The notes under the pieces are model-generated. The model saw only the letters and a list, made by a program, of their open reading frames with translations. It did no database searches and was not told the DNA's origin. From Acidobacteriota bacterium (GTDB lineage: Bacteria; Actinomycetota; Acidimicrobiia; Acidimicrobiales; Palsa-688): a stretch of 64,000 nt of DNA. How positions within the stretch are numbered: the first letter of the stretch is position 1; each line of letters opens with the position of its first letter. The translations under genes were made by a program, and so were the position numbers. Location: the NCBI GenBank assembly GCA_028876385.1, contig JAGWSF010000060.1, positions 1 to 64,000 of the forward strand, written 5' to 3'. Shown here piece after piece: positions 1 through 64,000 of this stretch.

Positions 1-2277
1 CCGGTGAGCTTCATGCGCGGCGCCGACGCCTCGGCCGGCACCATCAAGAGCGGGGGCAAGACCCGCCGGGCGGCCAAGATGGTCATCCTCGACGTGGACC
101 ATCCCGACATCGAGGACTTCGTGTGGTGCAAGGCCATCGAGGAGCGCAAGGCCCGGGCTCTGCGCGACGCCGGCTTCGACATGGACCTCGACGGCAAGGA
201 CAGCTACTCGATCCAGTACCAGAACGCCAACAACTCGGTGCGGGTCACCGACGAGTTCATGCAGGCCGTGCTCGACGACGCCGACTGGCACCTGCGAGCG
301 ATCACCACCGGTGACGTCGTGCAGACGGTGCGCGCCCGAGACCTGTTCCGCCAGATCGCCAAGGCGGCCTGGGAGTGCGCCGACCCGGGGATGCAGTTCG
401 ACACGACCATCAATCGGTGGCACACCGCCCCCAACGCCGGGCGGATCAACGGCAGCAACCCGTGCAGCGAATACATGCACATCGACAATTCGGCCTGCAA
501 CCTGGCCAGCCTCAACCTCCTCACCTTCCTCGAGGAGGATGGAGACTTCGACGTCGCCGGCTTCAAGGCGGCCACGGCGTGCGTGTTCACCGCCCAGGAG
601 ATCATCGTCGGCAACGCCGACTATCCCACCGAGGCCATCGCCGAGAACTCCCGCCGCTTCCGCCAGCTCGGCATCGGCTACGCCAACCTCGGAGCGCTGC
701 TCATGGCCGAGGGACTGCCCTACGACTCCGAGGGCGGCCGGGCCTGGGCGGCGGCCATCACGGCCCTGCTCACCGGGCACTCCTATGCCACCTCGGCCCG
801 CACGGCCTCCCGGATGGGTCCCTTCGCCGGGTACCAGGCCAACCGGGACGCCATGTTGTCGGTGCTGCGCATGCACCGCGACGCGGCGGCGCACATCGAC
901 GAGGACCTGGTGCCGCCGGAGATCCTCTCGGCGGCCCAGGAGGCGTGGGACTCGGCGGTGGAGATCGCCGAGCAGCACGGGGTGCGCAACAGCCAGGCCA
1001 GCGTCCTGGCCCCCACGGGCACCATCGGTCTCCTGATGGACTGTGACACCACGGGAATCGAGCCCGACCTGGGTCTGGTCAAGATGAAGAAGCTGGTCGG
1101 TGGCGGCACCATGTCGATCGTCAACCAGACGATTCCCCGGGCCCTGCGCCGTCTCGGCTACCGAACCGATCAGATCGACGACATCGTGGCCTACATCGAC
1201 GAGCACAAGTCGATCGTGGGGGCCCCTCACCTGTCGGGCGAGCACCTGCCCGTCTTCGCCTGCTCCATGGGGGACAACACGATCCACTACCGCGGCCACA
1301 TCACCATGATGAGTGCCGTCCAGCCCTTCATCAGCGGGGCCATCTCCAAGACCGTCAACGTGCCCGAGGAGGTGACCGTCGAGGACGTCGAGCAGCTGCA
1401 CATCGAAGCGTGGCAGCTCGGTCTCAAGGCCGTCGCCATCTACCGGGACAACTGCAAGGTGGCCCAGCCGCTGGCCACGGCCAAGAAGACCGTCCAGGAC
1501 CCCACGGCCTCACCGGCGGAGATCCACGACGCCGAGTTGGCCCTGAAGGTGGCCGAGCTGGAGCGGGCCTTGGAGCGCCAGACGACGGTGGTCGTGAAGC
1601 AGCCCATCCGCGAGCGCCTGCCCCGCAGGCGCAAGTCGGCCACGTTCGCCTTCCGGGTGGCTGACTGCGAGGGCTACGTGACCGTCGGCGAGTACGACGA
1701 CGGGCGGCCGGGTGAGGTCTTCATGAAGGTCTCCAAGCAGGGTTCGACCCTGGCCGGCATCATGGACGCTTTCGCCATCGCCGTCAGCCTCGGTCTCCAG
1801 CACGGGGTGCCGCTGGCCACCTACGTGCGCAAGTACACCAACATGCGCTTCGAGCCGGCCGGCATGACCGACGACCCCGACCTGCGCATCGCCCAGTCGC
1901 TGGTCGACTACATCTTCCGCCGGTTGGCGGTCGACTACCTGCCCTACGAGGACCGGGTGGAGCTCGGAGTGCTCACCTCCCAGGAGCGCACCCAGATGAC
2001 CCTGCCCGGCATGGAGGAGGCGGTCACCCGCAACGCCCCCCTCGACGCCGGCCCGGTCATCGAGGCCGAGACCACGGATGCCCTGGGTGAGGCCACTTCG
2101 GCGGTGCCGAGGGGGCTGGCCGATTCGGCCGTCTCCGAGGAGCCGACCGTGGTGGAGCTGCGTCAGTCCCGAATCGAATCCGATGCGCCCTACTGCTTCC
2201 AGTGCGGGGTCCAGATGCAGCGGGCCGGAAGCTGCCACGCCTGCCCGTCGTGCGGCACGACCAGCGGCTGTTCATGA
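1..2277 (+). CDS. nrdJ: Adenosylcobalamin-dependent ribonucleotide reductase, C-terminal part (5' truncated by window)
   Basis: Class II ribonucleotide reductase, which reduces ribonucleotides to deoxyribonucleotides with a B12-generated thiyl radical. The frame is open from base 1, so the N-terminus lies outside the window. The visible part has the SNPCSE active-site motif (Cys codon 463-465), an APTGTIGLLMDCDTTGIEPD segment typical of NrdJ, and a C-terminal Cys-rich tail (CFQCG, then CPSCG, ending TTSGCS) that matches the usual NrdJ end. The C-terminus therefore looks intact. The long insert of about 120 residues after the barrel and the TSCPD-like domain (around 1640-1950) are normal for actinobacterial NrdJ. 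No second RNR subunit is nearby. Confidence 0.95.
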   Translation, partial: PVSFMRGADASAGTIKSGGKTRRAAKMVILDVDHPDIEDFVWCKAIEERKARALRDAGFDMDLDGKDSYSIQYQNANNSVRVTDEFMQAVLDDADWHLRAITTGDVVQTVRARDLFRQIAKAAWECADPGMQFDTTINRWHTAPNAGRINGSNPCSEYMHIDNSACNLASLNLLTFLEEDGDFDVAGFKAATACVFTAQEIIVGNADYPTEAIAENSRRFRQLGIGYANLGALLMAEGLPYDSEGGRAWAAAITALLTGHSYATSARTASRMGPFAGYQANRDAMLSVLRMHRDAAAHIDEDLVPPEILSAAQEAWDSAVEIAEQHGVRNSQASVLAPTGTIGLLMDCDTTGIEPDLGLVKMKKLVGGGTMSIVNQTIPRALRRLGYRTDQIDDIVAYIDEHKSIVGAPHLSGEHLPVFACSMGDNTIHYRGHITMMSAVQPFISGAISKTVNVPEEVTVEDVEQLHIEAWQLGLKAVAIYRDNCKVAQPLATAKKTVQDPTASPAEIHDAELALKVAELERALERQTTVVVKQPIRERLPRRRKSATFAFRVADCEGYVTVGEYDDGRPGEVFMKVSKQGSTLAGIMDAFAIAVSLGLQHGVPLATYVRKYTNMRFEPAGMTDDPDLRIAQSLVDYIFRRLAVDYLPYEDRVELGVLTSQERTQMTLPGMEEAVTRNAPLDAGPVIEAETTDALGEATSAVPRGLADSAVSEEPTVVELRQSRIESDAPYCFQCGVQMQRAGSCHACPSCGTTSGCS

Positions 2278-2278
2278 T

Positions 2279-2341
2279 GTGATCAGCTACACCAACCAGT
2301 ACGTCCTGGCGGCGGACAAGATCCTCGGCTACAGCAGCTGA
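2279..2341 (+). CDS. Possible 20-residue micro-ORF directly after nrdJ
   Basis: A GTG one base after the nrdJ stop opens a 20-codon frame ending in TGA. All 20 sense codons end in G or C, although the peptide is rich in Asn, Lys, Tyr, Ile and Ser, which need A/T at positions 1 and 2. That is the signature of coding sequence in this genome rather than of GC-rich spacer. There is no Shine-Dalgarno, so translation would depend on termination-reinitiation from nrdJ. The peptide resembles nothing I recognise. It may instead be the remnant 3' end of a lost gene. Confidence 0.3.
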   Translation: MISYTNQYVLAADKILGYSS

Positions 2342-2362
2342 ACCCGAGGTTCGCCCCTGACG

Positions 2363-2399
2363 GAGGCGGAGTGGTGGGAAGTTACCGCCGCTCCGCCTC
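2363..2399. terminator. Hairpin downstream of nrdJ
   Basis: GAGGCGGAG at 2363-2371 pairs perfectly with CTCCGCCTC at 2391-2399 (9-bp stem, 19-base loop). There is no U-tract. It lies between the convergent nrdJ and arsR genes and could end or stabilise either transcript. Confidence 0.45.
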
Positions 2400-2433
2400 G
2401 TGGTGGGGTCCCACCCCGCCGGAGGCCGCCATT

Positions 2434-2516
2434 CTGTGAACCGGACTGCTCGACTGTGCACCGAAAGTGCTGCTATTCCGCAGTTTCAGTGCACAGATGC
2501 GAGCGTCAGTTCACAG
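2434..2516. repeat. Nested, symmetric inverted repeat between nrdJ and arsR
   Basis: The outer arms CTGTGAAC (2434-2441) and GTTCACAG (2509-2516) are perfect inverted repeats. The inner arms CTGTGCAC (2454-2461) and GTGCACAG (2489-2496) are too, and extend inward through GAAA/TTTC with one mismatch. Exactly 12 bases separate outer from inner arm on both sides, and those spacers are partly complementary. The whole is an 83-base imperfect palindrome centred near 2475. Its function is unknown: a bidirectional terminator, a four-half-site operator, or a small mobile hairpin are all possible. Confidence 0.6.
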
Positions 2517-2582
2517 TTGTGACCACTGTGGGGGTGTCGCACCCCTCTCGGTGTCCAGCGGACCGGTTGGAAGGGGTCCGGG

Positions 2583-2948
2583 TCAGGCCTCGATGGCCGC
2601 TTTCAGAGCGGTCAGGCGATCCCGGTCGAGCGAGTACCACACCCACTTCCCACGCCTGTCACCGTGGACCAGACCGGCCTCACCCAGAACCTTGAGGTGG
2701 TGTGAGATGGTGCCCTGGGTCTTGCCCAGCGGCCCGACGAAGTCACATACGCAGATCTCACCTGAAGGGGCGGCGGCCAGCATCGACAGGACCCTCAGGC
2801 GCACGGGGTCGCCAAGAGCGTGAAAGCCCCGGGCCAGGCTGTCGGCGTCGCCCGCAGCCAGGGGAGCGGCCAACACCGAGGCGCAGCACTCGGTCCCATC
2901 GGTCACGACGTCGGCTGCAGATCTCTGGGCCAAGATGCAATCTCCCAT
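2583..2948 (-). CDS. arsR: ArsR/SmtB-family arsenic-responsive repressor
   Basis: A small winged-helix repressor of about 121 residues. It contains the As(III)-sensing ICVCDF motif of the ArsR group (the family form is ELCVCDL), followed by the recognition helix GTISHHLKVLGEAGLV and a C-terminal wing (KWVWYSL). It is divergent from arsI and presumably represses both directions from the shared 67-bp region. I chose the ATG at 2948 because the frame further upstream runs into the operator repeats. ATGs at 2966 and 2984 are alternatives. Extra cysteines near the N-terminus (DC at residues 3-4, CC further on) could add metal ligands. Confidence 0.9.
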   Translation of the reverse strand: MGDCILAQRSAADVVTDGTECCASVLAAPLAAGDADSLARGFHALGDPVRLRVLSMLAAAPSGEICVCDFVGPLGKTQGTISHHLKVLGEAGLVHGDRRGKWVWYSLDRDRLTALKAAIEA

Positions 2949-3015
2949 TGACAATCGTGATTGCATCGATAATGATCGACGCATCGATACTCGTTGATGA
3001 TAGCAGGAGGTAGCG
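2949..3015. promoter_or_regulatory. arsR-arsI intergenic operator/promoter region
   Basis: The divergent spacer is AT-rich for this genome and has two direct copies of GCATCGATA (2963-2971 and 2981-2989) at 18-base spacing. Each contains the palindrome ATCGAT, and related ATGATCGA/TTGATGAT half-sites lie around them. Repeated short AT-rich dyads between divergent ars genes are typical ArsR binding sites. The arsI Shine-Dalgarno (AGGAGG) follows at about 3004-3009. Confidence 0.65.
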
Positions 3016-3486
3016 ATGTCCCGGGCGCAGCTGGCCCTCAACGTGGCTGATATGGACGCCGCCGTCGAGTTCTACTCGAAGCTGTTCAACGCCGAGCCGG
3101 CCAAGCGCCGACCCGGTTACGCCAACTTCGCCATTGTCGACCCCCCCCTCAAGCTGGTCCTGATCGGGAGCGAGGATGGGCGGGGCCGGGGGGTGGTCGG
3201 GGCGCTCAACCATCTTGGCATCGAGGTCGAGACCCCCGAAGAGGTCAAGGCGGCGATCTCGAGGCTGTCGGATCATGGCCTAACCCCTGTGGTCGAGGAG
3301 TCGACCACGTGTTGCTACGCCCTGCAGGACAAGGCGTGGGTGGACGACCCCGACGGCGCCCCGTGGGAGGTCTACACCGTACTGGCCGACGCCCCGCTCG
3401 AGGAGGAACTGGGCTGCGCCGGCCCGGTCTGCACCCCCGATCCGGTCGCGGTAGAGCTCGGTGGCCCGGGCGGCCACTGCTGCTGA
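3016..3486 (+). CDS. arsI: ArsI-type C-As lyase (VOC-fold organoarsenical demethylase; CadI-like)
   Basis: A 156-residue glyoxalase/bleomycin-resistance-fold protein. It carries the vicinal cysteine pair in TTCCYALQDKAWVDDPDG (Cys99-Cys100) that binds trivalent organoarsenicals in ArsI. Gln5, His66 and Glu118 (in PWEVY) are the likely Fe(II) ligands by analogy with characterised ArsI. The enzyme splits the C-As bond of methylarsenite. Closely similar proteins are annotated CadI (cadmium-induced), so the substrate is inferred from family and from the arsR/arsC neighbours. The C-terminus has extra cysteines (GCAGPVC and a terminal HCC) that might help metalloid capture. A strong AGGAGG precedes the ATG. 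Confidence 0.88.
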   Translation: MSRAQLALNVADMDAAVEFYSKLFNAEPAKRRPGYANFAIVDPPLKLVLIGSEDGRGRGVVGALNHLGIEVETPEEVKAAISRLSDHGLTPVVEESTTCCYALQDKAWVDDPDGAPWEVYTVLADAPLEEELGCAGPVCTPDPVAVELGGPGGHCC

Positions 3487-3501
3487 GACCGGCTCGCTTC
3501 G

Positions 3502-4254
3502 GTGTCGGAAACCTCGCTTGGCCGGCGTTTGCTGGCCGAATGGCTCGGGAGCGCGGCGTTGGCCGCGCTGGTCGTCGGCTCGGGGATAGCCGCTCAGCAG
3601 CTCACACCCGGTGACGTGGGCCTGGAATTGCTCTACAACGCCGCGGCGACGGCCGCCGGCTTGTTTGCGCTCATCTTGATGTTCGGGCCGGTCTCGGGCG
3701 CCCACTTCAACCCGGTCGTCTCGTTCGTCGACGCGGCCTTCGGTGGAATGAAGTGGCGCGACGCCGCCGCCTACGTTCCCGCTCAGGTGGGTGGGTGTAT
3801 CAGCGGGGCCATCCTGGCCAACGTCATGTTCTCCCGAGCGGCCGTCAGCATCTCCACCCACCACCGGGCCACGGGGGCCCATTTCGTGTCAGAGATCGTG
3901 GCCACGTCTGGTCTGCTGCTGGTCATCTTCGCCCTGGCCCGTACCGGTCGGGGGGCCACCGCTCCTGCCGCCGTCGGTGCCTACATCGGTGCCGCCTACT
4001 GGTTCACGAGTTCGACCAGCTTCGCCAACCCGGCGATCACGGTGGGCCGGATGTTCTCCGACAGCTTCGCCGGTATCGCCCCGTCGTCGGCGCCGGCATT
4101 CATTGCGGCGCAACTCCTCGGCGCGGCCGTGGGCTACGCCCTCATCAGGATTCTGTACCCGGCCATCACTCCCACCGAGGCCTCCGAGGTGGTCATGCCC
4201 CACCTGCCCGCAGCCGAAGACGTGGCCGGCCGCTCCCTGCCCACCGGTCCGTGA
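3502..4254 (+). CDS. MIP/aquaporin-family channel of the arsenic cassette
   Basis: A 250-residue six-helix major intrinsic protein. The first half-helix motif is GAHFNPVV (residues 67-73), so NPV replaces the usual NPA. The second is SFANPAITVGR (NPA at 176-178, with the following conserved Arg). It sits between arsI and arsC, 15 bp after arsI. In rhizobial ars operons an aquaglyceroporin (AqpS) lets As(III) leave down its gradient after arsenate reduction, and no ArsB or Acr3 pump is visible here, so the same role is inferred. The start is the GTG at 3502. The stop codon abuts a block of 11-bp repeats. Confidence 0.85.
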   Translation: MSETSLGRRLLAEWLGSAALAALVVGSGIAAQQLTPGDVGLELLYNAAATAAGLFALILMFGPVSGAHFNPVVSFVDAAFGGMKWRDAAAYVPAQVGGCISGAILANVMFSRAAVSISTHHRATGAHFVSEIVATSGLLLVIFALARTGRGATAPAAVGAYIGAAYWFTSSTSFANPAITVGRMFSDSFAGIAPSSAPAFIAAQLLGAAVGYALIRILYPAITPTEASEVVMPHLPAAEDVAGRSLPTGP

Positions 4255-4320
4255 CCGACCAACCACCGACCAACCACCGCACGGTGACCGACCAACCACC
4301 GACCAACCACCGACCAGCCG
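4255..4320 (+). repeat. Six 11-bp tandem units between the MIP gene and arsC
   Basis: Starting at the base after the MIP stop codon, six units of 11 bp follow: four exact CCGACCAACCA copies (4255, 4266, 4288, 4299), one diverged unit (CCGCACGGTGA at 4277) and one terminal variant (4310). The diverged third unit re-creates a GTGA, giving a 33-bp super-repeat. The array ends just before the arsC Shine-Dalgarno. Confidence 0.9.
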
Positions 4321-4333
4321 CCCGGAGGACAGA

Positions 4334-4738
4334 ATGACCGATAAGCCCGTCGTGCTGTTCCTGTGTATCCACAACTCCGGTCGGAGCCTGGCCGCCAAGG
4401 TCCTGCTCGATCACTACGGCCAAGGTCGGGTGGACGTGCGCTCCGCCGGGTCGGAGCCCGGTGACCAGCTCAATCCGTCGATTGTCACCATTCTGGGTGA
4501 GCGGGGCCTGGACACCTCCAAGGAGTTTCCCAAGCCGCTCACCGACGCCGACGCCAGGGAAGCCGATGTGGTCGTCACGATGGGATGTGGCGACACCTGC
4601 CCCTTCTACCCCGGCAAGCGCTACCTCGACTGGGACCTCACCGATCCCGCCGGCCTGCCCGTCGAAGAGGTGCGCCCTATCGTCGATGACATCGATCGGC
4701 GGGTGCGGGGGCTGCTGGCCGAGCTGATCGGCGATTGA
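4334..4738 (+). CDS. arsC: Arsenate reductase, low-molecular-weight phosphatase type
   Basis: A 134-residue cytosolic enzyme that reduces As(V) to As(III). The N-terminal P-loop LCIHNSGRS (nucleophile Cys11, Arg17) follows the CX5R rule. The later MGCGDTCPFYPG and YLDWDLTDP segments are those of actinobacterial ArsC proteins that use mycothiol and mycoredoxin. Start ATG 4334 has GGAGG 6 bases upstream. It is the last gene of the arsI-MIP-arsC operon, and its product would leave through the upstream channel. Confidence 0.93.
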   Translation: MTDKPVVLFLCIHNSGRSLAAKVLLDHYGQGRVDVRSAGSEPGDQLNPSIVTILGERGLDTSKEFPKPLTDADAREADVVVTMGCGDTCPFYPGKRYLDWDLTDPAGLPVEEVRPIVDDIDRRVRGLLAELIGD

Positions 4739-5072
4739 CGGCCTGAGATCGGCCGCGGCCTGCCCGTGGGGTGGGTTCTGGTGCTCAGAGGGGCGCGCCG
4801 CTCAGCACGGCGATCACGTCGAGCCCGGCGGCTCACACCCGGATGGGGACCACTCCGCCGCCGGGCCGGGACCAGAAGGACGAACTCGGCGGCGAGCACC
4901 CCGAGTTGCCACCAGTGGTCCCGAGTTGCCACCAGTGGTCCCGAGTTGCCACCAGTGGTACTGAGTTCCCGGCGATATCCGGTTGCCGTGATGGGCCAGT
5001 ACCTGCGACATCCAGGTCCCCTGAGCGGGTCGCCCGGAAGAGGTCGAGTGGGCCGGGCGTCGGCTTTGGTCC
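4739..5072. other. Non-coding spacer between arsC and the lacI-type gene
   Basis: No convincing gene is present. It contains the 20-bp tandem repeats described separately. The short frames that cross it lack codon bias and start signals. Confidence 0.6.
4901..4960. repeat. Three tandem 20-bp repeats
   Basis: Three contiguous copies of CCGAGTTGCCACCAGTGGTC (4901, 4921, 4941; the last differs only in its final base), with a decayed fourth start (CTGAGTT). Each unit carries the dyad ACCAGTGGT. The array lies about 110 bp upstream of the lacI-type promoter. The copies are too short and too contiguous for CRISPR. They may be stacked protein-binding sites or a slippage array. Confidence 0.9.
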
Positions 5073-5128
5073 TTGACAGGCGCACGTATCGCCTGCGTAT
5101 AGTGAAAGCGCTTTCAGTAAGCGCTTAC
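5073..5128 (+). promoter_or_regulatory. Promoter with two tandem LacI-family operators
   Basis: A perfect -35 (TTGACA, 5073-5078) is followed by a -10-like CGTATA/TATAGT at 5096-5103. Two perfect palindromes sit immediately over and after the start-site region: TGAAAGCGCTTTCA (5103-5116) and GTAAGCGCTTAC (5117-5128). They touch end to end. AGCGCT-centred palindromes are the classic LacI/CelR-type operator core, so autorepression by the adjacent regulator is likely. Confidence 0.85.
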
Positions 5129-5165
5129 GGACCTTAGGGGGGGACCCTGGTCCGGGGGGAACGAG

Positions 5166-6248
5166 ATGGACACCAACGGGCCGGCGACGCCCACAATCTA
5201 TGACGTGGCCAAGCGGGCCGGCGTGTCGATCGCCACCGTGTCACGGGTCCTGAACGGACTGAGCGGCCGGCGGTCGGTAAGCGCCGACAAGGTGCTGGCA
5301 GCGGTAGAGGACCTGGGTTTCGTGCCCAACGGAGCGGCCCGCAGCCTCTCGCAGGGGCTGAAGCGGGTGATCGGTATCGTCTACGCCGGGGGCCCGGCCA
5401 CCGACGACCTGCTCGACATCGAGGAGGAGAGCCTCCTCTACACCGATTCGATCGTGCGGGGGGCCGAGGCGGGGGCCCAGCGTCGGGACTTCTCATTGAT
5501 GCTCACCGGCGCCGGCCCGGGCGACAGTTCCGGTCTGGTGGACCGCCTCACCGGCAAGGTGGACGGGCTCATCCTCTTGGACCAGGTGCTCGACGAGAGC
5601 CGGGTGTCCCCGCTCGCCGAGCGGATACCGGTGGTCCTCCTGGCCGGCAGCGGCCGGCTGGATGGGGCGGTGACGGTGCGCGTGGATAACTCGGCCGGTA
5701 TGAAGGCGGTGGCCTCCCACATGGTCAAGGACCACGGCCACCGTCGCCTGGCCTTCCTCTCGGGTCTGTCGGCCAGCCCCGACAGTGTCAGCCGGGCCCG
5801 GTCGTTGGTGCGGTGGGCCACCAAGTTCGGGGCCGAGGTCGAGCCCCTCGAGCACTGGGCGGGGGACTGGACCTCCGGCGGGGCAGTGAAGGTGGTGTCG
5901 GCCCGGCTCGAAAGCGGCGACCCCCTCCCGACGTGCATCGTGTGCGCCAACGACCAGACCGCCATCGGGGTCCTGCACGCCCTGGTGCACGCCGGCTATT
6001 CGGTCCCGGGGGATGTGGCGGTGACCGGGTTCGACGACATCCCTGTGGCCCGGCACCTGAGCCCCGCCCTTACGACGGTCCGCCAGCCGGCCCGCCAGCT
6101 CGGCGCGGTGGCGGTGGAGGCCCTGATCGACATAGTGGAGGGTCGCCACCCCGAACGCCACGACATCGTCCTCGGGGTCGACCTGCAGGTGCGGGGCAGC
6201 TGCGGTTGTCCTCCGCCGACCATCCCAGCCTGGCAAGTGGAGGTCTGA
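5166..6248 (+). CDS. LacI-family transcriptional regulator of the sugar-uptake operon
   Basis: A 360-residue repressor. An N-terminal helix-turn-helix and hinge (TIYDVAKRAGVSIATVSRVL, about residues 10-29) precede a periplasmic-binding-like sensor domain with the usual end GFDDIPVARHLSPALTTVRQP. A small insert around residues 75-90 is rich in acidic residues. It is the first gene of the importer and beta-glucosidase operon, 5 bp before the permease gene, and it lies directly behind two AGCGCT palindromes. It most likely senses a beta-glucoside such as cellobiose, by analogy with CelR. The ligand is inferred. Confidence 0.92.
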   Translation: MDTNGPATPTIYDVAKRAGVSIATVSRVLNGLSGRRSVSADKVLAAVEDLGFVPNGAARSLSQGLKRVIGIVYAGGPATDDLLDIEEESLLYTDSIVRGAEAGAQRRDFSLMLTGAGPGDSSGLVDRLTGKVDGLILLDQVLDESRVSPLAERIPVVLLAGSGRLDGAVTVRVDNSAGMKAVASHMVKDHGHRRLAFLSGLSASPDSVSRARSLVRWATKFGAEVEPLEHWAGDWTSGGAVKVVSARLESGDPLPTCIVCANDQTAIGVLHALVHAGYSVPGDVAVTGFDDIPVARHLSPALTTVRQPARQLGAVAVEALIDIVEGRHPERHDIVLGVDLQVRGSCGCPPPTIPAWQVEV

Positions 6249-6253
6249 GGGTC

Positions 6254-7234
6254 ATGCGTTTCCTTCTGCGGCGGGTGATCTTCTATCTCGTGACTGCCTG
6301 GGCCGCCCTCACCATCAATTTTCTGCTCCCGCATCTCATGCCGGGCTCGCCGCTGCAAGCCGCTCTCGACCGGCTGCAGGGCACGGTGTCACCGGGGGCG
6401 GTCAAGGCCCTCGCCGCCCAGTTCGGTATCGACACCAAAGCCGGTCTGTTCAGCCAGTACGGGCGCTACTGGAGCCATCTGTTCGCCGGTGACCTGGGCG
6501 TGTCCACCAGCGAGTACCCCACCCGGGTCACCACCATCATCGCCCATACGCTGCCGTGGACCATCGGCCTGGTCGGGGTGGCCAGCCTCATCAGTTTCGT
6601 CCTCGGCACGGCTCTCGGTGTGCTGGTCGCCTGGCGGCGGGGCTCCAAGCTGGAGGCCCTCCTGCCCATCTCCACCTTCCTGTCGGCCGTGCCCTACTTC
6701 TGGCTCGGACTGATCCTGGTGACGGTGTTCGGGGTCTCCCTTCACTGGCTGCCGTTCTACGGCGGGTACGCGCAGGGGGTGACGGTCGGCTTCAGCTGGT
6801 CTTTCATCAGCAGTGCCATCTCCCACGGGGCCCTGCCGGCGGTGACCATCGTGATCGCGTCGGTGGCGGGCTGGATGGTCGGGATGCGCAACATGATGCT
6901 GACCACCCTCGGCGAGGACTACGTCCTTGTGGCCCAAGCCAAGGGACTGTCCACCCGGCGGGTGGCGCTCACTTACGCCGCCCGCAACGCCATCCTGCCC
7001 AACCTGGCCGGCTTCGCCCTGCAGCTCGGGTTCGTGGTGGCCGGATCCCTGCTGACCGAGATCGTGTTCTCCTACCCGGGGATCGGCTACACCCTCCTCA
7101 ACGCCGTCACCTCCGACGACTACCCGCTCATGCAGGGCATCTTCCTGGTGATCACCCTGGTGGTCCTGCTGGCCAACTTCCTGGCCGACCTGCTCTACGT
7201 GATCCTCGATCCCCGGACCCGACAGGAGGCGTGA
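6254..7234 (+). CDS. ABC transporter permease, DppB/OppB class
   Basis: A 326-residue inner-membrane permease with an N-terminal helix (LLRRVIFYLVTAWAALTINF), about six membrane spans and the coupling loop EDYVLVAQAKGLSTRR that contacts the ATPase. The C-terminal segment FSYPGIGYTLLNAV is characteristic of the dipeptide/oligosaccharide permease class. ATG 6254 starts 5 bp after the regulator stop, so translation is coupled. In this class the substrate may be peptides, nickel or plant oligosaccharides. The LacI regulator and GH1 enzyme favour oligosaccharide. Confidence 0.92.
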   Translation: MRFLLRRVIFYLVTAWAALTINFLLPHLMPGSPLQAALDRLQGTVSPGAVKALAAQFGIDTKAGLFSQYGRYWSHLFAGDLGVSTSEYPTRVTTIIAHTLPWTIGLVGVASLISFVLGTALGVLVAWRRGSKLEALLPISTFLSAVPYFWLGLILVTVFGVSLHWLPFYGGYAQGVTVGFSWSFISSAISHGALPAVTIVIASVAGWMVGMRNMMLTTLGEDYVLVAQAKGLSTRRVALTYAARNAILPNLAGFALQLGFVVAGSLLTEIVFSYPGIGYTLLNAVTSDDYPLMQGIFLVITLVVLLANFLADLLYVILDPRTRQEA

Positions 7235-7238
7235 CGAA

Positions 7239-8264
7239 GTGACCGTCCCGCTCGTGGACCAGCAGGCGCCCGAAGCCGCGGGCGGCGCCGGCCGGCGCCG
7301 GAAACCCCGAAGGCTGAGCAACAAGACCTACGTCGGGTTGGGCATGCTCGCCGTGTTCGTCGTGGTCGGCGTCATCGGCCCCACCATCGCCCCCTACAAC
7401 CCCTCGACCAGCGTGGGTCCCACCCTGCACGGCCCCACCGGTCACTTCCTCCTCGGCACCACCCAGAACGACCAGGATGTCCTGTCCCAGCTCCTGGTCG
7501 GGGCCCGCACCACCCTCGTCGTCGGCTTCCTCTCCGGGTTGATCGCCACCGTGCTGTCGGTACTGGTCGGGGTCACGGCCGGGTACCTCGGAGGACTGGC
7601 CGACGAAGGCCTTTCGCTGCTGGCCAACCTGTTCCTCGTCATCCCGGCCCTACCGCTGCTCATCGTTATGACGTCCTACCTGCCCAAGGCCGGCCCGCTG
7701 GCCGTGGCGGTGGTGATCAGCGTGACCGGTTGGGCCTGGGGGGCGCGGGTCCTCAGAGCCCAGACGCTGTCCATCCGCCGACGCGACTTCGTGGACGCGG
7801 CCCGGATCGCCGGCGAGCGGACGTGGCGCATCGTGTTGTTCGAGATCCTGCCCAACGAGGCCGCCATAGTGGTGTCGAGCTTCCTCTTCACCGTGCTGTT
7901 CGCCATCCTCACCCAGGTCGCGCTCGACTTCCTCGGACTGGTCAACCCGTCGGGCGACTGGTCGTGGGGCACGATGCTGTACTGGGCCCAGAGCGACCAG
8001 GCCCTGCAAGTAGGCGCCTGGTGGTGGTTCGTACCGCCCGGGTTGTGCATCGCCCTGGTCGGGGCCGGGCTGGCGCTGGCCAACTTCGGGTTGGACGAGT
8101 GGATCAATCCGAGGCTGCGCGCCGCCGGGGTCACCAGCCGGCGCGATGCCCGGCTGGCTCGCATGGGCGTAACCGTCGTCGACCGCCGCGGCCGCAGTAC
8201 CCCCCGCCGCGACGCGGCGGTCGGCAGCCGCCCCACGGCGACGCCCGTCGGGGGCCGGCTGTGA
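7239..8264 (+). CDS. ABC transporter permease, DppC/OppC class
   Basis: Second permease, 341 residues. It has a cytoplasmic N-terminal extension rich in Arg, one helix, a periplasmic loop containing HFLLGTTQNDQDVLSQLLVG, then five helices with the coupling loop DFVDAARIAGERTWRI. A basic C-terminal tail (about residues 295-341) is longer than usual and low in complexity. The GTG start has GGAGG 10 bases upstream. It pairs with the preceding permease to form the channel. Confidence 0.92.
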   Translation: MTVPLVDQQAPEAAGGAGRRRKPRRLSNKTYVGLGMLAVFVVVGVIGPTIAPYNPSTSVGPTLHGPTGHFLLGTTQNDQDVLSQLLVGARTTLVVGFLSGLIATVLSVLVGVTAGYLGGLADEGLSLLANLFLVIPALPLLIVMTSYLPKAGPLAVAVVISVTGWAWGARVLRAQTLSIRRRDFVDAARIAGERTWRIVLFEILPNEAAIVVSSFLFTVLFAILTQVALDFLGLVNPSGDWSWGTMLYWAQSDQALQVGAWWWFVPPGLCIALVGAGLALANFGLDEWINPRLRAAGVTSRRDARLARMGVTVVDRRGRSTPRRDAAVGSRPTATPVGGRL

Positions 8265-9295
8265 ACAGCCCGGTGGTCCTCGACGTGCGAGACCTGAGCG
8301 TGGAATACCGCGCCGGTGAGCAGACCATCCCGGCGGTGAACAGCGTCGACCTGGTGCTGCACCGGGGCGAGGTGCTCGGACTCGCCGGCGAGAGCGGCAG
8401 CGGCAAGTCCACCCTGGCCTACGCCATGACCCGGCTGCTACGACCGCCCGGGGTCATCACCGCCGGCGACGTGTGGTTCCGCGACGCCAGGGGGGCGGCC
8501 GCCCCCCTGGCCGTGCTCGACGCCGGGCCGGCCGAACTGCGCCGGGTCCGGTGGGCCGAGATCGCCATCGTCTTCCAGTCGGCCCTGCACGCCCTCAATC
8601 CGGTACTCACCGTCGAGTCGCAGCTCGGGGACGTGCTCAAGGCCCACCGGGGCCTGGCCCGCGCCGCTCGGCGGGAGCGTTGCGCCGAGCTGCTCGGCTT
8701 AGTCGGAATCAGCGCCGACCGGCTGCGCAGCTACCCGCACGAGCTGTCGGGGGGCATGCGCCAGCGGGTCATGATCGCCATGGCGCTCGCTCTCGAGCCG
8801 CAGGTGGTGATCATGGACGAGCCGACCACCGCTCTCGACGCCGTCACCCAACGGGAGATCCTGGCCGAGGTGCTCAGCCTGCGCGAGCGGCTCGGGTTCT
8901 CGGTGGTCTTCATCACCCACGACCTCTCTCTGCTCATCGAGATCGCCGATTCCATCGCCGTCATGTACGCCGGCCGGCTGGTGGAGCAAGGCCCGGCCCA
9001 GGACCTGTTCCGGGACCCCCGCCATCCCTACACCAAGGGTCTGGTGGACTCGTTCCCGCCCCTTCACGGTATCCGGGGTCGCCTGGAGGGTATCCCGGGC
9101 TCACCTCCCGACCTGCGGGACCCCCCGCCCGGGTGCCCTTTCCATCCGCGCTGCTCGCGGGCCGAGGAACGCTGCCGTAGGGAGCTGCCCCTACTCGAAC
9201 CCCTACCGGTGAGGCCCTCGGCCCGGGCCGTGCGCCTGGCGGCGTGCTGGAACCAGTTGGAGCCCTCGGTCGAGTCGCCCGAGGTGGCGTCGTGA
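8261..9295 (+). CDS. ABC transporter ATP-binding protein, DppD class
   Basis: A 344-residue ATPase with Walker A GESGSGKST (43-51), signature LSGGMRQRV, Walker B VVIMDEPTTALD and the C-terminal oligopeptide-transporter Cys motif (PPGCPFHPRC) that can bind an Fe-S cluster. GTG 8261 overlaps the permease stop by 4 bp (GTGA). It forms the nucleotide-binding heterodimer with the next gene. The 3' end lies in a 20-bp duplication that also contains the start of the next gene. Confidence 0.93.
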   Translation: MNSPVVLDVRDLSVEYRAGEQTIPAVNSVDLVLHRGEVLGLAGESGSGKSTLAYAMTRLLRPPGVITAGDVWFRDARGAAAPLAVLDAGPAELRRVRWAEIAIVFQSALHALNPVLTVESQLGDVLKAHRGLARAARRERCAELLGLVGISADRLRSYPHELSGGMRQRVMIAMALALEPQVVIMDEPTTALDAVTQREILAEVLSLRERLGFSVVFITHDLSLLIEIADSIAVMYAGRLVEQGPAQDLFRDPRHPYTKGLVDSFPPLHGIRGRLEGIPGSPPDLRDPPPGCPFHPRCSRAEERCRRELPLLEPLPVRPSARAVRLAACWNQLEPSVESPEVAS

Positions 9296-9320
9296 CCGTG
9301 GAGGCTGCGTCGTGACCGTG
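9281..9320 (+). repeat. 20-bp tandem duplication across the dppD/dppF-like junction
   Basis: Two 20-bp units (9281-9300 and 9301-9320, 18 of 20 identical, both ending GCGTCGTGACCGTG) run over the stop codon of one gene and the GTG start of the next. The first copy therefore has a decoy GTG (9292) that opens only seven sense codons. Translation of the downstream ATPase should start from the second copy. Confidence 0.85.
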
Positions 9321-10313
9321 GAAGCCGGGCCGGTGCTCCGAGCCGAGGGCGTCCGGGTGGAGTTCCCCGTCGGCGGGACCCGGCGGGGACGGGTGGTGCA
9401 CGCCGTGGACGACGTGTCCATCGAGCTGTGGGCCGGGCAGGTCACCGCCGTGGTGGGGGAGAGCGGTTCGGGCAAGTCCACGCTGGCCCGGGCCCTGTGC
9501 CGCCTCATCACACCGAAGGCCGGGCGGCTGTGGCTGGACGGCACCGAGGTGCCCTTCACGAGCCGCCGCGGCGCCCGGGAGTACCGGCGCGAGGTGCAGC
9601 TGATACTCCAGGATCCTTTTTCCTCCCTCAACCCGATCCACACCATCGCCTACCACCTCTCCCGCCCGCTCAAGATCCACAAGCGGGGCGGGGCGTCGCT
9701 CACCGGGACCGTCGACGGTCTCCTCGAGCGGGTCAATCTGTCGCCCGTCGGCCGTTACCGCGACCGCCTACCCCACGAGCTGTCCGGTGGGCAGCTCCAA
9801 AGAGTCGCCATCGCCCGGGCCTTGGCCGTGGGGCCCCGGGTGCTTCTCGCCGACGAGCCGGTCTCCATGCTCGACGTGTCCATCCGTCTCGGCGTGCTCA
9901 ACCTGCTGGGCGAACTGTGCGCCGACGACCGCCTCGCCGCGCTGTACGTGACCCACGACATCGCGTCGGCTCGCTACCTGGCCACGACGGTCGTGGTCAT
10001 GTACGCCGGCCGTGTCGTCGAGGCCGGCCCCGCCGAGCAGGTCGTCGACCGGCCGGCCCATCCCTACACCCAGCTCCTGCTCAGCGCCGCCCCCGACCCG
10101 GAGCGATTGCACCCGCCCGAGCTCGCCGGACGGGGATCACCCCCGAGCCTCATCGACCCGCCCTCGGGCTGCCGGTTCCATCCCCGCTGCCCCCTCGCCA
10201 CCGCCCGCTGCGCCGAGGAGGTGCCGCCCGCGGTCGAGGTGGAGCTGGGCCGGACGGTCTCGTGTTGGAATGTCTCGGCGCCCCGGGTCGCGCCGGGGAG
10301 CCGAGGCGCATGA
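9312..10313 (+). CDS. ABC transporter ATP-binding protein, DppF class
   Basis: A 333-residue partner ATPase with Walker A GESGSGKST, a Q-loop in VQLILQDPFSSLNP, signature LSGGQLQRV, Walker B VLLADEPVSMLD, H-loop YVTHD and a C-terminal Cys motif (PPSGCRFHPRC). The start is set at GTG 9312, because the upstream copy of the same sequence (GTG 9292) is closed by a stop. It completes the two-ATPase importer. Confidence 0.93.
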   Translation: MTVEAGPVLRAEGVRVEFPVGGTRRGRVVHAVDDVSIELWAGQVTAVVGESGSGKSTLARALCRLITPKAGRLWLDGTEVPFTSRRGAREYRREVQLILQDPFSSLNPIHTIAYHLSRPLKIHKRGGASLTGTVDGLLERVNLSPVGRYRDRLPHELSGGQLQRVAIARALAVGPRVLLADEPVSMLDVSIRLGVLNLLGELCADDRLAALYVTHDIASARYLATTVVVMYAGRVVEAGPAEQVVDRPAHPYTQLLLSAAPDPERLHPPELAGRGSPPSLIDPPSGCRFHPRCPLATARCAEEVPPAVEVELGRTVSCWNVSAPRVAPGSRGA

Positions 10314-10537
10314 AAGCGCGCCGGCGGGCCCCCCCGAGGCCGCCACCTCCGGCCGTGCGCGAACGCGACGGACCTGCCCTCCTGGCCGAGGAGCAGGCCC
10401 GCCTACCGCAGCCCGGCTCCGCTGATGCGGGACCGGCCGGCGTGCTCCGCCGGAGCCTGTCACCCACGTCGAGACCCCTGAACAGAGACCCACGCAGGCC
10501 GGCGTACCGGCCGAACCCCATGGAGGATACGCAATGA
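10310..10537 (+). CDS. Possible 75-codon ORF between ATPase and binding protein
   Basis: An ATG overlaps the upstream stop (ATGA, 10310) and the ORF stop overlaps the next ATG (ATGA, 10534), so coupling geometry is perfect at both ends. However, the product is Arg/Pro-rich, only about 79 % of codons end in G/C, and the next gene has its own GGAGG. It may just be a ribosome-bridging spacer. No known domain is visible. Confidence 0.2.
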   Translation: MKARRRAPPRPPPPAVRERDGPALLAEEQARLPQPGSADAGPAGVLRRSLSPTSRPLNRDPRRPAYRPNPMEDTQ

Positions 10538-12222
10538 ACCGCAGTACCGTCGCCGGTCTGGCCGTAGCGTCGGCCGTGGCCCTTATGGCCACGGCGTGCA
10601 GCTCGGGGTCCAAGACCCCAGCCGCCTCGTCCGGCCCCAACACCTCGGCTGCCACCGCGGCCGGCAGCAGCCCGACACCCGACGTAACCATCGACGTCGA
10701 GTCCAACACCCTGGCCGGTCCCATCACCGGAGGCTTCAATCCGTTCCTGACCTCCGAGGACGCCTACGGCCTCGGCGCCGTTTCGATGATCTACGAGCCG
10801 CTGCTCCAGTTCAACATTCTCCAGCCCGGCCTGACCCGGCCCTGGCTGGCGAGCAGCTACAAGTGGAGCACCGACGGCAAGACCCTCACCTTCAACCTGC
10901 GACCCGGGGTCAAGTGGAGCGACGGGACGCCGTTCACCTCGGCCGACGTGGTCTACACCTACAACCTGATGAAGCAGGACACCGCGCTCAACACCAACGG
11001 CATCTCATTCGAGTCGGTGAGCGCCCCCGACCCCGAGACGGTGGTGATGACCTTCGCCGCCCCCGCCTACACCCAGCTGTACGCCGTCGCCGGTCAGACG
11101 CTGATCGTCCCCCAATCCAAGTGGTCGGCTGTCAGCGACCCTGCCACCTACCCCGACACCAGTCCGGTAGGCACCGGGCCCTACACCCTGGCGTCCATCG
11201 ACTCCCAGAGCATCACCCTCACCCGTAACCCCAACTACTGGCAGCCCGGAAAGCCGGCCATCAAGACGGTCGTATTCCCCGATTACGAGTCCAACACGAG
11301 CGCCGCGTCGGCGCTGCAGGCCGGGCAGCTGACCTGGGGCGGCAACTTCATCTCCCACATCCAGCAGATCTTCGCCAACACCCCGAGCCATGTCTTCTAC
11401 TCCCCACCCAACAACACGGTGGCGCTGTGGCCCAACCTCACGGCCTGGCCGACCAACCAGTTGCCGGTGCGTCAGGCCATCAGCCTGGTCCTCGACCGGG
11501 CCCAGGTGTCCCAGCAGGGCGAGCAGGGCGACGAGGCCCCGGCCACCAGCAACACCGGGCTCATCCTTCCCAATGACCAGTCCTATCTGGCGTCCAGCGC
11601 CAACACCCTTCCCCACGACCCGGCGCAGGCCACGTCCATTCTGCAAGGCGCCGGCTACAAGCTGGTCAACGGTACCTGGACCAGCTCGGACGGCAAGCCG
11701 GTGACCATCAACCTCGAGGATCCGGCGTCGTACTCGGACTACATGGCCTCCGACCAGGCCATCGCCAACCAGCTGTCGTCGTTCGGGATCAAGACCTCGG
11801 TCAACGGTGTGTCGGTCAACGCCTGGAACGCCGATCTGCAGTCCGGTCATTTCCAGATGACCCTCCACTGGGGCCAGACGGCCGACACCCCCTACGGGCA
11901 GTTCCAGAACTGGCTGGACCCGTCGCTGATCGGTGGGTCGGCCGGCAACTTCGAGCGGTTCAACGACCCGGCGGCGACGGCCGCCCTGCAGGCCTACGCC
12001 AGTGCCGGTAGCGACACCGCCGCCAAAGCCGCGGTCACCCAGCTCGGCAACATCGTGGCCCAGCAGCTGCCGATAATCCCGGTCATGTACGGGGCAGCAT
12101 GGGGCGAGTACAACTCCAGCAAGGTCACCGGGTTCCCGACCCAGTCCAACCCCTACGACCCGGCCCAGCCGTCCGTGCCGTTCAACGAGTACGTGATACT
12201 CCAGCTCCACCCGGTCGGCTGA
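10534..12222 (+). CDS. Extracellular solute-binding lipoprotein, family 5
   Basis: A 562-residue lipoprotein that captures the substrate outside the cell and delivers it to the permeases. The signal peptide ends in ALMATAC with lipidated Cys22. The -3 position is Ala rather than Leu, a weak but acceptable lipobox. A Ser/Ala/Thr linker follows. The mature protein has SBP_bac_5 landmarks (GGFNPFLTSEDAYGLG, PGVKWSDGTPFTSADVVYTY, TGPYTL, then LTRNPNYW). GGAGG lies 9 bases before the ATG. The presence of a lipoprotein receptor implies a Gram-positive-type envelope. Confidence 0.93.
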   Translation: MNRSTVAGLAVASAVALMATACSSGSKTPAASSGPNTSAATAAGSSPTPDVTIDVESNTLAGPITGGFNPFLTSEDAYGLGAVSMIYEPLLQFNILQPGLTRPWLASSYKWSTDGKTLTFNLRPGVKWSDGTPFTSADVVYTYNLMKQDTALNTNGISFESVSAPDPETVVMTFAAPAYTQLYAVAGQTLIVPQSKWSAVSDPATYPDTSPVGTGPYTLASIDSQSITLTRNPNYWQPGKPAIKTVVFPDYESNTSAASALQAGQLTWGGNFISHIQQIFANTPSHVFYSPPNNTVALWPNLTAWPTNQLPVRQAISLVLDRAQVSQQGEQGDEAPATSNTGLILPNDQSYLASSANTLPHDPAQATSILQGAGYKLVNGTWTSSDGKPVTINLEDPASYSDYMASDQAIANQLSSFGIKTSVNGVSVNAWNADLQSGHFQMTLHWGQTADTPYGQFQNWLDPSLIGGSAGNFERFNDPAATAALQAYASAGSDTAAKAAVTQLGNIVAQQLPIIPVMYGAAWGEYNSSKVTGFPTQSNPYDPAQPSVPFNEYVILQLHPVG

Positions 12223-12226
12223 CCGG
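12211..12226 (+). terminator. Short hairpin over the stop codon of the binding protein
   Basis: CCGGTC (12211-12216) and GACCGG (12221-12226) pair with a 4-base loop containing the first base of the stop codon. There is no U-tract. It could protect the upstream mRNA or lower read-through into the glucosidase gene. Confidence 0.3.
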
Positions 12227-12268
12227 TCGCCACGGACCATCCTCAAAGACTGAAAGGCAGGCATTGAG

Positions 12269-13714
12269 TTGACTGACACGGTCGCGACTTCAGCCGACCC
12301 GGTGCGCTTCCCCGACGGCTTCTTGTGGGGGGCCGCCACGGCGGCCTACCAGATCGAAGGGGCGGCGTCGGCCGACGGGAGGGGAGTGTCGATCTGGGAC
12401 ACCTTCTCCCGCCGACCGGGGGCGGTTCACAACGGTGACACGGGCGACGTGGCCTGCGATCACTATCACCGCATGGACGGCGACCTCGACCTCCTGGCCG
12501 AGTTGGGGGTCTCGGCCTACCGGTTCTCGATCGCCTGGCCCCGGGTCCAGCCGACGGGGAAAGGGCCGGCCCATCAGCCCGGCTTGGACTTCTACCGGCG
12601 GCTGGTGGACGGGCTGCGGGCCCGGGGGATCTCCCCCGTGGCCACCCTGTACCACTGGGATCTGCCCCAGCCGCTGGAGGACGCCGGCGGCTGGGGGGTC
12701 CGTGAGACTGCCGAGCGCTTCGCCGACTACGCGGCCCTGGCCGGCCAGGCTCTGGGCGACGGCGTGGACATGTGGATCACCCTCAACGAGCCGTGGTGCT
12801 CGTCGTGGCTCGGTTACGGGAGCGGCCGTCACGCCCCCGGCGTGACCGACGTCGGCCGGGCCGGCGCCGCCAACCACCACCTCCTGCTCGGCCACGGCAT
12901 GGCCCTGCCCGCCCTGCGGGCCGAAGGTGCCGCACGGGTCGGCATCACCCTCAACCTGGCCCCGGTGCGGGCCGCCACCGACCATCCCGACGACGTGGCC
13001 GCCGCCCAGCGGGTCGACGGCAACCAGAACCGCCTGTTCACCGAGCCCCTGCTCGAGGGCCGTTACCCGACCGACATGCTCGAGCACTACGCCCGCCACC
13101 GACCCGGCTTCTCGGTGGTCGCCGACGGCGACCTGGATCTCATCTCGGCCCCGATGGATTTCCTCGGTGTCAACTACTACTTCCCCGCCTTCGTGGTGGC
13201 GAGGGGTCGCGAGGCCGAGGCTCTCCGGGCCGGTTTCTGCGTGGCGCCCCGCGAGGCCGACGCGGTGGCCGACGACCTCGGTGTGACCGCCGTGCATCGC
13301 TCCGAGCAGCCCCGGACCCTGATGGGCTGGGAGGTCGACGCGCCGGCCATGAGGGACCTGCTGACGGGACTGTCGGCGAGCTATCGGTTGCCGCCGGTGT
13401 ATGTCACCGAGAACGGAGCATCGTTTTCCGACTACCAGGGGCCCGACGGGGTGGTCCACGACGGGGAGCGCTCGGCTTACCTCGACACCCACCTGCGCGC
13501 CGTGCGTTCGGCGATGACCGCCGGTGTGGACATCCGCGGCTACTTCGTGTGGAGCCTTCTGGATAACTTCGAGTGGGGCCACGGCTACTCCAAACGCTTC
13601 GGTCTGGTCTGGGTCGACTACCCGAGCGGCGGCCGCCTGCCCAAGGACAGTTTCCGCTGGTACCAGACGGTGGTGGCCACCAACGAGCTACCGGCCCCAC
13701 CCGCGGCGTCCTGA
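12269..13714 (+). CDS. bglA: Glycoside hydrolase family 1 beta-glucosidase
   Basis: A 481-residue cytoplasmic enzyme hydrolysing beta-glucosides (family activity; exact sugar unknown). It has the N-terminal GH1 signature (FLWGAATAAYQIEGA), acid/base Glu174 in TLNEPW, and nucleophile Glu381 in VTENG. The aglycone-side end SLLDNFEWGHGYSKRFGLVW is also canonical. Length matches the family. The start is a TTG at 12269 with an AAGGCAGG-like ribosome site. It is the last gene of the LacI-controlled importer operon and would act on the imported oligosaccharide. No signal peptide is seen. Confidence 0.94.
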   Translation: MTDTVATSADPVRFPDGFLWGAATAAYQIEGAASADGRGVSIWDTFSRRPGAVHNGDTGDVACDHYHRMDGDLDLLAELGVSAYRFSIAWPRVQPTGKGPAHQPGLDFYRRLVDGLRARGISPVATLYHWDLPQPLEDAGGWGVRETAERFADYAALAGQALGDGVDMWITLNEPWCSSWLGYGSGRHAPGVTDVGRAGAANHHLLLGHGMALPALRAEGAARVGITLNLAPVRAATDHPDDVAAAQRVDGNQNRLFTEPLLEGRYPTDMLEHYARHRPGFSVVADGDLDLISAPMDFLGVNYYFPAFVVARGREAEALRAGFCVAPREADAVADDLGVTAVHRSEQPRTLMGWEVDAPAMRDLLTGLSASYRLPPVYVTENGASFSDYQGPDGVVHDGERSAYLDTHLRAVRSAMTAGVDIRGYFVWSLLDNFEWGHGYSKRFGLVWVDYPSGGRLPKDSFRWYQTVVATNELPAPPAAS

Positions 13715-13726
13715 TCGCCGGGCGGT

Positions 13727-14821
13727 TCAGGCGGACCGCACCGGCGGGTCGACGCCGATGAGCTCGGCGGTGATCGAGGCGACGGGGTTGTACACGGCCA
13801 TGTCGGCGTCGGCCAGCTCCGGGGCGAAGCGGGCCATCATCTCGGCCAGCTTGACCATGACCAGGGTGAAGTGGAAACCGCCGAGGACCTCGTAGAAATC
13901 CACGTGCCGGGCGGGTCTGGCCCGCACCTCCTCCCACAGGGCGATCGTCTGGTCGCGGTCGAGCATCCCCTCCGGGAGCGGCACACCGCTGCCTTCGGTG
14001 TGGTAGCGCTGGAGGAACAGCCACCAGCCCAGATCCGACTCGGAGTTGCCGAGCGAGACCATCTCCCAGTCGAAGATGCCGACGACGTCGAGGTCCCGGA
14101 ACATCTGGTTGCCGGGGCGGGCGTCGCCCCACGACAGCTCGACCAGGTCGTCGTCCTCGGGCCAGTGGGACAGGAGCCAGTCCCAGGCCGGGTCGGCCAC
14201 CGGGTGGGGGAGACCCCGGCAGGCCCAGCGCAGGAACAGGTCGAAGTAGTTGCGCCGCTGCTCGGCTCCGAGGCGACCGTGATGGGGTTTGTCCAGGTAG
14301 TCGAGCCCGGCGGCCCGCCAGTCCACCGCCCCCACCCGGGCCATGGCGGTGACGGCGTTGCGGTGCCAGGTGCGCCGCTGCTCGGGGGTCATGTCCATGA
14401 CGAACCCCTCCACGGTGTAGGGCGGGGAGTCGCCGGGAACGTCCCCCTTCACCCGGTCCATGACGAAGAAGGGCTGGCCCAGTACATCGGTCCCCGGTTC
14501 GGCCCAGCGGGTGCGCGGCACAGGGATGTCGGTGTGGGCGCCGAGCTGGGTCATCGTGCGGTACTGCTGGCTGATGATGTCGATCTCAGGAAAAAGGGCC
14601 GTGGTCTGCGGCTGGGACCGCAGCACCAGCTCGGCCTCGACCGGTCCCGCCGGCTCCACCCAGCGGACGTCCATGAGAAAGGTCTCGTTGGAGAACCCCG
14701 TAGCGGCGGGAACGACCAGGTCGGTGATCTCGATGGCCGAAGCCTCCGGCATCTGGCGGCCCAGCCACGCTTCGAGCGCGACGCGCACCTGACCCGGATC
14801 GCGTTGGTCACTTACTGGCAA
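13727..14821 (-). CDS. Phosphotransferase family protein (APH/ACAD10-like kinase fold)
   Basis: A 364-residue aminoglycoside-phosphotransferase-fold protein. The Brenner-like loop is LSWGDARPGNQMF (Trp in place of the usual His before Gly-Asp) and the metal-binding loop is GIFDWEM. Proteins of this subgroup occur in actinobacterial lipid and steroid loci, next to acyl-CoA dehydrogenases, and are not antibiotic-resistance enzymes as far as known. The natural substrate is unknown. The TTG start at 14821 has AGGAGG 6 bases upstream on this strand. A paralogue lies at 39843-40961. Confidence 0.85.
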   Translation of the reverse strand: MPVSDQRDPGQVRVALEAWLGRQMPEASAIEITDLVVPAATGFSNETFLMDVRWVEPAGPVEAELVLRSQPQTTALFPEIDIISQQYRTMTQLGAHTDIPVPRTRWAEPGTDVLGQPFFVMDRVKGDVPGDSPPYTVEGFVMDMTPEQRRTWHRNAVTAMARVGAVDWRAAGLDYLDKPHHGRLGAEQRRNYFDLFLRWACRGLPHPVADPAWDWLLSHWPEDDDLVELSWGDARPGNQMFRDLDVVGIFDWEMVSLGNSESDLGWWLFLQRYHTEGSGVPLPEGMLDRDQTIALWEEVRARPARHVDFYEVLGGFHFTLVMVKLAEMMARFAPELADADMAVYNPVASITAELIGVDPPVRSA

Positions 14822-14970
14822 GAGGACCTCCTTGGCGGCGGCAGCGTCCCCCGGGGAAGCCGAGCCGGTGTGTGGAGGCCCATATTCGCACCGCGTCGTC
14901 GGCTCCGCAGTGATCCCGGGCGCCGCCGGGGTGCCCCGAGCTCGTGCCGCCGACCTGCCAGGATGGCCCC

Positions 14971-15720
14971 GTGTCCGATCCCGGGGATCTGTCCGATCTG
15001 GAGAACGACCCGCTTCCCGAGGACCAGATCGGCCTGCTGGCCGGCCTGTGCACCACCAGGGCCATCCGGCGCTACACCGCCGAGCGGGTGCCGGCCGCCG
15101 CCCTTCGGGCCATGCTGTTCGCCGCGACCCGCGCGCCCAGCGGATCCAACCGCCAACCCTTCCGTTTCGTCGTGCTGACCGACGGGCCCAAGGCCCGGGA
15201 GGCCAAGCAGCTGATGGCGTCGAGCGCCCAGGCCGTCTGGTCGGACAAGCGAGCCCGAGACGGATACGACTCGGGGAGCGGTGCCGACACCAACAGTCCC
15301 AAAGCCCGGATGGCCAGGGCCATGGAGCACTTCGTGGCCCACTTCGCCGACGCCCCGGTGCTCATACTGCCCTGCCTCGTGAGGTACCGCCCGCCCCACC
15401 CGGGTGAAGGAGCGTCGATCTACCCGGCGTGCCAGAACCTGCTGCTGGCCGCCCGAGCCCTCGGCTACGGCGGGGTCTTCACCGGCATGCACCACATGGT
15501 CGAAGACGAGCTGAAGCGGCTGCTCGGGATTCCCGACGAGGTCTTCATCGCCGGCACCATCACCGTCGGCCGCCCCGCCGGAGGTCACGGTCCGGTCAGG
15601 CGACGACCGCTGTCGGAGCTGGTGTTCGCCGAGGAGTGGGACGCTCCCGCGGTGTGGGCCGTGGACCCGCCGGGGACGGCGTTCACCTCGGCCGGGCCGC
15701 CCCGAGACACCGGGCGCTAG
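14971..15720 (+). CDS. Nitroreductase-family flavoprotein
   Basis: A 249-residue FMN-dependent oxidoreductase. The N-terminal phosphate-binding segment TTRAIRRYTAE and APSGSNRQPFRF are diagnostic. A central helix (YPACQNLLLAARALGYGGVF) and a C-terminal PRRPLSELV-like segment complete the fold. The substrate is unknown; related enzymes reduce nitroaromatics, quinones or act as dehalogenases. GTG 14971 is preferred over GTG 14944, because a CAGGAT -10-like hexamer sits 6 bases ahead of it. It is divergent from the upstream phosphotransferase across 149 bp. Confidence 0.88.
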   Translation: MSDPGDLSDLENDPLPEDQIGLLAGLCTTRAIRRYTAERVPAAALRAMLFAATRAPSGSNRQPFRFVVLTDGPKAREAKQLMASSAQAVWSDKRARDGYDSGSGADTNSPKARMARAMEHFVAHFADAPVLILPCLVRYRPPHPGEGASIYPACQNLLLAARALGYGGVFTGMHHMVEDELKRLLGIPDEVFIAGTITVGRPAGGHGPVRRRPLSELVFAEEWDAPAVWAVDPPGTAFTSAGPPRDTGR

Positions 15721-15859
15721 AAGCGCACCGCCGGCGAGGTAACCGGGTGGGGCCGGTCATCGCGGCGTCGAGGGGTGACCGCTCGCACCGGGCATCGGGG
15801 TGGCCACTGCGTTACGGTTTGGGAGTGGGGGGATCGTCGAGTATCAGGGAGGGCCTGGA

Positions 15860-16678
15860 ATGACCGGGGTTCTGGCTGGCAAGCGCGCCGTGGTGGTGGG
15901 TGGCGGCAGTGGTATCGGCTTCGCCTCGGCCCGGCTGCTGGCCCGTGACGGTGCCGAGGTGACCATCGTCGGACGCACCGAAGCCAAGCTGGAGGCCGCC
16001 CGGGAGCGGCTGGCCGGTGAGGGTTTGACGGTGTCCACCTTCGCCGCCGACGCTCTCGACGCGCTCGGGGTACGCGACGCTGTCGAGGCGGCCTCCGACG
16101 CTGAGGGTCGTCTGCACATAGCCGTCGTGGTCCCTGGCGGAGCAACCATCAAACCGGTATTGCTGATCGACGACGACCGCTTCGACGAGGAGATCAGGCT
16201 CAACGTCCGACCGGTCTTCCTGCTGCTCAAGTACGCCGGGCGGGCCATGGTGCGCGCCGGGGAGGGCTCGTTCGTCGCCATATCGTCCACCGCCGCGGTC
16301 TTCCCGTGCCGCTACATCGCCACCTACTCGGCCGGCAAAGCGGCGGTCGACCAGCTCGTGAGGGTCGCCGCCGACGAGCTCGGCCGTCTCAACATCCGGG
16401 TCAACTCCGTGCAGCCGGGCATGACCCGCACGGCGGCCACCGAGCGGGCCTTCGCCAACGCCGAGATGATGCAGCAGTTCCTCGACGGTCAGGCCCTGGA
16501 CCGCCACGGCGAGCCCGAGGACCAGGCGCAGGCCGTCCGCTACATGGCCGGGCCCGAGTCGGGATGGGTGACGGGACAGTTGTTGACGGTGGACGGCGGC
16601 CACACGTTGCGGTCGTTCATCGACTACGCCAGCCTGATGGACCTGCCCGATCAGGGCGATCCGGCCCAGTTCGTCTGA
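15860..16678 (+). CDS. Short-chain dehydrogenase/reductase (SDR)
   Basis: A 272-residue Rossmann oxidoreductase with coenzyme motif VVGGGSGIG (a GxxxGxG variant), catalytic Ser in ISSTAAV and YSAGK as the Tyr/Lys pair. The C-terminus has the SDR end WVTGQLLTVDGGH. It is monocistronic with a purine-rich ribosome site (AGGGAGGG). The ATG at 15860 is chosen over an in-frame upstream ATG because of that site. The substrate is not predictable. Confidence 0.88.
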   Translation: MTGVLAGKRAVVVGGGSGIGFASARLLARDGAEVTIVGRTEAKLEAARERLAGEGLTVSTFAADALDALGVRDAVEAASDAEGRLHIAVVVPGGATIKPVLLIDDDRFDEEIRLNVRPVFLLLKYAGRAMVRAGEGSFVAISSTAAVFPCRYIATYSAGKAAVDQLVRVAADELGRLNIRVNSVQPGMTRTAATERAFANAEMMQQFLDGQALDRHGEPEDQAQAVRYMAGPESGWVTGQLLTVDGGHTLRSFIDYASLMDLPDQGDPAQFV

Positions 16679-16844
16679 CCGCCCCGGCTCTCTCCCTGCC
16701 CCGCTGGTTCTTCCAGCCCCGGGTGTCGCCTCTGTGGGCCGCGCCCGGGGGCCGGCCCAGCGGGCCGCCCGGCCGCGGCGCCGCTCCTGCGGGGGTGCTC
16801 GAGGCCCCGGTTTGGACCTTCTGGGCCGGGGGCAGAGTCGCAGG

Positions 16845-17756
16845 ATGGAATCGACCTCGGAGGACTCCGGCCGCCACGGGGACGGGCAAGCGCGCCGCCC
16901 CGGGGTGGGGTCGGACCCCGCGGCGGATCGTTCGGTGGCCGAGCACGAGGTCGAAGATGCGTTCCTGGCGGTGGTGGATCAGGGTCGGCGACGGATGTCG
17001 CGCCGCACCGTTCCCCTCCTCGCCACCGGGGTGGTGGGTGGCATCGACGTAGGCACGGGCGTGCTCGGAATGCTCTACGTGGAGAGCCAGACCGGCGACA
17101 ATCTGCTCGGTGGTCTGGCGTTCAGCTTCGGCTTCGTGGTCCTGACGCTCGCCCGCAGCGAACTGTTCACCGAGGACTTCCTGGTTCCCGTCTCGACGGT
17201 GATCGCCCGCCAGGCCCGGCTGCGCATGCTGCTGCGGCTCTGGGTCGGCACACTGGTCGCCAACCTGGCCGGAGGGTGGATATTCACCTGGTTCATCATC
17301 GAGGGGTTCCCTCAGGTGCACAGGACGGCGATCGAGTCCGGGACGTTCTACGTCCATCTCGGTCTGGGCCTGAGAGCCTTCTCGCTCGCCGTTCTCGGAG
17401 GAGCCGTGATCACCATGATGACCTGGATGCAGCACAGCTCCGACCATGTGCTGGCCCGCGTCGTGGCCGCCGTCGGGGCCGGGTTCCTGCTCGGTGGGCT
17501 GAGGCTCAACCATGCCATCGTGAACTCGCTGCTGATCTTCGCGGCCTTGCAGACCGGCCACGCATCGTTCGGCTACGCACAGTGGCTGCAGACCGCAGGT
17601 TTGGCGGCGGGGGGCAACATGGTCGGCGGGATCACCCTGGTGACGCTGCTGCGCCTGTTCCAGGTCCCCCACAAGGTGCTCGACGAGCGGGCCCACCCGG
17701 CCATGGGGGTACCCATCGGCGATCACCGACGCGAGGCTCGGGTCGAGGGCGCCTAG
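16845..17756 (+). CDS. Formate/nitrite transporter (FNT) family membrane protein
   Basis: A 303-residue protein with a charged cytoplasmic N-terminus (about 55 residues) and six predicted helices. The FNT-type half-helix regions are GDNLLGGLAFSFGFVVLTLARSELFTED-like, followed by a second set after residue 215. The family conducts small monovalent anions such as formate, nitrite or hydrosulfide. The strongly charged tail and extended N-terminus resemble the YfdC subgroup, whose substrate is unknown. The ATG at 16845 lies 6 bases after a CAGAGT -10-like hexamer. Confidence 0.82.
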   Translation: MESTSEDSGRHGDGQARRPGVGSDPAADRSVAEHEVEDAFLAVVDQGRRRMSRRTVPLLATGVVGGIDVGTGVLGMLYVESQTGDNLLGGLAFSFGFVVLTLARSELFTEDFLVPVSTVIARQARLRMLLRLWVGTLVANLAGGWIFTWFIIEGFPQVHRTAIESGTFYVHLGLGLRAFSLAVLGGAVITMMTWMQHSSDHVLARVVAAVGAGFLLGGLRLNHAIVNSLLIFAALQTGHASFGYAQWLQTAGLAAGGNMVGGITLVTLLRLFQVPHKVLDERAHPAMGVPIGDHRREARVEGA

Positions 17757-17836
17757 CCGGCAGGCCCTCCTGGAATAGTTGATTCATCATCTATGTTCGC
17801 TAGTCCAGGCGCACCGCCGAAAGGAGCTGCAGGAAA

Positions 17837-18604
17837 ATGAGTCAGATGGCGCAGGCTGGACCGCTGGTGGATGTTCGTCGGGCCGATGCCCGCTTCAAGA
17901 CCGATCTCGGCTGGTTGGACTCCAAGCACAGCTTCAGCTTCGGCCACCACTACGACGCCGAGAACACCCACCACGGGCTGCTCCTCGTCAGCAACGACGA
18001 CCTGGTAAGACCCGGAACCGGGTTCGACACCCACCCCCACCGAGACATGGAGATCGTCACCTGGGTCCTGCAGGGTTCGCTGGTGCACCAGGACTCGGAG
18101 GGGAACTCAGGCGTGATCTACCCCGGCCTGGCGCAGCGCATGAGCGCCGGCACCGGGATCCGCCACAGCGAGAAGAACGACAGTTGGCGCATCGAGGGCG
18201 AGCCTCACTCCGAGCCGGTCCACTTCATCCAGATGTGGGTGGTCCCTGACGAGGCCGGCATCGCGCCCGGCTACGAACAGCTCGAGATCGACCACGAACT
18301 GCTCGCGGGAGGTCTGGTGCCGGTGGCGTCGGGGATGGCCCGCCATGCCGGCGAGGCGGCCATCCGGATCAAGAACCGTTACGCCGCCCTTTTCGCCGCC
18401 CGGCTCGATCCGGGTCGGTCGGTGAACGTCCCGGACGCGCCGTTCGTGCACCTGTTCGTGGCCCGCGGCGCAGTGGACCTCGAAGGTTCGGGCCCGCTCG
18501 CCGCCGGCGACGCCGTGCGCTTCACAGAGGTGGGGGGACAGAAGGTGACCGCCCTGGAGCCCTCCGAGATACTCGTGTGGGAGATGCACGCCGGCATCGG
18601 CTGA
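17837..18604 (+). CDS. Pirin-family bicupin protein
   Basis: A 255-residue cupin protein. The N-terminal cupin has the metal ligands in FDTHPHRDMEIVTWVLQG, followed by HQD and HSE, as in iron-binding pirins such as YhhW. Some members have quercetinase activity, others act as redox-sensitive co-regulators, so the role is open. A good ribosome site (AAAGGAG) stands upstream, with a TATGTT -10-like element near 17791. It is monocistronic. Confidence 0.9.
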   Translation: MSQMAQAGPLVDVRRADARFKTDLGWLDSKHSFSFGHHYDAENTHHGLLLVSNDDLVRPGTGFDTHPHRDMEIVTWVLQGSLVHQDSEGNSGVIYPGLAQRMSAGTGIRHSEKNDSWRIEGEPHSEPVHFIQMWVVPDEAGIAPGYEQLEIDHELLAGGLVPVASGMARHAGEAAIRIKNRYAALFAARLDPGRSVNVPDAPFVHLFVARGAVDLEGSGPLAAGDAVRFTEVGGQKVTALEPSEILVWEMHAGIG

Positions 18605-18623
18605 GCTGCCGGGCCGTGGGCGA

Positions 18624-19634
18624 TCAGGCTGCCGGAGTGGCCCGCCGGTCGTCGAGTCCCAGAGAGGCGACCAACTCGAGGGAACGCAGCCGATCCTGGT
18701 AGGAGTGGACCCGGGTGGAGATCATCAGCTCGTCGGCTTCGGTCCGCCGGGCCAGCGCCACCAGCCCGACCCGAACCGTCTCGGGATCGCCGATGACGTG
18801 GGTGGCCAGGGTCTGCTCCACCAGGGCCCGCTCCCCCTCGCTGAAGCGGTAGGCGGCGGCCTCCTCAGGGGTCGGAAGCGGCCCGAGGCGGCCCGTACGC
18901 AGCTGAAGCACTCCCAGAGCCGACGAGCCGGCCAGCCAGCGGGCTTCCTGTTCGCTCGGCGCACACAGGACGGTCACCGCCACCATGGTGTGCGGGGCGG
19001 CGAATACGCCGGGTCGGAAGGTCGTCCGGTAGGTGTCGAGAGCGGCATCGAGGGGACCCGGGTTGAAGTGGTAGGCGAAAGCGAAAGGCAGCCCGAGCAG
19101 AGCGGCGAGTTGGGCGGAGTAGAGGGAGGAGCCGAGGAGCCACACCTCGGGCAGGTAGCCCCGGCCGGGCACGGCCGTGGGGTGGGCGGCAGGGTCGTCG
19201 GCGTCGGCCAGGTAGCGGATCAGCTCGACGACGTCCTCCGGGAAGGTGTCGGGGCCGCTGCCGGAGTTGCGCCGGAGGGCTCGGGCAGTGAGCTGGTCGG
19301 TCCCGGGGGCCCGGCCCAGGCCCAGGTCGATGCGGCCGGGATGCAGCGCTTCGAGGGTGCCGAACTGTTCGGCCACGACCAGGGGCGAATGGTTGGGCAG
19401 CATCACCCCGCCGGATCCGACCCGGATGGTCTCGGTGGCCGCCGCCAGATGGGCTATGAGCACGGCCGGCGCGGAGCTGGCCACGGCCGGCATGCCGTGG
19501 TGTTCGGCCACCCAGAGGCGGTCGTAACCGAGCCGCTCGGCCTCCACGGCCAGCCGGGTCGTGTCGGCCAGGGCGGAGGCAGCGGTCGATCCCGAGCCGA
19601 CGGTGGCCAGGTCCAGTACTGATAGTGCGGGCAT
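18624..19634 (-). CDS. LLM-class flavin-dependent oxidoreductase (MsnO8-like)
   Basis: A 336-residue luciferase-like monooxygenase. The N-terminal [26 protein letters not shown]-type motif is broken into [11 protein letters not shown] (first strand/loop), with [20 protein letters not shown] and [18 protein letters not shown] as the flavin-cleft motifs. That set is characteristic of the widespread MsnO8/YhbW subgroup. The substrate is unknown. The C-terminal [19 protein letters not shown] also matches. It is convergent with the pirin gene. Confidence 0.9.
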
Positions 19635-19698
19635 CGAGAAGGTTCAACACTCCCGGACCCGGGGTGCTTCCCGGGACTCCAAGCCGGCGGCGATCACT

Positions 19699-20343
19699 TC
19701 AGCGCTCGACCACCGGCCCACGCTCGAGGGTTTCGCCGGCGGTCGGAGCAACGGGGCCCGGGGCTGCCGGAACTGCGGCCTCGACCGGGGTGTAACGATC
19801 CACCGGCGTGGCGCGGCGGCGGGTGGACGACGAGGCCTTCAGGGCCATCCCGCCGAGCAGCACCAGGACCAGTCCGGGGGCGAGGCTGGCGCCGGCCACG
19901 TTGAGCAGGTTGCGCAGAGCGCTGACTCCGGTGACGAAGGGGTTCCCCGACTCGATGACCGGCCATGCTGTCGGGCCGACGACCAGCCAGGCGCCGGCGG
20001 CCACGAGCAGTAGAGCGGGTAGCGCGATCGAGGCCCGGGCCGTCCGGCTCCGGGAGGGGGCCACGGCCAGCAGCATCAGGCCGGCGGCGGCAGCTACTGC
20101 GCCGGGCAGCAGGTGCAGGAGGCCGTTGGGCAGGTCGGCCACCCAGACCCGGTGGGCGACGGGCCGGAAGCCGAAGTAGGGGCCGACGTAGCCGGCCAGA
20201 GCGGCCCAGGCGCCCACGACCAAGCCGAGAAATCCCGGGAGGGCAACCCCCGGTCGGCTTGGGCCCGACCCCCCGGCCCCAACCATTGGGGCCGCTTCTT
20301 GGGCTTCGACCCGACGGGCCGTTCTCCGATTGAGCACAGTCAT
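19699..20343 (-). CDS. Uncharacterised four-helix membrane protein
   Basis: A 214-residue protein I cannot place in a named family. After about 40 polar residues come four hydrophobic stretches (around residues 45-65, 80-102, 112-132 and 158-178) and an extracytoplasmic loop GPYFGFRPVAHRVW. The tail is Pro/Ala-rich. The ATG at 20343 has a near-perfect GGAGG 4-8 bases upstream, which fixes the start. It is divergent from the PilZ gene. Confidence 0.7.
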   Translation of the reverse strand: MTVLNRRTARRVEAQEAAPMVGAGGSGPSRPGVALPGFLGLVVGAWAALAGYVGPYFGFRPVAHRVWVADLPNGLLHLLPGAVAAAAGLMLLAVAPSRSRTARASIALPALLLVAAGAWLVVGPTAWPVIESGNPFVTGVSALRNLLNVAGASLAPGLVLVLLGGMALKASSSTRRRATPVDRYTPVEAAVPAAPGPVAPTAGETLERGPVVER

Positions 20344-20436
20344 TGGTCCTCCTTCGGTCAACGGGGTTATTCCCGCTCGGGGCGCATCGCTACCGCGGGC
20401 GGCGGGCTGTGCGGAGTGCTTGACTTGGCATGGGCT

Positions 20437-21012
20437 ATGGACACCGCCGGTTTGGCCCACCTCATCGGGCTCACAGCTTTGGTCGAGACCGGGGACGTCG
20501 AGGCGACCGGGTCGGTCGCCGCCGTCGGTCCCTCCGAGTTGACCGTCACATGCGACGGGCCGCCCTGGGATGACACCCACGACCTAGACGTGCTGGTGAG
20601 CGTGTTCGCCCCCGACGCGCTCTACCGGATGAGCGGCCGCGCCGTCGGACACGGAGCCGACCTCAGCCTCGGCCCGGAGTGCGAGATGGAACGGATCCAG
20701 CGGCGTCACTGGCCCCGCCGGCGCCTGGATTTGGCGGTCACCGTCTGCCCCGTGGTGGACGGACAACACCTCGAGGGTGTCCCGGGCCGGACCGTCGATG
20801 TGGGGATCGGCGGCATCTGCGTGGAGACCTTGCGGGAGCTACCCGGCGGGGGAGACCCGGTGGTCATCCTCAGCCTGCCCGATGGGACTTCGGTGGTGTC
20901 GGCCGCGAGCACGGTACAGGTCGAGGACCTTGGCGACGGTTGGCGGTACCGGCTGGCCTTCCAGGACCTCGAGGCCCACGACGCCGGGCGAATCTCGGAA
21001 CTGGTGGACTGA
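20437..21012 (+). CDS. PilZ-domain protein
   Basis: About 191 residues. The C-terminal half is a PilZ domain, with the c-di-GMP-binding RRxxR-like stretch in QRRHWPRRRLDLAV and the DxSxxG-equivalent TVDVGIGGICVET (Gly in place of Ser). The N-terminal half is a beta-rich YcgR-N-like region. It probably responds to cyclic di-GMP, although the Ser to Gly change may weaken binding. The start at ATG 20437 is uncertain; GTG 20416 is in frame. Confidence 0.75.
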   Translation: MDTAGLAHLIGLTALVETGDVEATGSVAAVGPSELTVTCDGPPWDDTHDLDVLVSVFAPDALYRMSGRAVGHGADLSLGPECEMERIQRRHWPRRRLDLAVTVCPVVDGQHLEGVPGRTVDVGIGGICVETLRELPGGGDPVVILSLPDGTSVVSAASTVQVEDLGDGWRYRLAFQDLEAHDAGRISELVD

Positions 21013-21055
21013 GCCGGGGAGCCGAGACCGGCCTCGGCCACTACGTCGGGACCTT

Positions 21056-23107
21056 TCAGGCCGGGCCCTCCGACAGGGCTTCCTCCAGGAAGGCCAGCCG
21101 GTCGGCGGCCTCGTCGATCAGCATGGCGGTCGGCTTACCGGCCCCGTGGCCTCCCGCCGAGGTGACCCTGAGCAGGATGGGCGGGTCGCAGGATTGGGCC
21201 TGCTGGAGCCGGGCCGCGAACTTGAACGAGTGGGCCGGAACCACCCGGTCGTCGTGGTCCCCGGTCATGATCAGCGTGGCCGGGTAACAGCGACCGTCCC
21301 GCACGTTGTGGAGCGGAGAGTAGGCGTGCAGCCACCCGAAGGCCACCGGGTCGTCGGGATCGCCGTAGTCGGACTTCCACGCCCATCCGATGGTGAACAG
21401 ATGGAAGCGCAGCATGTCGAGCACGCCGACCTCGACCAGGGCGGCGCCGACCAGCTCGGGGTGCTGGGTGAGCGTCGCACCGACCAGGAGACCCCCGTTG
21501 GAGCCGCCCATGACGGCGATCCTCGAGGGACGGGTCCAACCGGAGGCGACCAGCCAGCGGGCGCAGGAGGCGAAGTCGTCGAACACGTTCTGCTTCTTGG
21601 ACAGGCGACCGGCCTCGTGCCAGGATCGGCCGTACTCGCCACCACCGCGCAGGTTGGCGACGGCCAGCACCCCACCCCGGTCGAGCCAGCCGGCGAAGGT
21701 GACCGAGAAGGTCGGGGTGAGGGCCACGTCGAAACCGCCGTAGCCGTAGAGCAGCACCGGGCGGTCCCCGTCCGGTCGGGCATCCGCCGCGTAGGTGAGG
21801 AACATCGGGACCGGGGTCCCGTCCAGTGATTCGACGAAGACCTGCTCGGTGACGAAACGGGCCGGGTCGATGGGGGCCGTGGTGGGGGCCACCGACCGGG
21901 TGGTGCCCTCGTCCAGATCGTGGGCCCACAAGGCTCCCGACTGGGTGTAGGACATCACCAGGAGGTGCATCAGGGACGAGCCCGGGCGGCCGGTGATCTC
22001 CACGATCGTCGCCGGTCCGGGCATCTCGATGTCGCCCGCCGTGGTCCCGTCGAGCTCGAAGACCCGCAGCACCGAGGTGGCGTGGTGGAGATAGTGGGCG
22101 ACGACGACGCCTCCGATCAGTCGGGCGTCGAGGAGGGTGTCGGCGGACTCGGGGACGATCTCCTCCCAGGCGCCGGGGTGGTCACCGAGCCGGGCCCGGA
22201 CCACCCGGCCCCGCTCGGCTGAGCGGTCCGTGAGCACCAGGAACTCGCCGGGGCCGACCCGCTCCACCACCTGGTCCTTGGCCGAGAACCGGTCGTTCAA
22301 CGCCTGCAGGGGGGACCGGTCCTCGTGGAGGTCTCTCACCAGGACGTGGGTTTCGCTGCCGGTGCCGCGGGTGACGGTTATCACCAGGTAGCGGCCGTCG
22401 TCGCTCGTCGAGGCGTGCGGCAGCCAGTCCGGTTCATCGGGAGCGCAGTACTCCACCCGATCCGCCTCCTGGTCGTCGCCGAGGGCGTGGTAGGCGATGC
22501 GTGGCACGGCCACGGTGGCGGTGAGCTCCCCGCCGGCGGCGGGCGGGTCGAAGGCGGTGTAGTAGAACCCGTTCCCCGACCAGGCGGCGTCGGAGAACTT
22601 CGACCACTCCAGCCGGTCGGCCAGATCGTCACCCGTGTCGACCGCCCGGACCCGCCAGGTCTGCCAGTCCGAGCCGCCCTCGCTGGTCGACCACGCCAGG
22701 TAGGAACCGTCGTCGGATACCGACAGGCGCGACAGCGAGACGGTGCCGTCCGGGGACAGCTCGTTGGCGTCGATGAGGACCCGGCTGATGTCGCCGGGGT
22801 CGTCGCCGACGTAGACCACCGGCTGGGCCTGGAGGCCGGAGTTGCGCAGCTGGAACCACCGGCCGCCCCGCTCGAACGGCGCGCCCTGCTTGGGGTGGTC
22901 CCACAGCTCGGCGATCCGGTCGCGGATGGCCGCCCGGCCGGAGATCGACGAGAGGTGGTCCGAGGTGAGCGACTGCTCCTCGGCCAGCCAGCGGGCGGTC
23001 GCCGGGGCGTCGAGGTCCTCGAGCGGCCGGAACGGATCGGGGACCTCCACGCCGTGCAGTTTCTCGGTGAGGGGGAGCTGCGGGGCCGTCGGGTACTTCG
23101 GGTCCAT
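21056..23107 (-). CDS. Prolyl oligopeptidase family serine peptidase (S9A)
   Basis: A 683-residue enzyme cleaving short peptides after proline. The N-terminal segment PDPFRPLEDLDAPATARWLA is typical, a seven-bladed propeller follows, and the C-terminal alpha/beta hydrolase domain has the nucleophile in MGGSNGGLL, Asp in TGDHDDRVVP and His in TSAGGHGAGKP. There is no signal peptide, so it is cytoplasmic. On this strand a TAGAAC hexamer lies 7 bases before the ATG, which suggests a leaderless transcript. It is divergent from the carboxylase fusion. Confidence 0.94.
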   Translation of the reverse strand: MDPKYPTAPQLPLTEKLHGVEVPDPFRPLEDLDAPATARWLAEEQSLTSDHLSSISGRAAIRDRIAELWDHPKQGAPFERGGRWFQLRNSGLQAQPVVYVGDDPGDISRVLIDANELSPDGTVSLSRLSVSDDGSYLAWSTSEGGSDWQTWRVRAVDTGDDLADRLEWSKFSDAAWSGNGFYYTAFDPPAAGGELTATVAVPRIAYHALGDDQEADRVEYCAPDEPDWLPHASTSDDGRYLVITVTRGTGSETHVLVRDLHEDRSPLQALNDRFSAKDQVVERVGPGEFLVLTDRSAERGRVVRARLGDHPGAWEEIVPESADTLLDARLIGGVVVAHYLHHATSVLRVFELDGTTAGDIEMPGPATIVEITGRPGSSLMHLLVMSYTQSGALWAHDLDEGTTRSVAPTTAPIDPARFVTEQVFVESLDGTPVPMFLTYAADARPDGDRPVLLYGYGGFDVALTPTFSVTFAGWLDRGGVLAVANLRGGGEYGRSWHEAGRLSKKQNVFDDFASCARWLVASGWTRPSRIAVMGGSNGGLLVGATLTQHPELVGAALVEVGVLDMLRFHLFTIGWAWKSDYGDPDDPVAFGWLHAYSPLHNVRDGRCYPATLIMTGDHDDRVVPAHSFKFAARLQQAQSCDPPILLRVTSAGGHGAGKPTAMLIDEAADRLAFLEEALSEGPA

Positions 23108-23220
23108 GCGGACCGTTCTAGTCGAGCGCGGACGGCCCGGGTCGGGCCCCGTGGCAGCTCGTGGTCCCGGGAAGGGGAGCGCCGCGGCGGGGGTCCGGGC
23201 GTCTAGTGTGGCCTCCCGGT

Positions 23221-25077
23221 ATGGGTGCAGAGGGCACGCTCGGGGGCCCCGGCCCGGAGGTCGCGGTGGACGCCCACATCACCGGGACGGTGGTGGCGGT
23301 CCTGGTGGGGGAGGGCGACGCCGTGGCCGCCGGGACCCCGGTCGTGGTGATCGAATCCATGAAAATGGAGCACGAGGTGGCGGCTCCGGTCGGCGGTGTG
23401 GTCCTCTCGTTGTCGGTCGCGCCCGGTGCCACGGTCTCGGCGGGGGAGGGCCTGCTGGTGCTGCGGGAGGCGCAGGTGGAGGCGGCCGAACTCCGCCCCC
23501 TCGCCGGGCCGGGCGGGGCGGGCGGGCCGGGCGGGCCGGCCATCCGGGGCGATCTGAGCGAGGTCCTCGAACGCCACCGCCGCACCCTCGACGAGGGCCG
23601 CCCGGAGGCCGTCGCCCGCCGCCACGACCGGGGTCGGCGCACCGCCCGGGAGAATCTGGGCGACCTGTGCGACCCCGGCACCTTCAGCGAGTACGGGGCC
23701 CTCGCCCTGGCCGCCCAGCGTGACCGGCGCGACGTCGAGGACCTCATCGCCAACACCCCCGCCGACGGTCTGATCGGGGGCGTGGCCCGGGTGCAGGGCG
23801 TCGAGTGCGTCGTCATGTCCTACGACTACACCGTCCTCGCCGGCACCCAGGGCTTCTACGGCCACCACAAGCTCGACCGTCTCTTCGAGGTGGCTGCCCG
23901 CCAGCGGCTGCCGCTGATCATCTTCGCCGAGGGGGGAGGGGGTCGACCCGGGGACACCTCGTCTCCTTCGGTGTCGGGCCTCGATGTCATGGGTTTCGCC
24001 CTGTTCGGCCGGTTGAGCGGCCTGGTGCCGCTCATCGGCGTGGTATCCGGTCGATGCTTCGCCGGTAACGCCGCCCTCCTCGGCTGCTGCGACGTGATCA
24101 TCGCCACGCGGGACTCGAGCATCGGCATGGCCGGGCCGGCCATGATCGAAGGCGGCGGGCTCGGTCGCTTCCACCCCGACGAGGTGGGGCCGGCGGCGGT
24201 GCAGAACGCCAACGGCGTGATCGACGTGCTGGTCGGCGACGAGGCCGAGGCGGTGGCGACGGCCAAGCGCTACCTGTCGTACTTCCAGGGGCGCGGCGGG
24301 CCGTGGACCTGCCCCGATCAGGACCTCCTGCGCCACGCCATACCCGAGGACCGCATGCGGGTCTACGACGTGCGCCGGGTCGTCGCCGGTCTGGCCGACA
24401 CCGACTCGGTGCTGGAGCTGCGCGCCGGCTGGGCCCCGGGCATCATCACCTCGCTGGCCCGCCTGGCCGGGCTGCCGGTGGGGATCATCGCCAACAATCC
24501 GGCCCACCTCGGGGGGGCCATCGACGCCGACGGCGCCGACAAGGCGGCCCGGTTCATGCAGTTGTGCGACGGCTTCGACCTCCCCATCGTGTTCCTGTGC
24601 GACACCCCCGGCTTCATGGTCGGTCCCGACGCCGAGCGGACCGCCCAGGTACGCCACTTCGCCCGGATGTTCGTGGTCGGCGGGAGCATCACCGTCCCCT
24701 ACGCCACGGTGGTCCTGCGCAAGGGTTACGGGCTCGGTGCCCAGGCCATGGCCGGCGGCAGCTTCCGGGCGCCGCTGCTCACCGTCGCCTGGCCGACCGG
24801 TGAGATCGGCGGGATGGGCCTCGAAGGCGCGGTGCGGTTGGGTTTCCGCCGCCAACTCGAGGCCGAACCCGACGAGACCCGCCGCGGGGAGCTCGAAGCC
24901 CAGCTGATCGCCGCCGCCTACCGCAACGGCAAGGCCCTCAACGCGGCCAGCCACTTCGAGCTCGACGACGTGATCGACCCGGCCACGACCAGGTTCAGGC
25001 TGCTCAGCGCCCTCGACGCGACGCCGCCCCCGCCCCCCCGGGCCGGCAAGAAGCGACCCTGCATCGACACCTGGTGA
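23221..25077 (+). CDS. Biotin-carrier / carboxyltransferase fusion (acyl-CoA carboxylase)
   Basis: A 618-residue protein joining two parts of a biotin-dependent carboxylase. Residues 13-87 are a biotinyl carrier domain with the biotinylated Lys48 in ESMKMEHE. A Gly/Pro/Ala hinge (around 95-110) leads to a carboxyltransferase of about 500 residues ([67 protein letters not shown]). No biotin carboxylase domain is present here, so that subunit must come from elsewhere. Usually the carrier is fused to the biotin carboxylase or stands alone, so carrier-CT order is unusual. Acyl-CoA specificity is unknown. Confidence 0.9.
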
Positions 25078-25096
25078 GAACCGGGCCGGGGGGCGG

Positions 25097-25102
25097 TACC
25101 CT
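25097..25102 (+). promoter_or_regulatory. -10 element of msrB (leaderless)
   Basis: TACCCT ends 6 bases before the ATG. No Shine-Dalgarno is seen, so the transcript probably starts at or next to the start codon. Confidence 0.55.
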
Positions 25103-25108
25103 CCAGAC

Positions 25109-25513
25109 ATGGCCCCAGAGATCCAGAAATCCGAGCAGGAGTGGCGAGCGGAGCTGAGCCCTGAGCAGTACGAGGTGCTGAGGCAGGCCGGCACCGAGCG
25201 CCCCTGGTCAGGCAAGTACGTCCACAACCACGACGACGGGACCTACACCTGCGCCGGGTGCGGGGCCGTGCTGTTCGACTCCTCGACCAAGTTCGAGTCC
25301 GGCAGCGGTTGGCCCAGCTTCTACGAGCCCATGGTCTCCGACGCCGTCGAGCTGGTCGAGGACCGCACCCACGGCATGGTCCGGACCGAGGTCCGCTGCC
25401 GGCGCTGCGGCGGCCATCTCGGCCACGTCTTCGACGACGGCCCCCAGCCGACCGGTCAGCGCTTCTGCATGAACTCGCTGGCCCTCGAGTTCAAGCCTTC
25501 GACCGAGGGCTGA
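25109..25513 (+). CDS. msrB: Peptide-methionine (R)-S-oxide reductase
   Basis: A 134-residue cytosolic repair enzyme that reduces methionine-R-sulfoxide in proteins. The zinc site is CAGC (Cys48, Cys51) with CRRC (Cys97, Cys100), the substrate loop is [11 protein letters not shown], and the catalytic Cys120 lies in RFCMNSL. It is full length. The stop codon lies inside a strong hairpin. Confidence 0.97.
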
Positions 25514-25542
25514 GCCCGGCCCGCCCGAGCCGGGCTCAGCCC
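25507..25542. terminator. Strong bidirectional hairpin after msrB
   Basis: GGGCTGAGCCCGGC (25507-25520) and GCCGGGCTCAGCCC (25529-25542) form a perfect 14-bp stem with an 8-base loop. GACCGA (25501) and TCGGTC (25546) extend it outside a small bulge. The msrB stop codon is inside the stem. It lies between convergent genes. There is no U-tract. Confidence 0.75.
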
Positions 25543-25555
25543 GCTTCGGTCGGGA

Positions 25556-25933
25556 TCAGTCGGCTTCGGCCAGGCGCCGGGTCGCCGCGTTGCGCTCGGC
25601 CCAGAGTTGGCTGCGCCGCTTCCAGAAGGGGGTCTTCCAGACCTTGAAGCCGTCCCGCCGGCCCGGTTTGGCGGCCTTGCGGGGCGGCCGGGACGTCTTG
25701 CGTCCCAGATCGTGAGCGGCTTGCGGGCACAGCAGGTCGGCGTCTTCGAGGGCCTCGTCGTCACCGGCTACCTGGTGGAGCCGGGTTCGGGCCGCGTGGC
25801 GCACCGCCCGGGCGGTCCGCCGCCGGTGGTCGGGGGCGTCCTCGATGATGTCGTCCGGCGGCCGGGACGGGCCGGCGTCGGGTTCATCGACGGGCTGACG
25901 GATGGCTGGCTCGCTCGTACGCATCGCGACCAC
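25556..25933 (-). CDS. Conserved-looking basic hypothetical protein
   Basis: 125 residues, unknown family. The N-terminal half is acidic/Pro-rich. The middle (GDDEALEDADLLCPQAAHDL) looks like a helix, and the C-terminal 45 residues are strongly basic with a WKTPFWKRRSQLW cluster, which suggests nucleic-acid or membrane binding. A GGAGG 5 bases before the GTG at 25933 supports the start, and ATG 25924 is an alternative. It has an unusually AT-rich upstream region (26000-26055) for this genome. Confidence 0.6.
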   Translation of the reverse strand: MVAMRTSEPAIRQPVDEPDAGPSRPPDDIIEDAPDHRRRTARAVRHAARTRLHQVAGDDEALEDADLLCPQAAHDLGRKTSRPPRKAAKPGRRDGFKVWKTPFWKRRSQLWAERNAATRRLAEAD

Positions 25934-26062
25934 GAGACCTCCTGTGTTCCGCCGGTGCGGAGTGGCACCGGGCCTTTTCGCTCATGGTGCCACGGGTCAC
26001 GTCCGGTTGTAAGGGGTCGATGGTCCCTTTTCAACAAACTTTTACAAATCGGAAACGGTGGC

Positions 26063-26650
26063 CTAGACGGGGTCGGGAGTCGAGGCCGGGTGGTGGGTCG
26101 AGCCGCCCGCCGCTTCGGCGGGGATGAAGATGGCGTTGCGGTAATAGGCCAGTTCGGTGACGCTCTCGAGGATGTCGCCCATGGCCCGGTGGGCGCCGGT
26201 CTTCCTGGGCTGGGCGGCGAGAGCCTGCGGATACCAGCGCCGGGCCAGTTCCTTGACGGTCGAGACGTCGATGGAGCGGTAGTGGAGGTACTGGTCGATC
26301 TCGGGCAGCCACCGGGCCAGGAAGCGCCGATCGGTACCTATCGAGTTGCCGCACAGAGGCACCGTCTTCGGTGCCGGGATGTGGGCTTTCAGGAAGTCGA
26401 GGGTGGCCTCACCCGCTTGGGCCAGATCGACCTGCGACGAACGGATGGCGTCCAGAAGGCCGCTGCGGGTGTGCATGTTGACCACGACCTCGTCCATGGC
26501 CGCCAGGTCGTCCTCGCCGGCTCGGACCACGATGTCGGGCCCTTCGGCCACCACCCGTAGGTCGTCGTCGGTGATGAGCGTGGCGATCTCCACGATCACA
26601 TGGCGGTCGGGATCGAGCCCCGTCATCTCGAGGTCCATCCAGGCGAGCAT
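26063..26650 (-). CDS. orn: Oligoribonuclease (DEDDh 3'-5' exonuclease)
   Basis: A 195-residue enzyme that degrades di- to pentaribonucleotides, including pGpG from cyclic di-GMP turnover. DEDDh motifs: Exo I WMDLEMTGLD (Asp6, Glu8), Exo II GNSIGTDRRFL, and Exo III HRAMGDI. The ATG at 26650 lies 7 bases after TAGCGT and has no ribosome site, which fits a leaderless start. The C-terminus is about 15 residues longer than in E. coli. Link to the PilZ gene upstream is possible but not shown. Confidence 0.95.
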   Translation of the reverse strand: MLAWMDLEMTGLDPDRHVIVEIATLITDDDLRVVAEGPDIVVRAGEDDLAAMDEVVVNMHTRSGLLDAIRSSQVDLAQAGEATLDFLKAHIPAPKTVPLCGNSIGTDRRFLARWLPEIDQYLHYRSIDVSTVKELARRWYPQALAAQPRKTGAHRAMGDILESVTELAYYRNAIFIPAEAAGGSTHHPASTPDPV

Positions 26651-26657
26651 CCGCCCG

Positions 26658-26663
26658 ACGCTA
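26658..26663 (-). promoter_or_regulatory. -10 element of orn (leaderless)
   Basis: TAGCGT on the minus strand, 7 bases before the orn ATG. Confidence 0.55.
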
Positions 26664-26760
26664 CTCGCGCGCCGGCCCCGAGACCTCCGCCGTCGGGGCG
26701 GCGTTCCGCCCAGGTCCGGTGCCCCGGCGGGCCCCCGCCCGCTTCGATGTTCGCAGTCGC

Positions 26761-26766
26761 TACCTT
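26761..26766 (+). promoter_or_regulatory. -10 element of dut (leaderless)
   Basis: TACCTT, 8 bases before the GTG start of dut. No Shine-Dalgarno is present. Confidence 0.55.
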
Positions 26767-26774
26767 GATCGCTG

Positions 26775-27212
26775 GTGTTGGAGATCCCCATCGTTCGCCT
26801 CGATACCGAACTGCCCGTTCCGGCCCCGGCGCGACCCGGTGACGCCGGGGTGGACCTGCGTGCCCGTACCGACGCCGTCCTCGCCTCCGGCGGGGGAAGG
26901 GCCCTTGTACCCACCGGCATCCGGGTCGCCATTCCCGACGGCTACGCCGGCTTCGTGCAGCCGCGCAGCGGTCTGGCCCTGCGTCACGGGGTGACCCTGG
27001 TGAACTCGCCAGGGCTGATCGACGCGGGCTACCGGGACGAGATCGGGGTCATCCTGGTCAACACCGATCCCGACGAGGAGTTCCAGGTGCGGCGAGGGGA
27101 CCGGATCGCCCAACTGGTGATCCAGCGGGTGGAGACGGTGTCGTTCGTCGAGGTGGCCGACCTCGACGACTCGGTGCGCGGCCGCGGCGGCTTCGGCCAC
27201 ACGGGGCGGTGA
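26775..27212 (+). CDS. dut: dUTP diphosphatase
   Basis: A 145-residue trimeric dUTPase that hydrolyses dUTP to dUMP and keeps uracil out of DNA. All five motifs are visible: [35 protein letters not shown] (catalytic Asp), [10 protein letters not shown] and [10 protein letters not shown]. The GTG start at 26775 is supported by the -10 spacing. It is divergent from orn and 3 bp ahead of the DNA glycosylase gene, so the two form a small nucleotide/DNA-quality operon. Confidence 0.96.
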
Positions 27213-27215
27213 GAC

Positions 27216-28076
27216 GTGCCTGAACTTCCCGAGGTGCAGGCCCTGGCCGGGTTCCTCGACGACCACTGCCGGGGCCAGGAGATCACCCGCGTGGAGGTCG
27301 CCGCCCTCTCGGCCCTGAAGACCTTCGACCCACCCGTTGACGCTCTGGTCGGCGCCCCCGTGGCCGGAGTGACACGGGTCGGCAAGTACCTGTCGTTGCG
27401 GGTCGGGGCGCAGTTCATGGTGGTGCACCTGGCCCGGGGTGGTTGGGTCCACTGGCGCGACCGGGTCCCGCCCGGCCGGGCCCGCCCCGGACGCGGCCCG
27501 CTGGCGCTTCGAGTCGGACTCTCGGGGGGTGCCGGCTTCGACGTCACCGAGCAGGGCACGGAGAAGCGTCTGGCCATCTGGGTGGTGCGAGACCCCGCCG
27601 AAGTCGAGGGCGTGGCCCGCCTGGGTCCCGATCCTCTGGCGCCGGATTTCGACCTCGAGACCCTCGACCGGCAGTTGCGCGGCGCCACCGGACACCTGAA
27701 GAAGGTCCTGACCGATCAGTCGGCGTTGGCCGGTGTCGGCAACGCCTACTCCGACGAGGCTCTTCACGCCGCCCGGCTGTCGCCGTTCAAACCGGCCGCC
27801 AAGCTGACCGCCGAGGAGACCGAACGGCTCTACGCGGCGCTCGTCGGGGTGCTCGGCGAAGCCGTCGTGCGCTCCGAAGGGCTGGCCGCCTCGGGTCTCA
27901 AGTCGGAGAAGAAATCCGGCCTGGCAGTCCACGGCCGGGCGGGACAGCCCTGCCCGGTGTGCGGCGACACCATCCGCGAGGTCTCCTACGCCACCAAGTC
28001 CTTCCAGTACTGCCCCACCTGCCAGACCGGAGGCAAGCCGCTGGCCGACCGGCGCCTGTCGCGGCTGTTGAAGTGA
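27216..28076 (+). CDS. Fpg/Nei-family DNA glycosylase
   Basis: A 286-residue base-excision-repair glycosylase/AP lyase. It begins PELPEV (catalytic Pro2, Glu3), has the beta-clamp lysine in TRVGKYLSL, the H2TH segment DQSALAGVGNAYSDEAL, and a C-terminal zinc finger (CPVCG, YCPTC). The exact base specificity (8-oxoG as in MutM, or oxidised pyrimidines as in Nei) is not certain. The central helix region with AVHGRAGQPC differs from classical MutM. It starts at GTG 27216 just after dut. Confidence 0.9.
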   Translation: MPELPEVQALAGFLDDHCRGQEITRVEVAALSALKTFDPPVDALVGAPVAGVTRVGKYLSLRVGAQFMVVHLARGGWVHWRDRVPPGRARPGRGPLALRVGLSGGAGFDVTEQGTEKRLAIWVVRDPAEVEGVARLGPDPLAPDFDLETLDRQLRGATGHLKKVLTDQSALAGVGNAYSDEALHAARLSPFKPAAKLTAEETERLYAALVGVLGEAVVRSEGLAASGLKSEKKSGLAVHGRAGQPCPVCGDTIREVSYATKSFQYCPTCQTGGKPLADRRLSRLLK

Positions 28077-28086
28077 GGGGGGTGAC

Positions 28087-28656
28087 ATGATCAGCGGACG
28101 TCGGCGCGGTGACGGCGACGCCGACGGCGACGGCGACGGAGGCGAACGCTGCGTGCACCGGGGGGTCCACTGGTACCGGGACGCCCGGGGCAACGTCAGC
28201 TTCTACGACGCCAGCGGCTCGGAATGGGTGCGATGGGCCCGGGGCGTGGACGCTCCACCCCTGCCCCCACGCTGGCAGCTGCTCGGCGTCCCGACCCGGG
28301 TGACCCGCCCCGGCTGGCGCAGCCCCTGGCGCGTCCTTCCGCTCCTGCTGCTCGTGGCGGTGATCATCATCGCCGTCTTTCAGTCGGTGCCCTCATCGTC
28401 GGGCAACACGGCCGCCGAAGCCAAAGCGGCGACGGCACTGCTCGGCCAGTGCCTGGCCAGGAACGGCTCCAAGGGTTTCAGCAGCAAACCTGTGGCCTGC
28501 ACCTCGGCCAAAGCGGCGGTGAAGGTGGTCCAGGTGGTCCCCACCACCCCGGGCAGCCCGACCTGCCCCGCCAGCACGGTGGCGGTGGAGCTGGCCTACC
28601 CCGGGGTGCGCTACCTCCACCAGGAGTGCGTGGTGGCGGTGACCCCCGGAGGTTGA
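28087..28656 (+). CDS. Single-span membrane protein of unknown function
   Basis: 189 residues. A low-complexity Asp/Gly N-terminus (a GACGGC-type repeat in the DNA) is followed by a WYRDARGNVSFYDASGSEW segment that recalls DUF2510 repeats, one hydrophobic helix (about residues 81-99), and an extracytoplasmic domain with four cysteines (QCLARNG, VACTS, TCPAS, QECVV), probably two disulfides. The tail resembles small actinobacterial LppU-like domains. Its function is unknown. Confidence 0.7.
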   Translation: MISGRRRGDGDADGDGDGGERCVHRGVHWYRDARGNVSFYDASGSEWVRWARGVDAPPLPPRWQLLGVPTRVTRPGWRSPWRVLPLLLLVAVIIIAVFQSVPSSSGNTAAEAKAATALLGQCLARNGSKGFSSKPVACTSAKAAVKVVQVVPTTPGSPTCPASTVAVELAYPGVRYLHQECVVAVTPGG

Positions 28657-28679
28657 CCGGGCCGACAGTCTGGTACCAT
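28653..28679 (+). promoter_or_regulatory. tRNA-Gly promoter
   Basis: A -35-like TTGACC (28653-28658) and -10 TACCAT (28674-28679) lie just upstream of the tRNA. The spacing of 15 bases is short. Confidence 0.55.
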
Positions 28680-28691
28680 GACGCTCCGCTT

Positions 28692-28767
28692 GCGGACGTG
28701 GCTCAGCTGGTAGAGCACAACCTTGCCAAGGTTGGGGTCGCGGGTTCGAATCCCGTCGTCCGCTCCA
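28692..28767 (+). tRNA. tRNA-Gly (anticodon GCC)
   Basis: A full cloverleaf: acceptor GCGGACG (28692-28698) with CGTCCGC (28757-28763), D-stem GCTC/GAGC, anticodon stem CAACC/GGTTG with loop TTGCCAA (anticodon GCC at 28725-28727), and T-arm with GTTCGAAT loop. Discriminator U, and CCA is encoded (28765-28767). Confidence 0.97.
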
Positions 28768-28768
28768 A

Positions 28769-28788
28769 GGCTCGTTTCCTTTCGAGCC
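28769..28788 (+). terminator. tRNA-Gly terminator hairpin
   Basis: GGCTCG (28769-28774) pairs with CGAGCC (28783-28788) around TTTCCTTT, followed by a short GATTTTCCC. It starts one base after the CCA end. Confidence 0.7.
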
Positions 28789-29073
28789 CCGATTTTCCCG
28801 AAGTGGCGGGTCATCTGGTCCAGGTGGTGCTCGAGCAGGCTGTTACCTGTCTCGACGCTCACTCTCTTGCTGTAGGCGTGATGCCAGGCGGACGGGAGCG
28901 CGGTCTGCGGAGCGCCTGTACTCGTTGAAGCCGTCAAGGTAGGGAGTTGCCGCGGAGCCCCAAGGCGAAAGCGGACCGACTCCTCACCACCGCCCCTAAC
29001 ATCAGCGCACTCGTTACGGGGTCGGCCTCATCACCTGTTGGGCGACAGGATGGCCGTGCGGCCAAGAACTTGC
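28789..29073. other. Lower-GC non-coding stretch behind tRNA-Gly
   Basis: No gene is supported here. Base composition is more even than in the rest of the window, and short frames lack the usual third-position G/C bias. It may be decayed acquired DNA next to a tRNA. Confidence 0.5.
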
Positions 29074-29385
29074 CTAGGAGTAGAGAACCCTCTTCTTCGA
29101 GAAGCCTGAGATGTGCTCCTCGAGCTCGCCCCTACCACCGCCCACGCCGCTGAAGGTGAGGGAACCAGGGTCTGTCAACCCGCCCTTCTCGATCGTCACC
29201 GTGCCGTGGTAGAAGGTCGCTCCCTCCTCCTCGAACAGCTCGTAGTAACCCTGCGGATGGTTCGGGCCGATCAGGACATACTTCTGCGCCGACCAGTACT
29301 CGGTAGAGGCGCCGTCGGCGAGGTCCTTGAGTGTCTGTCGATTGATCTCGGCCACCGCATCGAAGTCCCACTCCGACAGTTTCAT
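29074..29385 (-). CDS. Small hypothetical protein with atypical composition
   Basis: 103 residues (starts MKLSEWDFDAVAEINRQTLK). I recognise no family. It is acidic, with aromatic residues and a Gly-rich segment (FSGVGGGRGELEEHI). Codon third positions are clearly less G/C-biased than in neighbours, which together with the tRNA nearby suggests recent acquisition. The ATG at 29385 is preceded by AGGGGA. The product is complete. Confidence 0.6.
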   Translation of the reverse strand: MKLSEWDFDAVAEINRQTLKDLADGASTEYWSAQKYVLIGPNHPQGYYELFEEEGATFYHGTVTIEKGGLTDPGSLTFSGVGGGRGELEEHISGFSKKRVLYS

Positions 29386-29481
29386 GTCGCTATCCCCTGT
29401 CTCGAATCGCTGCCTAGCGCGGAGTGTACTGCGTCCGACAACCTTCGAACAGTGACCCTCTTGGGCGGACCAAAGTGCACG

Positions 29482-31149
29482 TCAGTGAGCGGCGGGGGCG
29501 GCGGCTGACGACGGGACCGGGGGATTGTTCAGCGTGGTCGGGACCTGGGATGTCGTAGTCGAGGTCGGGGGCGCCGACTGGGTCACCAGGTCCGGCGACG
29601 ACAGGGCGTAGTCGAGCATGGAGGCGTAGATCTGCAGGATCTGCTGGCCGTAGGTCGGGTCGGTGGCCCACACGCCGGTCAGGGACTCCACGGTGGCGCA
29701 GCAGCCGGCTCGACCCTGGGCCGACGGGGTGAGGACGGGCAGGACGGGTGGAGGGGCCTGGGCCGGCCCCGGGCCGGCGTCGGCGAATATGCGGAGCAAC
29801 TGCACGTGGCCGAGGACCCCCAACTGCGGCGAGGGAAAGGCCCAGCCGGCGGGGCAGGTGTCGCAGTGGCCGATCCCGGCGTAGTTGTTCAGGTCCACCG
29901 CGTCAGGTGAGGCGAAGCCGCCCGTCTCGAGGATGGCCTGGGCGAAGGCCAGGTCCCCCCGTACGCCTTCGGCGAGGCCCGCTTGGAGGTACCAGTTGGC
30001 CAGGTCCGATATCGGGGCGGCGGTCAGGTCCACGTAGCCCTGCGAGTTGTACCACTCGACGAGTTGGCGGGCGTCGATGGCGGCCCCCCCGAGCAGGCTC
30101 ACCTGCCCGGGCGGGGTGTCGGCCGGCCCGTTGAGAGAGGCGAGGGCGGCGGTCAGGGCGGCCTCGACCGAACCGAGCTGCTGGACGGCCCCGGTCTGTC
30201 CCTTCTGGTCGCTGACGAGGGTGGCCTGGTCCTGGGCCAGTTGGCGGGCCCCTTCGGCGACGGCCAGCACCGCCTGGGACAGGTCGCGCTGGTCCTGCCC
30301 CACCAGCGTGACGGCCCGGCCCACCTGGTCGCGGTCATGCGACACCGCCCCCACGTCGCGCCGGAGGTTGTGATCGACCAGGCCGGCCACCACCTCGGCT
30401 TCGGAGGTGTCGATGACCTGCTGCTGGGCCAGGATCAGGCTCTGGCCGCCGCTCGGGGGAGGATCGGTGAAGTCCCCGGTGTACATGCCGACGGCAATGA
30501 CCCGCAGCTGGGCCCGGTCCAGGCCGAGGGCGGCCTCAGCTGCGCTCAGGGTCCGGCGGTCGCCGAACAGCGCGGCCTGGTCGGCGGCGAGACGGCCGGC
30601 GGTGGCGGTCTGCTGCGCCTGGTCGGCGACCAACTTCTTCTGGTCGGTGGCGAGGGCCGCTTGGTCGCTGGTGATGGCGGCGGCGAAGTGGTCCACCGCG
30701 GCCCGGGCCGCGTCGAGGGCGGCGCGGTGCTCAGCGGTCACGACCAGCTCCTGCTGGGAAGTGATGGTGGTGGTGGGAGGCGTGGCCGGGGCCGCCGGTT
30801 GGCTGGTCGGCGGCGCGACCGGGCCGCCGGTGCCGGGCGCCGTCGAGGAGGAGCCGGCCGAGCCGGCCGGGGTGGCCGACGTGGTCGTCGTCGGGGCGCT
30901 CGTCAGCGTGCCCGTCAGTGTGCCCGTCAGTGCCTGGGCCGGCCGCTCACCCCCGCCGATGACGACCCCGCCGATGACGACCCCGCCGACGACGACCCCG
31001 CCGAGGAGGCCCCCACCGAGCACCAGCGCCAGAGTCCCCAGCCGACCCAGGAGGCGGACCGCTCGCCCACGGCCGACCGGCTCCCGAGCCGGTTCAGGCC
31101 ACGAAATCGAAGTCGATGTGGGCCGAGCGCAACCCGTAGACGAAAGCAT
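29482..31149 (-). CDS. Exported coiled-coil protein with glucosaminidase-like C-terminal domain
   Basis: Up to 555 residues. A basic N-terminus and hydrophobic Gly/Val segment (residues 33-66) act as signal or anchor, and a long Thr/Ser/Pro/Ala linker follows. Residues about 130-345 form a coiled coil rich in repeated Asp-Gln (SDQAALATDQKKLVADQAQ). The C-terminal domain (about 365-500) resembles the endo-beta-N-acetylglucosaminidase/FlgJ fold (LAFAQAILETGGFA with a candidate catalytic Glu, DLNNYAGIGHCDTC). It probably acts at the cell wall. The ATG at 31149 overlaps the P450 3' end by 56 bp. No better start is visible, so the start is uncertain. Confidence 0.75.
   Translation of the reverse strand: MLSSTGCARPTSTSISWPEPAREPVGRGRAVRLLGRLGTLALVLGGGLLGGVVVGGVVIGGVVIGGGERPAQALTGTLTGTLTSAPTTTTSATPAGSAGSSSTAPGTGGPVAPPTSQPAAPATPPTTTITSQQELVVTAEHRAALDAARAAVDHFAAAITSDQAALATDQKKLVADQAQQTATAGRLAADQAALFGDRRTLSAAEAALGLDRAQLRVIAVGMYTGDFTDPPPSGGQSLILAQQQVIDTSEAEVVAGLVDHNLRRDVGAVSHDRDQVGRAVTLVGQDQRDLSQAVLAVAEGARQLAQDQATLVSDQKGQTGAVQQLGSVEAALTAALASLNGPADTPPGQVSLLGGAAIDARQLVEWYNSQGYVDLTAAPISDLANWYLQAGLAEGVRGDLAFAQAILETGGFASPDAVDLNNYAGIGHCDTCPAGWAFPSPQLGVLGHVQLLRIFADAGPGPAQAPPPVLPVLTPSAQGRAGCCATVESLTGVWATDPTYGQQILQIYASMLDYALSSPDLVTQSAPPTSTTTSQVPTTLNNPPVPSSAAAPAAH
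30901..31010. repeat. In-frame 12-bp and 15-bp tandem repeats in the exported protein gene
   Basis: Three 12-bp units (from 30901, CGTCAGYGTGCC-type) encode a Thr-Gly-Thr-Leu repeat. Four 15-bp units (30951, 30966, 30981, 30996; the first two identical) encode GGVVIGGVV in the membrane segment. Copy number could vary without a frameshift. Confidence 0.85.
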
Positions 31150-32290
31150 TGGGCATCTCCACCGGCTCGGTCCCCGGGACCATCCGGAACGACGACACCC
31201 GCCGGACCAGCTCCTCGAAGAAGATGCGGATCTCGGTGCGGGCCAGGGAAGCGCCGAGGCAGAAATGGGTGCCGAAGCCGAACGCGATGTGGTTGTTAGG
31301 GGTGCGGGCCAGGTCGAACTCCTCGGGGCGCTCGAACACCGACGGATCCCGGTTGGCCGACCCGTACATCATGACGACCTGCTGGCCGGCTTTCACCACC
31401 CCGTCGGCGACGGGGGTGTCGACTGTGGCCACCCGGCACATGTTGTGGACGGGGGTGACGTAGCGGATCATCTCCTCCACCGCCACGACCATGTCCCCGC
31501 CCGCCTTGAGGTGCTGCCACTGCTCGGGGTGGGCGATGAGGTTGACCAGCGTCCGGGCGATCACCGTGCGGGTCGTCTCGGCGCCTCCGTCGAGCACCAG
31601 CAGGCAGTCGGCGGCAACGGTGTCGGGCGGGATGGGTTGGCCGTCGATGACCGACTGGGTCCAAACGGTCATCACGTCGTCGGCCGGGCAGCGGGCCTTC
31701 TCCTGGTAGAGCTCGACCGCCGACATGAAGAACTCCGTGGCGGCCAGGACTCCGGCCTCGTCCATGTAGCGGGGTCCCCCGCCGAGGGCAATGGTCTGCT
31801 CCGACCAGCGCTGGAGGTCGGGCCACCGGTCCTCCTCGAAGCCGAGGAGCCGGCCGATCATCATGGCCGGCAGCGGAGCCGCCAGATCCCCGACGACCTC
31901 GGCCGAACCTCCCTTGGCGGCGACGGCGTCGAGCAGCGACGTGACCTTCTCCCGGATCACCCCTTCCCAGGCCGCCACGGCGCGGGGGGTGAACCGGCGC
32001 GAGACCAGGTTGCGGCGGACATGGTGGACGGGGTCGTCGAGGCCGATGATGGCCGGGTCGGCGGGGATGTTGGGCCGGTAGCCGCCCTTGGCCTGGTCGG
32101 AGCTGATGAAGACGTCCTTGCGCTTTTCGATGTCGACCACGTCGGCGTGGCGGGACACGCCCCACAGCTCGTTGACTTCGTCCCAGTAGAGGGGGGCCTC
32201 CTCGCGCATCCAGGCGTAGTCGGCGTAGGGACCGTTGGCGTACCAATCGCCGTCGAGGAGGTCGATGCTGCGGGCGGGGGGCTCGGTCAC
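31094..32290 (-). CDS. Cytochrome P450, steroid-catabolism type (CYP125/CYP142-like)
   Basis: A 398-residue haem monooxygenase. The haem-ligand loop is FGFGTHFCLGASLAR, the I-helix has GGAETTRT (Thr pair for O2 activation), the K-helix EMIRYVTP, and the C-terminal FVYGLRSAHIDF resembles actinobacterial sterol-side-chain P450s. In mycobacteria these oxidise C26 of cholesterol. With the steroid island 10 kb away that role is likely but not proven. GTG 32290 is chosen because TAGCTT ends 7 bases ahead (leaderless). A 22-codon extension to GTG 32356 is less likely. Confidence 0.9.
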   Translation of the reverse strand: MTEPPARSIDLLDGDWYANGPYADYAWMREEAPLYWDEVNELWGVSRHADVVDIEKRKDVFISSDQAKGGYRPNIPADPAIIGLDDPVHHVRRNLVSRRFTPRAVAAWEGVIREKVTSLLDAVAAKGGSAEVVGDLAAPLPAMMIGRLLGFEEDRWPDLQRWSEQTIALGGGPRYMDEAGVLAATEFFMSAVELYQEKARCPADDVMTVWTQSVIDGQPIPPDTVAADCLLVLDGGAETTRTVIARTLVNLIAHPEQWQHLKAGGDMVVAVEEMIRYVTPVHNMCRVATVDTPVADGVVKAGQQVVMMYGSANRDPSVFERPEEFDLARTPNNHIAFGFGTHFCLGASLARTEIRIFFEELVRRVSSFRMVPGTEPVEMPNAFVYGLRSAHIDFDFVA

Positions 32291-32297
32291 GGGAAAG

Positions 32298-32303
32298 AAG
32301 CTA
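32298..32303 (-). promoter_or_regulatory. -10 element of the P450 gene (leaderless)
   Basis: TAGCTT on the minus strand, 7 bases before GTG 32290. It lies in the 83-bp divergent space with the Zn-ribbon gene. Confidence 0.5.
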
Positions 32304-32373
32304 TAGCCTCCGAATTGGTGCCGACGTGATGGGCCGATAGGCTGCTTCGTCGACACGACGCATAGGAGGAAGC

Positions 32374-32766
32374 GTGGGCCAACAGATCCCGCTGGTCGAT
32401 TACCTGGTGCTCGGTGACGAGCCCCACCTGGTGGCCCAGCAGTGCGAGTCCTGCGGTGCGCGGTTCTTCGACCACCGCAACGCCTGCGCGGCGTGCAGCA
32501 ACACCACCTTCAAGGCCGTCGACCTGCCCACCGAGGGCGTCCTGCGGGCCTTCACCATCGTCGCCTACGCCGCCCCGGGGATTCCCGTGCCGTTCGTGGC
32601 AGGGGTGGTCGACTGCGACGGCACCAGCGTGCGGGGCAACGTGATCAACACGCCGGCGGACCCCGAGCACGTGCAGACGGGCATGAAGGTCCGCCTGGCC
32701 ACCTACGTGGTCGGTACCGACGACGAGGGTACCGAGGCCGTCGGCTTCGGCTTCGAACCCGCTTAG
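32374..32766 (+). CDS. Zn-ribbon/OB-fold acyl-CoA-binding protein (DUF35)
   Basis: 130 residues: an N-terminal zinc ribbon (CESCG and CAACS) and a C-terminal OB fold (RAFTIVAYAAPGIPVPFVAG). DUF35 proteins are partners of thiolase-like Ltp enzymes and MaoC hydratases in steroid side-chain degradation, where they bind acyl-CoA. It is immediately followed by such a thiolase, so a complex is probable. The GTG start has AGGAGGA upstream. Confidence 0.9.
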   Translation: MGQQIPLVDYLVLGDEPHLVAQQCESCGARFFDHRNACAACSNTTFKAVDLPTEGVLRAFTIVAYAAPGIPVPFVAGVVDCDGTSVRGNVINTPADPEHVQTGMKVRLATYVVGTDDEGTEAVGFGFEPA

Positions 32767-32787
32767 AAGAGAGAGGGAGCGACTCCA

Positions 32788-33987
32788 ATGGCAACCGATG
32801 ACGTCTGGATCCTCGGCATCCACATGACCAAGTTCGGCAAGCATCCCGATAAGGACGCCATCGACCTGGCCTCCGACGCCGCCCTGAACGCCCTGAAGGA
32901 CGCCCAGGTGACCATGAAGGACGTCGGGATCCTGGCCTACGGCAACCTGGTCGGCCAGACGCAGGGGCAGATGCTCCAGAAGCAGATCGGCCAGACCGGC
33001 ATCCCGGTGTTCAACGTGAGCAACGCGTGTGCCACCGGCGCCACCGCCATCCGGACCGCGGTCATGGCCATCAAGGCCGGTGAGACCGACATGGGTCTGG
33101 CGGTCGGCGTGGAGAAGCTGGCCGGGGCCGGCCTGCTCGCCGGGGGTTCGGCCAAGAAGGACGGCAACAAGTACGAGCCCCACGGCCGGTACGGCGCGGT
33201 GGCCCCGGTGGACGGGCGCATCGGGACCGACACCATGCCCGGCGTGTTCGCCCAGATCGGCATGGAATACGGCCACCGCTACGGAGGCGCCAGCTTCGAG
33301 CTGTTCGCCCGAATCAGCGAGAAGAACCACTCCCACTCGACGCTGAACCCGCTGGCCGCCTACACCAAGAAGATGTCCCTCGACGAGATCATGAACGACG
33401 TCATGATCGCCTATCCCAACACCCGGCCGATGTGCTCGGCGAACTGCGACGGGGCGGCCGCCGCGGTGCTGGTCTCGGGAGCCAAGCTGAAGACCCTGGA
33501 CCCCGACCAGCAGCGACGGGCCGTGAAGATCTCGGCGTCGGTGCTGACCAGCGACCCCTGGGAGGAGGCCTGCCAGGTGCTCCCCAACGTCAACACCCTG
33601 ACCCGCAACGCCGCCGAGCAGGCCTACGCCGCGGCAGGGGTCAGCCCCGAGGACCTCGATCTGATCGAGCTGCACGACTGTTTCGCCACGGCCGAGCTGG
33701 TTCACTACGACAACTTGATGCTCTGCCAGCCCGGTGAGGCGGTGCCGTTCTTCGAGTCGGGCGCCACCTGGAGGGACGGGAAGAGCCCGGTGAACGTGTC
33801 CGGCGGTCTGGAGTCCAAGGGTCACCCCATCGCCGCCACCGGGATCGCCAACGTGTGGGAGATCTGCCATCACCTGCGGGGTGAGGCCGGCGACCGCCAA
33901 ATCCCCAACGCCAAGGTCGGCCTGGCCCACGTGATCGGGCTCGGCAACGCCTGCGGCGTGCACATCCTCGAGCGCCACGCCGCCTGA
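32788..33987 (+). CDS. Thiolase-like lipid-transfer protein (SCP-x/Ltp type)
   Basis: 399 residues of thiolase fold. Cys81 in NACATG is the acyl-accepting cysteine, HDCFATAEL and GHPIAATG carry the two histidine sites, and GNACGVHIL gives the second cysteine. Members of this subgroup with a DUF35 partner act as retro-aldolases or thiolases on acyl-CoA. It is located 21 bp downstream of the DUF35 gene with its own GAGAGGGAG ribosome site. The paralogue at the right edge of the window is partial. Confidence 0.9.
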   Translation: MATDDVWILGIHMTKFGKHPDKDAIDLASDAALNALKDAQVTMKDVGILAYGNLVGQTQGQMLQKQIGQTGIPVFNVSNACATGATAIRTAVMAIKAGETDMGLAVGVEKLAGAGLLAGGSAKKDGNKYEPHGRYGAVAPVDGRIGTDTMPGVFAQIGMEYGHRYGGASFELFARISEKNHSHSTLNPLAAYTKKMSLDEIMNDVMIAYPNTRPMCSANCDGAAAAVLVSGAKLKTLDPDQQRRAVKISASVLTSDPWEEACQVLPNVNTLTRNAAEQAYAAAGVSPEDLDLIELHDCFATAELVHYDNLMLCQPGEAVPFFESGATWRDGKSPVNVSGGLESKGHPIAATGIANVWEICHHLRGEAGDRQIPNAKVGLAHVIGLGNACGVHILERHAA

Positions 33988-34019
33988 GCTTCATCCTCGA
34001 AGGGGCCCCTCGGGGTCTC

Positions 34020-34025
34020 TAGACT
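34020..34025 (+). promoter_or_regulatory. -10 element of a small ORF (leaderless)
   Basis: TAGACT, exactly 7 bases before the ATG at 34033, with no Shine-Dalgarno. It is the same geometry as many annotated genes in this window. Confidence 0.5.
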
Positions 34026-34032
34026 CGCTCCC

Positions 34033-34182
34033 ATGACGACCGAACCGGAAGATTTCAGCCCCGGCCCGGACGACACCGCCGCCTTCCAGCGGTTCTACGG
34101 AGGCGGTACCGTCGGCGATGGCGGCCGAGACCGAGGGTTGCTCTACCGGCTCCTAGTGGGCTGGTGGCGGGACCGGGCCTAG
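34033..34182 (+). CDS. Small 49-residue protein upstream of the adenylate cyclase
   Basis: An open frame from ATG 34033 to TAG 34182 encoding MTTEPEDFSPGPDDTAAFQ and a Gly-rich middle, ending GLLYRLLVGWWRDRA. The acidic N-terminus and amphipathic Trp/Leu/Arg C-terminus look like a small regulatory or membrane-associated protein. About 82 % of codons end in G/C. It overlaps the cyclase GTG by 19 bp, so the two are probably coupled. The -10 hexamer spacing supports it. No family is recognised. Confidence 0.5.
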   Translation: MTTEPEDFSPGPDDTAAFQRFYGGGTVGDGGRDRGLLYRLLVGWWRDRA

Positions 34183-35153
34183 GAGCGCCCGACTCGTCCC
34201 CTCAGGGTGAGCCCGGCGGTCTGGCCACCCTTCTCGGCGATTTCGCCGAGACGGTCCTGCCGCGGGCCCGGCGCTACACCGACGAGGAGGTGGCCACCGA
34301 GTCGGGCACCGACCTCGAGCTGACCCGCCGACTGAGGCGGGCCATGGGCCTGCCGGATGTGGCCGCAGGGGAGCGGGGCTACCTCCAGGCCGACGTGGAC
34401 GCCCTCCGGCGGGTGCGCCGTCTGGTCGAGATGGGTGACCTCGCCGACGAGGACCTGCTGCACATGGCCCGTACCCTGGGTCTGGCGGCCGCCCGGATGG
34501 CCGACGCGGTGGTGGGCTTCTGGACCGACCGCATCACCGCCGACGCCCGCCTGGACCTGCTCGAGGGGGAACGGGTGGATGAGCTCGAGCAGCTGATCGG
34601 GTACCTCTTCCGCCGTCACCTGCTGGACGCGGTGTCGCGCTTCCAGGCCGCCCTGGCCGGGGCGTCCGAGGGGCCGCCCGTGGCCGTCGCCTTCGCCGAC
34701 CTGGTGGGCTTCACCTCGCTGTCGGAGCAGCTGTCGGACCTCCAGACCGCCGACCTGGTGGAGCGCTTCGAGGTCCTGGCCACCGACCTGGTCGTCGGGG
34801 GCGGGGGGAGGGTCGTCAAGATGATCGGCGACGAGGTCATGTTCAGCGCCGCCCCCGACCGAATCGCCGACATCGCCCTCGCCTTGGCCGAGACCTTCGC
34901 TTCGCCTGACCTTCCCTCGGTGCGCGTCGGCGCTGCGAGCGGTTCGGTGCTGAGCCTGGGGGGAGACCTCTTCGGGCCGGTGGTCAACCTGGCTCAGCGG
35001 GCCACCGTGGCGGCGCGTCCCGGTACCGTCCTCGTGTCGCCGGCCCTGGCCGAGATGCTGGCCGACGACCCCCGCTACCGCGTGGCGGCTATCCGGCCCC
35101 ACCGCTTGAAGGGGATCGGAGTGGTGCGACTGGCCGTCCTACGCCGGGCCTGA
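34164..35153 (+). CDS. Class III adenylate cyclase with N-terminal regulatory domain (Rv1264-like)
   Basis: 329 residues. The N-terminal 150 are an adenylate-cyclase regulatory domain (YTDEEVATESGTDLELTRRL) as in mycobacterial pH-responsive cyclases. The catalytic domain has metal-binding Asp179 (FADLVGFTSL) and Asp223 (KMIGDEVMF), substrate Lys219 and transition-state Asn275/Arg279 (NLAQRA). All key residues are present, so it should make cAMP. No membrane segment is seen. GTG 34164 overlaps the upstream small ORF. Confidence 0.9.
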   Translation: MAGPGLGAPDSSPQGEPGGLATLLGDFAETVLPRARRYTDEEVATESGTDLELTRRLRRAMGLPDVAAGERGYLQADVDALRRVRRLVEMGDLADEDLLHMARTLGLAAARMADAVVGFWTDRITADARLDLLEGERVDELEQLIGYLFRRHLLDAVSRFQAALAGASEGPPVAVAFADLVGFTSLSEQLSDLQTADLVERFEVLATDLVVGGGGRVVKMIGDEVMFSAAPDRIADIALALAETFASPDLPSVRVGAASGSVLSLGGDLFGPVVNLAQRATVAARPGTVLVSPALAEMLADDPRYRVAAIRPHRLKGIGVVRLAVLRRA

Positions 35154-35172
35154 GCGCCCAAACTCGCCCGGC

Positions 35173-36147
35173 TCACCACATGTGCTGGGTGTACTGGCAG
35201 CTGTCGCGGAAGTCGGTTCCGGGATCCTCGAGGCGGTCGTAGCTCGACTGCAGCGCCACCCGCCCCGGTCCCCACAGACGCAACCACATGTAGCGGTTGC
35301 CCCACGACCGCCAGAACTTCATCCCGGCGTGGGGGAACTCGACGTGGAGCTGCCAGGCCACGCCGGGATCCTTGTAGAGCAACGCCGGCGGTTTGACCAG
35401 AATGCTCTCGCCGTCGGCGAGGTCCCTCAGGAACACGTTGCCGCCGGCCTGGGCCAGGACCAGGCCGGGCCGGTCGCGGGCGACGAAGCGGTCCACGAAC
35501 TGCCCGAGAGGGTAGTGGTACTCGGTCTCGTTGCGATCGTCGCGGTCGCTGTCGAGCACCGCGTCCATGCCCAGTTTGAGCAGGCCGGACCCTCCGAACT
35601 GGCTGCCCGCGCCCGGGCTGCCGCGGGTCACGAACCAGATGCCGCTGTCGTACCACTCGAATCCGAGGCCGCTGGTCGCCGCGATCATGTGGTGTTCGCG
35701 CACGTCCACGGCCGACCCGGCCTGGACCGGTATGGCCACCAGCTCGCCCGGTCGGTCGGCCGAGAAGGAGATGGTGCCCGGCCCCTTGGCCTCGAGCATG
35801 ACGACCGGCAGGCCGGCGCGCATGCGGTTCCAGGCCCCGTCGAGGCGGAGATTGTCCACCTGCACCGAGGGTTCCTGCCAGAGCAGCGAGTGCTGGGGGA
35901 ACATCACTCCCTCGCCGGCGGCCAGGCGGACGTCGGCCGCGGGCGCCAGCTTGCCGAGGATCTGCATCGTCGAGCCACCCATCTGGATCCGGGTCATGTC
36001 GGGGATGGCCGGCTGCTCGACCCAGCCCGACGTGGTCCGGCGGGCGATATCGACGGGCGCCCCGCAACTGGGGCAGGTGGTCTCGGCGCCGCTCGACGTG
36101 CTGCGGCAGTACGGGCAGGTGTAGCTGGTGACGGTGGCGTCGGACAT
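35173..36147 (-). CDS. AIM24-like protein with N-terminal zinc ribbon
   Basis: 324 residues. Cys pairs CPYCRS and CPSCGAP form a zinc ribbon (about residues 11-30), followed by an AIM24/TRAP-like beta fold with landmark strands (VMLEAKGPGTISFS, PGELVAIPVQAGSAVDVREH, LVLAQAGGNVFLRDLADGE). The family is uncharacterised in bacteria. It lies one base into the next AIM24 gene (TGATG overlap) and so is the second gene of a pair. The C-terminal FRDSCQYTQHMW is unusual. Confidence 0.8.
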   Translation of the reverse strand: MSDATVTSYTCPYCRSTSSGAETTCPSCGAPVDIARRTTSGWVEQPAIPDMTRIQMGGSTMQILGKLAPAADVRLAAGEGVMFPQHSLLWQEPSVQVDNLRLDGAWNRMRAGLPVVMLEAKGPGTISFSADRPGELVAIPVQAGSAVDVREHHMIAATSGLGFEWYDSGIWFVTRGSPGAGSQFGGSGLLKLGMDAVLDSDRDDRNETEYHYPLGQFVDRFVARDRPGLVLAQAGGNVFLRDLADGESILVKPPALLYKDPGVAWQLHVEFPHAGMKFWRSWGNRYMWLRLWGPGRVALQSSYDRLEDPGTDFRDSCQYTQHMW

Positions 36148-37094
36148 CAGGCCGCTCCGAAGTGCTGGTACATCGACTGGACGCCCACTCTCCCCGGGCC
36201 GGTCAGCTTCATGAGGCTGAGCCCGGGTCCGGTGAAGATGGCGCTGGCCTGTTGCATCACGTCCCCGGAGAGGATGCCGCTCAGACCCTCCTTCTTCAGG
36301 GCTTTGGCCGCCCGCAGCCCGGCCAGGCCCCGGCTGGCCAGCCCCTTGGCGGCCTGGGCCGCGCCGGAAGAACCCTCCGGGGCCAGCCTGTAGGTCGACA
36401 GGGCGTAGCTGACCGAAGCCTCCTTGTAGAGGAACCCGCCGGGTTCGATCTCGATGGTCTCCCCGGGGGCGAGGGTGCGGTCCATGACGTTGCCGAACCC
36501 GTGGAGCAGCAGCAGGCCCGGTCCGGCCTCGGCCCGGAATCTCTCCAGGTACATGCCGCTTCCGACCGCCAGCGTGGCTTTGAGCCCGGCCATCTTCTCG
36601 AAGCTGTAGGTGAGGCTGGAGGTGGCCAGCAGCATGGCGTGCTCCCGCACGTCCACCTCCTGGCCCGAGTCGACGGGCAGGACGACCAGCTCGCCCGGCG
36701 CGTCGCGCGAGCAGGAGACCCGTCCCGGCCCGCGGGCCACGCTCAGCACGAACGGTAGATCCCCGAGCATCCTCCGGGCGCCCCCGGGTGCGTCCATCAC
36801 CGACATGGAGGTCTGATCGTCCTTCCAGAGCATGGCGTGATGCTCGAAGAAGATGGAGTCGTCCGGCCCGAGCTCCACGTCGGCGACGGGGACGATGGTC
36901 CCGTCGATCTGTATGCGGGTGCCCCCGAGCGAGAACTCGGTCAGGTCCCGTAGCCGCGGTGCCGCCCGCCAGCCCGAATCGGCGACCACGTCGCGCCCGT
37001 CGAGCGGCGCTCCGCAGCGGTCACAGGTCCTGGCCGAGCTCGGTGACTGGGCCCGGCACCAACGGCAGGCGATCCGTTCGTCGGTGACACTCAT
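36147..37094 (-). CDS. AIM24-like protein with N-terminal zinc ribbon (first of pair)
   Basis: 315 residues with the same architecture as its downstream partner: CRWCRA/CDRCGAP ribbon, then beta domain (FVLSVARGPGRVSCS, PGELVVLPVDSGQEVDVREH, LLLLHGFGNVMDRTLAPGE). An Ala/Gly/Leu-rich helical insert (SSGAAQAAKGLASRGLAGL) near residue 250 is absent from the partner. Tandem divergence suggests a heteromer. The leaderless-type start has TACCCT 8 bases before the ATG. Its function is unknown. Confidence 0.8.
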   Translation of the reverse strand: MSVTDERIACRWCRAQSPSSARTCDRCGAPLDGRDVVADSGWRAAPRLRDLTEFSLGGTRIQIDGTIVPVADVELGPDDSIFFEHHAMLWKDDQTSMSVMDAPGGARRMLGDLPFVLSVARGPGRVSCSRDAPGELVVLPVDSGQEVDVREHAMLLATSSLTYSFEKMAGLKATLAVGSGMYLERFRAEAGPGLLLLHGFGNVMDRTLAPGETIEIEPGGFLYKEASVSYALSTYRLAPEGSSGAAQAAKGLASRGLAGLRAAKALKKEGLSGILSGDVMQQASAIFTGPGLSLMKLTGPGRVGVQSMYQHFGAA

Positions 37095-37102
37095 CGTCGT
37101 GG

Positions 37103-37108
37103 AGGGTA
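37103..37108 (-). promoter_or_regulatory. -10 element of the AIM24 pair (leaderless)
   Basis: TACCCT on the minus strand, 8 bases before ATG 37094. No Shine-Dalgarno is seen. Confidence 0.5.
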
Positions 37109-37174
37109 GCGCGCCGCTCGGGCGGGACCGTGAAATGTGTCCGGTGGGTCAACCGCCCGGGGGCGGCGGGGCGG

Positions 37175-38626
37175 TCAGGCCCCGCTGACGGCCACCGCCT
37201 CGGTGGGCTCGGCGGCGGCCGGTCGACCCGCGCCCCGCCGGACCATGGTGGGTGCGGCGGCTGCATCGTCGATCCACAGGGCCGCGACGGCGGCTATCAG
37301 GGAGACGCCGGCAGCGGCGAGGAACGTGGCGTGGTAAGCGGCCAGGCGGGGCACCAGGTGTCCGTGGGACAGGGTGACCGGGCCGATCTCGGCGACCACC
37401 GTCGACAGCAGGGCGACGCCGACAGCCCCTCCCAGCTGGCGCAGCGCGTTGAACACGGTCGAGGCCCGGGCCGTGTCGGCTCCGGAGATGGTGGCGAAGC
37501 CGGCAGCCTGAGCCGAGGTGAACACGTGGGCCATGCCGTAGCCCACGAAGAACATGAGCAGCCGCATCCACCACAGCTCCCCGGTGGTGTTGATGAGGCT
37601 CATCAGGGCCAGCGCCGCGGAAAGGATGAGCAGCCCGATGAACATGGTCCGGCGGGGCCCGAGGTTGGGATACATGGACCGGGTGACGATCTGGGAGCCG
37701 AGCATGACCCCCACCGCCTCGGGGAAGGTGCTGAGCCCCGATGACAGGGCGCTCTGCCCGAGACCGTCCTGGAAGAACAGGGCGACGATGAACAGAACCC
37801 CGAGGAAGGAGACTGCGCCGAGGCCCATTACGATGTTGGCCGTCCGAAACAGGCTGTCGCCGAACAGCCTCAGGTCGATGAGCGGGTCGGCGGACCGCAA
37901 CTCCACCCAGACCATGAGGATCAGCAGCAGGGCTCCGGCGGCGACGGTGGCCACGATCTGCGGCTGACCCCACCCCTTGAACGGACCTTCGGACACCCCG
38001 TACATCAACAGGCCGAGTCCCGCACCCGACAGCACGAAACCGGCCACGTCGAGCCGGCCGGCACTCTCGGTGTCGTGGGAATCGAGGAAGATCAGCCCGA
38101 ACACCAGGGCCATGACGCCGATCGGGAGGTTGACGTAGAACACCCACCGCCAGGAGACCTCGGTGACGAACAGGCCGCCCAGGACGGGTCCGAGGGCCGG
38201 AGCTAGAGCGGTGGGCACGATCAGGATGCTCGAAGCCCGCACCCGTTCCTCGGGGGGGAAGGTCCGAAACAGCAAGGCCATGCCCACAGGGACCATCAGG
38301 CCGCCGCCGACGCCCTGAAGCACCCGGAAGGCCACCAGCTCGCCGAGGTTCTGGGCCACCCCGCACAGGGCCGAGGCGACGGTGAAGATGACCACCGACG
38401 ACAGCATCACCCGCCGGGCTCCGAAGCGGTCGCCGAGCCAACCCGACACCGGGATGAACACGGCCAGGCTCACCAGGAACCCGATGGCGACGGTGTCGAC
38501 CGAGTCGGCGGCCACCTTGAACTGCTTGCCGATGGTCGGCAGGGCCACGTTGACGATCGTCGTGTCCATGATGTTCATGAACATGGCGGCCACGAACACC
38601 ACGCTCACGGCAATCTTCTGATCCAT
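37175..38626 (-). CDS. MFS drug exporter, DHA2 (14-helix) family
   Basis: 483 residues. The N-terminal helix VVFVAAMFMNIMDTTIVNVALP is cut here to its core MDTTIVNVALP (motif D1-like), then GWLGDRFGARR (motif A), FRVLQGVGGGLMVPVGMALL (motif B/C region) and PALGPVLGGLFV (motif C, exporter signature). Fourteen helices fit the EmrB/QacA class. The ATG at 38626 is preferred over the TTG at 38641. It likely exports a toxic hydrophobic compound with protons. It is not linked to a TetR gene here. Confidence 0.9.
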   Translation of the reverse strand: MDQKIAVSVVFVAAMFMNIMDTTIVNVALPTIGKQFKVAADSVDTVAIGFLVSLAVFIPVSGWLGDRFGARRVMLSSVVIFTVASALCGVAQNLGELVAFRVLQGVGGGLMVPVGMALLFRTFPPEERVRASSILIVPTALAPALGPVLGGLFVTEVSWRWVFYVNLPIGVMALVFGLIFLDSHDTESAGRLDVAGFVLSGAGLGLLMYGVSEGPFKGWGQPQIVATVAAGALLLILMVWVELRSADPLIDLRLFGDSLFRTANIVMGLGAVSFLGVLFIVALFFQDGLGQSALSSGLSTFPEAVGVMLGSQIVTRSMYPNLGPRRTMFIGLLILSAALALMSLINTTGELWWMRLLMFFVGYGMAHVFTSAQAAGFATISGADTARASTVFNALRQLGGAVGVALLSTVVAEIGPVTLSHGHLVPRLAAYHATFLAAAGVSLIAAVAALWIDDAAAAPTMVRRGAGRPAAAEPTEAVAVSGA

Positions 38627-38719
38627 CTGGCGTCGCGTCAAAACCGGCTCCCGGGGGGTGAGCGGAGAACTTAGGCTAGCGAAACAAGCGCCCGGAGCGC
38701 GGCGTTTATTCCCCTGTCG

Positions 38720-39823
38720 TCAGGGGGCGACGCTCATGAAGTCTTTGAACCCGGTGGGGTCGTGGCGGCCGACGGTGGCGTGCTCGAAGAGGCCCCATCC
38801 CTCGGCTCCGTCGCAGGTGGCCCGGCCGATGTGATCGATGACTCCGAAGGGGACCCGTCCGGCCACGGCCGGGTCGGTCAGGTCGTAGGTGGCCGACTGG
38901 ACCCAGTCGCGGCCGCGCCAGACGCCGTGCGACCAGTCCGGGTCGGCGCCGTAACCGCCGCCGATGTGCAGGGCCACGCCGTTGCGGGCCTCCACCTCGA
39001 CCACGACCGGCTGGCGGTCGGCGGTGCGCATGTGGATGACGGCCCGCTCGGGGATGCGGGTACCCGACCGGTAGGTGATGTCCACCTCGGGCCAGCCGAG
39101 CTGCTCGTGGCGTCCGTCGGCCCACACCCGGCTGGCCGCGTTGAGGGTGCGGGTGCCGTCGGGCTCCTCCTGGACGATGACGATCAGGGCGTAGTCGTCG
39201 AACCGCAGCGGCACGTACAGCCACCAGAATCCCTCGCGCGGCTCGTCACCGCTGCGGCCGGCGGGCTCGGTCTCGCCCACCGGTCGGATACCCCAGGACC
39301 GGTCCCGGGAGCCCAGCCACCGGTCGGGGTCGACGGCGATGTCCTCACCGTCGAGGTGGATGACCCCTTCCCAACTGCCGAGCTGGGCGAAGCGGCAGCC
39401 GTCGAGGACCACCCGGCCGCCGGCCCGGTTGATGTGGCGCGGTTCGTCGATGCAGTCGAAGGACCCCTCCCAGGTGAGGTCGAAGCCCAGGCCCCGGTCG
39501 GCGGTGTCGCAGACCAGCCGGATGCGCCGCAGCGGTTCGAGCACCTCCACCCGGTAGGGCCCGACCCGGGCGTCCAAGGAGCGGTCGCCGAGAGCGTCGG
39601 ACATCCTCACCGACCAGTGCCGGTCACCGCGCCGAACCAGAGCGAAGGCGTCAGTGACCCCGACGTTCGGGTACACCCCCAGGCCGGTGATGAGAAACAG
39701 GTCCGGTTGGCGCCCGTGAGCGTTGAAGTAGCAGCGGTCGTAGAAGTTGCGGTCGCTGGTCTCGGTGTAGGCCATCGAGAGCGGCACCTGATGGATCGGG
39801 TACTCGTCGAGGGGTGCGGGCAC
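38720..39823 (-). CDS. Uncharacterised protein (DUF7064/DUF7065-like)
   Basis: A 367-residue beta-rich protein with motifs ITGLGVYPN, RRIRLVCDTADRGLGFDLTW, GSRDRSWGIRPVG and EGFWWLYVPLRFDDYALI. I associate this pattern with a family often encoded beside APH-type phosphotransferases and steroid/lipid genes in actinobacteria and alphaproteobacteria. The fold may be a lipocalin-like double barrel as in hydroxyneurosporene synthase, which is only an inference. The GTG start has AAGGA upstream. It is followed, with 19 bp spacing, by the phosphotransferase gene that precedes it in the operon. Confidence 0.65.
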   Translation of the reverse strand: MPAPLDEYPIHQVPLSMAYTETSDRNFYDRCYFNAHGRQPDLFLITGLGVYPNVGVTDAFALVRRGDRHWSVRMSDALGDRSLDARVGPYRVEVLEPLRRIRLVCDTADRGLGFDLTWEGSFDCIDEPRHINRAGGRVVLDGCRFAQLGSWEGVIHLDGEDIAVDPDRWLGSRDRSWGIRPVGETEPAGRSGDEPREGFWWLYVPLRFDDYALIVIVQEEPDGTRTLNAASRVWADGRHEQLGWPEVDITYRSGTRIPERAVIHMRTADRQPVVVEVEARNGVALHIGGGYGADPDWSHGVWRGRDWVQSATYDLTDPAVAGRVPFGVIDHIGRATCDGAEGWGLFEHATVGRHDPTGFKDFMSVAP

Positions 39824-39842
39824 GGGGGTGGTCCTTTGCTTA

Positions 39843-40961
39843 TCAGGAGCCCAGGAGGGCCCGGAGACGGTCGGCGTTCATGATCAGCTCGTCGGCGTCG
39901 GCCGGGGCCTCGCGCTCGCCGAAGCGCACCGAACGCATGCCCGTTCGGAGATAGACGATGGCCAGCTGTATCGCCGCGTACACGAAGTAGAAGTCCAGGT
40001 CCCGAGGGGTGCGCCCGGACAGACGTTCGTAGGTGGCGGCCAGATCCTCGAGCCGCAGGAAGTCCGGCATGTGGGGGAACCCGTAGGCGACGGCCATGTC
40101 CTCGAACATCTGGTGCAGGTACCCGAGCCACGCCAGGTCGGTCTCACCGGGAGCCAGGCCGGCCATCTCCCAGTCGAGCACCGCGCTGGGCTGGAAATCC
40201 CGGTACATGACGTTACCGATGCGCGAGTCGCCCCAGCAGAAGACCGTCGGACTCTCGTGGGCCGGCCAGTGCCGCTCGAGCCAATCGAAGGCCGACTCTA
40301 TGAGCGCCGACCGGCCCGAGTCGCGCGCCGCCCACTCGTACCACTGCCGACGTCCGGCCACGTGGCGAAGAAGGGCCGTGTCGCCCGGCAAGTCGGCCCG
40401 CAGGTGGGAGAAATGCTTCTCCGGCTCGGGGATGGCGTGCAGCTCGGCGAGGACGGCGACCGTCGAGTCCTGAAGGCGGCCCTTCTGCTCGTCGGTCGCC
40501 TCGAAGAGCCAACCCGAGCCGAAGCTGTAAGGCGGTATGTCGGAGGGCACCTCGCCCTCGACCCGGCCCATCACGAAGAAGGGGGAGCCGATCAGGGACG
40601 GGTCCTCCTCGCACCACCACGCCGGCGGAACCGGAACGTCGGTCAGCGCGGCGACGGTCTGGATGGTCAGGAACTGCCCCGGCAGGTCGTATTCGGGGAA
40701 GACCGGCACATCATTGGAGAAAGGGGCGACCCGGGCGACCAGGCGCTCGTGTCGGCGGTCGTCTCCGTCGTCCCAGCTGGCGTCGAAGAGAAGGGTCTCG
40801 CTCGACATGCCAGTAGCCGAGGTGCCCTCGATGGAGTGCACCGTGTGCCCCCGGCCGTGGGGCAGGTGGGCGGCAAGGGCCCGCTCCAGCCCCTTGCGGA
40901 CCTCCTCGACGTCGCGGCTGGATCGCTGCAGCTCCGAGAAAGGATCACGTTCCTGGCTCAA
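39843..40961 (-). CDS. Phosphotransferase family protein (APH/ACAD10-like)
   Basis: A 372-residue paralogue of the gene at 13727-14821. The catalytic loop is FCWGDSRIGNVMY (again Trp before Gly-Asp), the metal-binding loop is AVLDWEM, and the glycine-rich N-lobe is GTSATGMSSETLLFD. Substrate unknown. It is the upstream gene of a pair with the uncharacterised 367-residue protein and about 49 bp from the SDR gene. The start is a TTG at 40961 with an AAGAGG ribosome site. Confidence 0.82.
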   Translation of the reverse strand: MSQERDPFSELQRSSRDVEEVRKGLERALAAHLPHGRGHTVHSIEGTSATGMSSETLLFDASWDDGDDRRHERLVARVAPFSNDVPVFPEYDLPGQFLTIQTVAALTDVPVPPAWWCEEDPSLIGSPFFVMGRVEGEVPSDIPPYSFGSGWLFEATDEQKGRLQDSTVAVLAELHAIPEPEKHFSHLRADLPGDTALLRHVAGRRQWYEWAARDSGRSALIESAFDWLERHWPAHESPTVFCWGDSRIGNVMYRDFQPSAVLDWEMAGLAPGETDLAWLGYLHQMFEDMAVAYGFPHMPDFLRLEDLAATYERLSGRTPRDLDFYFVYAAIQLAIVYLRTGMRSVRFGEREAPADADELIMNADRLRALLGS

Positions 40962-41009
40962 ACCTCTTCCCCCTTGTGTCGCCCGTGGACCCCTGGTGAT
41001 GATGGCAGG

Positions 41010-41873
41010 TCAGCCGCCCCGAAGGATCATCGGCTTGGGCCGCCGGCCGTCGATGTCGGTGAAACCGTAGTCGTCGGCCAGGTCGGCGACATAGAACGCC
41101 CGGCCGGAGCGCTCGACGACGGCGGGGTCGGAGGCCAGGGCCACCACGGCCCGCCCGGCGTAGTGCGGGGTCTCGGCCAGGGCCAGGTCGTAGTCCCCCT
41201 CGCCGGGCAGGTGCAGGATGCGCTTGCCGTCGGCGTCGGCGGGGATGGCCTGCAGCAACTCGGTCATGACGATCCCCGGCCAGATGGAAACGGCCGCCAC
41301 GCCGTGGGCCCGCAATTCGATGGCCATGTCGGCGGTCATGCGGTCCACCGCCGCCTTGGCCACCCCGTACACCACGTTGTGCGAGTAGGCCACGGCTCCC
41401 GGCGATGAGACGTTCACGATCAGGCCCCCGGACCGCTTCATGAGCAGGGGAGCCGAGTGCATGGCGGCCATGTAGTGGGAGCGGACCCCGATCGTGAACG
41501 TGTGGTCCCAGCCGTCGGCGCCGACCTCCCAGAAGGGCTTGCCCAGCCATTTGGCCGAGCCGGGGGCGTCGTAGACATTGTTGACCAGGACGTCCATGGC
41601 CCCCTGCTCCTCAGCGACGCGGGCGAAGAGGGCCGCCACCTGTTGGTCGTCGCGGTGGTCCACCTGCACCGGGATGCCCTTGCCGCCGGCCTGGTCGATC
41701 TCGGCGGCCGTGGCCGACACGGTGCCGGGCAGGAATCCGTCCTTCACCGACCGACCGGTGACGTACACCGTCGCCCCGGCGGCGCCCAGCTCGAGGGCTA
41801 TGCCCTTGCCGATACCCCGGCTGGCGCCGGTCACCACGGCTACTTTTCCTGCGAGATTCTTTCCCCCATCCAT
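41010..41873 (-). CDS. Short-chain dehydrogenase/reductase (DHRS1-like)
   Basis: 287 residues: coenzyme site VTGASRGIGKG, catalytic Ser in NVSSPGAVA and YGVAK as Tyr/Lys pair. The long C-terminal half with WPGIVMTELL and the NVYDAPGSAKWLGKPFWE insert after the NNV motif resemble the DHRS1 group. Substrate unknown, possibly steroid or lipid. On the minus strand TAACGT precedes the start by 15 bases and CAGGGA serves as ribosome site. It is first in the SDR-phosphotransferase-unknown gene run. Confidence 0.87.
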   Translation of the reverse strand: MDGGKNLAGKVAVVTGASRGIGKGIALELGAAGATVYVTGRSVKDGFLPGTVSATAAEIDQAGGKGIPVQVDHRDDQQVAALFARVAEEQGAMDVLVNNVYDAPGSAKWLGKPFWEVGADGWDHTFTIGVRSHYMAAMHSAPLLMKRSGGLIVNVSSPGAVAYSHNVVYGVAKAAVDRMTADMAIELRAHGVAAVSIWPGIVMTELLQAIPADADGKRILHLPGEGDYDLALAETPHYAGRAVVALASDPAVVERSGRAFYVADLADDYGFTDIDGRRPKPMILRGG

Positions 41874-41975
41874 TCCCTGCAGGCAAGCACGTTACGGGCC
41901 GGCGCGCCACACCCTGCGGCCCACTCACCGGACCAACACCGGGGGGGTACGGCCCGCCGTCACCCACCGGACCGC

Positions 41976-41981
41976 TAGCGT
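41976..41981 (+). promoter_or_regulatory. -10 element of the EthD-like gene (leaderless)
   Basis: TAGCGT, 8 bases before the ATG at 41990, with no Shine-Dalgarno. Confidence 0.5.
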
Positions 41982-41989
41982 CGCCGGCG

Positions 41990-42697
41990 ATGGAGAAAAT
42001 CGTCTACCTGCTGGTCGGTCCGGCCGGGCCTCCCGTCCCCGACCTGTCTGACCGGCTGCGCCACGACACCGCCCCCGAGCTGACCCGCCTGGGCGCCCGG
42101 GCCGTGCAGGTCAACGTGGCCGACGAGTCGCTGGGGCACCCCTTCGGGGTGGTACCCGAGGCCGGCACCGACCAGATCCTGGCCGCCGTGTCGGCGTGGG
42201 TCGATAGCGCCGAGGGCAACCGTCTGACGGCGGCACTGCCTGAACCCGGCTCGGATGGAGCGAGCTGGCACGGGTGGTTGGTGTGCGAATCCGAACCCAT
42301 GCCCAACCGGGCTCATCCTCCTGGCCCGGACGGCGCCGTGGCCGGCTTTGCGCAGCTGGTGGCCCTGGCCCGACCACCCCATCTGTCATGGGGGGAGTGG
42401 CGCAACATCTGGCAGGGATCGCACACCTCGGTAGCGATCAACACCCAGTCGTCATTCCGCTACGTGCAGAACGTGGTGTTCAGGGCGTTGACCCCCGGCG
42501 CGCCGCCGTACGCGGCGATCGTCGAGGAGTGCTTCCCCAGCGAGGCCAGCGGGGACCTGCACGTGTTCTTCGACGCCGTCGGCGACGACGAGCGACTTTC
42601 GAGGCACATGGCCGCCATGTCGGAGAGCTGCGACCGCTTCATGGACGGTGTGGCCCCGGTGTCGTGGACCCGGGAGTGGGTCTTCGGCCAGCCCTGA
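41990..42697 (+). CDS. EthD-domain dimeric alpha/beta-barrel protein
   Basis: 235 residues. The C-terminal part (LSWGEWRNIWQGSHTSVAINTQSS core, shortened here to WGEWRNIWQGSHTSVA, then RYVQNVVFRAL and CFPSEASGDLHVFF) fits EthD ferredoxin-like folds. The N-terminal half is a degenerate copy. EthD proteins occur in ether- and steroid-degrading loci with unclear function. Its position at the left edge of the steroid island suggests a related role. Confidence 0.75.
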   Translation: MEKIVYLLVGPAGPPVPDLSDRLRHDTAPELTRLGARAVQVNVADESLGHPFGVVPEAGTDQILAAVSAWVDSAEGNRLTAALPEPGSDGASWHGWLVCESEPMPNRAHPPGPDGAVAGFAQLVALARPPHLSWGEWRNIWQGSHTSVAINTQSSFRYVQNVVFRALTPGAPPYAAIVEECFPSEASGDLHVFFDAVGDDERLSRHMAAMSESCDRFMDGVAPVSWTREWVFGQP

Positions 42698-42718
42698 CGG
42701 CCAGTCCTGACGGCTGGC
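42693..42718 (+). repeat. 13-bp duplication over the EthD-like stop codon
   Basis: CCTGACGGCCAGT (42693) is followed directly by CCTGACGGCTGGC (42706). The first copy holds the stop codon TGA 42695-42697. Arms GGCCAG/CTGGCC also allow a hairpin between the convergent genes. Confidence 0.7.
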
Positions 42719-42740
42719 CCCGGGAGCGGCCCGGGCGCCT

Positions 42741-44204
42741 TTAGGACCGGGCGGCGGCGCGACCGGCCCGGCGACCGAAGAAGGTGCCGTCGCCGAGCGA
42801 GGTGCCACTGGCGTAACCCCACGACGGAATGCCCCACGTGGCCCGCCCGGCCGCATAGAGGCCGGGGATGGGCGACCCGTTGGCGCCGCGTACCTCGCCG
42901 TCGATAGTGGTGACCATTCCGCCGAGGGTGAAAGTGGCATAGGGACCGTCGAGGGGGATGCCGCCGAAAGGAGCCTCGAGAGGACGGAGGTACTCCTGGC
43001 GCTTGTGGAACATGGGGTCGTGGCCTTCCCGGGCGAAACGGTTGTAGGTCTCGACCGTCGCCTGCAGCGACCCGGTGGGCAGCGACATCTCCTCCTCCAG
43101 TTCGGCGAGGGTGGCCGCCACGTAGGTCGGACGGGCACCCCAGCGCTCGGCTTCCGGAACGGATTCGAAGATGGCCTCGTCGAGGACGAGAGAGCAGCGC
43201 CCCTGCTGGTGGAAGACCGCCATCTGACCGATGCGGCCGCAGTAGGTGTCCTCGTTTATGAAGCGCTGACCGAACTGGTTGACCAGCAGTGACGGGTATA
43301 CGAGCGGGGGATTGCTCGGCAGAGCCGCTTCGGCGGCGTCGAGATGGGCGACCATGGCCCCGACGCCCTGGCCGAGGCGGATCGACGTGCCGTCGTCACC
43401 GTCGGTGCCGAGGGCCATCTGCCCGGCGATGGCCGGCACATGGTGTGCCACCATGTCCTTGTTGGCGGCGAAACCGCCGGAGGCGAGAACCACCCCGTGG
43501 CGGGCCCGGATGGCGAAGTCCTGACCGAACGAGCGACCGATCACCCCGACCACCTTCCCGTCGTCGACGATGAGCGAACGCACCCGGGTGTCGGGCCTGA
43601 CCGCGGCGCCCCCCTTGTCGACGGTGGCCGACAGGTGGCGCATCAGCTCCCACCCGCCCGATCGTTCGAGCAGCCTCTTGTTCTGGATCTGCGGCACGTG
43701 CCCCCGCGGTGCGGGAGGAACGAGGTCACTGAAAGGCCAGGCGTTCTCCCCGCCGGTGTAGACCAAACCGTCGTCGGTGGGGGGTTCCCAGCACGGGGTG
43801 GCGTAGAACGAAGGTTTGAAGGTGACTCCGCACTCGACCAGCCAGTGGAAGTGCTCGACGCTGCGGTCGCAGTACACCGACAGCTTCTCCTCGTTGGGGG
43901 AGGGGCCCGTCGCCGCCATGAGGAAGTCGAACATGGCCTGGGGGGTGTCGTCGAAACCGCAGGCCTTCTGGATCGGGGTGCCCCCGCCCATGTAAATCTC
44001 TCCGCCGGCCATGGCGCTGGCCCCCCCGCCGGCTCCGGCCCGCTCGAGGATGGTCACCGACGCCCCACCCTCCATGGCTCCGATGGCCGCCGACGCCCCG
44101 GCGCAGCCGTAGCCGACGACCACGACGTCGGACTCGGTCTCCCACGACGCCACCTCCGACACCGGGGTGGGGGGGATGGGGCTTATGGCCTCGAGGTTGT
44201 TCAT
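42741..44204 (-). CDS. FAD-dependent ketosteroid dehydrogenase-like protein (KstD paralogue)
   Basis: 487 residues of the fumarate-reductase/KstD flavoprotein superfamily: dinucleotide motif VVVVGYGCAGASAAIGA, substrate-lid region, GVVLASGGFAANKDM and C-terminal GLYAAGRATWGIPSWGYASG with the Tyr-Ala-Ser-Gly that replaces the YAGAG of classical KstD. It may introduce or remove a steroid ring double bond, but is shorter and diverged from the KstD at 48273. No haem or periplasmic signal is seen. It lies divergent from the SDR at 44310. Confidence 0.82.
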   Translation of the reverse strand: MNNLEAISPIPPTPVSEVASWETESDVVVVGYGCAGASAAIGAMEGGASVTILERAGAGGGASAMAGGEIYMGGGTPIQKACGFDDTPQAMFDFLMAATGPSPNEEKLSVYCDRSVEHFHWLVECGVTFKPSFYATPCWEPPTDDGLVYTGGENAWPFSDLVPPAPRGHVPQIQNKRLLERSGGWELMRHLSATVDKGGAAVRPDTRVRSLIVDDGKVVGVIGRSFGQDFAIRARHGVVLASGGFAANKDMVAHHVPAIAGQMALGTDGDDGTSIRLGQGVGAMVAHLDAAEAALPSNPPLVYPSLLVNQFGQRFINEDTYCGRIGQMAVFHQQGRCSLVLDEAIFESVPEAERWGARPTYVAATLAELEEEMSLPTGSLQATVETYNRFAREGHDPMFHKRQEYLRPLEAPFGGIPLDGPYATFTLGGMVTTIDGEVRGANGSPIPGLYAAGRATWGIPSWGYASGTSLGDGTFFGRRAGRAAARS

Positions 44205-44295
44205 GTCCCCGAAGCTATTGGCCCCGACGGCCCCGACGCCGTCGCCACCGTCCCGTTGCTCGGGATGCGCCCGAGGCGCCCGGCCGGGAAAGTTC

Positions 44296-44301
44296 TAGGC
44301 T
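44296..44301 (+). promoter_or_regulatory. -10 element of the SDR/flavin-reductase operon (leaderless)
   Basis: TAGGCT, 8 bases before GTG 44310, with no Shine-Dalgarno. Confidence 0.55.
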
Positions 44302-44309
44302 GCGCCGCC

Positions 44310-45098
44310 GTGGTTCTCGACTTGTTCAAGATGGAAGGCCGGGTCGCCATCGTCACCGGTGCGTCCCGGGGGATCGGCGCCGCCACCGGGCGGGCCCTCG
44401 CCGAGGCCGGCTGTGACCTCGTGGTGGCCGCCCGATCGCTCGACGTGCTCAGCGACTACGCCGACTCGGTGCGGTCCTCGACCGGTCGCCGGGTCGAGGT
44501 GGTGACCGCCGACCTCAACGATCTCGACGCGTTGACCGGCCTGGTCGACACGGCGAGAGAGTCATTCGGTCGCCTCGATGTCGTGATCAACAACGTGGGG
44601 GGGACCATGCCCCGCCCGTTCCTCGACACCTCGCCCCGGTTCTTCGAGTCGGCGTTCCACTGGAACGTGACCACCGCCTTCGCCCTGACCCAGGCCGCCG
44701 TTCCGCTGATGCTCGAAGGCGGCGGCGGCTCCGTGGTCAACATCACCTCGGCGGTCGGGCACCTATGCGATCGGGGATTCGCCGGGTACGGCACGGCCAA
44801 GGCCGCTCTCGACCACCTCACCCGGCAGCTGGCCGCCGACCTGGCGCCGCGCATCCGCGTCAACGCGGTGGCGCCCGGCTCCATCGAGACCGACGCCCTC
44901 GGCTCGGTCCTCGACGAGCAGATGCGCAACACCATGACCTCCATGACCCCCCTGCGTCGCCTCGGACGGGTGGAGGACATCGCGGTGGCGGTTCTCTACC
45001 TGGCATCGGAGGCCGGTTCCTACATGACCGGAAAGATCCTGGAGGTCGACGGCGGCCTCCGGACCCCGAACCTCCCGCTGGGACTGCCCGATCTGTGA
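44310..45098 (+). CDS. Short-chain dehydrogenase/reductase in steroid island
   Basis: 262 residues with VTGASRGIGAA, NNVGG, catalytic Ser in ITSAVG and YGTAK as the Tyr/Lys pair. The C-terminal YMTGKILEVDGG end is standard. Likely a steroid- or CoA-thioester-oxidising SDR by location. It overlaps the flavin reductase gene by 4 bp (GTGA), so the two are co-translated. Confidence 0.88.
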   Translation: MVLDLFKMEGRVAIVTGASRGIGAATGRALAEAGCDLVVAARSLDVLSDYADSVRSSTGRRVEVVTADLNDLDALTGLVDTARESFGRLDVVINNVGGTMPRPFLDTSPRFFESAFHWNVTTAFALTQAAVPLMLEGGGGSVVNITSAVGHLCDRGFAGYGTAKAALDHLTRQLAADLAPRIRVNAVAPGSIETDALGSVLDEQMRNTMTSMTPLRRLGRVEDIAVAVLYLASEAGSYMTGKILEVDGGLRTPNLPLGLPDL

Positions 45099-45592
45099 GC
45101 GGGGCGGAGGCCGGCGGCGGGGGACTGGACCAGGGCCGGTTCCGGGCCGTGCTCGGCCACTTCGCGTCGGGCCTGGTGCTGGTCACCGGCATGGACGGGG
45201 ATAGGCCGGCCGGCTTCACCTGCCAGTCGTTCTTCAGCCTCTCGCTCGACCCGCCCCTGGTCGCGCTGGCGCCCGGTCGGTCGTCGACGAGTTGGCCCAA
45301 GGTGTCGAGCTCGGGATCGATCTGCGTGAACGTCCTCGCCGAAGACCAGGAGGCTCTGGCCCGTACCTTCTCGCAGAGCGGGGTGGACAAGTTCGAAGGG
45401 GTGGGATGGAGCGCCTCGGCCAACGGGGCGCCCCGCCTAAGCGGCGCGCTGGCCTGGCTCGACTGCACCATCGAGGAGGTCCACGAGGCCGGTGACCACT
45501 GGCTGGTGACCGCCCGGGTCACCGAGCTCGAATCGGGCTCCGGCCAGCCCCTCCTGTTCTACCGGGGCGGGTTCGGCAGCTTCACGGCCTGA
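45095..45592 (+). CDS. hsaB: Flavin reductase, HsaB-like
   Basis: 165 residues of the FMN-reductase fold: FRAVLGHFASGLVLVTG, CQSFFSLSLDPPLVALAP, ICVNVLAEDQEALARTFS, KFEGVGW and LLFYRGGFG. This matches HsaB and related reductases that feed reduced flavin to two-component monooxygenases. HsaA, the natural partner, is 0.5 kb away on the opposite strand. Symbol given by similarity; it is about 20 residues shorter than mycobacterial HsaB at the C-terminus. Confidence 0.8.
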   Translation: MSGAEAGGGGLDQGRFRAVLGHFASGLVLVTGMDGDRPAGFTCQSFFSLSLDPPLVALAPGRSSTSWPKVSSSGSICVNVLAEDQEALARTFSQSGVDKFEGVGWSASANGAPRLSGALAWLDCTIEEVHEAGDHWLVTARVTELESGSGQPLLFYRGGFGSFTA

Positions 45593-45611
45593 CCGGGTCG
45601 GGGCGACCCGG
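45593..45611. terminator. Hairpin between convergent genes
   Basis: CCGGGTCG (45593-45600), loop GGG, CGACCCGG (45604-45611): a perfect 8-bp stem. It starts right after the flavin reductase stop. No U-tract. Confidence 0.55.
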
Positions 45612-45622
45612 GCTGTTGGGCC

Positions 45623-46084
45623 TCAGTCGCTCCACCAGTGGTCGGTCAGCTTCTCGTCCTTACGGGGACTCATCTCCTCGTACAGCCGGCGGTAGCCGGT
45701 GTGGGCGATGCGCCACTGACCGTCGACCTTCACCATCTGGTCCTCGTAGTAGGCGGCACCGCGCAGGTTCATCCCCGCCGAGAGGATTATGACCACGTCC
45801 TCGAGGCCCCACCGGGCCGTGGCCGTGTCCGGCCCGGTGAGCTCGATCTCGGGGTGATGGACCTTGTGCGAAGTGAGCATCTCCTTCTCGGGCATGGAGG
45901 CCCGGAGGAACTCGATGATGGCGTCCCGACCCTTGTAGCTCAGCTTCCCCGAGCTGTAGGCCGAGGTGGCGTCGTCGGTGAGAGTGGTCGCGAGCAGATC
46001 CCAGTCTCTCGTGTCGACCGCCCTGAGGTAGCGGTACTTGACCTGCTTGATGGCTTCGATTTCGACCAGATCGTCGGGGGTCAC
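45623..46084 (-). CDS. SnoaL/NTF2-like protein downstream of hsaA
   Basis: 153 residues with a cone-like NTF2 fold: IEAIKQVKYRYLRAVDTRDW, LTDDATSAYSSG and GRDAIIEFLRASM. The fold includes ketosteroid isomerase, polyketide cyclases and aromatic-ring dioxygenase subunits. It sits 5 bp downstream of hsaA and may be a pathway protein of unknown activity. GTG 46084 is the chosen start. I see no clear KSI catalytic triad. Confidence 0.78.
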   Translation of the reverse strand: MTPDDLVEIEAIKQVKYRYLRAVDTRDWDLLATTLTDDATSAYSSGKLSYKGRDAIIEFLRASMPEKEMLTSHKVHHPEIELTGPDTATARWGLEDVVIILSAGMNLRGAAYYEDQMVKVDGQWRIAHTGYRRLYEEMSPRKDEKLTDHWWSD

Positions 46085-46089
46085 GGCGA

Positions 46090-47253
46090 TCAGATCATCA
46101 CGTCGGTCGGGCTGAAACCCATGACCGTCATGCCGTAGCTGTGGAGGGACCGGTCGATCGAGTTGACCGTGTGGTGGCGCCCGGCGTGGGCGTCGCGCCA
46201 CAGTCGCTGGATGGGGTTGGACCACATGATGGTCCCGGCCCCGCTGCGGTCGAATACGTCGTCTATGGCGGCGATGGCCCGGGCCGTGCCCTGAACCTGA
46301 TCGCGCCGGGCCCGGCTGCGCATCTCGGTGGTGATCTCGCCACCAGCGCAGATCGTGTCGTACATCGAACCGATGTGGTGGAGCAGATGGCTGCGGCAGG
46401 CGTCCACCTCGGAGGCGGCCCGACCCAGAGCGGTGACCGTGTAGGGATCGTCGGTGGCCTTGCCCCAGCTCTTGGAAACCCGGGCCTTGGTGTACTCCAG
46501 GTTCTCGGCGAGGATGCCCTCGGCCATGCCGATGATGGCGCCCGTGATGGCGTTGGCGAACATCGTGGCGAACGGCAGCCGGTACAGCGGGGAGGTGTTC
46601 AGAGCGAGGCCGGGACTCTCCCAGGCGAACATCTTGACCAGGTCGATGGTGCGGTACTCGGGGACGAACAGGTCCTCGACGATGATGTCGTTGCTGCCCG
46701 TGCCGCACAGGCCCATCGTCCGCCAGACGTCCTCTATGCGGTAGTCGGTGTGGGGTATCAGGACGTTCCACATGGCCGGGGCCGAACCGTCGCCCCGGTC
46801 CACAATGACCCCGAGGATCACCCACTGGCAGTGGTCGCAGCCCGAGGAGAAGCTCCATCGACCGTTGAGGATGTAGCCGCCGTCGGTGGGCACCATCCGC
46901 CCGCCCGGCATGTACGACGAGCTGATCCAGGTGTCGGGGTCGTCGCCCCACACCTCGGCCTGCACCTGGTCGGGGAAGAGCGCCACCTGCCAGGGGTGGA
47001 CACCGACCACGCCGGTCACCCAACCCGTGGAACCGCATGCCGCGGCCACCGCGAACAGGGACTCGTAGAACAGCCTCGGGTCGGCTTCGTAGCCTCCGTA
47101 GCGCTTGGGTTGGAGCAGGCGCATCAGCCCCGACTCCTTTAGCTCCTTCACCGACTCGTCGGGAAGTCGCCGGTTGCGCTCGGCTTCGGCGGCGCGCTCC
47201 CGGATCAGCGGGGTCAGGTCACGGACCCGGTCGAGAACCTCGGTATCGCTCAT
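46090..47253 (-). CDS. hsaA: HsaA: 3-hydroxy-9,10-seconandrostatrienedione 4-monooxygenase, oxygenase component
   Basis: 387 residues of acyl-CoA-dehydrogenase fold used as flavin monooxygenase. It hydroxylates 3-HSA to the catechol in ring A/B cleavage of steroids, using reduced flavin from HsaB. Signature segments CGSTGWVTGVVGVH, SSGCDH, ARRDQVQGTARAIAAID and IQRLWRDAHAGRHH match mycobacterial HsaA. Start ATG 47253 has AAGGAG upstream; the upstream in-frame extension is discarded. It is divergent from hsaD across 125 bp. Confidence 0.9.
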   Translation of the reverse strand: MSDTEVLDRVRDLTPLIRERAAEAERNRRLPDESVKELKESGLMRLLQPKRYGGYEADPRLFYESLFAVAAACGSTGWVTGVVGVHPWQVALFPDQVQAEVWGDDPDTWISSSYMPGGRMVPTDGGYILNGRWSFSSGCDHCQWVILGVIVDRGDGSAPAMWNVLIPHTDYRIEDVWRTMGLCGTGSNDIIVEDLFVPEYRTIDLVKMFAWESPGLALNTSPLYRLPFATMFANAITGAIIGMAEGILAENLEYTKARVSKSWGKATDDPYTVTALGRAASEVDACRSHLLHHIGSMYDTICAGGEITTEMRSRARRDQVQGTARAIAAIDDVFDRSGAGTIMWSNPIQRLWRDAHAGRHHTVNSIDRSLHSYGMTVMGFSPTDVMI

Positions 47254-47268
47254 GGCACGCTCCTTCTG

Positions 47269-47290
47269 GGCAAGGCTGCGAAAGCTTGCC
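47269..47290. promoter_or_regulatory. Inverted repeat in the hsaA-hsaD intergenic region
   Basis: GGCAAG (47269-47274) and CTTGCC (47285-47290), 10 bases apart, in the space between the divergent hsaA and hsaD. It is a plausible operator for a regulator of the island. It does not match the KstR2 CAAGnnCTTG spacing. Confidence 0.35.
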
Positions 47291-47365
47291 TCGCCCACCA
47301 ATACACTGCCACGCCCCCATGCCGATGATCGGGACATGGCCGACGGTCGCGGCGGACCCGATGTT

Positions 47366-47371
47366 TAGGAT
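47366..47371 (+). promoter_or_regulatory. -10 element of hsaD (leaderless)
   Basis: TAGGAT, exactly 7 bases before GTG 47379. No Shine-Dalgarno is seen. This supports GTG 47379 as the start. Confidence 0.55.
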
Positions 47372-47378
47372 TCAGCCC

Positions 47379-48227
47379 GTGACGGCCCTCACCCCGCTCG
47401 ACTTCGACGCCACCAGCCACTACCTGGAGGGCGAGACCCGAATCCACTACCACGAGGCCGGGTCCGGTCCGGCGCTGGTGCTGCTCCACGGTTCGGGCCC
47501 GGGCGTCAGCGGCTGGTCCAACTTCCGAGGCAACTTCCCGGTCTTCGCCCAGCACTTCCGCACCGTGATCATGGACATGCCCGGCTTTGGCAAGAGCGAG
47601 CGGCCACCGCTCGACCGCGCCTACCCGAGGGTGGCGGCCGATCACCTGGCCCGTCTCATGGACGGCCTGGGCCTGGAGAAGGCCCATCTGCTCGGCAACT
47701 CCATGGGCGGCTACGTCGCCCTCGAGTTCGCCCTGGCCTACCCCGAGCGGGTGGACCGACTGGTGGGAATGGGCCCAGGTGGCCTGGCCGCCAACGTCAT
47801 GGGCCCCGACCCGAGTGAGGGGGCCCGCCGGCTGAGCGACTTCATGCGGGCGCCGTCCAAGGAAGCCATGGAAGCCTGGGTGGACACCATGGTGGCCAAC
47901 AAGCAGGTCGTCGACGACGCGCTCATCGACGAGCGCCTGGCCAACGCCATGGCCCCTGGCGCCCTCGAATCGGCCATGGCCATCTTCATGTCCCTGGCCC
48001 AGCACCCCGAGGCGGTCCCGCTGTACGCCCGGGTGAAGGACATAAAGGCTCCCACCCTCATCACCTGGGGTCGTGACGATCGGATGCTCCCCGTGGAAGG
48101 GGCCCTGTTCGGCTACCGGCAGATGCCCAATGCCGAGCTGCATCTGTTTTCGCGCTGCGGCCACTGGGCCCAGGTGGAGCGCAAGGACGACTTCGAACGA
48201 CTGGTGATCGACTTCCTGACCCGCTGA
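47379..48227 (+). CDS. hsaD: HsaD: 4,9-DSHA hydrolase (meta-cleavage product hydrolase)
   Basis: 282 residues of the alpha/beta-hydrolase fold. The enzyme cleaves the C-C bond of the meta-cleavage product of steroid ring A to give HIP-type propionate and a hexadienoate. The triad is Ser108 (LLGNSMGGYVAL), Asp234 (WGRDDRMLP) and His262 (CGHWAQVE). The N-terminal FDATSHYLEGETRIHYHEAG aligns with mycobacterial HsaD. hsaC, which makes its substrate, is not in this window. Confidence 0.9.
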   Translation: MTALTPLDFDATSHYLEGETRIHYHEAGSGPALVLLHGSGPGVSGWSNFRGNFPVFAQHFRTVIMDMPGFGKSERPPLDRAYPRVAADHLARLMDGLGLEKAHLLGNSMGGYVALEFALAYPERVDRLVGMGPGGLAANVMGPDPSEGARRLSDFMRAPSKEAMEAWVDTMVANKQVVDDALIDERLANAMAPGALESAMAIFMSLAQHPEAVPLYARVKDIKAPTLITWGRDDRMLPVEGALFGYRQMPNAELHLFSRCGHWAQVERKDDFERLVIDFLTR

Positions 48228-48259
48228 CTGCTGGCCTCGCTGACTGCTGGCTTCGCTGA
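48222..48259 (+). repeat. 16-bp tandem duplication over the hsaD stop codon
   Basis: CGCTGACTGCTGGCCT (48222), CGCTGACTGCTGGCTT (48238) and a partial CGCTGACC (48254). The first copy holds the stop codon TGA 48225-48227. Confidence 0.85.
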
Positions 48260-48272
48260 CCCCCGACCCCGG

Positions 48273-49970
48273 TCAGGGCGTGGGGAGGGTCGCGGTGAGC
48301 GCGTCGAAGGGCTGTCCGGTGGCGTGACGGGCGGCCACCCACCCGAAGGTGAGGCTGGGACCGATGGTGGCGCCGGCGCCGGCGTACTCGTTGCCCATGA
48401 CCGACGCCGAGGTGTTCCCTACCGCGTAGAGCCCCTCCACCACCGATCCGTCCTCGCGTTGCACCCGCCCGTGCTCGTCGGTGACCAGGCCCCCCTTGGT
48501 GCCAAGGTCCCCCGGCACGACCCGGGCGGCGTGGAAGGGCGCCTTGACCAGCTCGTTGAGACAGGGGTTGGGAAGCGTCGGGTCGCCGTAGTAGCGGTCA
48601 TAGGCGCTGTCGCCGCGCTGAAAATCGTCGTCGCGTCCCCGGCGGGCCGCGGCGTTGAACCGCTCCACGGTGGCGGCGAGGGCCGCGGCGGGAACGTCGA
48701 TCTTGGCCGCTAGGCCTTCGATGGTCGAGGAGCTGAACATGGTGCCGATGCCGTACCAGGACTTGGGGATCGGCTGGTAGGGCGCCACGGCGGCGAAGGT
48801 GTAGCGCTGGCGGGCCCGCTGGTCCATGATGAACCAGACCGGTACGTGGCCCCCCTCCTGCTCGTGGAGACGGAGCTGGTCGTGGATGAAGTTCACGTAC
48901 GGCGCCGACTCGTTGGTGAATCGGCGGCCGGCCTGGTTGACGATGATCGAGCCGGGCATGGACCGCTCGGACACCAGGGGGAACAACCGGCCCTTGGGTT
49001 GCTCGATGGCCGGCATCCACCAGGCGTCGTCCATGAGGTCGAGGGCGGCGCCGACCTCCTCGCCCAGGCGGATCCCGTCGCCGGTGTTGGTGGGTGCGCC
49101 CATGCTCCAGTCGTGATCGACCATCGACAGGTACTTGGCCCGCAGCTCGGGGTCGTGGTCGAAGCCCCCGGTGGCCAGGATGACGCCGCGGCGGGCCTCG
49201 ACGCGCTGGTTACGACCGTTGCGCTCGACCTCCACGCCCACCACCCGGCCGTCGGCGGCGACCAGCGACTTCACCGGCGCCGACAGCCAGACCTCCACCC
49301 CGGCCTCGGCGAGGGCCAGGCGGAGCCGGCCCACCAGAGCCGAGCCCGTGGTGGCCATGTGCCGGCGTCTCACCAAGTTGGAGGCCACCCGGCCGGCCGC
49401 CCTCAGCAGGGCCTTCTTGCCGGTCCAGGTGCGGGTCACCTGGTTGAGGTCGTGGAAGTCGGTGGCGGTCACCCACAGACCGGCCGGTCCCTGGATACCG
49501 GTGTCGAGCATCTCGGACTCCATCGGGCCGAGTTGGCGCTTGTCGAAGGGGAGGGCCTCGATGGACCGCCCGTTGGGGCGGCCGCCGGGGAACTCGGGGT
49601 GATAGTCGCTGTAGCCCCGGCACCAGAAGAACCGCATGTGGGGACTCTGCTTCTCGAGGAACGATAGGGCCAGCGGCGCCGCTGCGGCGAAGGTGTCCAG
49701 TCGAGCCGCCGGGACCCGGTCACCGACCACGGCGTGCAGGTAGCGGCGCACGTCGTCGGGATCGTCGCCCAGACCCTCACGCAGGAGGGTGGGATTGTTG
49801 GGGGCCCAGATACCCCCTCCGGACAGGGCGGTGCTGCCCCCGTAGCGATCGGACTTCTCCACCAGGACGACCGAGGCACCGGCGGCGCTGGCGGTCAAGG
49901 CCGCCGTCATGCCACCGGCGCCGCTGCCCACCACCACTACATCGACCGACTGGTCCCACTCGAACTCCAT
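48273..49970 (-). CDS. kstD: 3-oxosteroid 1-dehydrogenase
   Basis: A 565-residue FAD enzyme that introduces the 1,2-double bond into 3-ketosteroids, the step that opens ring B together with 9-alpha-hydroxylation. Features: VVVVGSGAGGMTAALTASA, DRYGGSTALSGGGIWAPNN, GVILATGGFDHDPELRA, and the C-terminal GNEYAGAGATIGP, which contains the catalytic Tyr and Gly seen in Rhodococcus KstD. It is full length. The start ATG 49970 is 6 bases after TAACAT (minus strand). KshA/B partners are absent from the window. Confidence 0.92.
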   Translation of the reverse strand: MEFEWDQSVDVVVVGSGAGGMTAALTASAAGASVVLVEKSDRYGGSTALSGGGIWAPNNPTLLREGLGDDPDDVRRYLHAVVGDRVPAARLDTFAAAAPLALSFLEKQSPHMRFFWCRGYSDYHPEFPGGRPNGRSIEALPFDKRQLGPMESEMLDTGIQGPAGLWVTATDFHDLNQVTRTWTGKKALLRAAGRVASNLVRRRHMATTGSALVGRLRLALAEAGVEVWLSAPVKSLVAADGRVVGVEVERNGRNQRVEARRGVILATGGFDHDPELRAKYLSMVDHDWSMGAPTNTGDGIRLGEEVGAALDLMDDAWWMPAIEQPKGRLFPLVSERSMPGSIIVNQAGRRFTNESAPYVNFIHDQLRLHEQEGGHVPVWFIMDQRARQRYTFAAVAPYQPIPKSWYGIGTMFSSSTIEGLAAKIDVPAAALAATVERFNAAARRGRDDDFQRGDSAYDRYYGDPTLPNPCLNELVKAPFHAARVVPGDLGTKGGLVTDEHGRVQREDGSVVEGLYAVGNTSASVMGNEYAGAGATIGPSLTFGWVAARHATGQPFDALTATLPTP

Positions 49971-49976
49971 CCCCCG

Positions 49977-49982
49977 ATGTTA
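49977..49982 (-). promoter_or_regulatory. -10 element of kstD (leaderless)
   Basis: TAACAT on the minus strand, 6 bases before ATG 49970. Confidence 0.5.
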
Positions 49983-50040
49983 AGAGCGGCCCGCTGGGCG
50001 GCTGGGGGCGGGGTCCCGGCTACTGGAACACCGCCGATGG

Positions 50041-50973
50041 CTACATCCACTCCCCGGCGGTCTGCTCCAACCAGTCCCACCACTGCTCCACGTCCCAAGG
50101 GTGGCGGGAATCGACCACCGGCCCGGGCTCGGTGGTCGTGCGCCGACCGAACAGGTGGTTCCAGATGTCGGCGGCGCAGCGCCGAACGAGGGGCACGCAC
50201 CGGCTCACGTCCACCTTGTGGACCGGACCGCTCACCGACACCGCGGCGATGGCCCGACCGGCGCCGCGGATCGGGGCGGCCACGCAGCGCAACCCGGCGA
50301 CGTTCTCCTCGGTCTCGAGGGCCCAATGGGCGGTGCGGACCGTGGCCAGCTCCTGGCGGAACAGCTCCGGCACCACGATGGTCCGACCGGTGCGTCGCTC
50401 CAGCCCGCCGGCCAGCACCTCCTCTATGGCCTTGTCAGGCGCAAAGGCCAGCAGCGCCTTGCCGGCGGCGGTGCAGTGGGCTGGCATACGGCCCCCGACC
50501 CTGGTCGGCAGCATGGCCGATTCGTGGCCCCACAGCTTCTCGAGGATCACCACGTCCCGGCCGTCGAGGATGCCGAGATGGACCGGGTGGCGGGTCGCCG
50601 CCTGGAGGTCCTGCAGGAAGGGCAGGGCCCGCTCACGGAGGTGGGTGCGGCTCGAGACCAGCCCTCCGACCTCGAAGAAACGTATCCCGAGCCGGTAGCC
50701 CGTAGGGGTCCGCTCCAGCCACTTGAACTCGACCAGCTGGTCGGCCATGCGATGCACGGTGGACTTGGGCAGGCCGGTACGCTCGGTGAGCTGGCTGAGC
50801 GACAGGGTCGGGGAGTTGGCGTCGAAGGCCCCGACGATCATGGTGATACGCCCGGCTACCGACTCCCGGTGCTCCTTGGCGATACCCCCGCCGCCGTCGA
50901 CGGACTCGACGTCGTCATCCCCGCCGGTCCCGCTGACACCCGCCCGCCCCGCTTCCCCCACATCCACAGCCAT
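50041..50973 (-). CDS. IclR-family transcriptional regulator in the steroid island
   Basis: 310 residues. The N-terminal winged helix (LSLSQLTERTGLPKSTVHRM) is preceded by about 40 flexible acidic/Gly residues, and the effector domain has PAHCTAAGKALLAF and CVAAPIRGAGRAIAAVSVSG. IclR effectors are small aromatic or aliphatic acids. Location between kstD and the hsaG/hsaF genes makes steroid control likely. Mycobacteria use TetR-type KstR/KstR2 instead. Start at ATG 50973, leaderless type. Confidence 0.9.
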   Translation of the reverse strand: MAVDVGEAGRAGVSGTGGDDDVESVDGGGGIAKEHRESVAGRITMIVGAFDANSPTLSLSQLTERTGLPKSTVHRMADQLVEFKWLERTPTGYRLGIRFFEVGGLVSSRTHLRERALPFLQDLQAATRHPVHLGILDGRDVVILEKLWGHESAMLPTRVGGRMPAHCTAAGKALLAFAPDKAIEEVLAGGLERRTGRTIVVPELFRQELATVRTAHWALETEENVAGLRCVAAPIRGAGRAIAAVSVSGPVHKVDVSRCVPLVRRCAADIWNHLFGRRTTTEPGPVVDSRHPWDVEQWWDWLEQTAGEWM

Positions 50974-50978
50974 GCCAC

Positions 50979-50984
50979 AGTGTA
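50979..50984 (-). promoter_or_regulatory. -10 element of the IclR gene (leaderless)
   Basis: TACACT on the minus strand, 5 bases before ATG 50973. Confidence 0.45.
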
Positions 50985-51027
50985 CCGCTGAGTGGGACGG
51001 AAGGGTGGTTCGGTCCGGGATCGGAAC

Positions 51028-51924
51028 TCAGATCGGGGTCGGCTCGACGTCCGCAGTAGGGGCGATCACCTCGTCGGCGTAGCGGTGCAGGGCGTCGATC
51101 TTCTGCTGCAGGGTCTCGGTGTCGGGCTCGAGGCCGTAGGGGTTGAACGAACTGAAACCTCCGACCGCGTGGGTCACGCCCAGGTCGGCGAGGTAACGGA
51201 CGCCGTCGACGGTGAAGGACTCCATCCCTATGGCGTGGATGGCGAAAGGGAGGTGGTCACGGCCGTAGTGCTTGCGCAGTTCGGCGATGCGCTTGATCGA
51301 CCGGGCCAGGTCCTCGCGCGACATCCCGGCCGGTAGCCACCCGTCGCCGAGGCGGGCGGCCCGCTCCAGGCTCTTGTCGTTGTGACCACCTATTAGGATG
51401 GGCACCCGCGCCCCCGGGTTCAGCTTGATCGGCCGGAAGTCGTAGAAGTCGCCGTGGTGCTGGACGTAGTCGCCGCTCGACAGCTTGGTGACGATCTCTA
51501 TGCACTCCTCGAACCGGCGGCCCCGTCCGGCCCACGGCACCTGGGCCACCTCGTAGTCATCGGGCCACGGGCTGATGCCCACGCCGAGGTCGAACCGGCC
51601 GCCGGTGATGGCGGCGACGGAGGTGACCTCCTTGGCGAAGATGACCGGGTTGCGGATCGGCAGCTTCAGCACGGCGGTGTGGAAGCGGATGGTCCGTGTC
51701 ACCCCCCCCATGGCGGCGGCGGTGATGAGAGGCTCGATGAAGGGCTTGTTCTCGAGGAACTCCCGGGTGCCGTCGCCGTTGTACGGGTAGGTCGAAGTCG
51801 ATTCCTTGGGATAGCAGATGCTGTCGGCCAAACCGATGCTGGAGAAGCCGCACTCCTCGGCGGCCTGGGCGAGCGGGCAGTAGAAGGACGGCTCGATCAT
51901 CGAGTACATCGTCGAGAATTGCAC
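51028..51924 (-). CDS. LLM-class F420-dependent oxidoreductase
   Basis: 298 residues of the luciferase-like TIM barrel: [63 protein letters not shown] and the C-terminal [16 protein letters not shown]. The type is commonly F420-dependent in actinobacteria. The substrate is unknown, and the steroid neighbours suggest a steroid ring or side-chain product. The GTG at 51924 is 6 bases after TAGTGT. Confidence 0.88.
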
Positions 51925-51930
51925 CGCGGC

Positions 51931-51936
51931 ACACTA
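51931..51936 (-). promoter_or_regulatory. -10 element of the LLM oxidoreductase gene (leaderless)
   Basis: TAGTGT on the minus strand, 6 bases before GTG 51924. Confidence 0.5.
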
Positions 51937-51980
51937 GGCACCGCCGGCTCGGGGTGGCCTCCCCACTCGTGCTACTGGTC

Positions 51981-51995
51981 GGAACAGGCTGTTTC
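51981..51995. promoter_or_regulatory. Candidate operator between LLM gene and hsaG
   Basis: GGAACA-GGC-TGTTTC, an imperfect dyad in the 125-bp divergent space. It is the most palindromic sequence there. KstR sites have AAC and GTT only 2 bases apart, while here they are 5 apart, so a different regulator (for instance the IclR protein) is more likely. Confidence 0.4.
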
Positions 51996-52013
51996 GGTGG
52001 CCGGAACGGCCCA

Positions 52014-52043
52014 TTGTCCGAGGGGTGTCCCACCCGACATCCT
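52014..52043 (+). promoter_or_regulatory. Promoter of the hsaG-hsaF operon
   Basis: A -35-like TTGTCC (52014-52019), 18-base spacer, and a -10-like CATCCT (52038-52043), which is 6 bases before the ATG at 52050. No Shine-Dalgarno is seen. Confidence 0.4.
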
Positions 52044-52049
52044 GTCTGC

Positions 52050-52955
52050 ATGGGCAAGGTCACCGCCGCCATCGTCGGTTCTGGAAACATCGGTACCGAC
52101 CTGATGTACAAGCTCCTGCGATCCGACAGGATCGAGTTGCGCTACGTGGTCGGGGTCGACCCCCAGTCCAAGGGCCTGGCCCTGGCCCGCCAGAACGGCC
52201 TCGAAGCCTCCCACGAGGGTGTGGACTGGCTGATGTCGAGGACCGAGCCGCCCGACATCGTCTTCGAGGCCACTTCGGCCTACATCCACCGGGCGAACTA
52301 CCCGCGCTACTACGACGCCGGGATGAAGGCCATCGACCTGACCCCGGCGGCCATCGGCCCGTTCGTGATCCCGCCGGTCAACCTGGCCGAGCACCTCCAG
52401 GAGCCGAACATCAACATGGTGACCTGCGGGGGCCAGGCGACGATACCGATGGTGCACGCCGTGGCGCGCATCGTCGACGTGGACTACGCCGAGATAGTCG
52501 CCACCGTCTCATCCGAGTCGGCCGGGCCCGGCACCCGCCAGAACATCGATGAGTTCACCCGGACCACGTCGCGGGCGGTGGAGGTGATCGGCGGCGCCAA
52601 GCGGGGCAAGGCCATCATCATTCTCAACCCGGCCGAACCGCCCATAATCATGCGCGACACCATCTTCTGCTCGCTGCCCCCCGGCGCCGACCGGGAGAAG
52701 ATCGACGGGTCCATCCGGCAGATGGTCGAGACCGTTCAGACCTACGTTCCCGGCTACCGGCTACGCACCGACCCGCAGTTCGACGAGGTGCCCGACGGTA
52801 CCGGCGGCACCGTGGACCGGGTCGCGGTGTTCATCGAGGTCGAAGGAGCCGGGGACTTCCTGCCGCCCTACGCCGGAAACTTGGACATCATGACGGCAGC
52901 CGCGGCCAAGGTCGGCGACGAGCTGGCCCTCCACCTCAATCCGGGAGACGAATGA
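52050..52955 (+). CDS. hsaG: Acetaldehyde/propanal dehydrogenase (acylating)
   Basis: 301 residues. It converts the aldehyde released by HsaF into acyl-CoA with NAD. Rossmann motif [12 protein letters not shown], nucleophile Cys126 in [12 protein letters not shown], and [15 protein letters not shown] are diagnostic of the MhpF/BphJ/HsaG type. It forms a channelling complex with the aldolase encoded one base downstream. Assignment to the steroid pathway rests on the surrounding genes. Confidence 0.93.
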
Positions 52956-52956
52956 C

Positions 52957-53988
52957 ATGGCCTACTCCGACACCCTCGACGTGAGGGTCACTGACACCTC
53001 GCTGCGTGACGGTTCCCACGCCAAGCGGCACCAGTTCACCGAGGACGAGGTCCGCTCCATCGTCGCCGCCCTCGACCAGGCCGGCGTCCCGGTCATCGAG
53101 GTCGCCCACGGTGATGGCCTGGGCGGCAGCTCCTTCAACTACGGCTTCTCCCGTACCCCAGAACGGACGCTGATGAAGGCGGCGGTGGAAACCGCCCGCC
53201 AAGCCCGCATCGCCGCGCTGATGCTCCCCGGTCTGGGCACCAAGGATGACATCACCGCGGCGGCCGAGCTGGGTGTGCAGGTCATCCGCATCGCCACCCA
53301 CTGCACCGAGGCCGACGTTTCGGAGCAGCACTTCGCCCTGGCCCGCGAGATAGGCCTGGAGACGGTGGGCTTTTTGATGATGGCCCACACCGCGACCCCC
53401 GAGACCCTGGCCCGCCAGGCCCGGATCATGGCCGACGCCGGATGCCAGTGCGTGTACGTGGTCGACTCGGCCGGGGCCATGGTCCTCGAAGACGCTTCCG
53501 ACCGGGTCAGCGCCGTCGTCGCCGAGCTCGGCTCCGACGCCCAGGTCGGCTTCCACGCCCACGAGAACCTGTCGCTGTCGGTGGCCAACACGGTGCTGGC
53601 CATCCGGGCCGGAGCCGTCCAGGTCGACGGCTCCACCCGCCGCTTCGGCGCCGGGGCCGGCAACACCAGCGTCGAGGCTCTGGCCGCGGTGCTCGAACGG
53701 CTCGGGGTGCGTACCGGTATCGACGTGCTGCAGATCATCGACGCCGCCGAGGACGTGGTGCGCCCGGTCATGGACGACGAGTGCGTGCTGGACCGCCTCG
53801 CCCTGATCATGGGCTACGCCGGGGTGTACTCGAGCTTCTTGAAGCACGCCTACCGGGCCGCCGAACGCTACGGCGTGTCGGGAGCCGAGATCCTCCTCGA
53901 GTGCGGCCGCCAGCGGCTGGTGGGCGGCCAGGAGGACCAGATCATCCAGATCGCCGCCGAGTTGGCCAAGGTCCCGGCCCCGGTATGA
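52957..53988 (+). CDS. hsaF: 4-hydroxy-2-oxovalerate/-hexanoate aldolase
   Basis: 343 residues of the HMG-CoA-lyase-like TIM barrel. Arg17-Asp18 and His21 lie in [15 protein letters not shown], the metal-binding HxH in [11 protein letters not shown], and the C-terminal domain that contacts HsaG is present. It splits the hydroxy-oxo acid into pyruvate and an aldehyde. The start lies one base after the hsaG stop. The hydratase hsaE, which usually precedes hsaG, is missing here. Confidence 0.93.
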
Positions 53989-54015
53989 CCGCCCCGGCCG
54001 CGGTATGACCCCCCC
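53976..54015 (+). repeat. 20-bp tandem duplication over the hsaF stop codon
   Basis: GGCCCCGGTATGACCGCCCC (53976-53995) and GGCCGCGGTATGACCCCCCC (53996-54015) match at 18 of 20 bases. The hsaF stop TGA is in the first copy. Confidence 0.8.
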
Positions 54016-54033
54016 GGTGGTGCTGGCCCCGTC

Positions 54034-55605
54034 GTGAGCGGCCCCGAAACGCAAACCATCCCGGGACTGCTGCGGGCCACCGCGGGCGCCCATCCCTCGA
54101 CCGAGGCGGTGGTCGACGCGGGGCGGCGGATCACCTACGCCGACCTGCTCGAGAGGGTCAGGAGAGCGGCGGCGGCGCTCATGGCCTCCGGGGTGGAACC
54201 GGGCGACACCGTGGCGGTGTGGGCGCCCAACTCGGCCGAGTGGATCGTCACCCAGCTGGCCATCGCCTACTGCGGCGGGATCCTGGTACCGCTCAACACC
54301 CGTTTCCAGGGTCCCGAGGCGGAGTACGTCCTGCGCCGCAGCCGAGCCCGGATCCTCTTCACCGTCAGCGAGTTCCTGGGGCGGCGCTTCCCCGAGCTGA
54401 TCCGGAGGGAGGAGACCCCCGACCTGCGCGAGGTGGTCACCTTCGACAGCGGCCTCGACGCCTTCGAGCAGCGGGCCGACGACCCCGACCGAGCCGAGGC
54501 GCGGGCCGACTCGGTCGATCCCGACGATGCACTCGACCTGATGTTCACGTCGGGCACGACCGGCCACCCCAAGGGGGTCCTGTCCCGCCACGGCGATTCC
54601 ATCCGGTCGTTCCGCTACTACGCCGAGAACCTGGGCATCGTCCACGGGGACCGCTACCTGCTGGTCAACCCGCTGTTCCACACCTTCGGCTCCAAAGCCG
54701 GCGTCGTGGCCGGCCTCACTGCGGGGGCCACTCTCTACCCGGTGCCGGTCTTCGACCCGCCGGCGGCCGCCGAGCTCATCGCCGCCGAGCACATCACCGT
54801 GTTCCCCGGGCCCCCGACCATCTACCACTCCCTCCTCCAACTGCCCGAGGAGGCGCGCCGGTCCCTGCGGTCCCTCCGCCTGGCCGTCACCGGGGCGGCC
54901 GCCGTTCCGGTGGAGCTGCTGCGGCGCATGGACGAGGAGTTGGGGTTCGACGTGGTGCTGACCGCATACGGCCTCACCGAGACCATCGGGCTGGTCACGA
55001 TGTGCCGGGTGGGCGACCCCCCCGAGGTGGTGTCGTCCACGTCGGGCCGGGCCATCCCGGGCCTGGAGGTGGCGACGGTGGGCCCCGACGGCCGCCCGAC
55101 ACCGGTGGGGGAGCCGGGGGAGATCGTCGTACGCGGCTACGCGGTGATGGACGGCTACTTCGAGGACCCCGACGCCACCGCCGAGGCCATAGACGCCGAC
55201 GGTTGGCTCCACACCGGTGACGTAGGCGTGCTCGACGAGCACGGGGGCCTGCGTATCACCGACCGGATCAAGGACATGTTCATCGTCGGGGGGTTCAACG
55301 CCTACCCGGCCGAGATCGAGGCCGCGCTAATGGAGGCCCCGGGCGTGGCCCAGGTGGCCGTCGTGGGCGTTCCCGACGAACGGCTCGGCGAGGTCGGTAT
55401 GGCCTACGTCGTGGCCCGGGCCGGGCAGCGCATCGAGGCGCCCGACCTGATCGAATTCGCCCGGGAGCGTATGGCCAACTACAAAGTTCCCCGCCTCGTC
55501 GAAGTCGTGGAGGCGCTCCCGGTCAATGCCGGGGGCAAGGTGATGAAGCACGTGTTGCGCGAACGGGCGCGGGCGGTGGTCGAGGAGAGGAGAGCCAACT
55601 CGTGA
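54034..55605 (+). CDS. fadD3: Acyl-CoA synthetase, FadD3-like (HIP-CoA ligase)
   Basis: 523 residues of the AMP-forming ligase family: P-loop FTSGTTGHPKGVLSRHG, A5 motif TAYGLTETIG, A7 GWLHTGDVG and the C-terminal lysine in GGKVMKHVLRE. It activates the C/D-ring propionate (HIP) released by HsaD, inferred because it opens an operon that also encodes IpdF, FadA6 and acyl-CoA dehydrogenases. It begins at GTG 54034 and overlaps the next gene by GTGA. Confidence 0.85.
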   Translation: MSGPETQTIPGLLRATAGAHPSTEAVVDAGRRITYADLLERVRRAAAALMASGVEPGDTVAVWAPNSAEWIVTQLAIAYCGGILVPLNTRFQGPEAEYVLRRSRARILFTVSEFLGRRFPELIRREETPDLREVVTFDSGLDAFEQRADDPDRAEARADSVDPDDALDLMFTSGTTGHPKGVLSRHGDSIRSFRYYAENLGIVHGDRYLLVNPLFHTFGSKAGVVAGLTAGATLYPVPVFDPPAAAELIAAEHITVFPGPPTIYHSLLQLPEEARRSLRSLRLAVTGAAAVPVELLRRMDEELGFDVVLTAYGLTETIGLVTMCRVGDPPEVVSSTSGRAIPGLEVATVGPDGRPTPVGEPGEIVVRGYAVMDGYFEDPDATAEAIDADGWLHTGDVGVLDEHGGLRITDRIKDMFIVGGFNAYPAEIEAALMEAPGVAQVAVVGVPDERLGEVGMAYVVARAGQRIEAPDLIEFARERMANYKVPRLVEVVEALPVNAGGKVMKHVLRERARAVVEERRANS

Positions 55606-56510
55606 TCTGCGAGGGCCGCGTGGTGGTCGTGACCGGGGCGGGCCGGGGACTGGGTCGGTCCCACGCCGTGGAGTTCGCCCGCCAAGGGGCGTCGGTCGTG
55701 GTGAACGACCTCGGCGCCACGCTGGATGGGAAGGGAAGCTCCTCCGGGCCGGCCGAGGAGGTGGCCGAGGAGATCAGAGCCCTGGGCGGGCAGGTGGTCA
55801 TCGACGGCCACGACGTGGCCGACTGGGAGGGCTCGCGCCAGATCGTCCAGACGGCGGTCGAGCATTTCGGGGGCCTCGACGTGGTGGTCAACAACGCCGG
55901 GTTCGTCCGCGACCGGATGTTCGCCAACGCCACCGAGGACGAGTGGGACGCCGTGGTGCGGGTCCACCTGAAGGGGCACTTCTGCGTGGCCCGGTGGGCG
56001 GCCACCTACTGGAGGGACCGGGCCAAAGCCGGCGAGACCAACGACGCCCGCATCATCAACACCTCGTCGGGCGCCGGCCTCCTCGGCAGCGTCGGCCAGG
56101 CGGCCTATTCGGCGGCCAAGGGGGGGATCCTCTCGATGACCCTGGTGCAGGCCGCCGAGTTGGGACGCTACGGCGTCACGGCCAACGCCATCGCACCCTC
56201 GGCGCGCACCCGCATGACCGAGGAGGTGTTCTCGGCCACCATGAAAGCCCCCGACGCGGGCGGCTTCGACGCCATGCACCCTGACAACGTGTCGCCGCTG
56301 GTGGTCTGGCTCGGCTCCCCCGAATCGGCGGGGATCACCGGGCGGGTGTTCGAAGTCGAAGGCGGCAAGATCGGGGTGGCCGACGGTTGGCAGCACGGAC
56401 CGACGGTGGACAAGGGGGCCCGCTGGGACCCCGCCGAGATCGGTCCGGCGGTGCGGGACCTGCTCGCCGCCGCCCCCGCCCCGGCCCCGGTATACGGAGC
56501 CGGCGGGTGA
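55602..56510 (+). CDS. MFE-2-type short-chain dehydrogenase of the HIP operon
   Basis: 302 residues, VTGAGRGLGRSHA coenzyme site, NNAG, catalytic Ser in NTSSGAG and YSAAK. The long C-terminal extension (DGWQHGPTVDKGARWDPAEIG) is typical of (3R)-hydroxyacyl-CoA dehydrogenases of the MFE-2 group, and it resembles Rv3548c of the mycobacterial HIP regulon. The 4-bp overlap with fadD3 and the next gene implies co-translation. Confidence 0.86.
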   Translation: MICEGRVVVVTGAGRGLGRSHAVEFARQGASVVVNDLGATLDGKGSSSGPAEEVAEEIRALGGQVVIDGHDVADWEGSRQIVQTAVEHFGGLDVVVNNAGFVRDRMFANATEDEWDAVVRVHLKGHFCVARWAATYWRDRAKAGETNDARIINTSSGAGLLGSVGQAAYSAAKGGILSMTLVQAAELGRYGVTANAIAPSARTRMTEEVFSATMKAPDAGGFDAMHPDNVSPLVVWLGSPESAGITGRVFEVEGGKIGVADGWQHGPTVDKGARWDPAEIGPAVRDLLAAAPAPAPVYGAGG

Positions 56511-57313
56511 CGAGCGGCGCCGGCGGCCTGTCGGCCGTGCCGGACTACCCCCCCGGCCACGGCCTGCTGCGTGACCGCACGGTGGTGGTCACCGCCGCGG
56601 CGGGCACCGGTATCGGCTTCGCCACGGCCCGCCGTTGCGTCGAGGAAGGGGCCCGGGTCCTCATAAGCGACGTCCACGAGAGGCGCCTCGGCGAGGCCGC
56701 CGAAGCCCTCGCCGCGCTCCCCGGCGCTTCCGGGCCGCCCGTGACGTGCCGCTGCGACGTGACCGTCGAGGCCGACGTGCAGGGGCTGATCGACGCCGCC
56801 CGGTCCGAGTTCGGCCGCCTCGACGTGCTGGTCAACAACGCCGGCCTCGGTGGCACCGCCGAACTGGTGGACATGACCGACGAGCAGTGGGGGCGGGTCA
56901 TGGACATCACCTTGAACGGGACCTTCCGCGTCACCCGGGCGGCTCTGCGCCTGATGCGTGACCAGGGGTCGGGGGTGATCGTCAACAACGCGTCGGTGCT
57001 CGGATGGCGGGCCCAGGCCGGGCAGGCCCACTACGCCGCGGCCAAAGCGGGCGTCATGGCCCTCACCCGCTGCGCCGCCGTGGAGGCCGCCGCCTACGGG
57101 GTCCGGGTGAACGCCGTGCCCCCCAGCCTGGCCATGCACCCGTTCCTGGCCAAGGTGACCACCGACGAGCTGCTCGAGGAGCTGACCGGACGGGAGGCCT
57201 TCGGGCGGGCCGCCGAGCCGTGGGAGGTGGCCAACGTCATCGTGTTCCTGGCCAGCGAATACAGCAGCTACCTCACCGGCGAGGTCGTGAGCGTGAGCAG
57301 CCAGCATCCGTGA
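56507..57313 (+). CDS. ipdF: IpdF: 5-hydroxy-HIP-CoA dehydrogenase-like SDR
   Basis: 268 residues. The diagnostic SDR segments VVTAAAGTGIGFATARR, NNAGLGG, NNASVLGWRAQAGQ and HYAAAKAGVMALTRC match mycobacterial IpdF, as does the ending YLTGEVVSVSSQHP. The enzyme oxidises the 5-hydroxyl of the HIP-CoA ring. GTGA overlaps at both ends. Start GTG 56507. Confidence 0.9.
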   Translation: MTSGAGGLSAVPDYPPGHGLLRDRTVVVTAAAGTGIGFATARRCVEEGARVLISDVHERRLGEAAEALAALPGASGPPVTCRCDVTVEADVQGLIDAARSEFGRLDVLVNNAGLGGTAELVDMTDEQWGRVMDITLNGTFRVTRAALRLMRDQGSGVIVNNASVLGWRAQAGQAHYAAAKAGVMALTRCAAVEAAAYGVRVNAVPPSLAMHPFLAKVTTDELLEELTGREAFGRAAEPWEVANVIVFLASEYSSYLTGEVVSVSSQHP

Positions 57314-57708
57314 ACCCGGTCATCTTCGACGACCTCGACCAGCTTCTCGGGGCGGCGCCCCTCGACCTCGGGGGCACCGACTGGTCCGAGGTCACGGGCG
57401 AGGAGATCGACCGCTTCGAGGCGGCGACGGGCGGCCCGGTTTCCCCGTACCTGGCCCTGTCGCTCACCAACCGCTTCCTGCCGTCTCTGCTGGCGGTGCC
57501 GGGCGCGTCGAGCGGGGTCAACTACGGGACCGAAGGCGCCCGGTTCGGACCCCCGCTCGCCCCCGGGGACCGCATACGGGTCAAGGCGTCACTGCAGTCG
57601 TCGGCGGCGGTGGCCGGTGGCGTCCAGACGGTCGTGGAGATCCGCGTCGAGGTGGAGGGGGCCGAGCCGGCCTGCGTGGTCCAGTCGGTCTCGCGGTGGC
57701 TGCGGTGA
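57310..57708 (+). CDS. MaoC-like hydratase-family small protein
   Basis: 132 residues with a hot-dog-fold pattern: VSPYLALSLTNRFLP, GVNYGTEGARF and PLAPGDRIRVKASLQS. It is a single-domain MaoC-like hydratase or thioesterase. Lacks an obvious HxxG catalytic motif, so it may be structural or use a different active site. It lies within the GTGA-coupled HIP operon. Confidence 0.75.
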   Translation: MNPVIFDDLDQLLGAAPLDLGGTDWSEVTGEEIDRFEAATGGPVSPYLALSLTNRFLPSLLAVPGASSGVNYGTEGARFGPPLAPGDRIRVKASLQSSAAVAGGVQTVVEIRVEVEGAEPACVVQSVSRWLR

Positions 57709-58481
57709 GCACCGCCCCCACCGCCAACCCCGGCGACGGACCCGTAGCTTTGGTCACCGGCGGTGCCAAAGGCCTCGGACGAGCCCTGGTCGGGGCTTTC
57801 GCCGAGGCCGGGTATCGGGTGGCGGCCTGCGGCCGCCACCAGCCCGAGACACCCTTCGCCGGCGAGTTCGTGCTCTGCGACGTGCGCGACGCCGACCAGG
57901 TCGCCGCCATGGTGGCCGAGGTCCACGCCCGGATGGGCCGGATCGACGTGCTGGTCAACAACGCCGGCGGGACCCCGTACGCGCTGGCCGACGCCATGAG
58001 CCCGCGCCTGTTCGAGCGGGTCGTCGCCCTCAACCTGGTGGCCCCCTTCTACGTGGCCCAGCAGGTGAACCGGATAATGCAGGCCCAGGACGCCGGGGGC
58101 GTGATCGTCAACATCGGCAGCGTCGCCGCCCAGCGCCCGGCCCCTCACTCGGTGCCCTACGCGGCAGCCAAGAACGGGCTGACCGGCCTGACCCGGGGCC
58201 TGGCCATCGAGTGGGCGCCCAAGGTGCGTGTCGTGCAGGTCACCCCGGGGCTGCTGAGGACCGAACTGGTCGCCGAGACCTACGGGCCCAACGTGGCCGC
58301 GGTCGAGGCCACCATCCCCGCCGGCCGCTTCGCCACCGGCGCCGACGTGGCCGCGGTGTGCGTCAACGTTTGCAGTGCCTCCATGGCCTACCTCACCGGG
58401 GCCGAGATCGTCGTCGACGGCGGAGGCGAGATCCCGGCCTGGATGCTGGCCATGGGGCCGGTCGGCGGAGTGGAGGAGTAG
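57705..58481 (+). CDS. Short-chain dehydrogenase of the HIP operon
   Basis: 258 residues: VTGGAKGLGRA, NNAGG, NIGSVAAQRPAP and YAAAK. It resembles Rv3549c of the mycobacterial HIP regulon. The GTG at 57705 overlaps the previous stop (GTGA); the GTG at 57696 is in frame but less likely. Substrate presumed to be an intermediate in HIP breakdown. Confidence 0.85.
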   Translation: MSTAPTANPGDGPVALVTGGAKGLGRALVGAFAEAGYRVAACGRHQPETPFAGEFVLCDVRDADQVAAMVAEVHARMGRIDVLVNNAGGTPYALADAMSPRLFERVVALNLVAPFYVAQQVNRIMQAQDAGGVIVNIGSVAAQRPAPHSVPYAAAKNGLTGLTRGLAIEWAPKVRVVQVTPGLLRTELVAETYGPNVAAVEATIPAGRFATGADVAAVCVNVCSASMAYLTGAEIVVDGGGEIPAWMLAMGPVGGVEE

Positions 58482-58485
58482 AGCT

Positions 58486-59628
58486 GTGGACCTGACCTGG
58501 TCTCGGGCCGACGAGGATTTCCGGGCCGAGGCCCGCTCCTGGCTGGAGGCCAACGTGCCCCGGCCGGCCCTGCCCTCGGGTGACACCCGCGAGGGCTTCG
58601 CCCGCCACCTGGAGTGGGAGCGGCACCTGTTCGAGAACCACTGGTCGGTGGTCTCCTGGCCCGAGGAGTACGGCGGCCGGGGGGCCAGCCTGTGGCAGTG
58701 GCTCATCTTCGAGGAGGAGTACTACCGGGCCGGAGCCCCGCAGCGGGTGACCCAGAACGGGATCTTCCTGCTGGCCCCGACGGTGTTCGAGTTCGGCACC
58801 CCCGAGCAGCAGCAGCGCATCCTCCCCCGGATGGCGGCCGCCGAGGACCTGTGGTGCCAGGGCTGGTCGGAGCCCGGCGCCGGCAGCGACCTGGCCGGAA
58901 TCACCAGTCGGGCCGAGCCGGTGGAAGGGGGCTGGGCCCTGACCGGCCAGAAGATCTGGACCACCAGAGGGGCGTTCTGCACCCACCTGTTCGGCTTGTT
59001 CCGGACCGATCCCGACTCGACCCGTCACCGGGGCTTGACCTACTTCCTGGTCCCCCTCGACGCCCCGGGGGTGACGGTACGGGGCTTCGGTCGACTCGAC
59101 GGCGACGAAGGGTTCGCCGAGGTGTTCTTCGACGGCGTCGTGGTCGCCGAGGACGCCGTGCTCGGCGGGGTCGGTCAGGGCTGGTCGGTGGCGATGGCGA
59201 CCACCGGCTCCGAGCGCGGTCTCACGCTGCGCTCGCCGGGGCGGTTCTCGGCGGTGGTCACGAGGCTGGTCGACCTGGCCCGACGTTCGGCCGGCCCCGG
59301 CGGCCCGCCCGACCCGCTCCTCGCCGACCAGGTGGTGAGAGGGTGGATGGAAGCCGAGGCCTATCGGCTCTTCACCCTCCAGGCGGTCACCGCGCTGGCC
59401 GGCGGGGCCCGCCCCGGTGCCGAGTCGAGCCTCAACAAGATCTGGTGGTCGGAGCTGGACATCCACCTGCACGAGACCGCCCTCGCTCTGCAAGGCGATG
59501 CCGCCGAGCTCGACGACGCGTGGATGCGGGGCTTCGAGTTCTCGCTGTCGGGCCCGATATACGCCGGCACCAACGAGATCCAGCGCAACATCGCCGCCGA
59601 GCGACTGCTCGGCCTGCCGAGGAGCTGA
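58486..59628 (+). CDS. Acyl-CoA dehydrogenase, large subunit (HIP pathway)
   Basis: 380 residues. WSEPGAGSDLAGI and TGQKIWTTRGAF are the FAD/substrate motifs, and the C-terminal IYAGTNEIQRNIAAERLLGLP is standard. It resembles the FadE30-type proteins of the mycobacterial HIP regulon. Steroid acyl-CoA dehydrogenases are often obligate alpha2-beta2 heteromers encoded by adjacent genes, and the next gene is a shorter, diverged partner. Start GTG 58486 has GGAGGAG upstream. Confidence 0.88.
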   Translation: MDLTWSRADEDFRAEARSWLEANVPRPALPSGDTREGFARHLEWERHLFENHWSVVSWPEEYGGRGASLWQWLIFEEEYYRAGAPQRVTQNGIFLLAPTVFEFGTPEQQQRILPRMAAAEDLWCQGWSEPGAGSDLAGITSRAEPVEGGWALTGQKIWTTRGAFCTHLFGLFRTDPDSTRHRGLTYFLVPLDAPGVTVRGFGRLDGDEGFAEVFFDGVVVAEDAVLGGVGQGWSVAMATTGSERGLTLRSPGRFSAVVTRLVDLARRSAGPGGPPDPLLADQVVRGWMEAEAYRLFTLQAVTALAGGARPGAESSLNKIWWSELDIHLHETALALQGDAAELDDAWMRGFEFSLSGPIYAGTNEIQRNIAAERLLGLPRS

Positions 59629-59634
59629 GCCACC

Positions 59635-60636
59635 GTGTACTTCGGCTTCGACGAGGACCAGATCGCCGTCAAGGAGGCAGTAGTGGCCCTGCTCGACAAG
59701 CGGGCCGGGCTGACGGTCCTGCAGCAGGCCTGGTCGGACCCCGCCGCGGCGGCGGCGTGGGCGGTGTGGCCGGACCTGGCCGACATGGGGGTGCAGGGGC
59801 TCCTCGCCCCCGAGTCCGCCGGTGGTTCGGGCCTGGGTTGGGTCACCACGGCACTCGTTTTGTCTGAGGCGGGGCGGGTCGCCCTGCCGCTGCCCCTGGC
59901 CGAGACGGCCGCCATCGGGGTGCCCCTGCTCGCCTCGGCCGGGGACCCGGCCGGCATCCTCGCGTCGGTCGTGGCGGGGCGGGCCGTGGTGACCGTGGCC
60001 TCCGGTACCGGTGAGCCGGACGGAGGGGCGCGACCCCGGGTCCCGGCCGCCAGCCGGGCCGACTGGTTCGTGCTGGGGGACCGCCTCTACGGGCGCGACG
60101 ACGTCGTCCTGCGCCCGGTGGCCTCGGTCGACGCGACCCGGGACCTGGCTGAGGTGGAGGTCCGGGGCGACGGTCTGGTGGTGGGATCACCCCTCGCCTA
60201 CGGGGCCCTGGCCACCGCCGCCGTCCTGGTCGGGCTGGGCCGGGCGCTGGTGTCGACCACCGTGGAGTACGTGAAGGATCGCCACCAGTTCGGGGTCCCC
60301 GTGGGCAGCTTCCAGGCGGTGAAGCACCAGTTGGCCGACGCCGCCATGCACGTGGAGTTCGCCGCCCCCGCGGTGTGGGCGGCGGCGTGGGAGATGGACC
60401 AGCGGGGCGGAGACGACGGCGGGGTCGCGCCGTCGGTGTCGCTGGCCAAGGCCCTGGCCTCCGACGCCGCCGAGAGAGCGGCCCGCACCGCCCTGCAGTG
60501 TCACGGCGCCATGGGCTACACCGACGACTACCACCTGCACCTGTGGCTGAAGCGGGTGTGGTGTCTCAGCCCGGCGTTCGGTTCGGCCCGCTGGCACCGC
60601 CGGCGGGTGGGCGTGGACATGGGGCTGTACGGCTGA
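59635..60636 (+). CDS. Acyl-CoA dehydrogenase, small subunit (HIP pathway)
   Basis: 333 residues, diverged acyl-CoA dehydrogenase fold. N-terminal FGFDEDQIAVKEAVV and C-terminal VKDRHQFGVPVGSFQAVKH with ALQCHGAMGYTDDYHLHL are recognisable, but the central FAD-binding motifs are degenerate. That suggests a non-catalytic or half-site subunit in a heterotetramer with the preceding protein. Starts at GTG 59635, 6 bp after it. Confidence 0.84.
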   Translation: MYFGFDEDQIAVKEAVVALLDKRAGLTVLQQAWSDPAAAAAWAVWPDLADMGVQGLLAPESAGGSGLGWVTTALVLSEAGRVALPLPLAETAAIGVPLLASAGDPAGILASVVAGRAVVTVASGTGEPDGGARPRVPAASRADWFVLGDRLYGRDDVVLRPVASVDATRDLAEVEVRGDGLVVGSPLAYGALATAAVLVGLGRALVSTTVEYVKDRHQFGVPVGSFQAVKHQLADAAMHVEFAAPAVWAAAWEMDQRGGDDGGVAPSVSLAKALASDAAERAARTALQCHGAMGYTDDYHLHLWLKRVWCLSPAFGSARWHRRRVGVDMGLYG

Positions 60637-60641
60637 ACCGG

Positions 60642-60647
60642 TAGGAT
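60642..60647 (+). promoter_or_regulatory. Candidate internal promoter ahead of fadA6
   Basis: A TAGGAT hexamer lies 33 bases before the fadA6 ATG, with a proper AGGAGGGA ribosome site downstream. No good -35 was found. Confidence 0.35.
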
Positions 60648-60679
60648 CGGCACGCCACTACCAGGAGGGAAGGGAACGA

Positions 60680-61831
60680 ATGCCTGAGGCTTACATCGTG
60701 GACGCGGTGAGGACCCCGGTGGGCCGACGGGGCGGCGGCCTGGCCGACGTGCACCCCGCCGATCTGGGTGCCGCCTCTTTGAGCGCCCTGATGGACCGCA
60801 CCGGCATCGACCCGGCGGCGGTGGAAGACGTGGTGTTCGGCTGTCTCGACACCATCGGCCCCCAGGCCGGCGACATCGCCCGCACCTGCTGGTTGGCTGC
60901 CGGGCTCCCCGAGGAAGTGCCGGGCACGACCATCGACCGCCAGTGCGGGTCCTCGCAGCAGGCCATCCATTTCGCCGCCCAGGCGGTCATGTCGGGGACC
61001 TCCGACGTGGTGGTGGCCGGCGGGGTGCAGAACATGAGCCGCATCCCCATCAGCTCGGCCATGGTCGTGGGTCAGCAGTTCGGCTTCGACGATCCCTTCA
61101 GTGGCTCGGTCGGCTGGCAGAAGCGCTATGGCACCCAGGAGATCTCCCAGTTCCGGGGTGCGGAGATGATCGCCGAGCGCTGGAACCTCTCGCGCGAGGA
61201 CATGGAGCGCTTCGCCCTCGAATCGCACCGCCGGGCCGTGACAGCCATCGACGAGGGACGTTTCGAGACCCAGGTGGTGCCCCTCGCCGGGGTGGCCGTC
61301 GACGAAGGGCCGCGCCGGGACACCTCCCTCGAGAAGATGGCCAAGCTGGCCCCACTCGCCGAGGGCGGCCGCCTGACCGCCGCCGTGTCCAGTCAGATCT
61401 CCGACGCGTCGGCGGCCGTGCTGATCGTCAACGAGCGCGGCCTGCAGACCCACGGGCTGAAGCCCCGGGCCCGCATCCACCACCTCAGCGTGCGGGCCAA
61501 CGACCCGGTGATCATGCTTACCGCGCCCATCCCCGCCACCGAGTACGCGCTCGACAAGGCGGGCATGACCATCGACCAGATCGACCTGGTCGAGATCAAC
61601 GAGGCCTTCGCGTCGGTGGTCCTGGCCTGGCTGGCCGAGACCAAGGCGGACCCGGCCAAGGTGAACGTCAACGGCGGGGCCATCGCCCTCGGTCATCCTC
61701 TCGGCGCGACCGGCGCCCGGCTCATGACCACGCTGCTCTGCGAACTGGAACGCACCGGCGGCCGCTACGGGCTGCAGACCATGTGCGAAGGCGGCGGCCA
61801 GGCCAACGTGACCATAATCGAGCGTCTGTAG
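60680..61831 (+). CDS. fadA6: FadA6-like thiolase of the HIP pathway
   Basis: 383 residues. Nucleophile Cys89 in TIDRQCGSSQQA, then GGVQNMSRIPISSA, INEAFASVV and GGAIALGHPLGATGA with the C-terminal Cys in TMCEGGGQANVTII. It aligns along its whole length with mycobacterial FadA6, which performs the last thiolytic steps on the opened HIP ring. ATG has AGGAGGGA upstream. Confidence 0.92.
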   Translation: MPEAYIVDAVRTPVGRRGGGLADVHPADLGAASLSALMDRTGIDPAAVEDVVFGCLDTIGPQAGDIARTCWLAAGLPEEVPGTTIDRQCGSSQQAIHFAAQAVMSGTSDVVVAGGVQNMSRIPISSAMVVGQQFGFDDPFSGSVGWQKRYGTQEISQFRGAEMIAERWNLSREDMERFALESHRRAVTAIDEGRFETQVVPLAGVAVDEGPRRDTSLEKMAKLAPLAEGGRLTAAVSSQISDASAAVLIVNERGLQTHGLKPRARIHHLSVRANDPVIMLTAPIPATEYALDKAGMTIDQIDLVEINEAFASVVLAWLAETKADPAKVNVNGGAIALGHPLGATGARLMTTLLCELERTGGRYGLQTMCEGGGQANVTIIERL

Positions 61832-61837
61832 GCCGCC

Positions 61838-61879
61838 CCCGGGATTGACCTCGCTCCCGGGCTTGATCTCGCTCCCGGG
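61838..61879 (+). repeat. 18-bp tandem repeats downstream of fadA6
   Basis: CCCGGGATTGACCTCGCT (61838), CCCGGGCTTGATCTCGCT (61856) and a partial CCCGGG (61874). The array starts 6 bases after the fadA6 stop and ends at the convergent gene. Confidence 0.85.
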
Positions 61880-61884
61880 TGGCG

Positions 61885-62319
61885 TCAGCGGCGAACCGTG
61901 GTGGGTATCTCCACGAACCCTCGGCGTCGAGCGAAGCGCCAACGGCCCCGTTCCCGCACGAGGTCGTCCTCGTGGTGACCGACCATGCCGACGGCGGGGT
62001 TGGCGTCGTCGGCGGGATTGATCACCGTCCACATGACCCGGGCCCGGGCCCGGTCGCCGTCGAGATCGATCACCGGGCTGGTTATGAGGTGCAGGGAGCC
62101 TCCCGAGCCGCCCACCCGTCTCATCATGGCTTCGATCTCGGCAGGCCCCCGGGCCCTCCCTAGCGGTCCCAGCATCAGCTCCCCGTCGTCGGCGAACAGC
62201 CCTGCGTAGGCGGCGAAATCGCCCTGGTCGAGCAGCTGCCCGTAGTCGATGAACAGCTGGCGGATCTCCTCCAGATCCTCCAGTCGACGCAGACGCGCCT
62301 CGATGGGGTCCCCGGTCAC
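61885..62319 (-). CDS. SnoaL/NTF2-like protein downstream of ipdC
   Basis: 144 residues: EEIRQLFIDYGQLLDQGDFAA motif shortened to LFIDYGQLLDQGDFAAYAG, FADDGELMLG, and a C-terminal RGRWRFARRRGFVEIP. Same cone fold as the protein at 45623-46084. The GTG at 62319 is 22 bp after the ipdC stop. Unknown function in steroid breakdown. Confidence 0.78.
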   Translation of the reverse strand: MTGDPIEARLRRLEDLEEIRQLFIDYGQLLDQGDFAAYAGLFADDGELMLGPLGRARGPAEIEAMMRRVGGSGGSLHLITSPVIDLDGDRARARVMWTVINPADDANPAVGMVGHHEDDLVRERGRWRFARRRGFVEIPTTVRR

Positions 62320-62341
62320 CGCCCGGCCCCCGGGGCGGTCC

Positions 62342-63418
62342 TCACTCGACCCCGGCGGCGTCGGTGACCGCCGCCAGCCGGGCGAGAGTGGCCCGGGCCT
62401 GCTCGACAATGGACTCGATCAGCTCGGCGACGGTCGGCAGCTCGTCGATCAGACCGGTGACCTGACCGGTTGGGAGGATCCCGGCTTCGAGCCGGCCCTC
62501 CACCATGGTGGCCCGGGTGAGCATGGGGGCGTTGGCGGCCATGGCCACCTGGGCCCAGGTGAGCTCCCCGTTGCGCTTCATGGCCAGGCCCTCACGGACC
62601 AGGCCGCCGAGGGACGTCTCGGTCAGACGCCGCAGGCGCAGGGCGTTACCCGCAGCCCGGGCCATCACCAACGCCGACGGGCCCGACGACAGACGGTCGA
62701 CCAGCGAGGTGCGGATGACCCGCTGAGGCGCCCCGTCGATGGCCCGGGTCACCACGGTGTCGGTCAGGGCGGCGGCCAGGTACCGGGCCTTGACCGGGTC
62801 GGGCACGGTGCTCTCCTTGGTGAGCAGGAAGCGGGTGCCCATGGCGACACCCGACGCACCCCACGCCAACGCCGCCACCAGGCCGCGCCCGTCGTGGAAG
62901 CCTCCGGCGCCCATCACCGGCACGTCCACCATGGCGGTCACGCGCGGCAGGAGGAGGCTGGTGGGTATCTGGCCGGTGTGGCCGCCGCCTTCCTGGCCCT
63001 GGGCGATCACCGCGTCGACGCCCATGGCCACGACCTTCTCGGCGTGGCGGGGCGCGGCGATGGTCGGCATGCACACCACGCCGGCGTCCTTGAGACGGGC
63101 GATGAGGGCGGCGTTGGGGGCCTGGGCGAAGCTGGCGACGCGCACCTTCTCGGTCACCATCAACGCCACGAACCGGTCGATCTCGGCGTGGTCGGAGCGC
63201 AGGTTGACGCCGAAGGGATTACCGGTGCGGTCCTTCACCTCGGCGATGGCCCGCTTCAGCTCGTCGTAGGTCATGGTGGCCGAGGCGATCACCCCCAGGC
63301 CGCCGGCCGAGGAGGTGGCGGCCGCCAGCCGGGCCCCGGCGACCCAGCCCATGCCGGTCTGGACGATCGGGTAGCGGACCCCCAGCAGGTCGCAGGCGGG
63401 GGTGTGCAGCGCGCTCAT
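62342..63418 (-). CDS. ipdC: IpdC-like flavin oxidoreductase (nitronate monooxygenase family)
   Basis: 358 residues of the NMO TIM-barrel family. PIVQTGMGWVAGARLAAAT, FGVNLRSD, AQGQEGGGHTGQIPTSLLLP and GAGGFHDGRG match mycobacterial IpdC, which acts in HIP-CoA degradation. The C-terminal ANAPMLTRATMVEGRLEAG also fits. ATG 63418 overlaps the upstream thiolase stop (ATGA). The ipdA/ipdB hydrolase genes that usually accompany it are outside the window. Confidence 0.9.
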   Translation of the reverse strand: MSALHTPACDLLGVRYPIVQTGMGWVAGARLAAATSSAGGLGVIASATMTYDELKRAIAEVKDRTGNPFGVNLRSDHAEIDRFVALMVTEKVRVASFAQAPNAALIARLKDAGVVCMPTIAAPRHAEKVVAMGVDAVIAQGQEGGGHTGQIPTSLLLPRVTAMVDVPVMGAGGFHDGRGLVAALAWGASGVAMGTRFLLTKESTVPDPVKARYLAAALTDTVVTRAIDGAPQRVIRTSLVDRLSSGPSALVMARAAGNALRLRRLTETSLGGLVREGLAMKRNGELTWAQVAMAANAPMLTRATMVEGRLEAGILPTGQVTGLIDELPTVAELIESIVEQARATLARLAAVTDAAGVE

Positions 63419-64000
63419 CGCGACAGGATCACGCACGAGCCGTGGCCGAACAGGCCCTGGTTGATGGTCAAACCCACCTGGGCGCCCTCCACCTGGCGGA
63501 CCCCGGCCTGGCCGCGCAGCTGCCATGTGACCTCGCACACCTGGGCGATGGCCTGGGCCGGTACCGCTTCCCCGAAGGAGGCCAAGCCTCCCGAGGGGTT
63601 CACCGGGATGCGACCCCCGAGGGTCGTATCCCCGGCGTGGAGCAGCTTCTCGGCCTCGCCCGGCGCGCACAGCCCGATGTCCTCGTACCAGTCGAGCTCC
63701 AACGCCGTCGACAGGTCATAGACCTCGGCCAGCGACAGATCGTCGGGCCCGACCCCGGCCTCCTCGTAGGCGGCCGACGCAATGGAGGGACGGAACCCCT
63801 CATCGGGGGCGGCCACCGAGGCCGCCGAGTCGGTGGCGATGTCGGGCAGGTCGAGGGCCGTGTTGGGAAAGCGCGGGGTCACCGTAGAGACGGCCCTGAT
63901 GCGCACGTCACCCCGGCCGAGGCGGCGGGCGGTGTCCATCGACGACAGGACCACCGCGGCCGCCCCGTCGGAGGTGGCGCAGATGTCGAGCAGGCGCAGC
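63415..64000 (-). CDS. Thiolase-like lipid-transfer protein, C-terminal part (truncated by window)
   Basis: The frame continues beyond base 64000. The visible 194 residues are the C-terminal half of an Ltp-type thiolase: a CATSDGAAAVVLSS segment near the window edge, VYDLSTALELDWYEDIG, then NPSGGLASFGEAVPAQAIAQ and NQGLFGHGSCVI with the late Cys. The final helix and the GHP/GHG-type motifs differ from the Ltp at 32788-33987. In mycobacterial steroid loci such proteins act on CoA-linked intermediates. Confidence 0.85.
   Translation of the reverse strand, partial: LRLLDICATSDGAAAVVLSSMDTARRLGRGDVRIRAVSTVTPRFPNTALDLPDIATDSAASVAAPDEGFRPSIASAAYEEAGVGPDDLSLAEVYDLSTALELDWYEDIGLCAPGEAEKLLHAGDTTLGGRIPVNPSGGLASFGEAVPAQAIAQVCEVTWQLRGQAGVRQVEGAQVGLTINQGLFGHGSCVILSR

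Follow-up and report, generated by a model that had tools for sequence, protein, structure and literature searches.

MITEs and the ends of IS elements are short, palindromic and intergenic, with a patchy distribution. In REPtrons and TIRtrons, a RAYT or TIRYT gene is flanked by palindromes, solo copies of which are dispersed, according to the sections of the account consulted (PMC3733652). Inverted repeats are found at type IV toxin-antitoxin operators: as described in part of a second source (PMC7319586), AbiEi binds two 23-bp inverted repeats lying 3 bp apart, and Rv2827c binds four. The element described here is an 83-bp nested palindrome at positions 2434–2516 (+ strand) of the window, the whole 64-kb stretch of DNA that was analysed, and is a solo member of a dispersed palindrome family.

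The element starts ~156 bp past the stop codon of nrdJ, the 3′ part of which occupies positions 1–2277 on the + strand (stop 2275–2277), and lies ahead of a convergent gene for an ArsR-type regulator (2583–2957, − strand; Pfam HTH_5, E 1.1e-13). The name nrdJ comes from the first-pass annotation, and orthologues are found in three other genomes (G001, G002 and G003). Two pairs of arms are nested just as that annotation had laid them out, with 12-base spacers on either side of a 27-base centre. The left half of the element consists of the outer half-site CTGTGAAC (2434–2441, + strand), a spacer (2442–2453) that starts with the final C of a 9-bp arm, CTGTGAACC, and the inner half-site CTGTGCAC (2454–2461, + strand). 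The right half comprises the inner half-site GTGCACAG (2489–2496, − strand), a second spacer (2497–2508) and the outer half-site GTTCACAG (2509–2516, − strand). In the centre (2462–2488, + strand), GAAAGTG at 2463–2469 stands opposite CAGTTTC at 2481–2487, and this AAAGTG/AAACTG asymmetry is found again across the palindrome family. With 54 positions, the 83-bp self-reverse-complement score at 2434–2516 is the top of the window (runners-up, 48). It is the arrangement that is unusual, as CTGTGNAC by itself is ordinary in the window (8 observed versus 7.66 expected). An integron attC site was rejected because its R box, GTTRRRY, does not fit GTTCACA.

A genome-wide search for the dyad, which the first-pass annotation had proposed, revealed dispersed copies and hence a repeat family. 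BLAST with the element located five copies in the window's genome (G000), all of which are intergenic: the copies in the window and on contigs C31, C127 and C144 are intact over 83 bp, and that on C53 is degenerate. The element at 2434–2516 is not a private nrdJ/arsR site. The sister species (G002) has one copy at each of the five corresponding places (C17, C22, C30, C61, which is the one downstream of nrdJ, and C80), and its C80 copy shares its sigma-factor and pyrH neighbours with the C53 copy of G000. Searching for the half-site with up to two mismatches returned nine matches in G000, none of them outside the five loci, seven in G002 and none in G001, a genome that also lacks any copy of the element despite an nrdJ that is 91% identical. 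At the orthologous sites of G000 and G002 the arms are retained while much of the flanking DNA has diverged. The nrdJ copy is the exception: in G002 its outer arms, including the outer right half-site, have been lost, with 8 of 18 positions retained, so the window site is not strongly constrained.

The seven good copies from the two genomes (leaving out the degenerate C53 and C80 and the decayed C61) form a gapless alignment of 83 columns, and the spacing is constant to the base. Among the four intact G000 copies, identity is 93% in the outer arms (100/108), 83% in the inner arms (90/108), 66% in the centre (99/150) and 27%, or chance level, in the N11 spacers (36/132), such that both spacers keep their length as their sequence drifts. 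Fixed spacing, free spacer sequence and little pairing between spacers together point to protein half-sites on duplex DNA rather than an RNA hairpin. Judged from these alignments, four protein half-sites on duplex DNA would fit better than one continuous RNA hairpin as the feature under selection.

A 43-bp core of the element, with a 16-11-16 layout, recurs beyond G000 and G002. The strict core pattern was found in 4 of 198 related genomes, compared with no match to a reversed control pattern in the same 198. A looser pattern returned 26 stretches from genomes of named species. Many of these are probably chance matches and several are true extended palindromes; three contigs (L078, L093 and L094) carry another copy in tandem, likewise with an N11 centre, though the pattern did not require one. 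In a set of 26 aligned cores the two arms change together across lineages, with 65 double-sided changes where shuffles give 25.7; columns 18/34 are unpaired in 16 of these 26 sequences. Because this set was partly chosen by pattern, the invariant letters of the core carry a bias, which affects the variable letters less. Of 395 genomes from the class, 27 have matches to a covariance model of the core. In G000 the centre of the core comprises 11 mostly unpaired bases, the palindromes of the bracketed units described below being near-perfect instead. One genome with palindromes, G010 (68% complete), has no DUF559 match. Tandem arrangements were also seen elsewhere: a Bacteroidales contig (L078) has a tandem pair of palindromes with this geometry (3617–3712) just ahead of a short, apparently truncated ATPase_2 reading frame (3752–4111), and at L200 and L201 (G210:C195 and C250) the palindromes occur as 62-bp tandem pairs.

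In some genomes, two matches to the covariance model lie ~1.2 kb apart. In G291, G414 and G417, such a pair encloses a gene for a DUF559 nuclease domain, mostly with a recognisable AbiEi-like N-terminus. Among 30 DUF559 loci from 20 genomes, 8 are bracketed by one palindrome present twice, ~1 kb apart, a fraction that is not a neutral rate because these genomes were mostly picked for carrying palindromes. In a phylum-wide DUF559 sample drawn without regard to palindromes, 5 of 29 loci are bracketed (the thirtieth, L320, begins at a contig end and was excluded), two of them weakly (L316 and L317, with identities of 0.70 and 0.69 between the two copies). Bracketing at L212 and L223 is additional: L212/L254 were recognised by eye beneath the cut-off of the script, and L223 and L186, found via the palindrome, stand outside both counts. 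Control loci encoding DUF4143 were bracketed in 0 of 30 cases. A DUF4143 ATPase as the partner of the palindrome, an idea taken from L078, was discarded, since a regular expression likewise located this palindrome at 0 of the 30 loci. Four DUF4143 loci (L128, L130, L131 and L136) have in common a short hairpin ~580 bp before the domain match, for example GTGGCTAATTCAAAA, that is unrelated to the window family.

The bracketing palindromes are ~41–59 bp long, with arms of ~19–25 bp and short centres. The 5′ palindrome usually ends 15–60 bp ahead of the start codon, and the 3′ palindrome usually begins within ~20 bp of the stop codon. Most of them do not share the sequence of the window's family, and each bracketed gene therefore seems to have a palindrome of its own. 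The background is low: ~190 kb of G000 and G002 contains no hairpin of at least 17 pairs, and 1.2 Mb of G255 contains nine of at least 16 pairs. At a looser cut-off, hairpins were found 5′ of 14, 3′ of 14 and on both sides of 8 of 30 DUF559 genes; at 52 control reading frames the corresponding numbers were 13, 6 and 2, a smaller contrast. Short stand-alone DUF559 proteins have no palindrome pair, and G000 has a second DUF559 gene, on C81, that lacks a palindrome altogether. On C31 of G000, the AbiEi-DUF559 fusion gene begins ~60 bp after the 83-bp copy, so that this copy, and not the one in the window, has the location of an AbiEi-gene promoter element; here and at the fusion gene of G002, the element is present on one side only. 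Two other arrangements were observed. In G436:C1 (L186), near-identical 55-bp palindromes at 2019–2073 and 3225–3279 surround a gene for an HTH-nucleotidyltransferase (PF01909/PF18765), and at L297 two parS-like GTTTCACGTGAAAC motifs (1874–1920) sit right behind a short DUF559 gene. A search by topic of the open-licence literature found no description of DUF559 or AbiEi genes set between palindromes.

AbiEi models are matched by ~170 residues at the N-terminus of the four scanned fusion proteins (best E values of 9e-18 to 1e-29). Pfam reports AbiEi_4 together with DUF559 or MTES_1575, AbiEi_4 being unreported in 2 of 10 proteins, and NCBIfam gave no useful name. The columns of the C31 protein corresponding to Gly168, Gly171, Glu194, Asp224, Glu234, His241 and Asp250 are invariant in all 17 aligned sequences, which fits a predicted intact nuclease site.

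The G417 unit sits between two convergent genes that we take, from their sequence, to be of the HAD and OmpR types. In G255, from the same genus, the ends of these two genes are about a dozen bases apart, and both the palindromes and the enclosed gene are absent. As judged from these two sequences, this site shows a whole unit gained or lost once, with no clear target duplication at the missing-unit site. G255 likewise lacks, at the corresponding gene end, a solo palindrome that G417 carries (L208); this case was kept out of the gain and loss count because its left neighbour differs. The other seven G417 queries had no matching tile in G255. Units with matching flanks are present in both G045 and G098 (L250/L264 and L251/L263), and where one palindrome arm differs between them, the opposite arm has changed with it, so that symmetry is kept or restored over time. 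This comparison suggests that the units shared by these two genomes are stable.

The sequences show a palindrome family with spacing fixed to the base, genes bracketed by palindromes, invariant residues in the nuclease and one site that is free of the unit. We favour, with a probability of roughly 0.55, a reading of the window element as one solo copy of a palindrome that is dispersed and specific to its lineage, acts at the DNA level as a putative AbiEi-type binding site and is tied to palindrome-gene-palindrome units. An AbiEi-type winged-helix protein, as two or four monomers, would bind the inverted and tandem half-sites; in G000 the likely partner is the C31 AbiEi-DUF559 fusion protein, which has an 83-bp copy directly upstream of its gene. 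In relatives, palindromes on both sides of the gene would make a ~1-kb unit that comes and goes as a whole. We infer that the fusion protein binds the palindrome, cuts DNA and moves the unit. Solo palindromes, that of the window included, would be dispersed or leftover unit ends, comparable to the REPs of REPtrons, and would arise through gene loss or through copying of the palindrome alone; a REPtron-like role fits the family best. Several observations count against this explanation: the window copy lies at two gene 3′ ends, away from any AbiEi gene, and the G436:C1 unit holds an HTH-nucleotidyltransferase instead of a fusion gene. To these are added the one-sided element at the fusion genes of G000 and G002, the decay of the outer arms near nrdJ in G002, the C81 gene without a palindrome, the palindromes of G010 without a DUF559 match, the mostly unpaired centre of the G000 core, and the hairpins that are fairly common near control reading frames at the looser cut-off. 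Among the first-pass suggestions, a small mobile hairpin came nearest, in that the element is dispersed and its family brackets mobile-looking genes. That of a four-half-site operator survives in its architecture, which suits a DNA-binding protein and resembles an AbiEi operator, but not as an operator of nrdJ or arsR, because the window copy lies between two convergent gene ends. A more specific proposal is considerably more tentative: the palindrome could have been left by a minimal mobile element of a class not yet described, made of one AbiEi-nuclease fusion gene between two copies of its own operator palindrome, in which the AbiEi domain would read the palindrome, the nuclease would drive spread or replacement of DNA flanked by palindromes, and solo palindromes would be left behind.

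The palindromes could instead be operators of a trans-acting regulon, in which a conserved DNA-binding protein would control several unlinked genes, each bracket being a promoter operator plus an immobile 3′ copy. The gapless, constrained half-sites at four loci agree with such a role, as does the location of three or more of the five G000 copies upstream of a gene and the usual placement of the 5′ palindrome of bracketed genes 15–60 bp before the start. This explanation is nonetheless unlikely, as the neighbouring genes have no evident common function, two genes converge on the window copy, and the close relative G001 has no copies; moreover, it leaves the identical palindromes at 3′ ends and the missing whole unit unexplained.

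A similarly doubtful alternative is that the element is a non-autonomous transposon remnant, either a MITE or joined IS ends, for which an ordinary transposase would be the mover and the AbiEi-nuclease genes cargo. The TG...CA ends and the slight asymmetry of AAAGTG versus AAACTG may resemble IS ends, the distribution is patchy (4 of 198 genomes by the strict pattern), and the HTH-nucleotidyltransferase would be a second type of cargo. However, no full-length element or IS with these ends is present in G000, G001 or G002, and in G000 and G002 the half-site pattern occurs only inside palindromes, leaving no candidate for a MITE parent there. No transposase was found between the palindrome pairs whose genes were scanned, and the missing-unit site of G255 has no clear target duplication.

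Folding of the element was compared with that of shuffled sequences, as the first-pass annotation had advised. Region 2434–2516 folds far better than its shuffles as RNA of either strand and as DNA of one strand, with z-scores of −5.8 (+ strand RNA), −8.0 (− strand RNA) and −4.6 (+ strand DNA), and 0 of 200 shuffles were equally stable in each case. The spacers, which had been called partly complementary, are so in the window copy but not in the family, where the N11 spacers are mostly unpaired, and pairing in the 83-column structure, assessed on seven full-length copies, does not exceed that of shuffles. A separate stem with 18-base arms follows nrdJ at 2363–2399; although it has no T-run, by position it is a better-placed terminator candidate than the nested palindrome. 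The earlier idea that the element is a structured RNA, or a terminator serving both nrdJ and arsR from between them, is very improbable, and an RNA terminator or riboswitch was set aside: the strong hairpins predicted on both strands and the location between convergent genes would suit it, but positions 2200–3100 contain no terminator-like site (a hairpin followed by a T-run), the element has no Rfam match, the spacers are unpaired across the family, other copies lie upstream of genes, and nrdJ is already trailed by the 2363–2399 hairpin.

Solitary DUF559 and AbiEi-like genes are present in many actinomycete genomes (43 of 149 in a phylum-wide sample), and DUF559 is still listed in Pfam as being of unknown function. 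A fixed layout of a gene within palindromes predicts the DNA site of the protein and sets the ends of the unit. The units thereby offer a test of whether the joining of an antitoxin fold and a nuclease can yield a mobile or homing-like element. The bracketed AbiEi-nuclease genes hint at a type of movable DNA unit not described before; if this is true, a REPtron-like arrangement would rest on another enzyme.

Like MITEs and IS ends, the window family is short, palindromic, intergenic and patchy; unlike them, it has no parent transposase that was found, and its arms are constrained while its spacers drift. With REPs and REPtrons, as portrayed in the consulted sections of PMC3733652, the family shares intergenic palindromes, a palindrome-bracketed gene, dispersed solo copies and one palindrome type per gene. 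It differs from them in having few copies per genome and longer palindromes (~41–59 bp, 83 in the window), and no GTAG or CGTC tag of the REP kind is common to the seven copies aligned with their flanks. The bracketed genes match AbiEi_4 and DUF559/MTES_1575 or NTP_transf_2, not a Y1/HUH transposase; the gene within the brackets is thus an AbiEi-DUF559 fusion in place of the Y1/HUH tyrosine transposase of a REPtron (PMC3733652, in the part consulted). Compared with the abiE operators of AbiEi and Rv2827c, to the extent covered by the consulted part of PMC7319586, the present palindromes differ in that they lie on both sides of the gene and are also scattered, that AbiEi is fused to a nuclease domain, and that a single fusion gene fills the bracketed ~1 kb. 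The paired inverted repeats of those operators are ~23 bp each, and the fusion proteins carry an AbiEi region of ~170 residues. The bracketing palindromes, with arms of ~19–25 bp, are near the AbiEi repeats in size, and the window element, with its 16-11-16 core plus outer half-sites, is nearer to the four-repeat case of Rv2827c, a likeness of geometry only (PMC7319586, same part).
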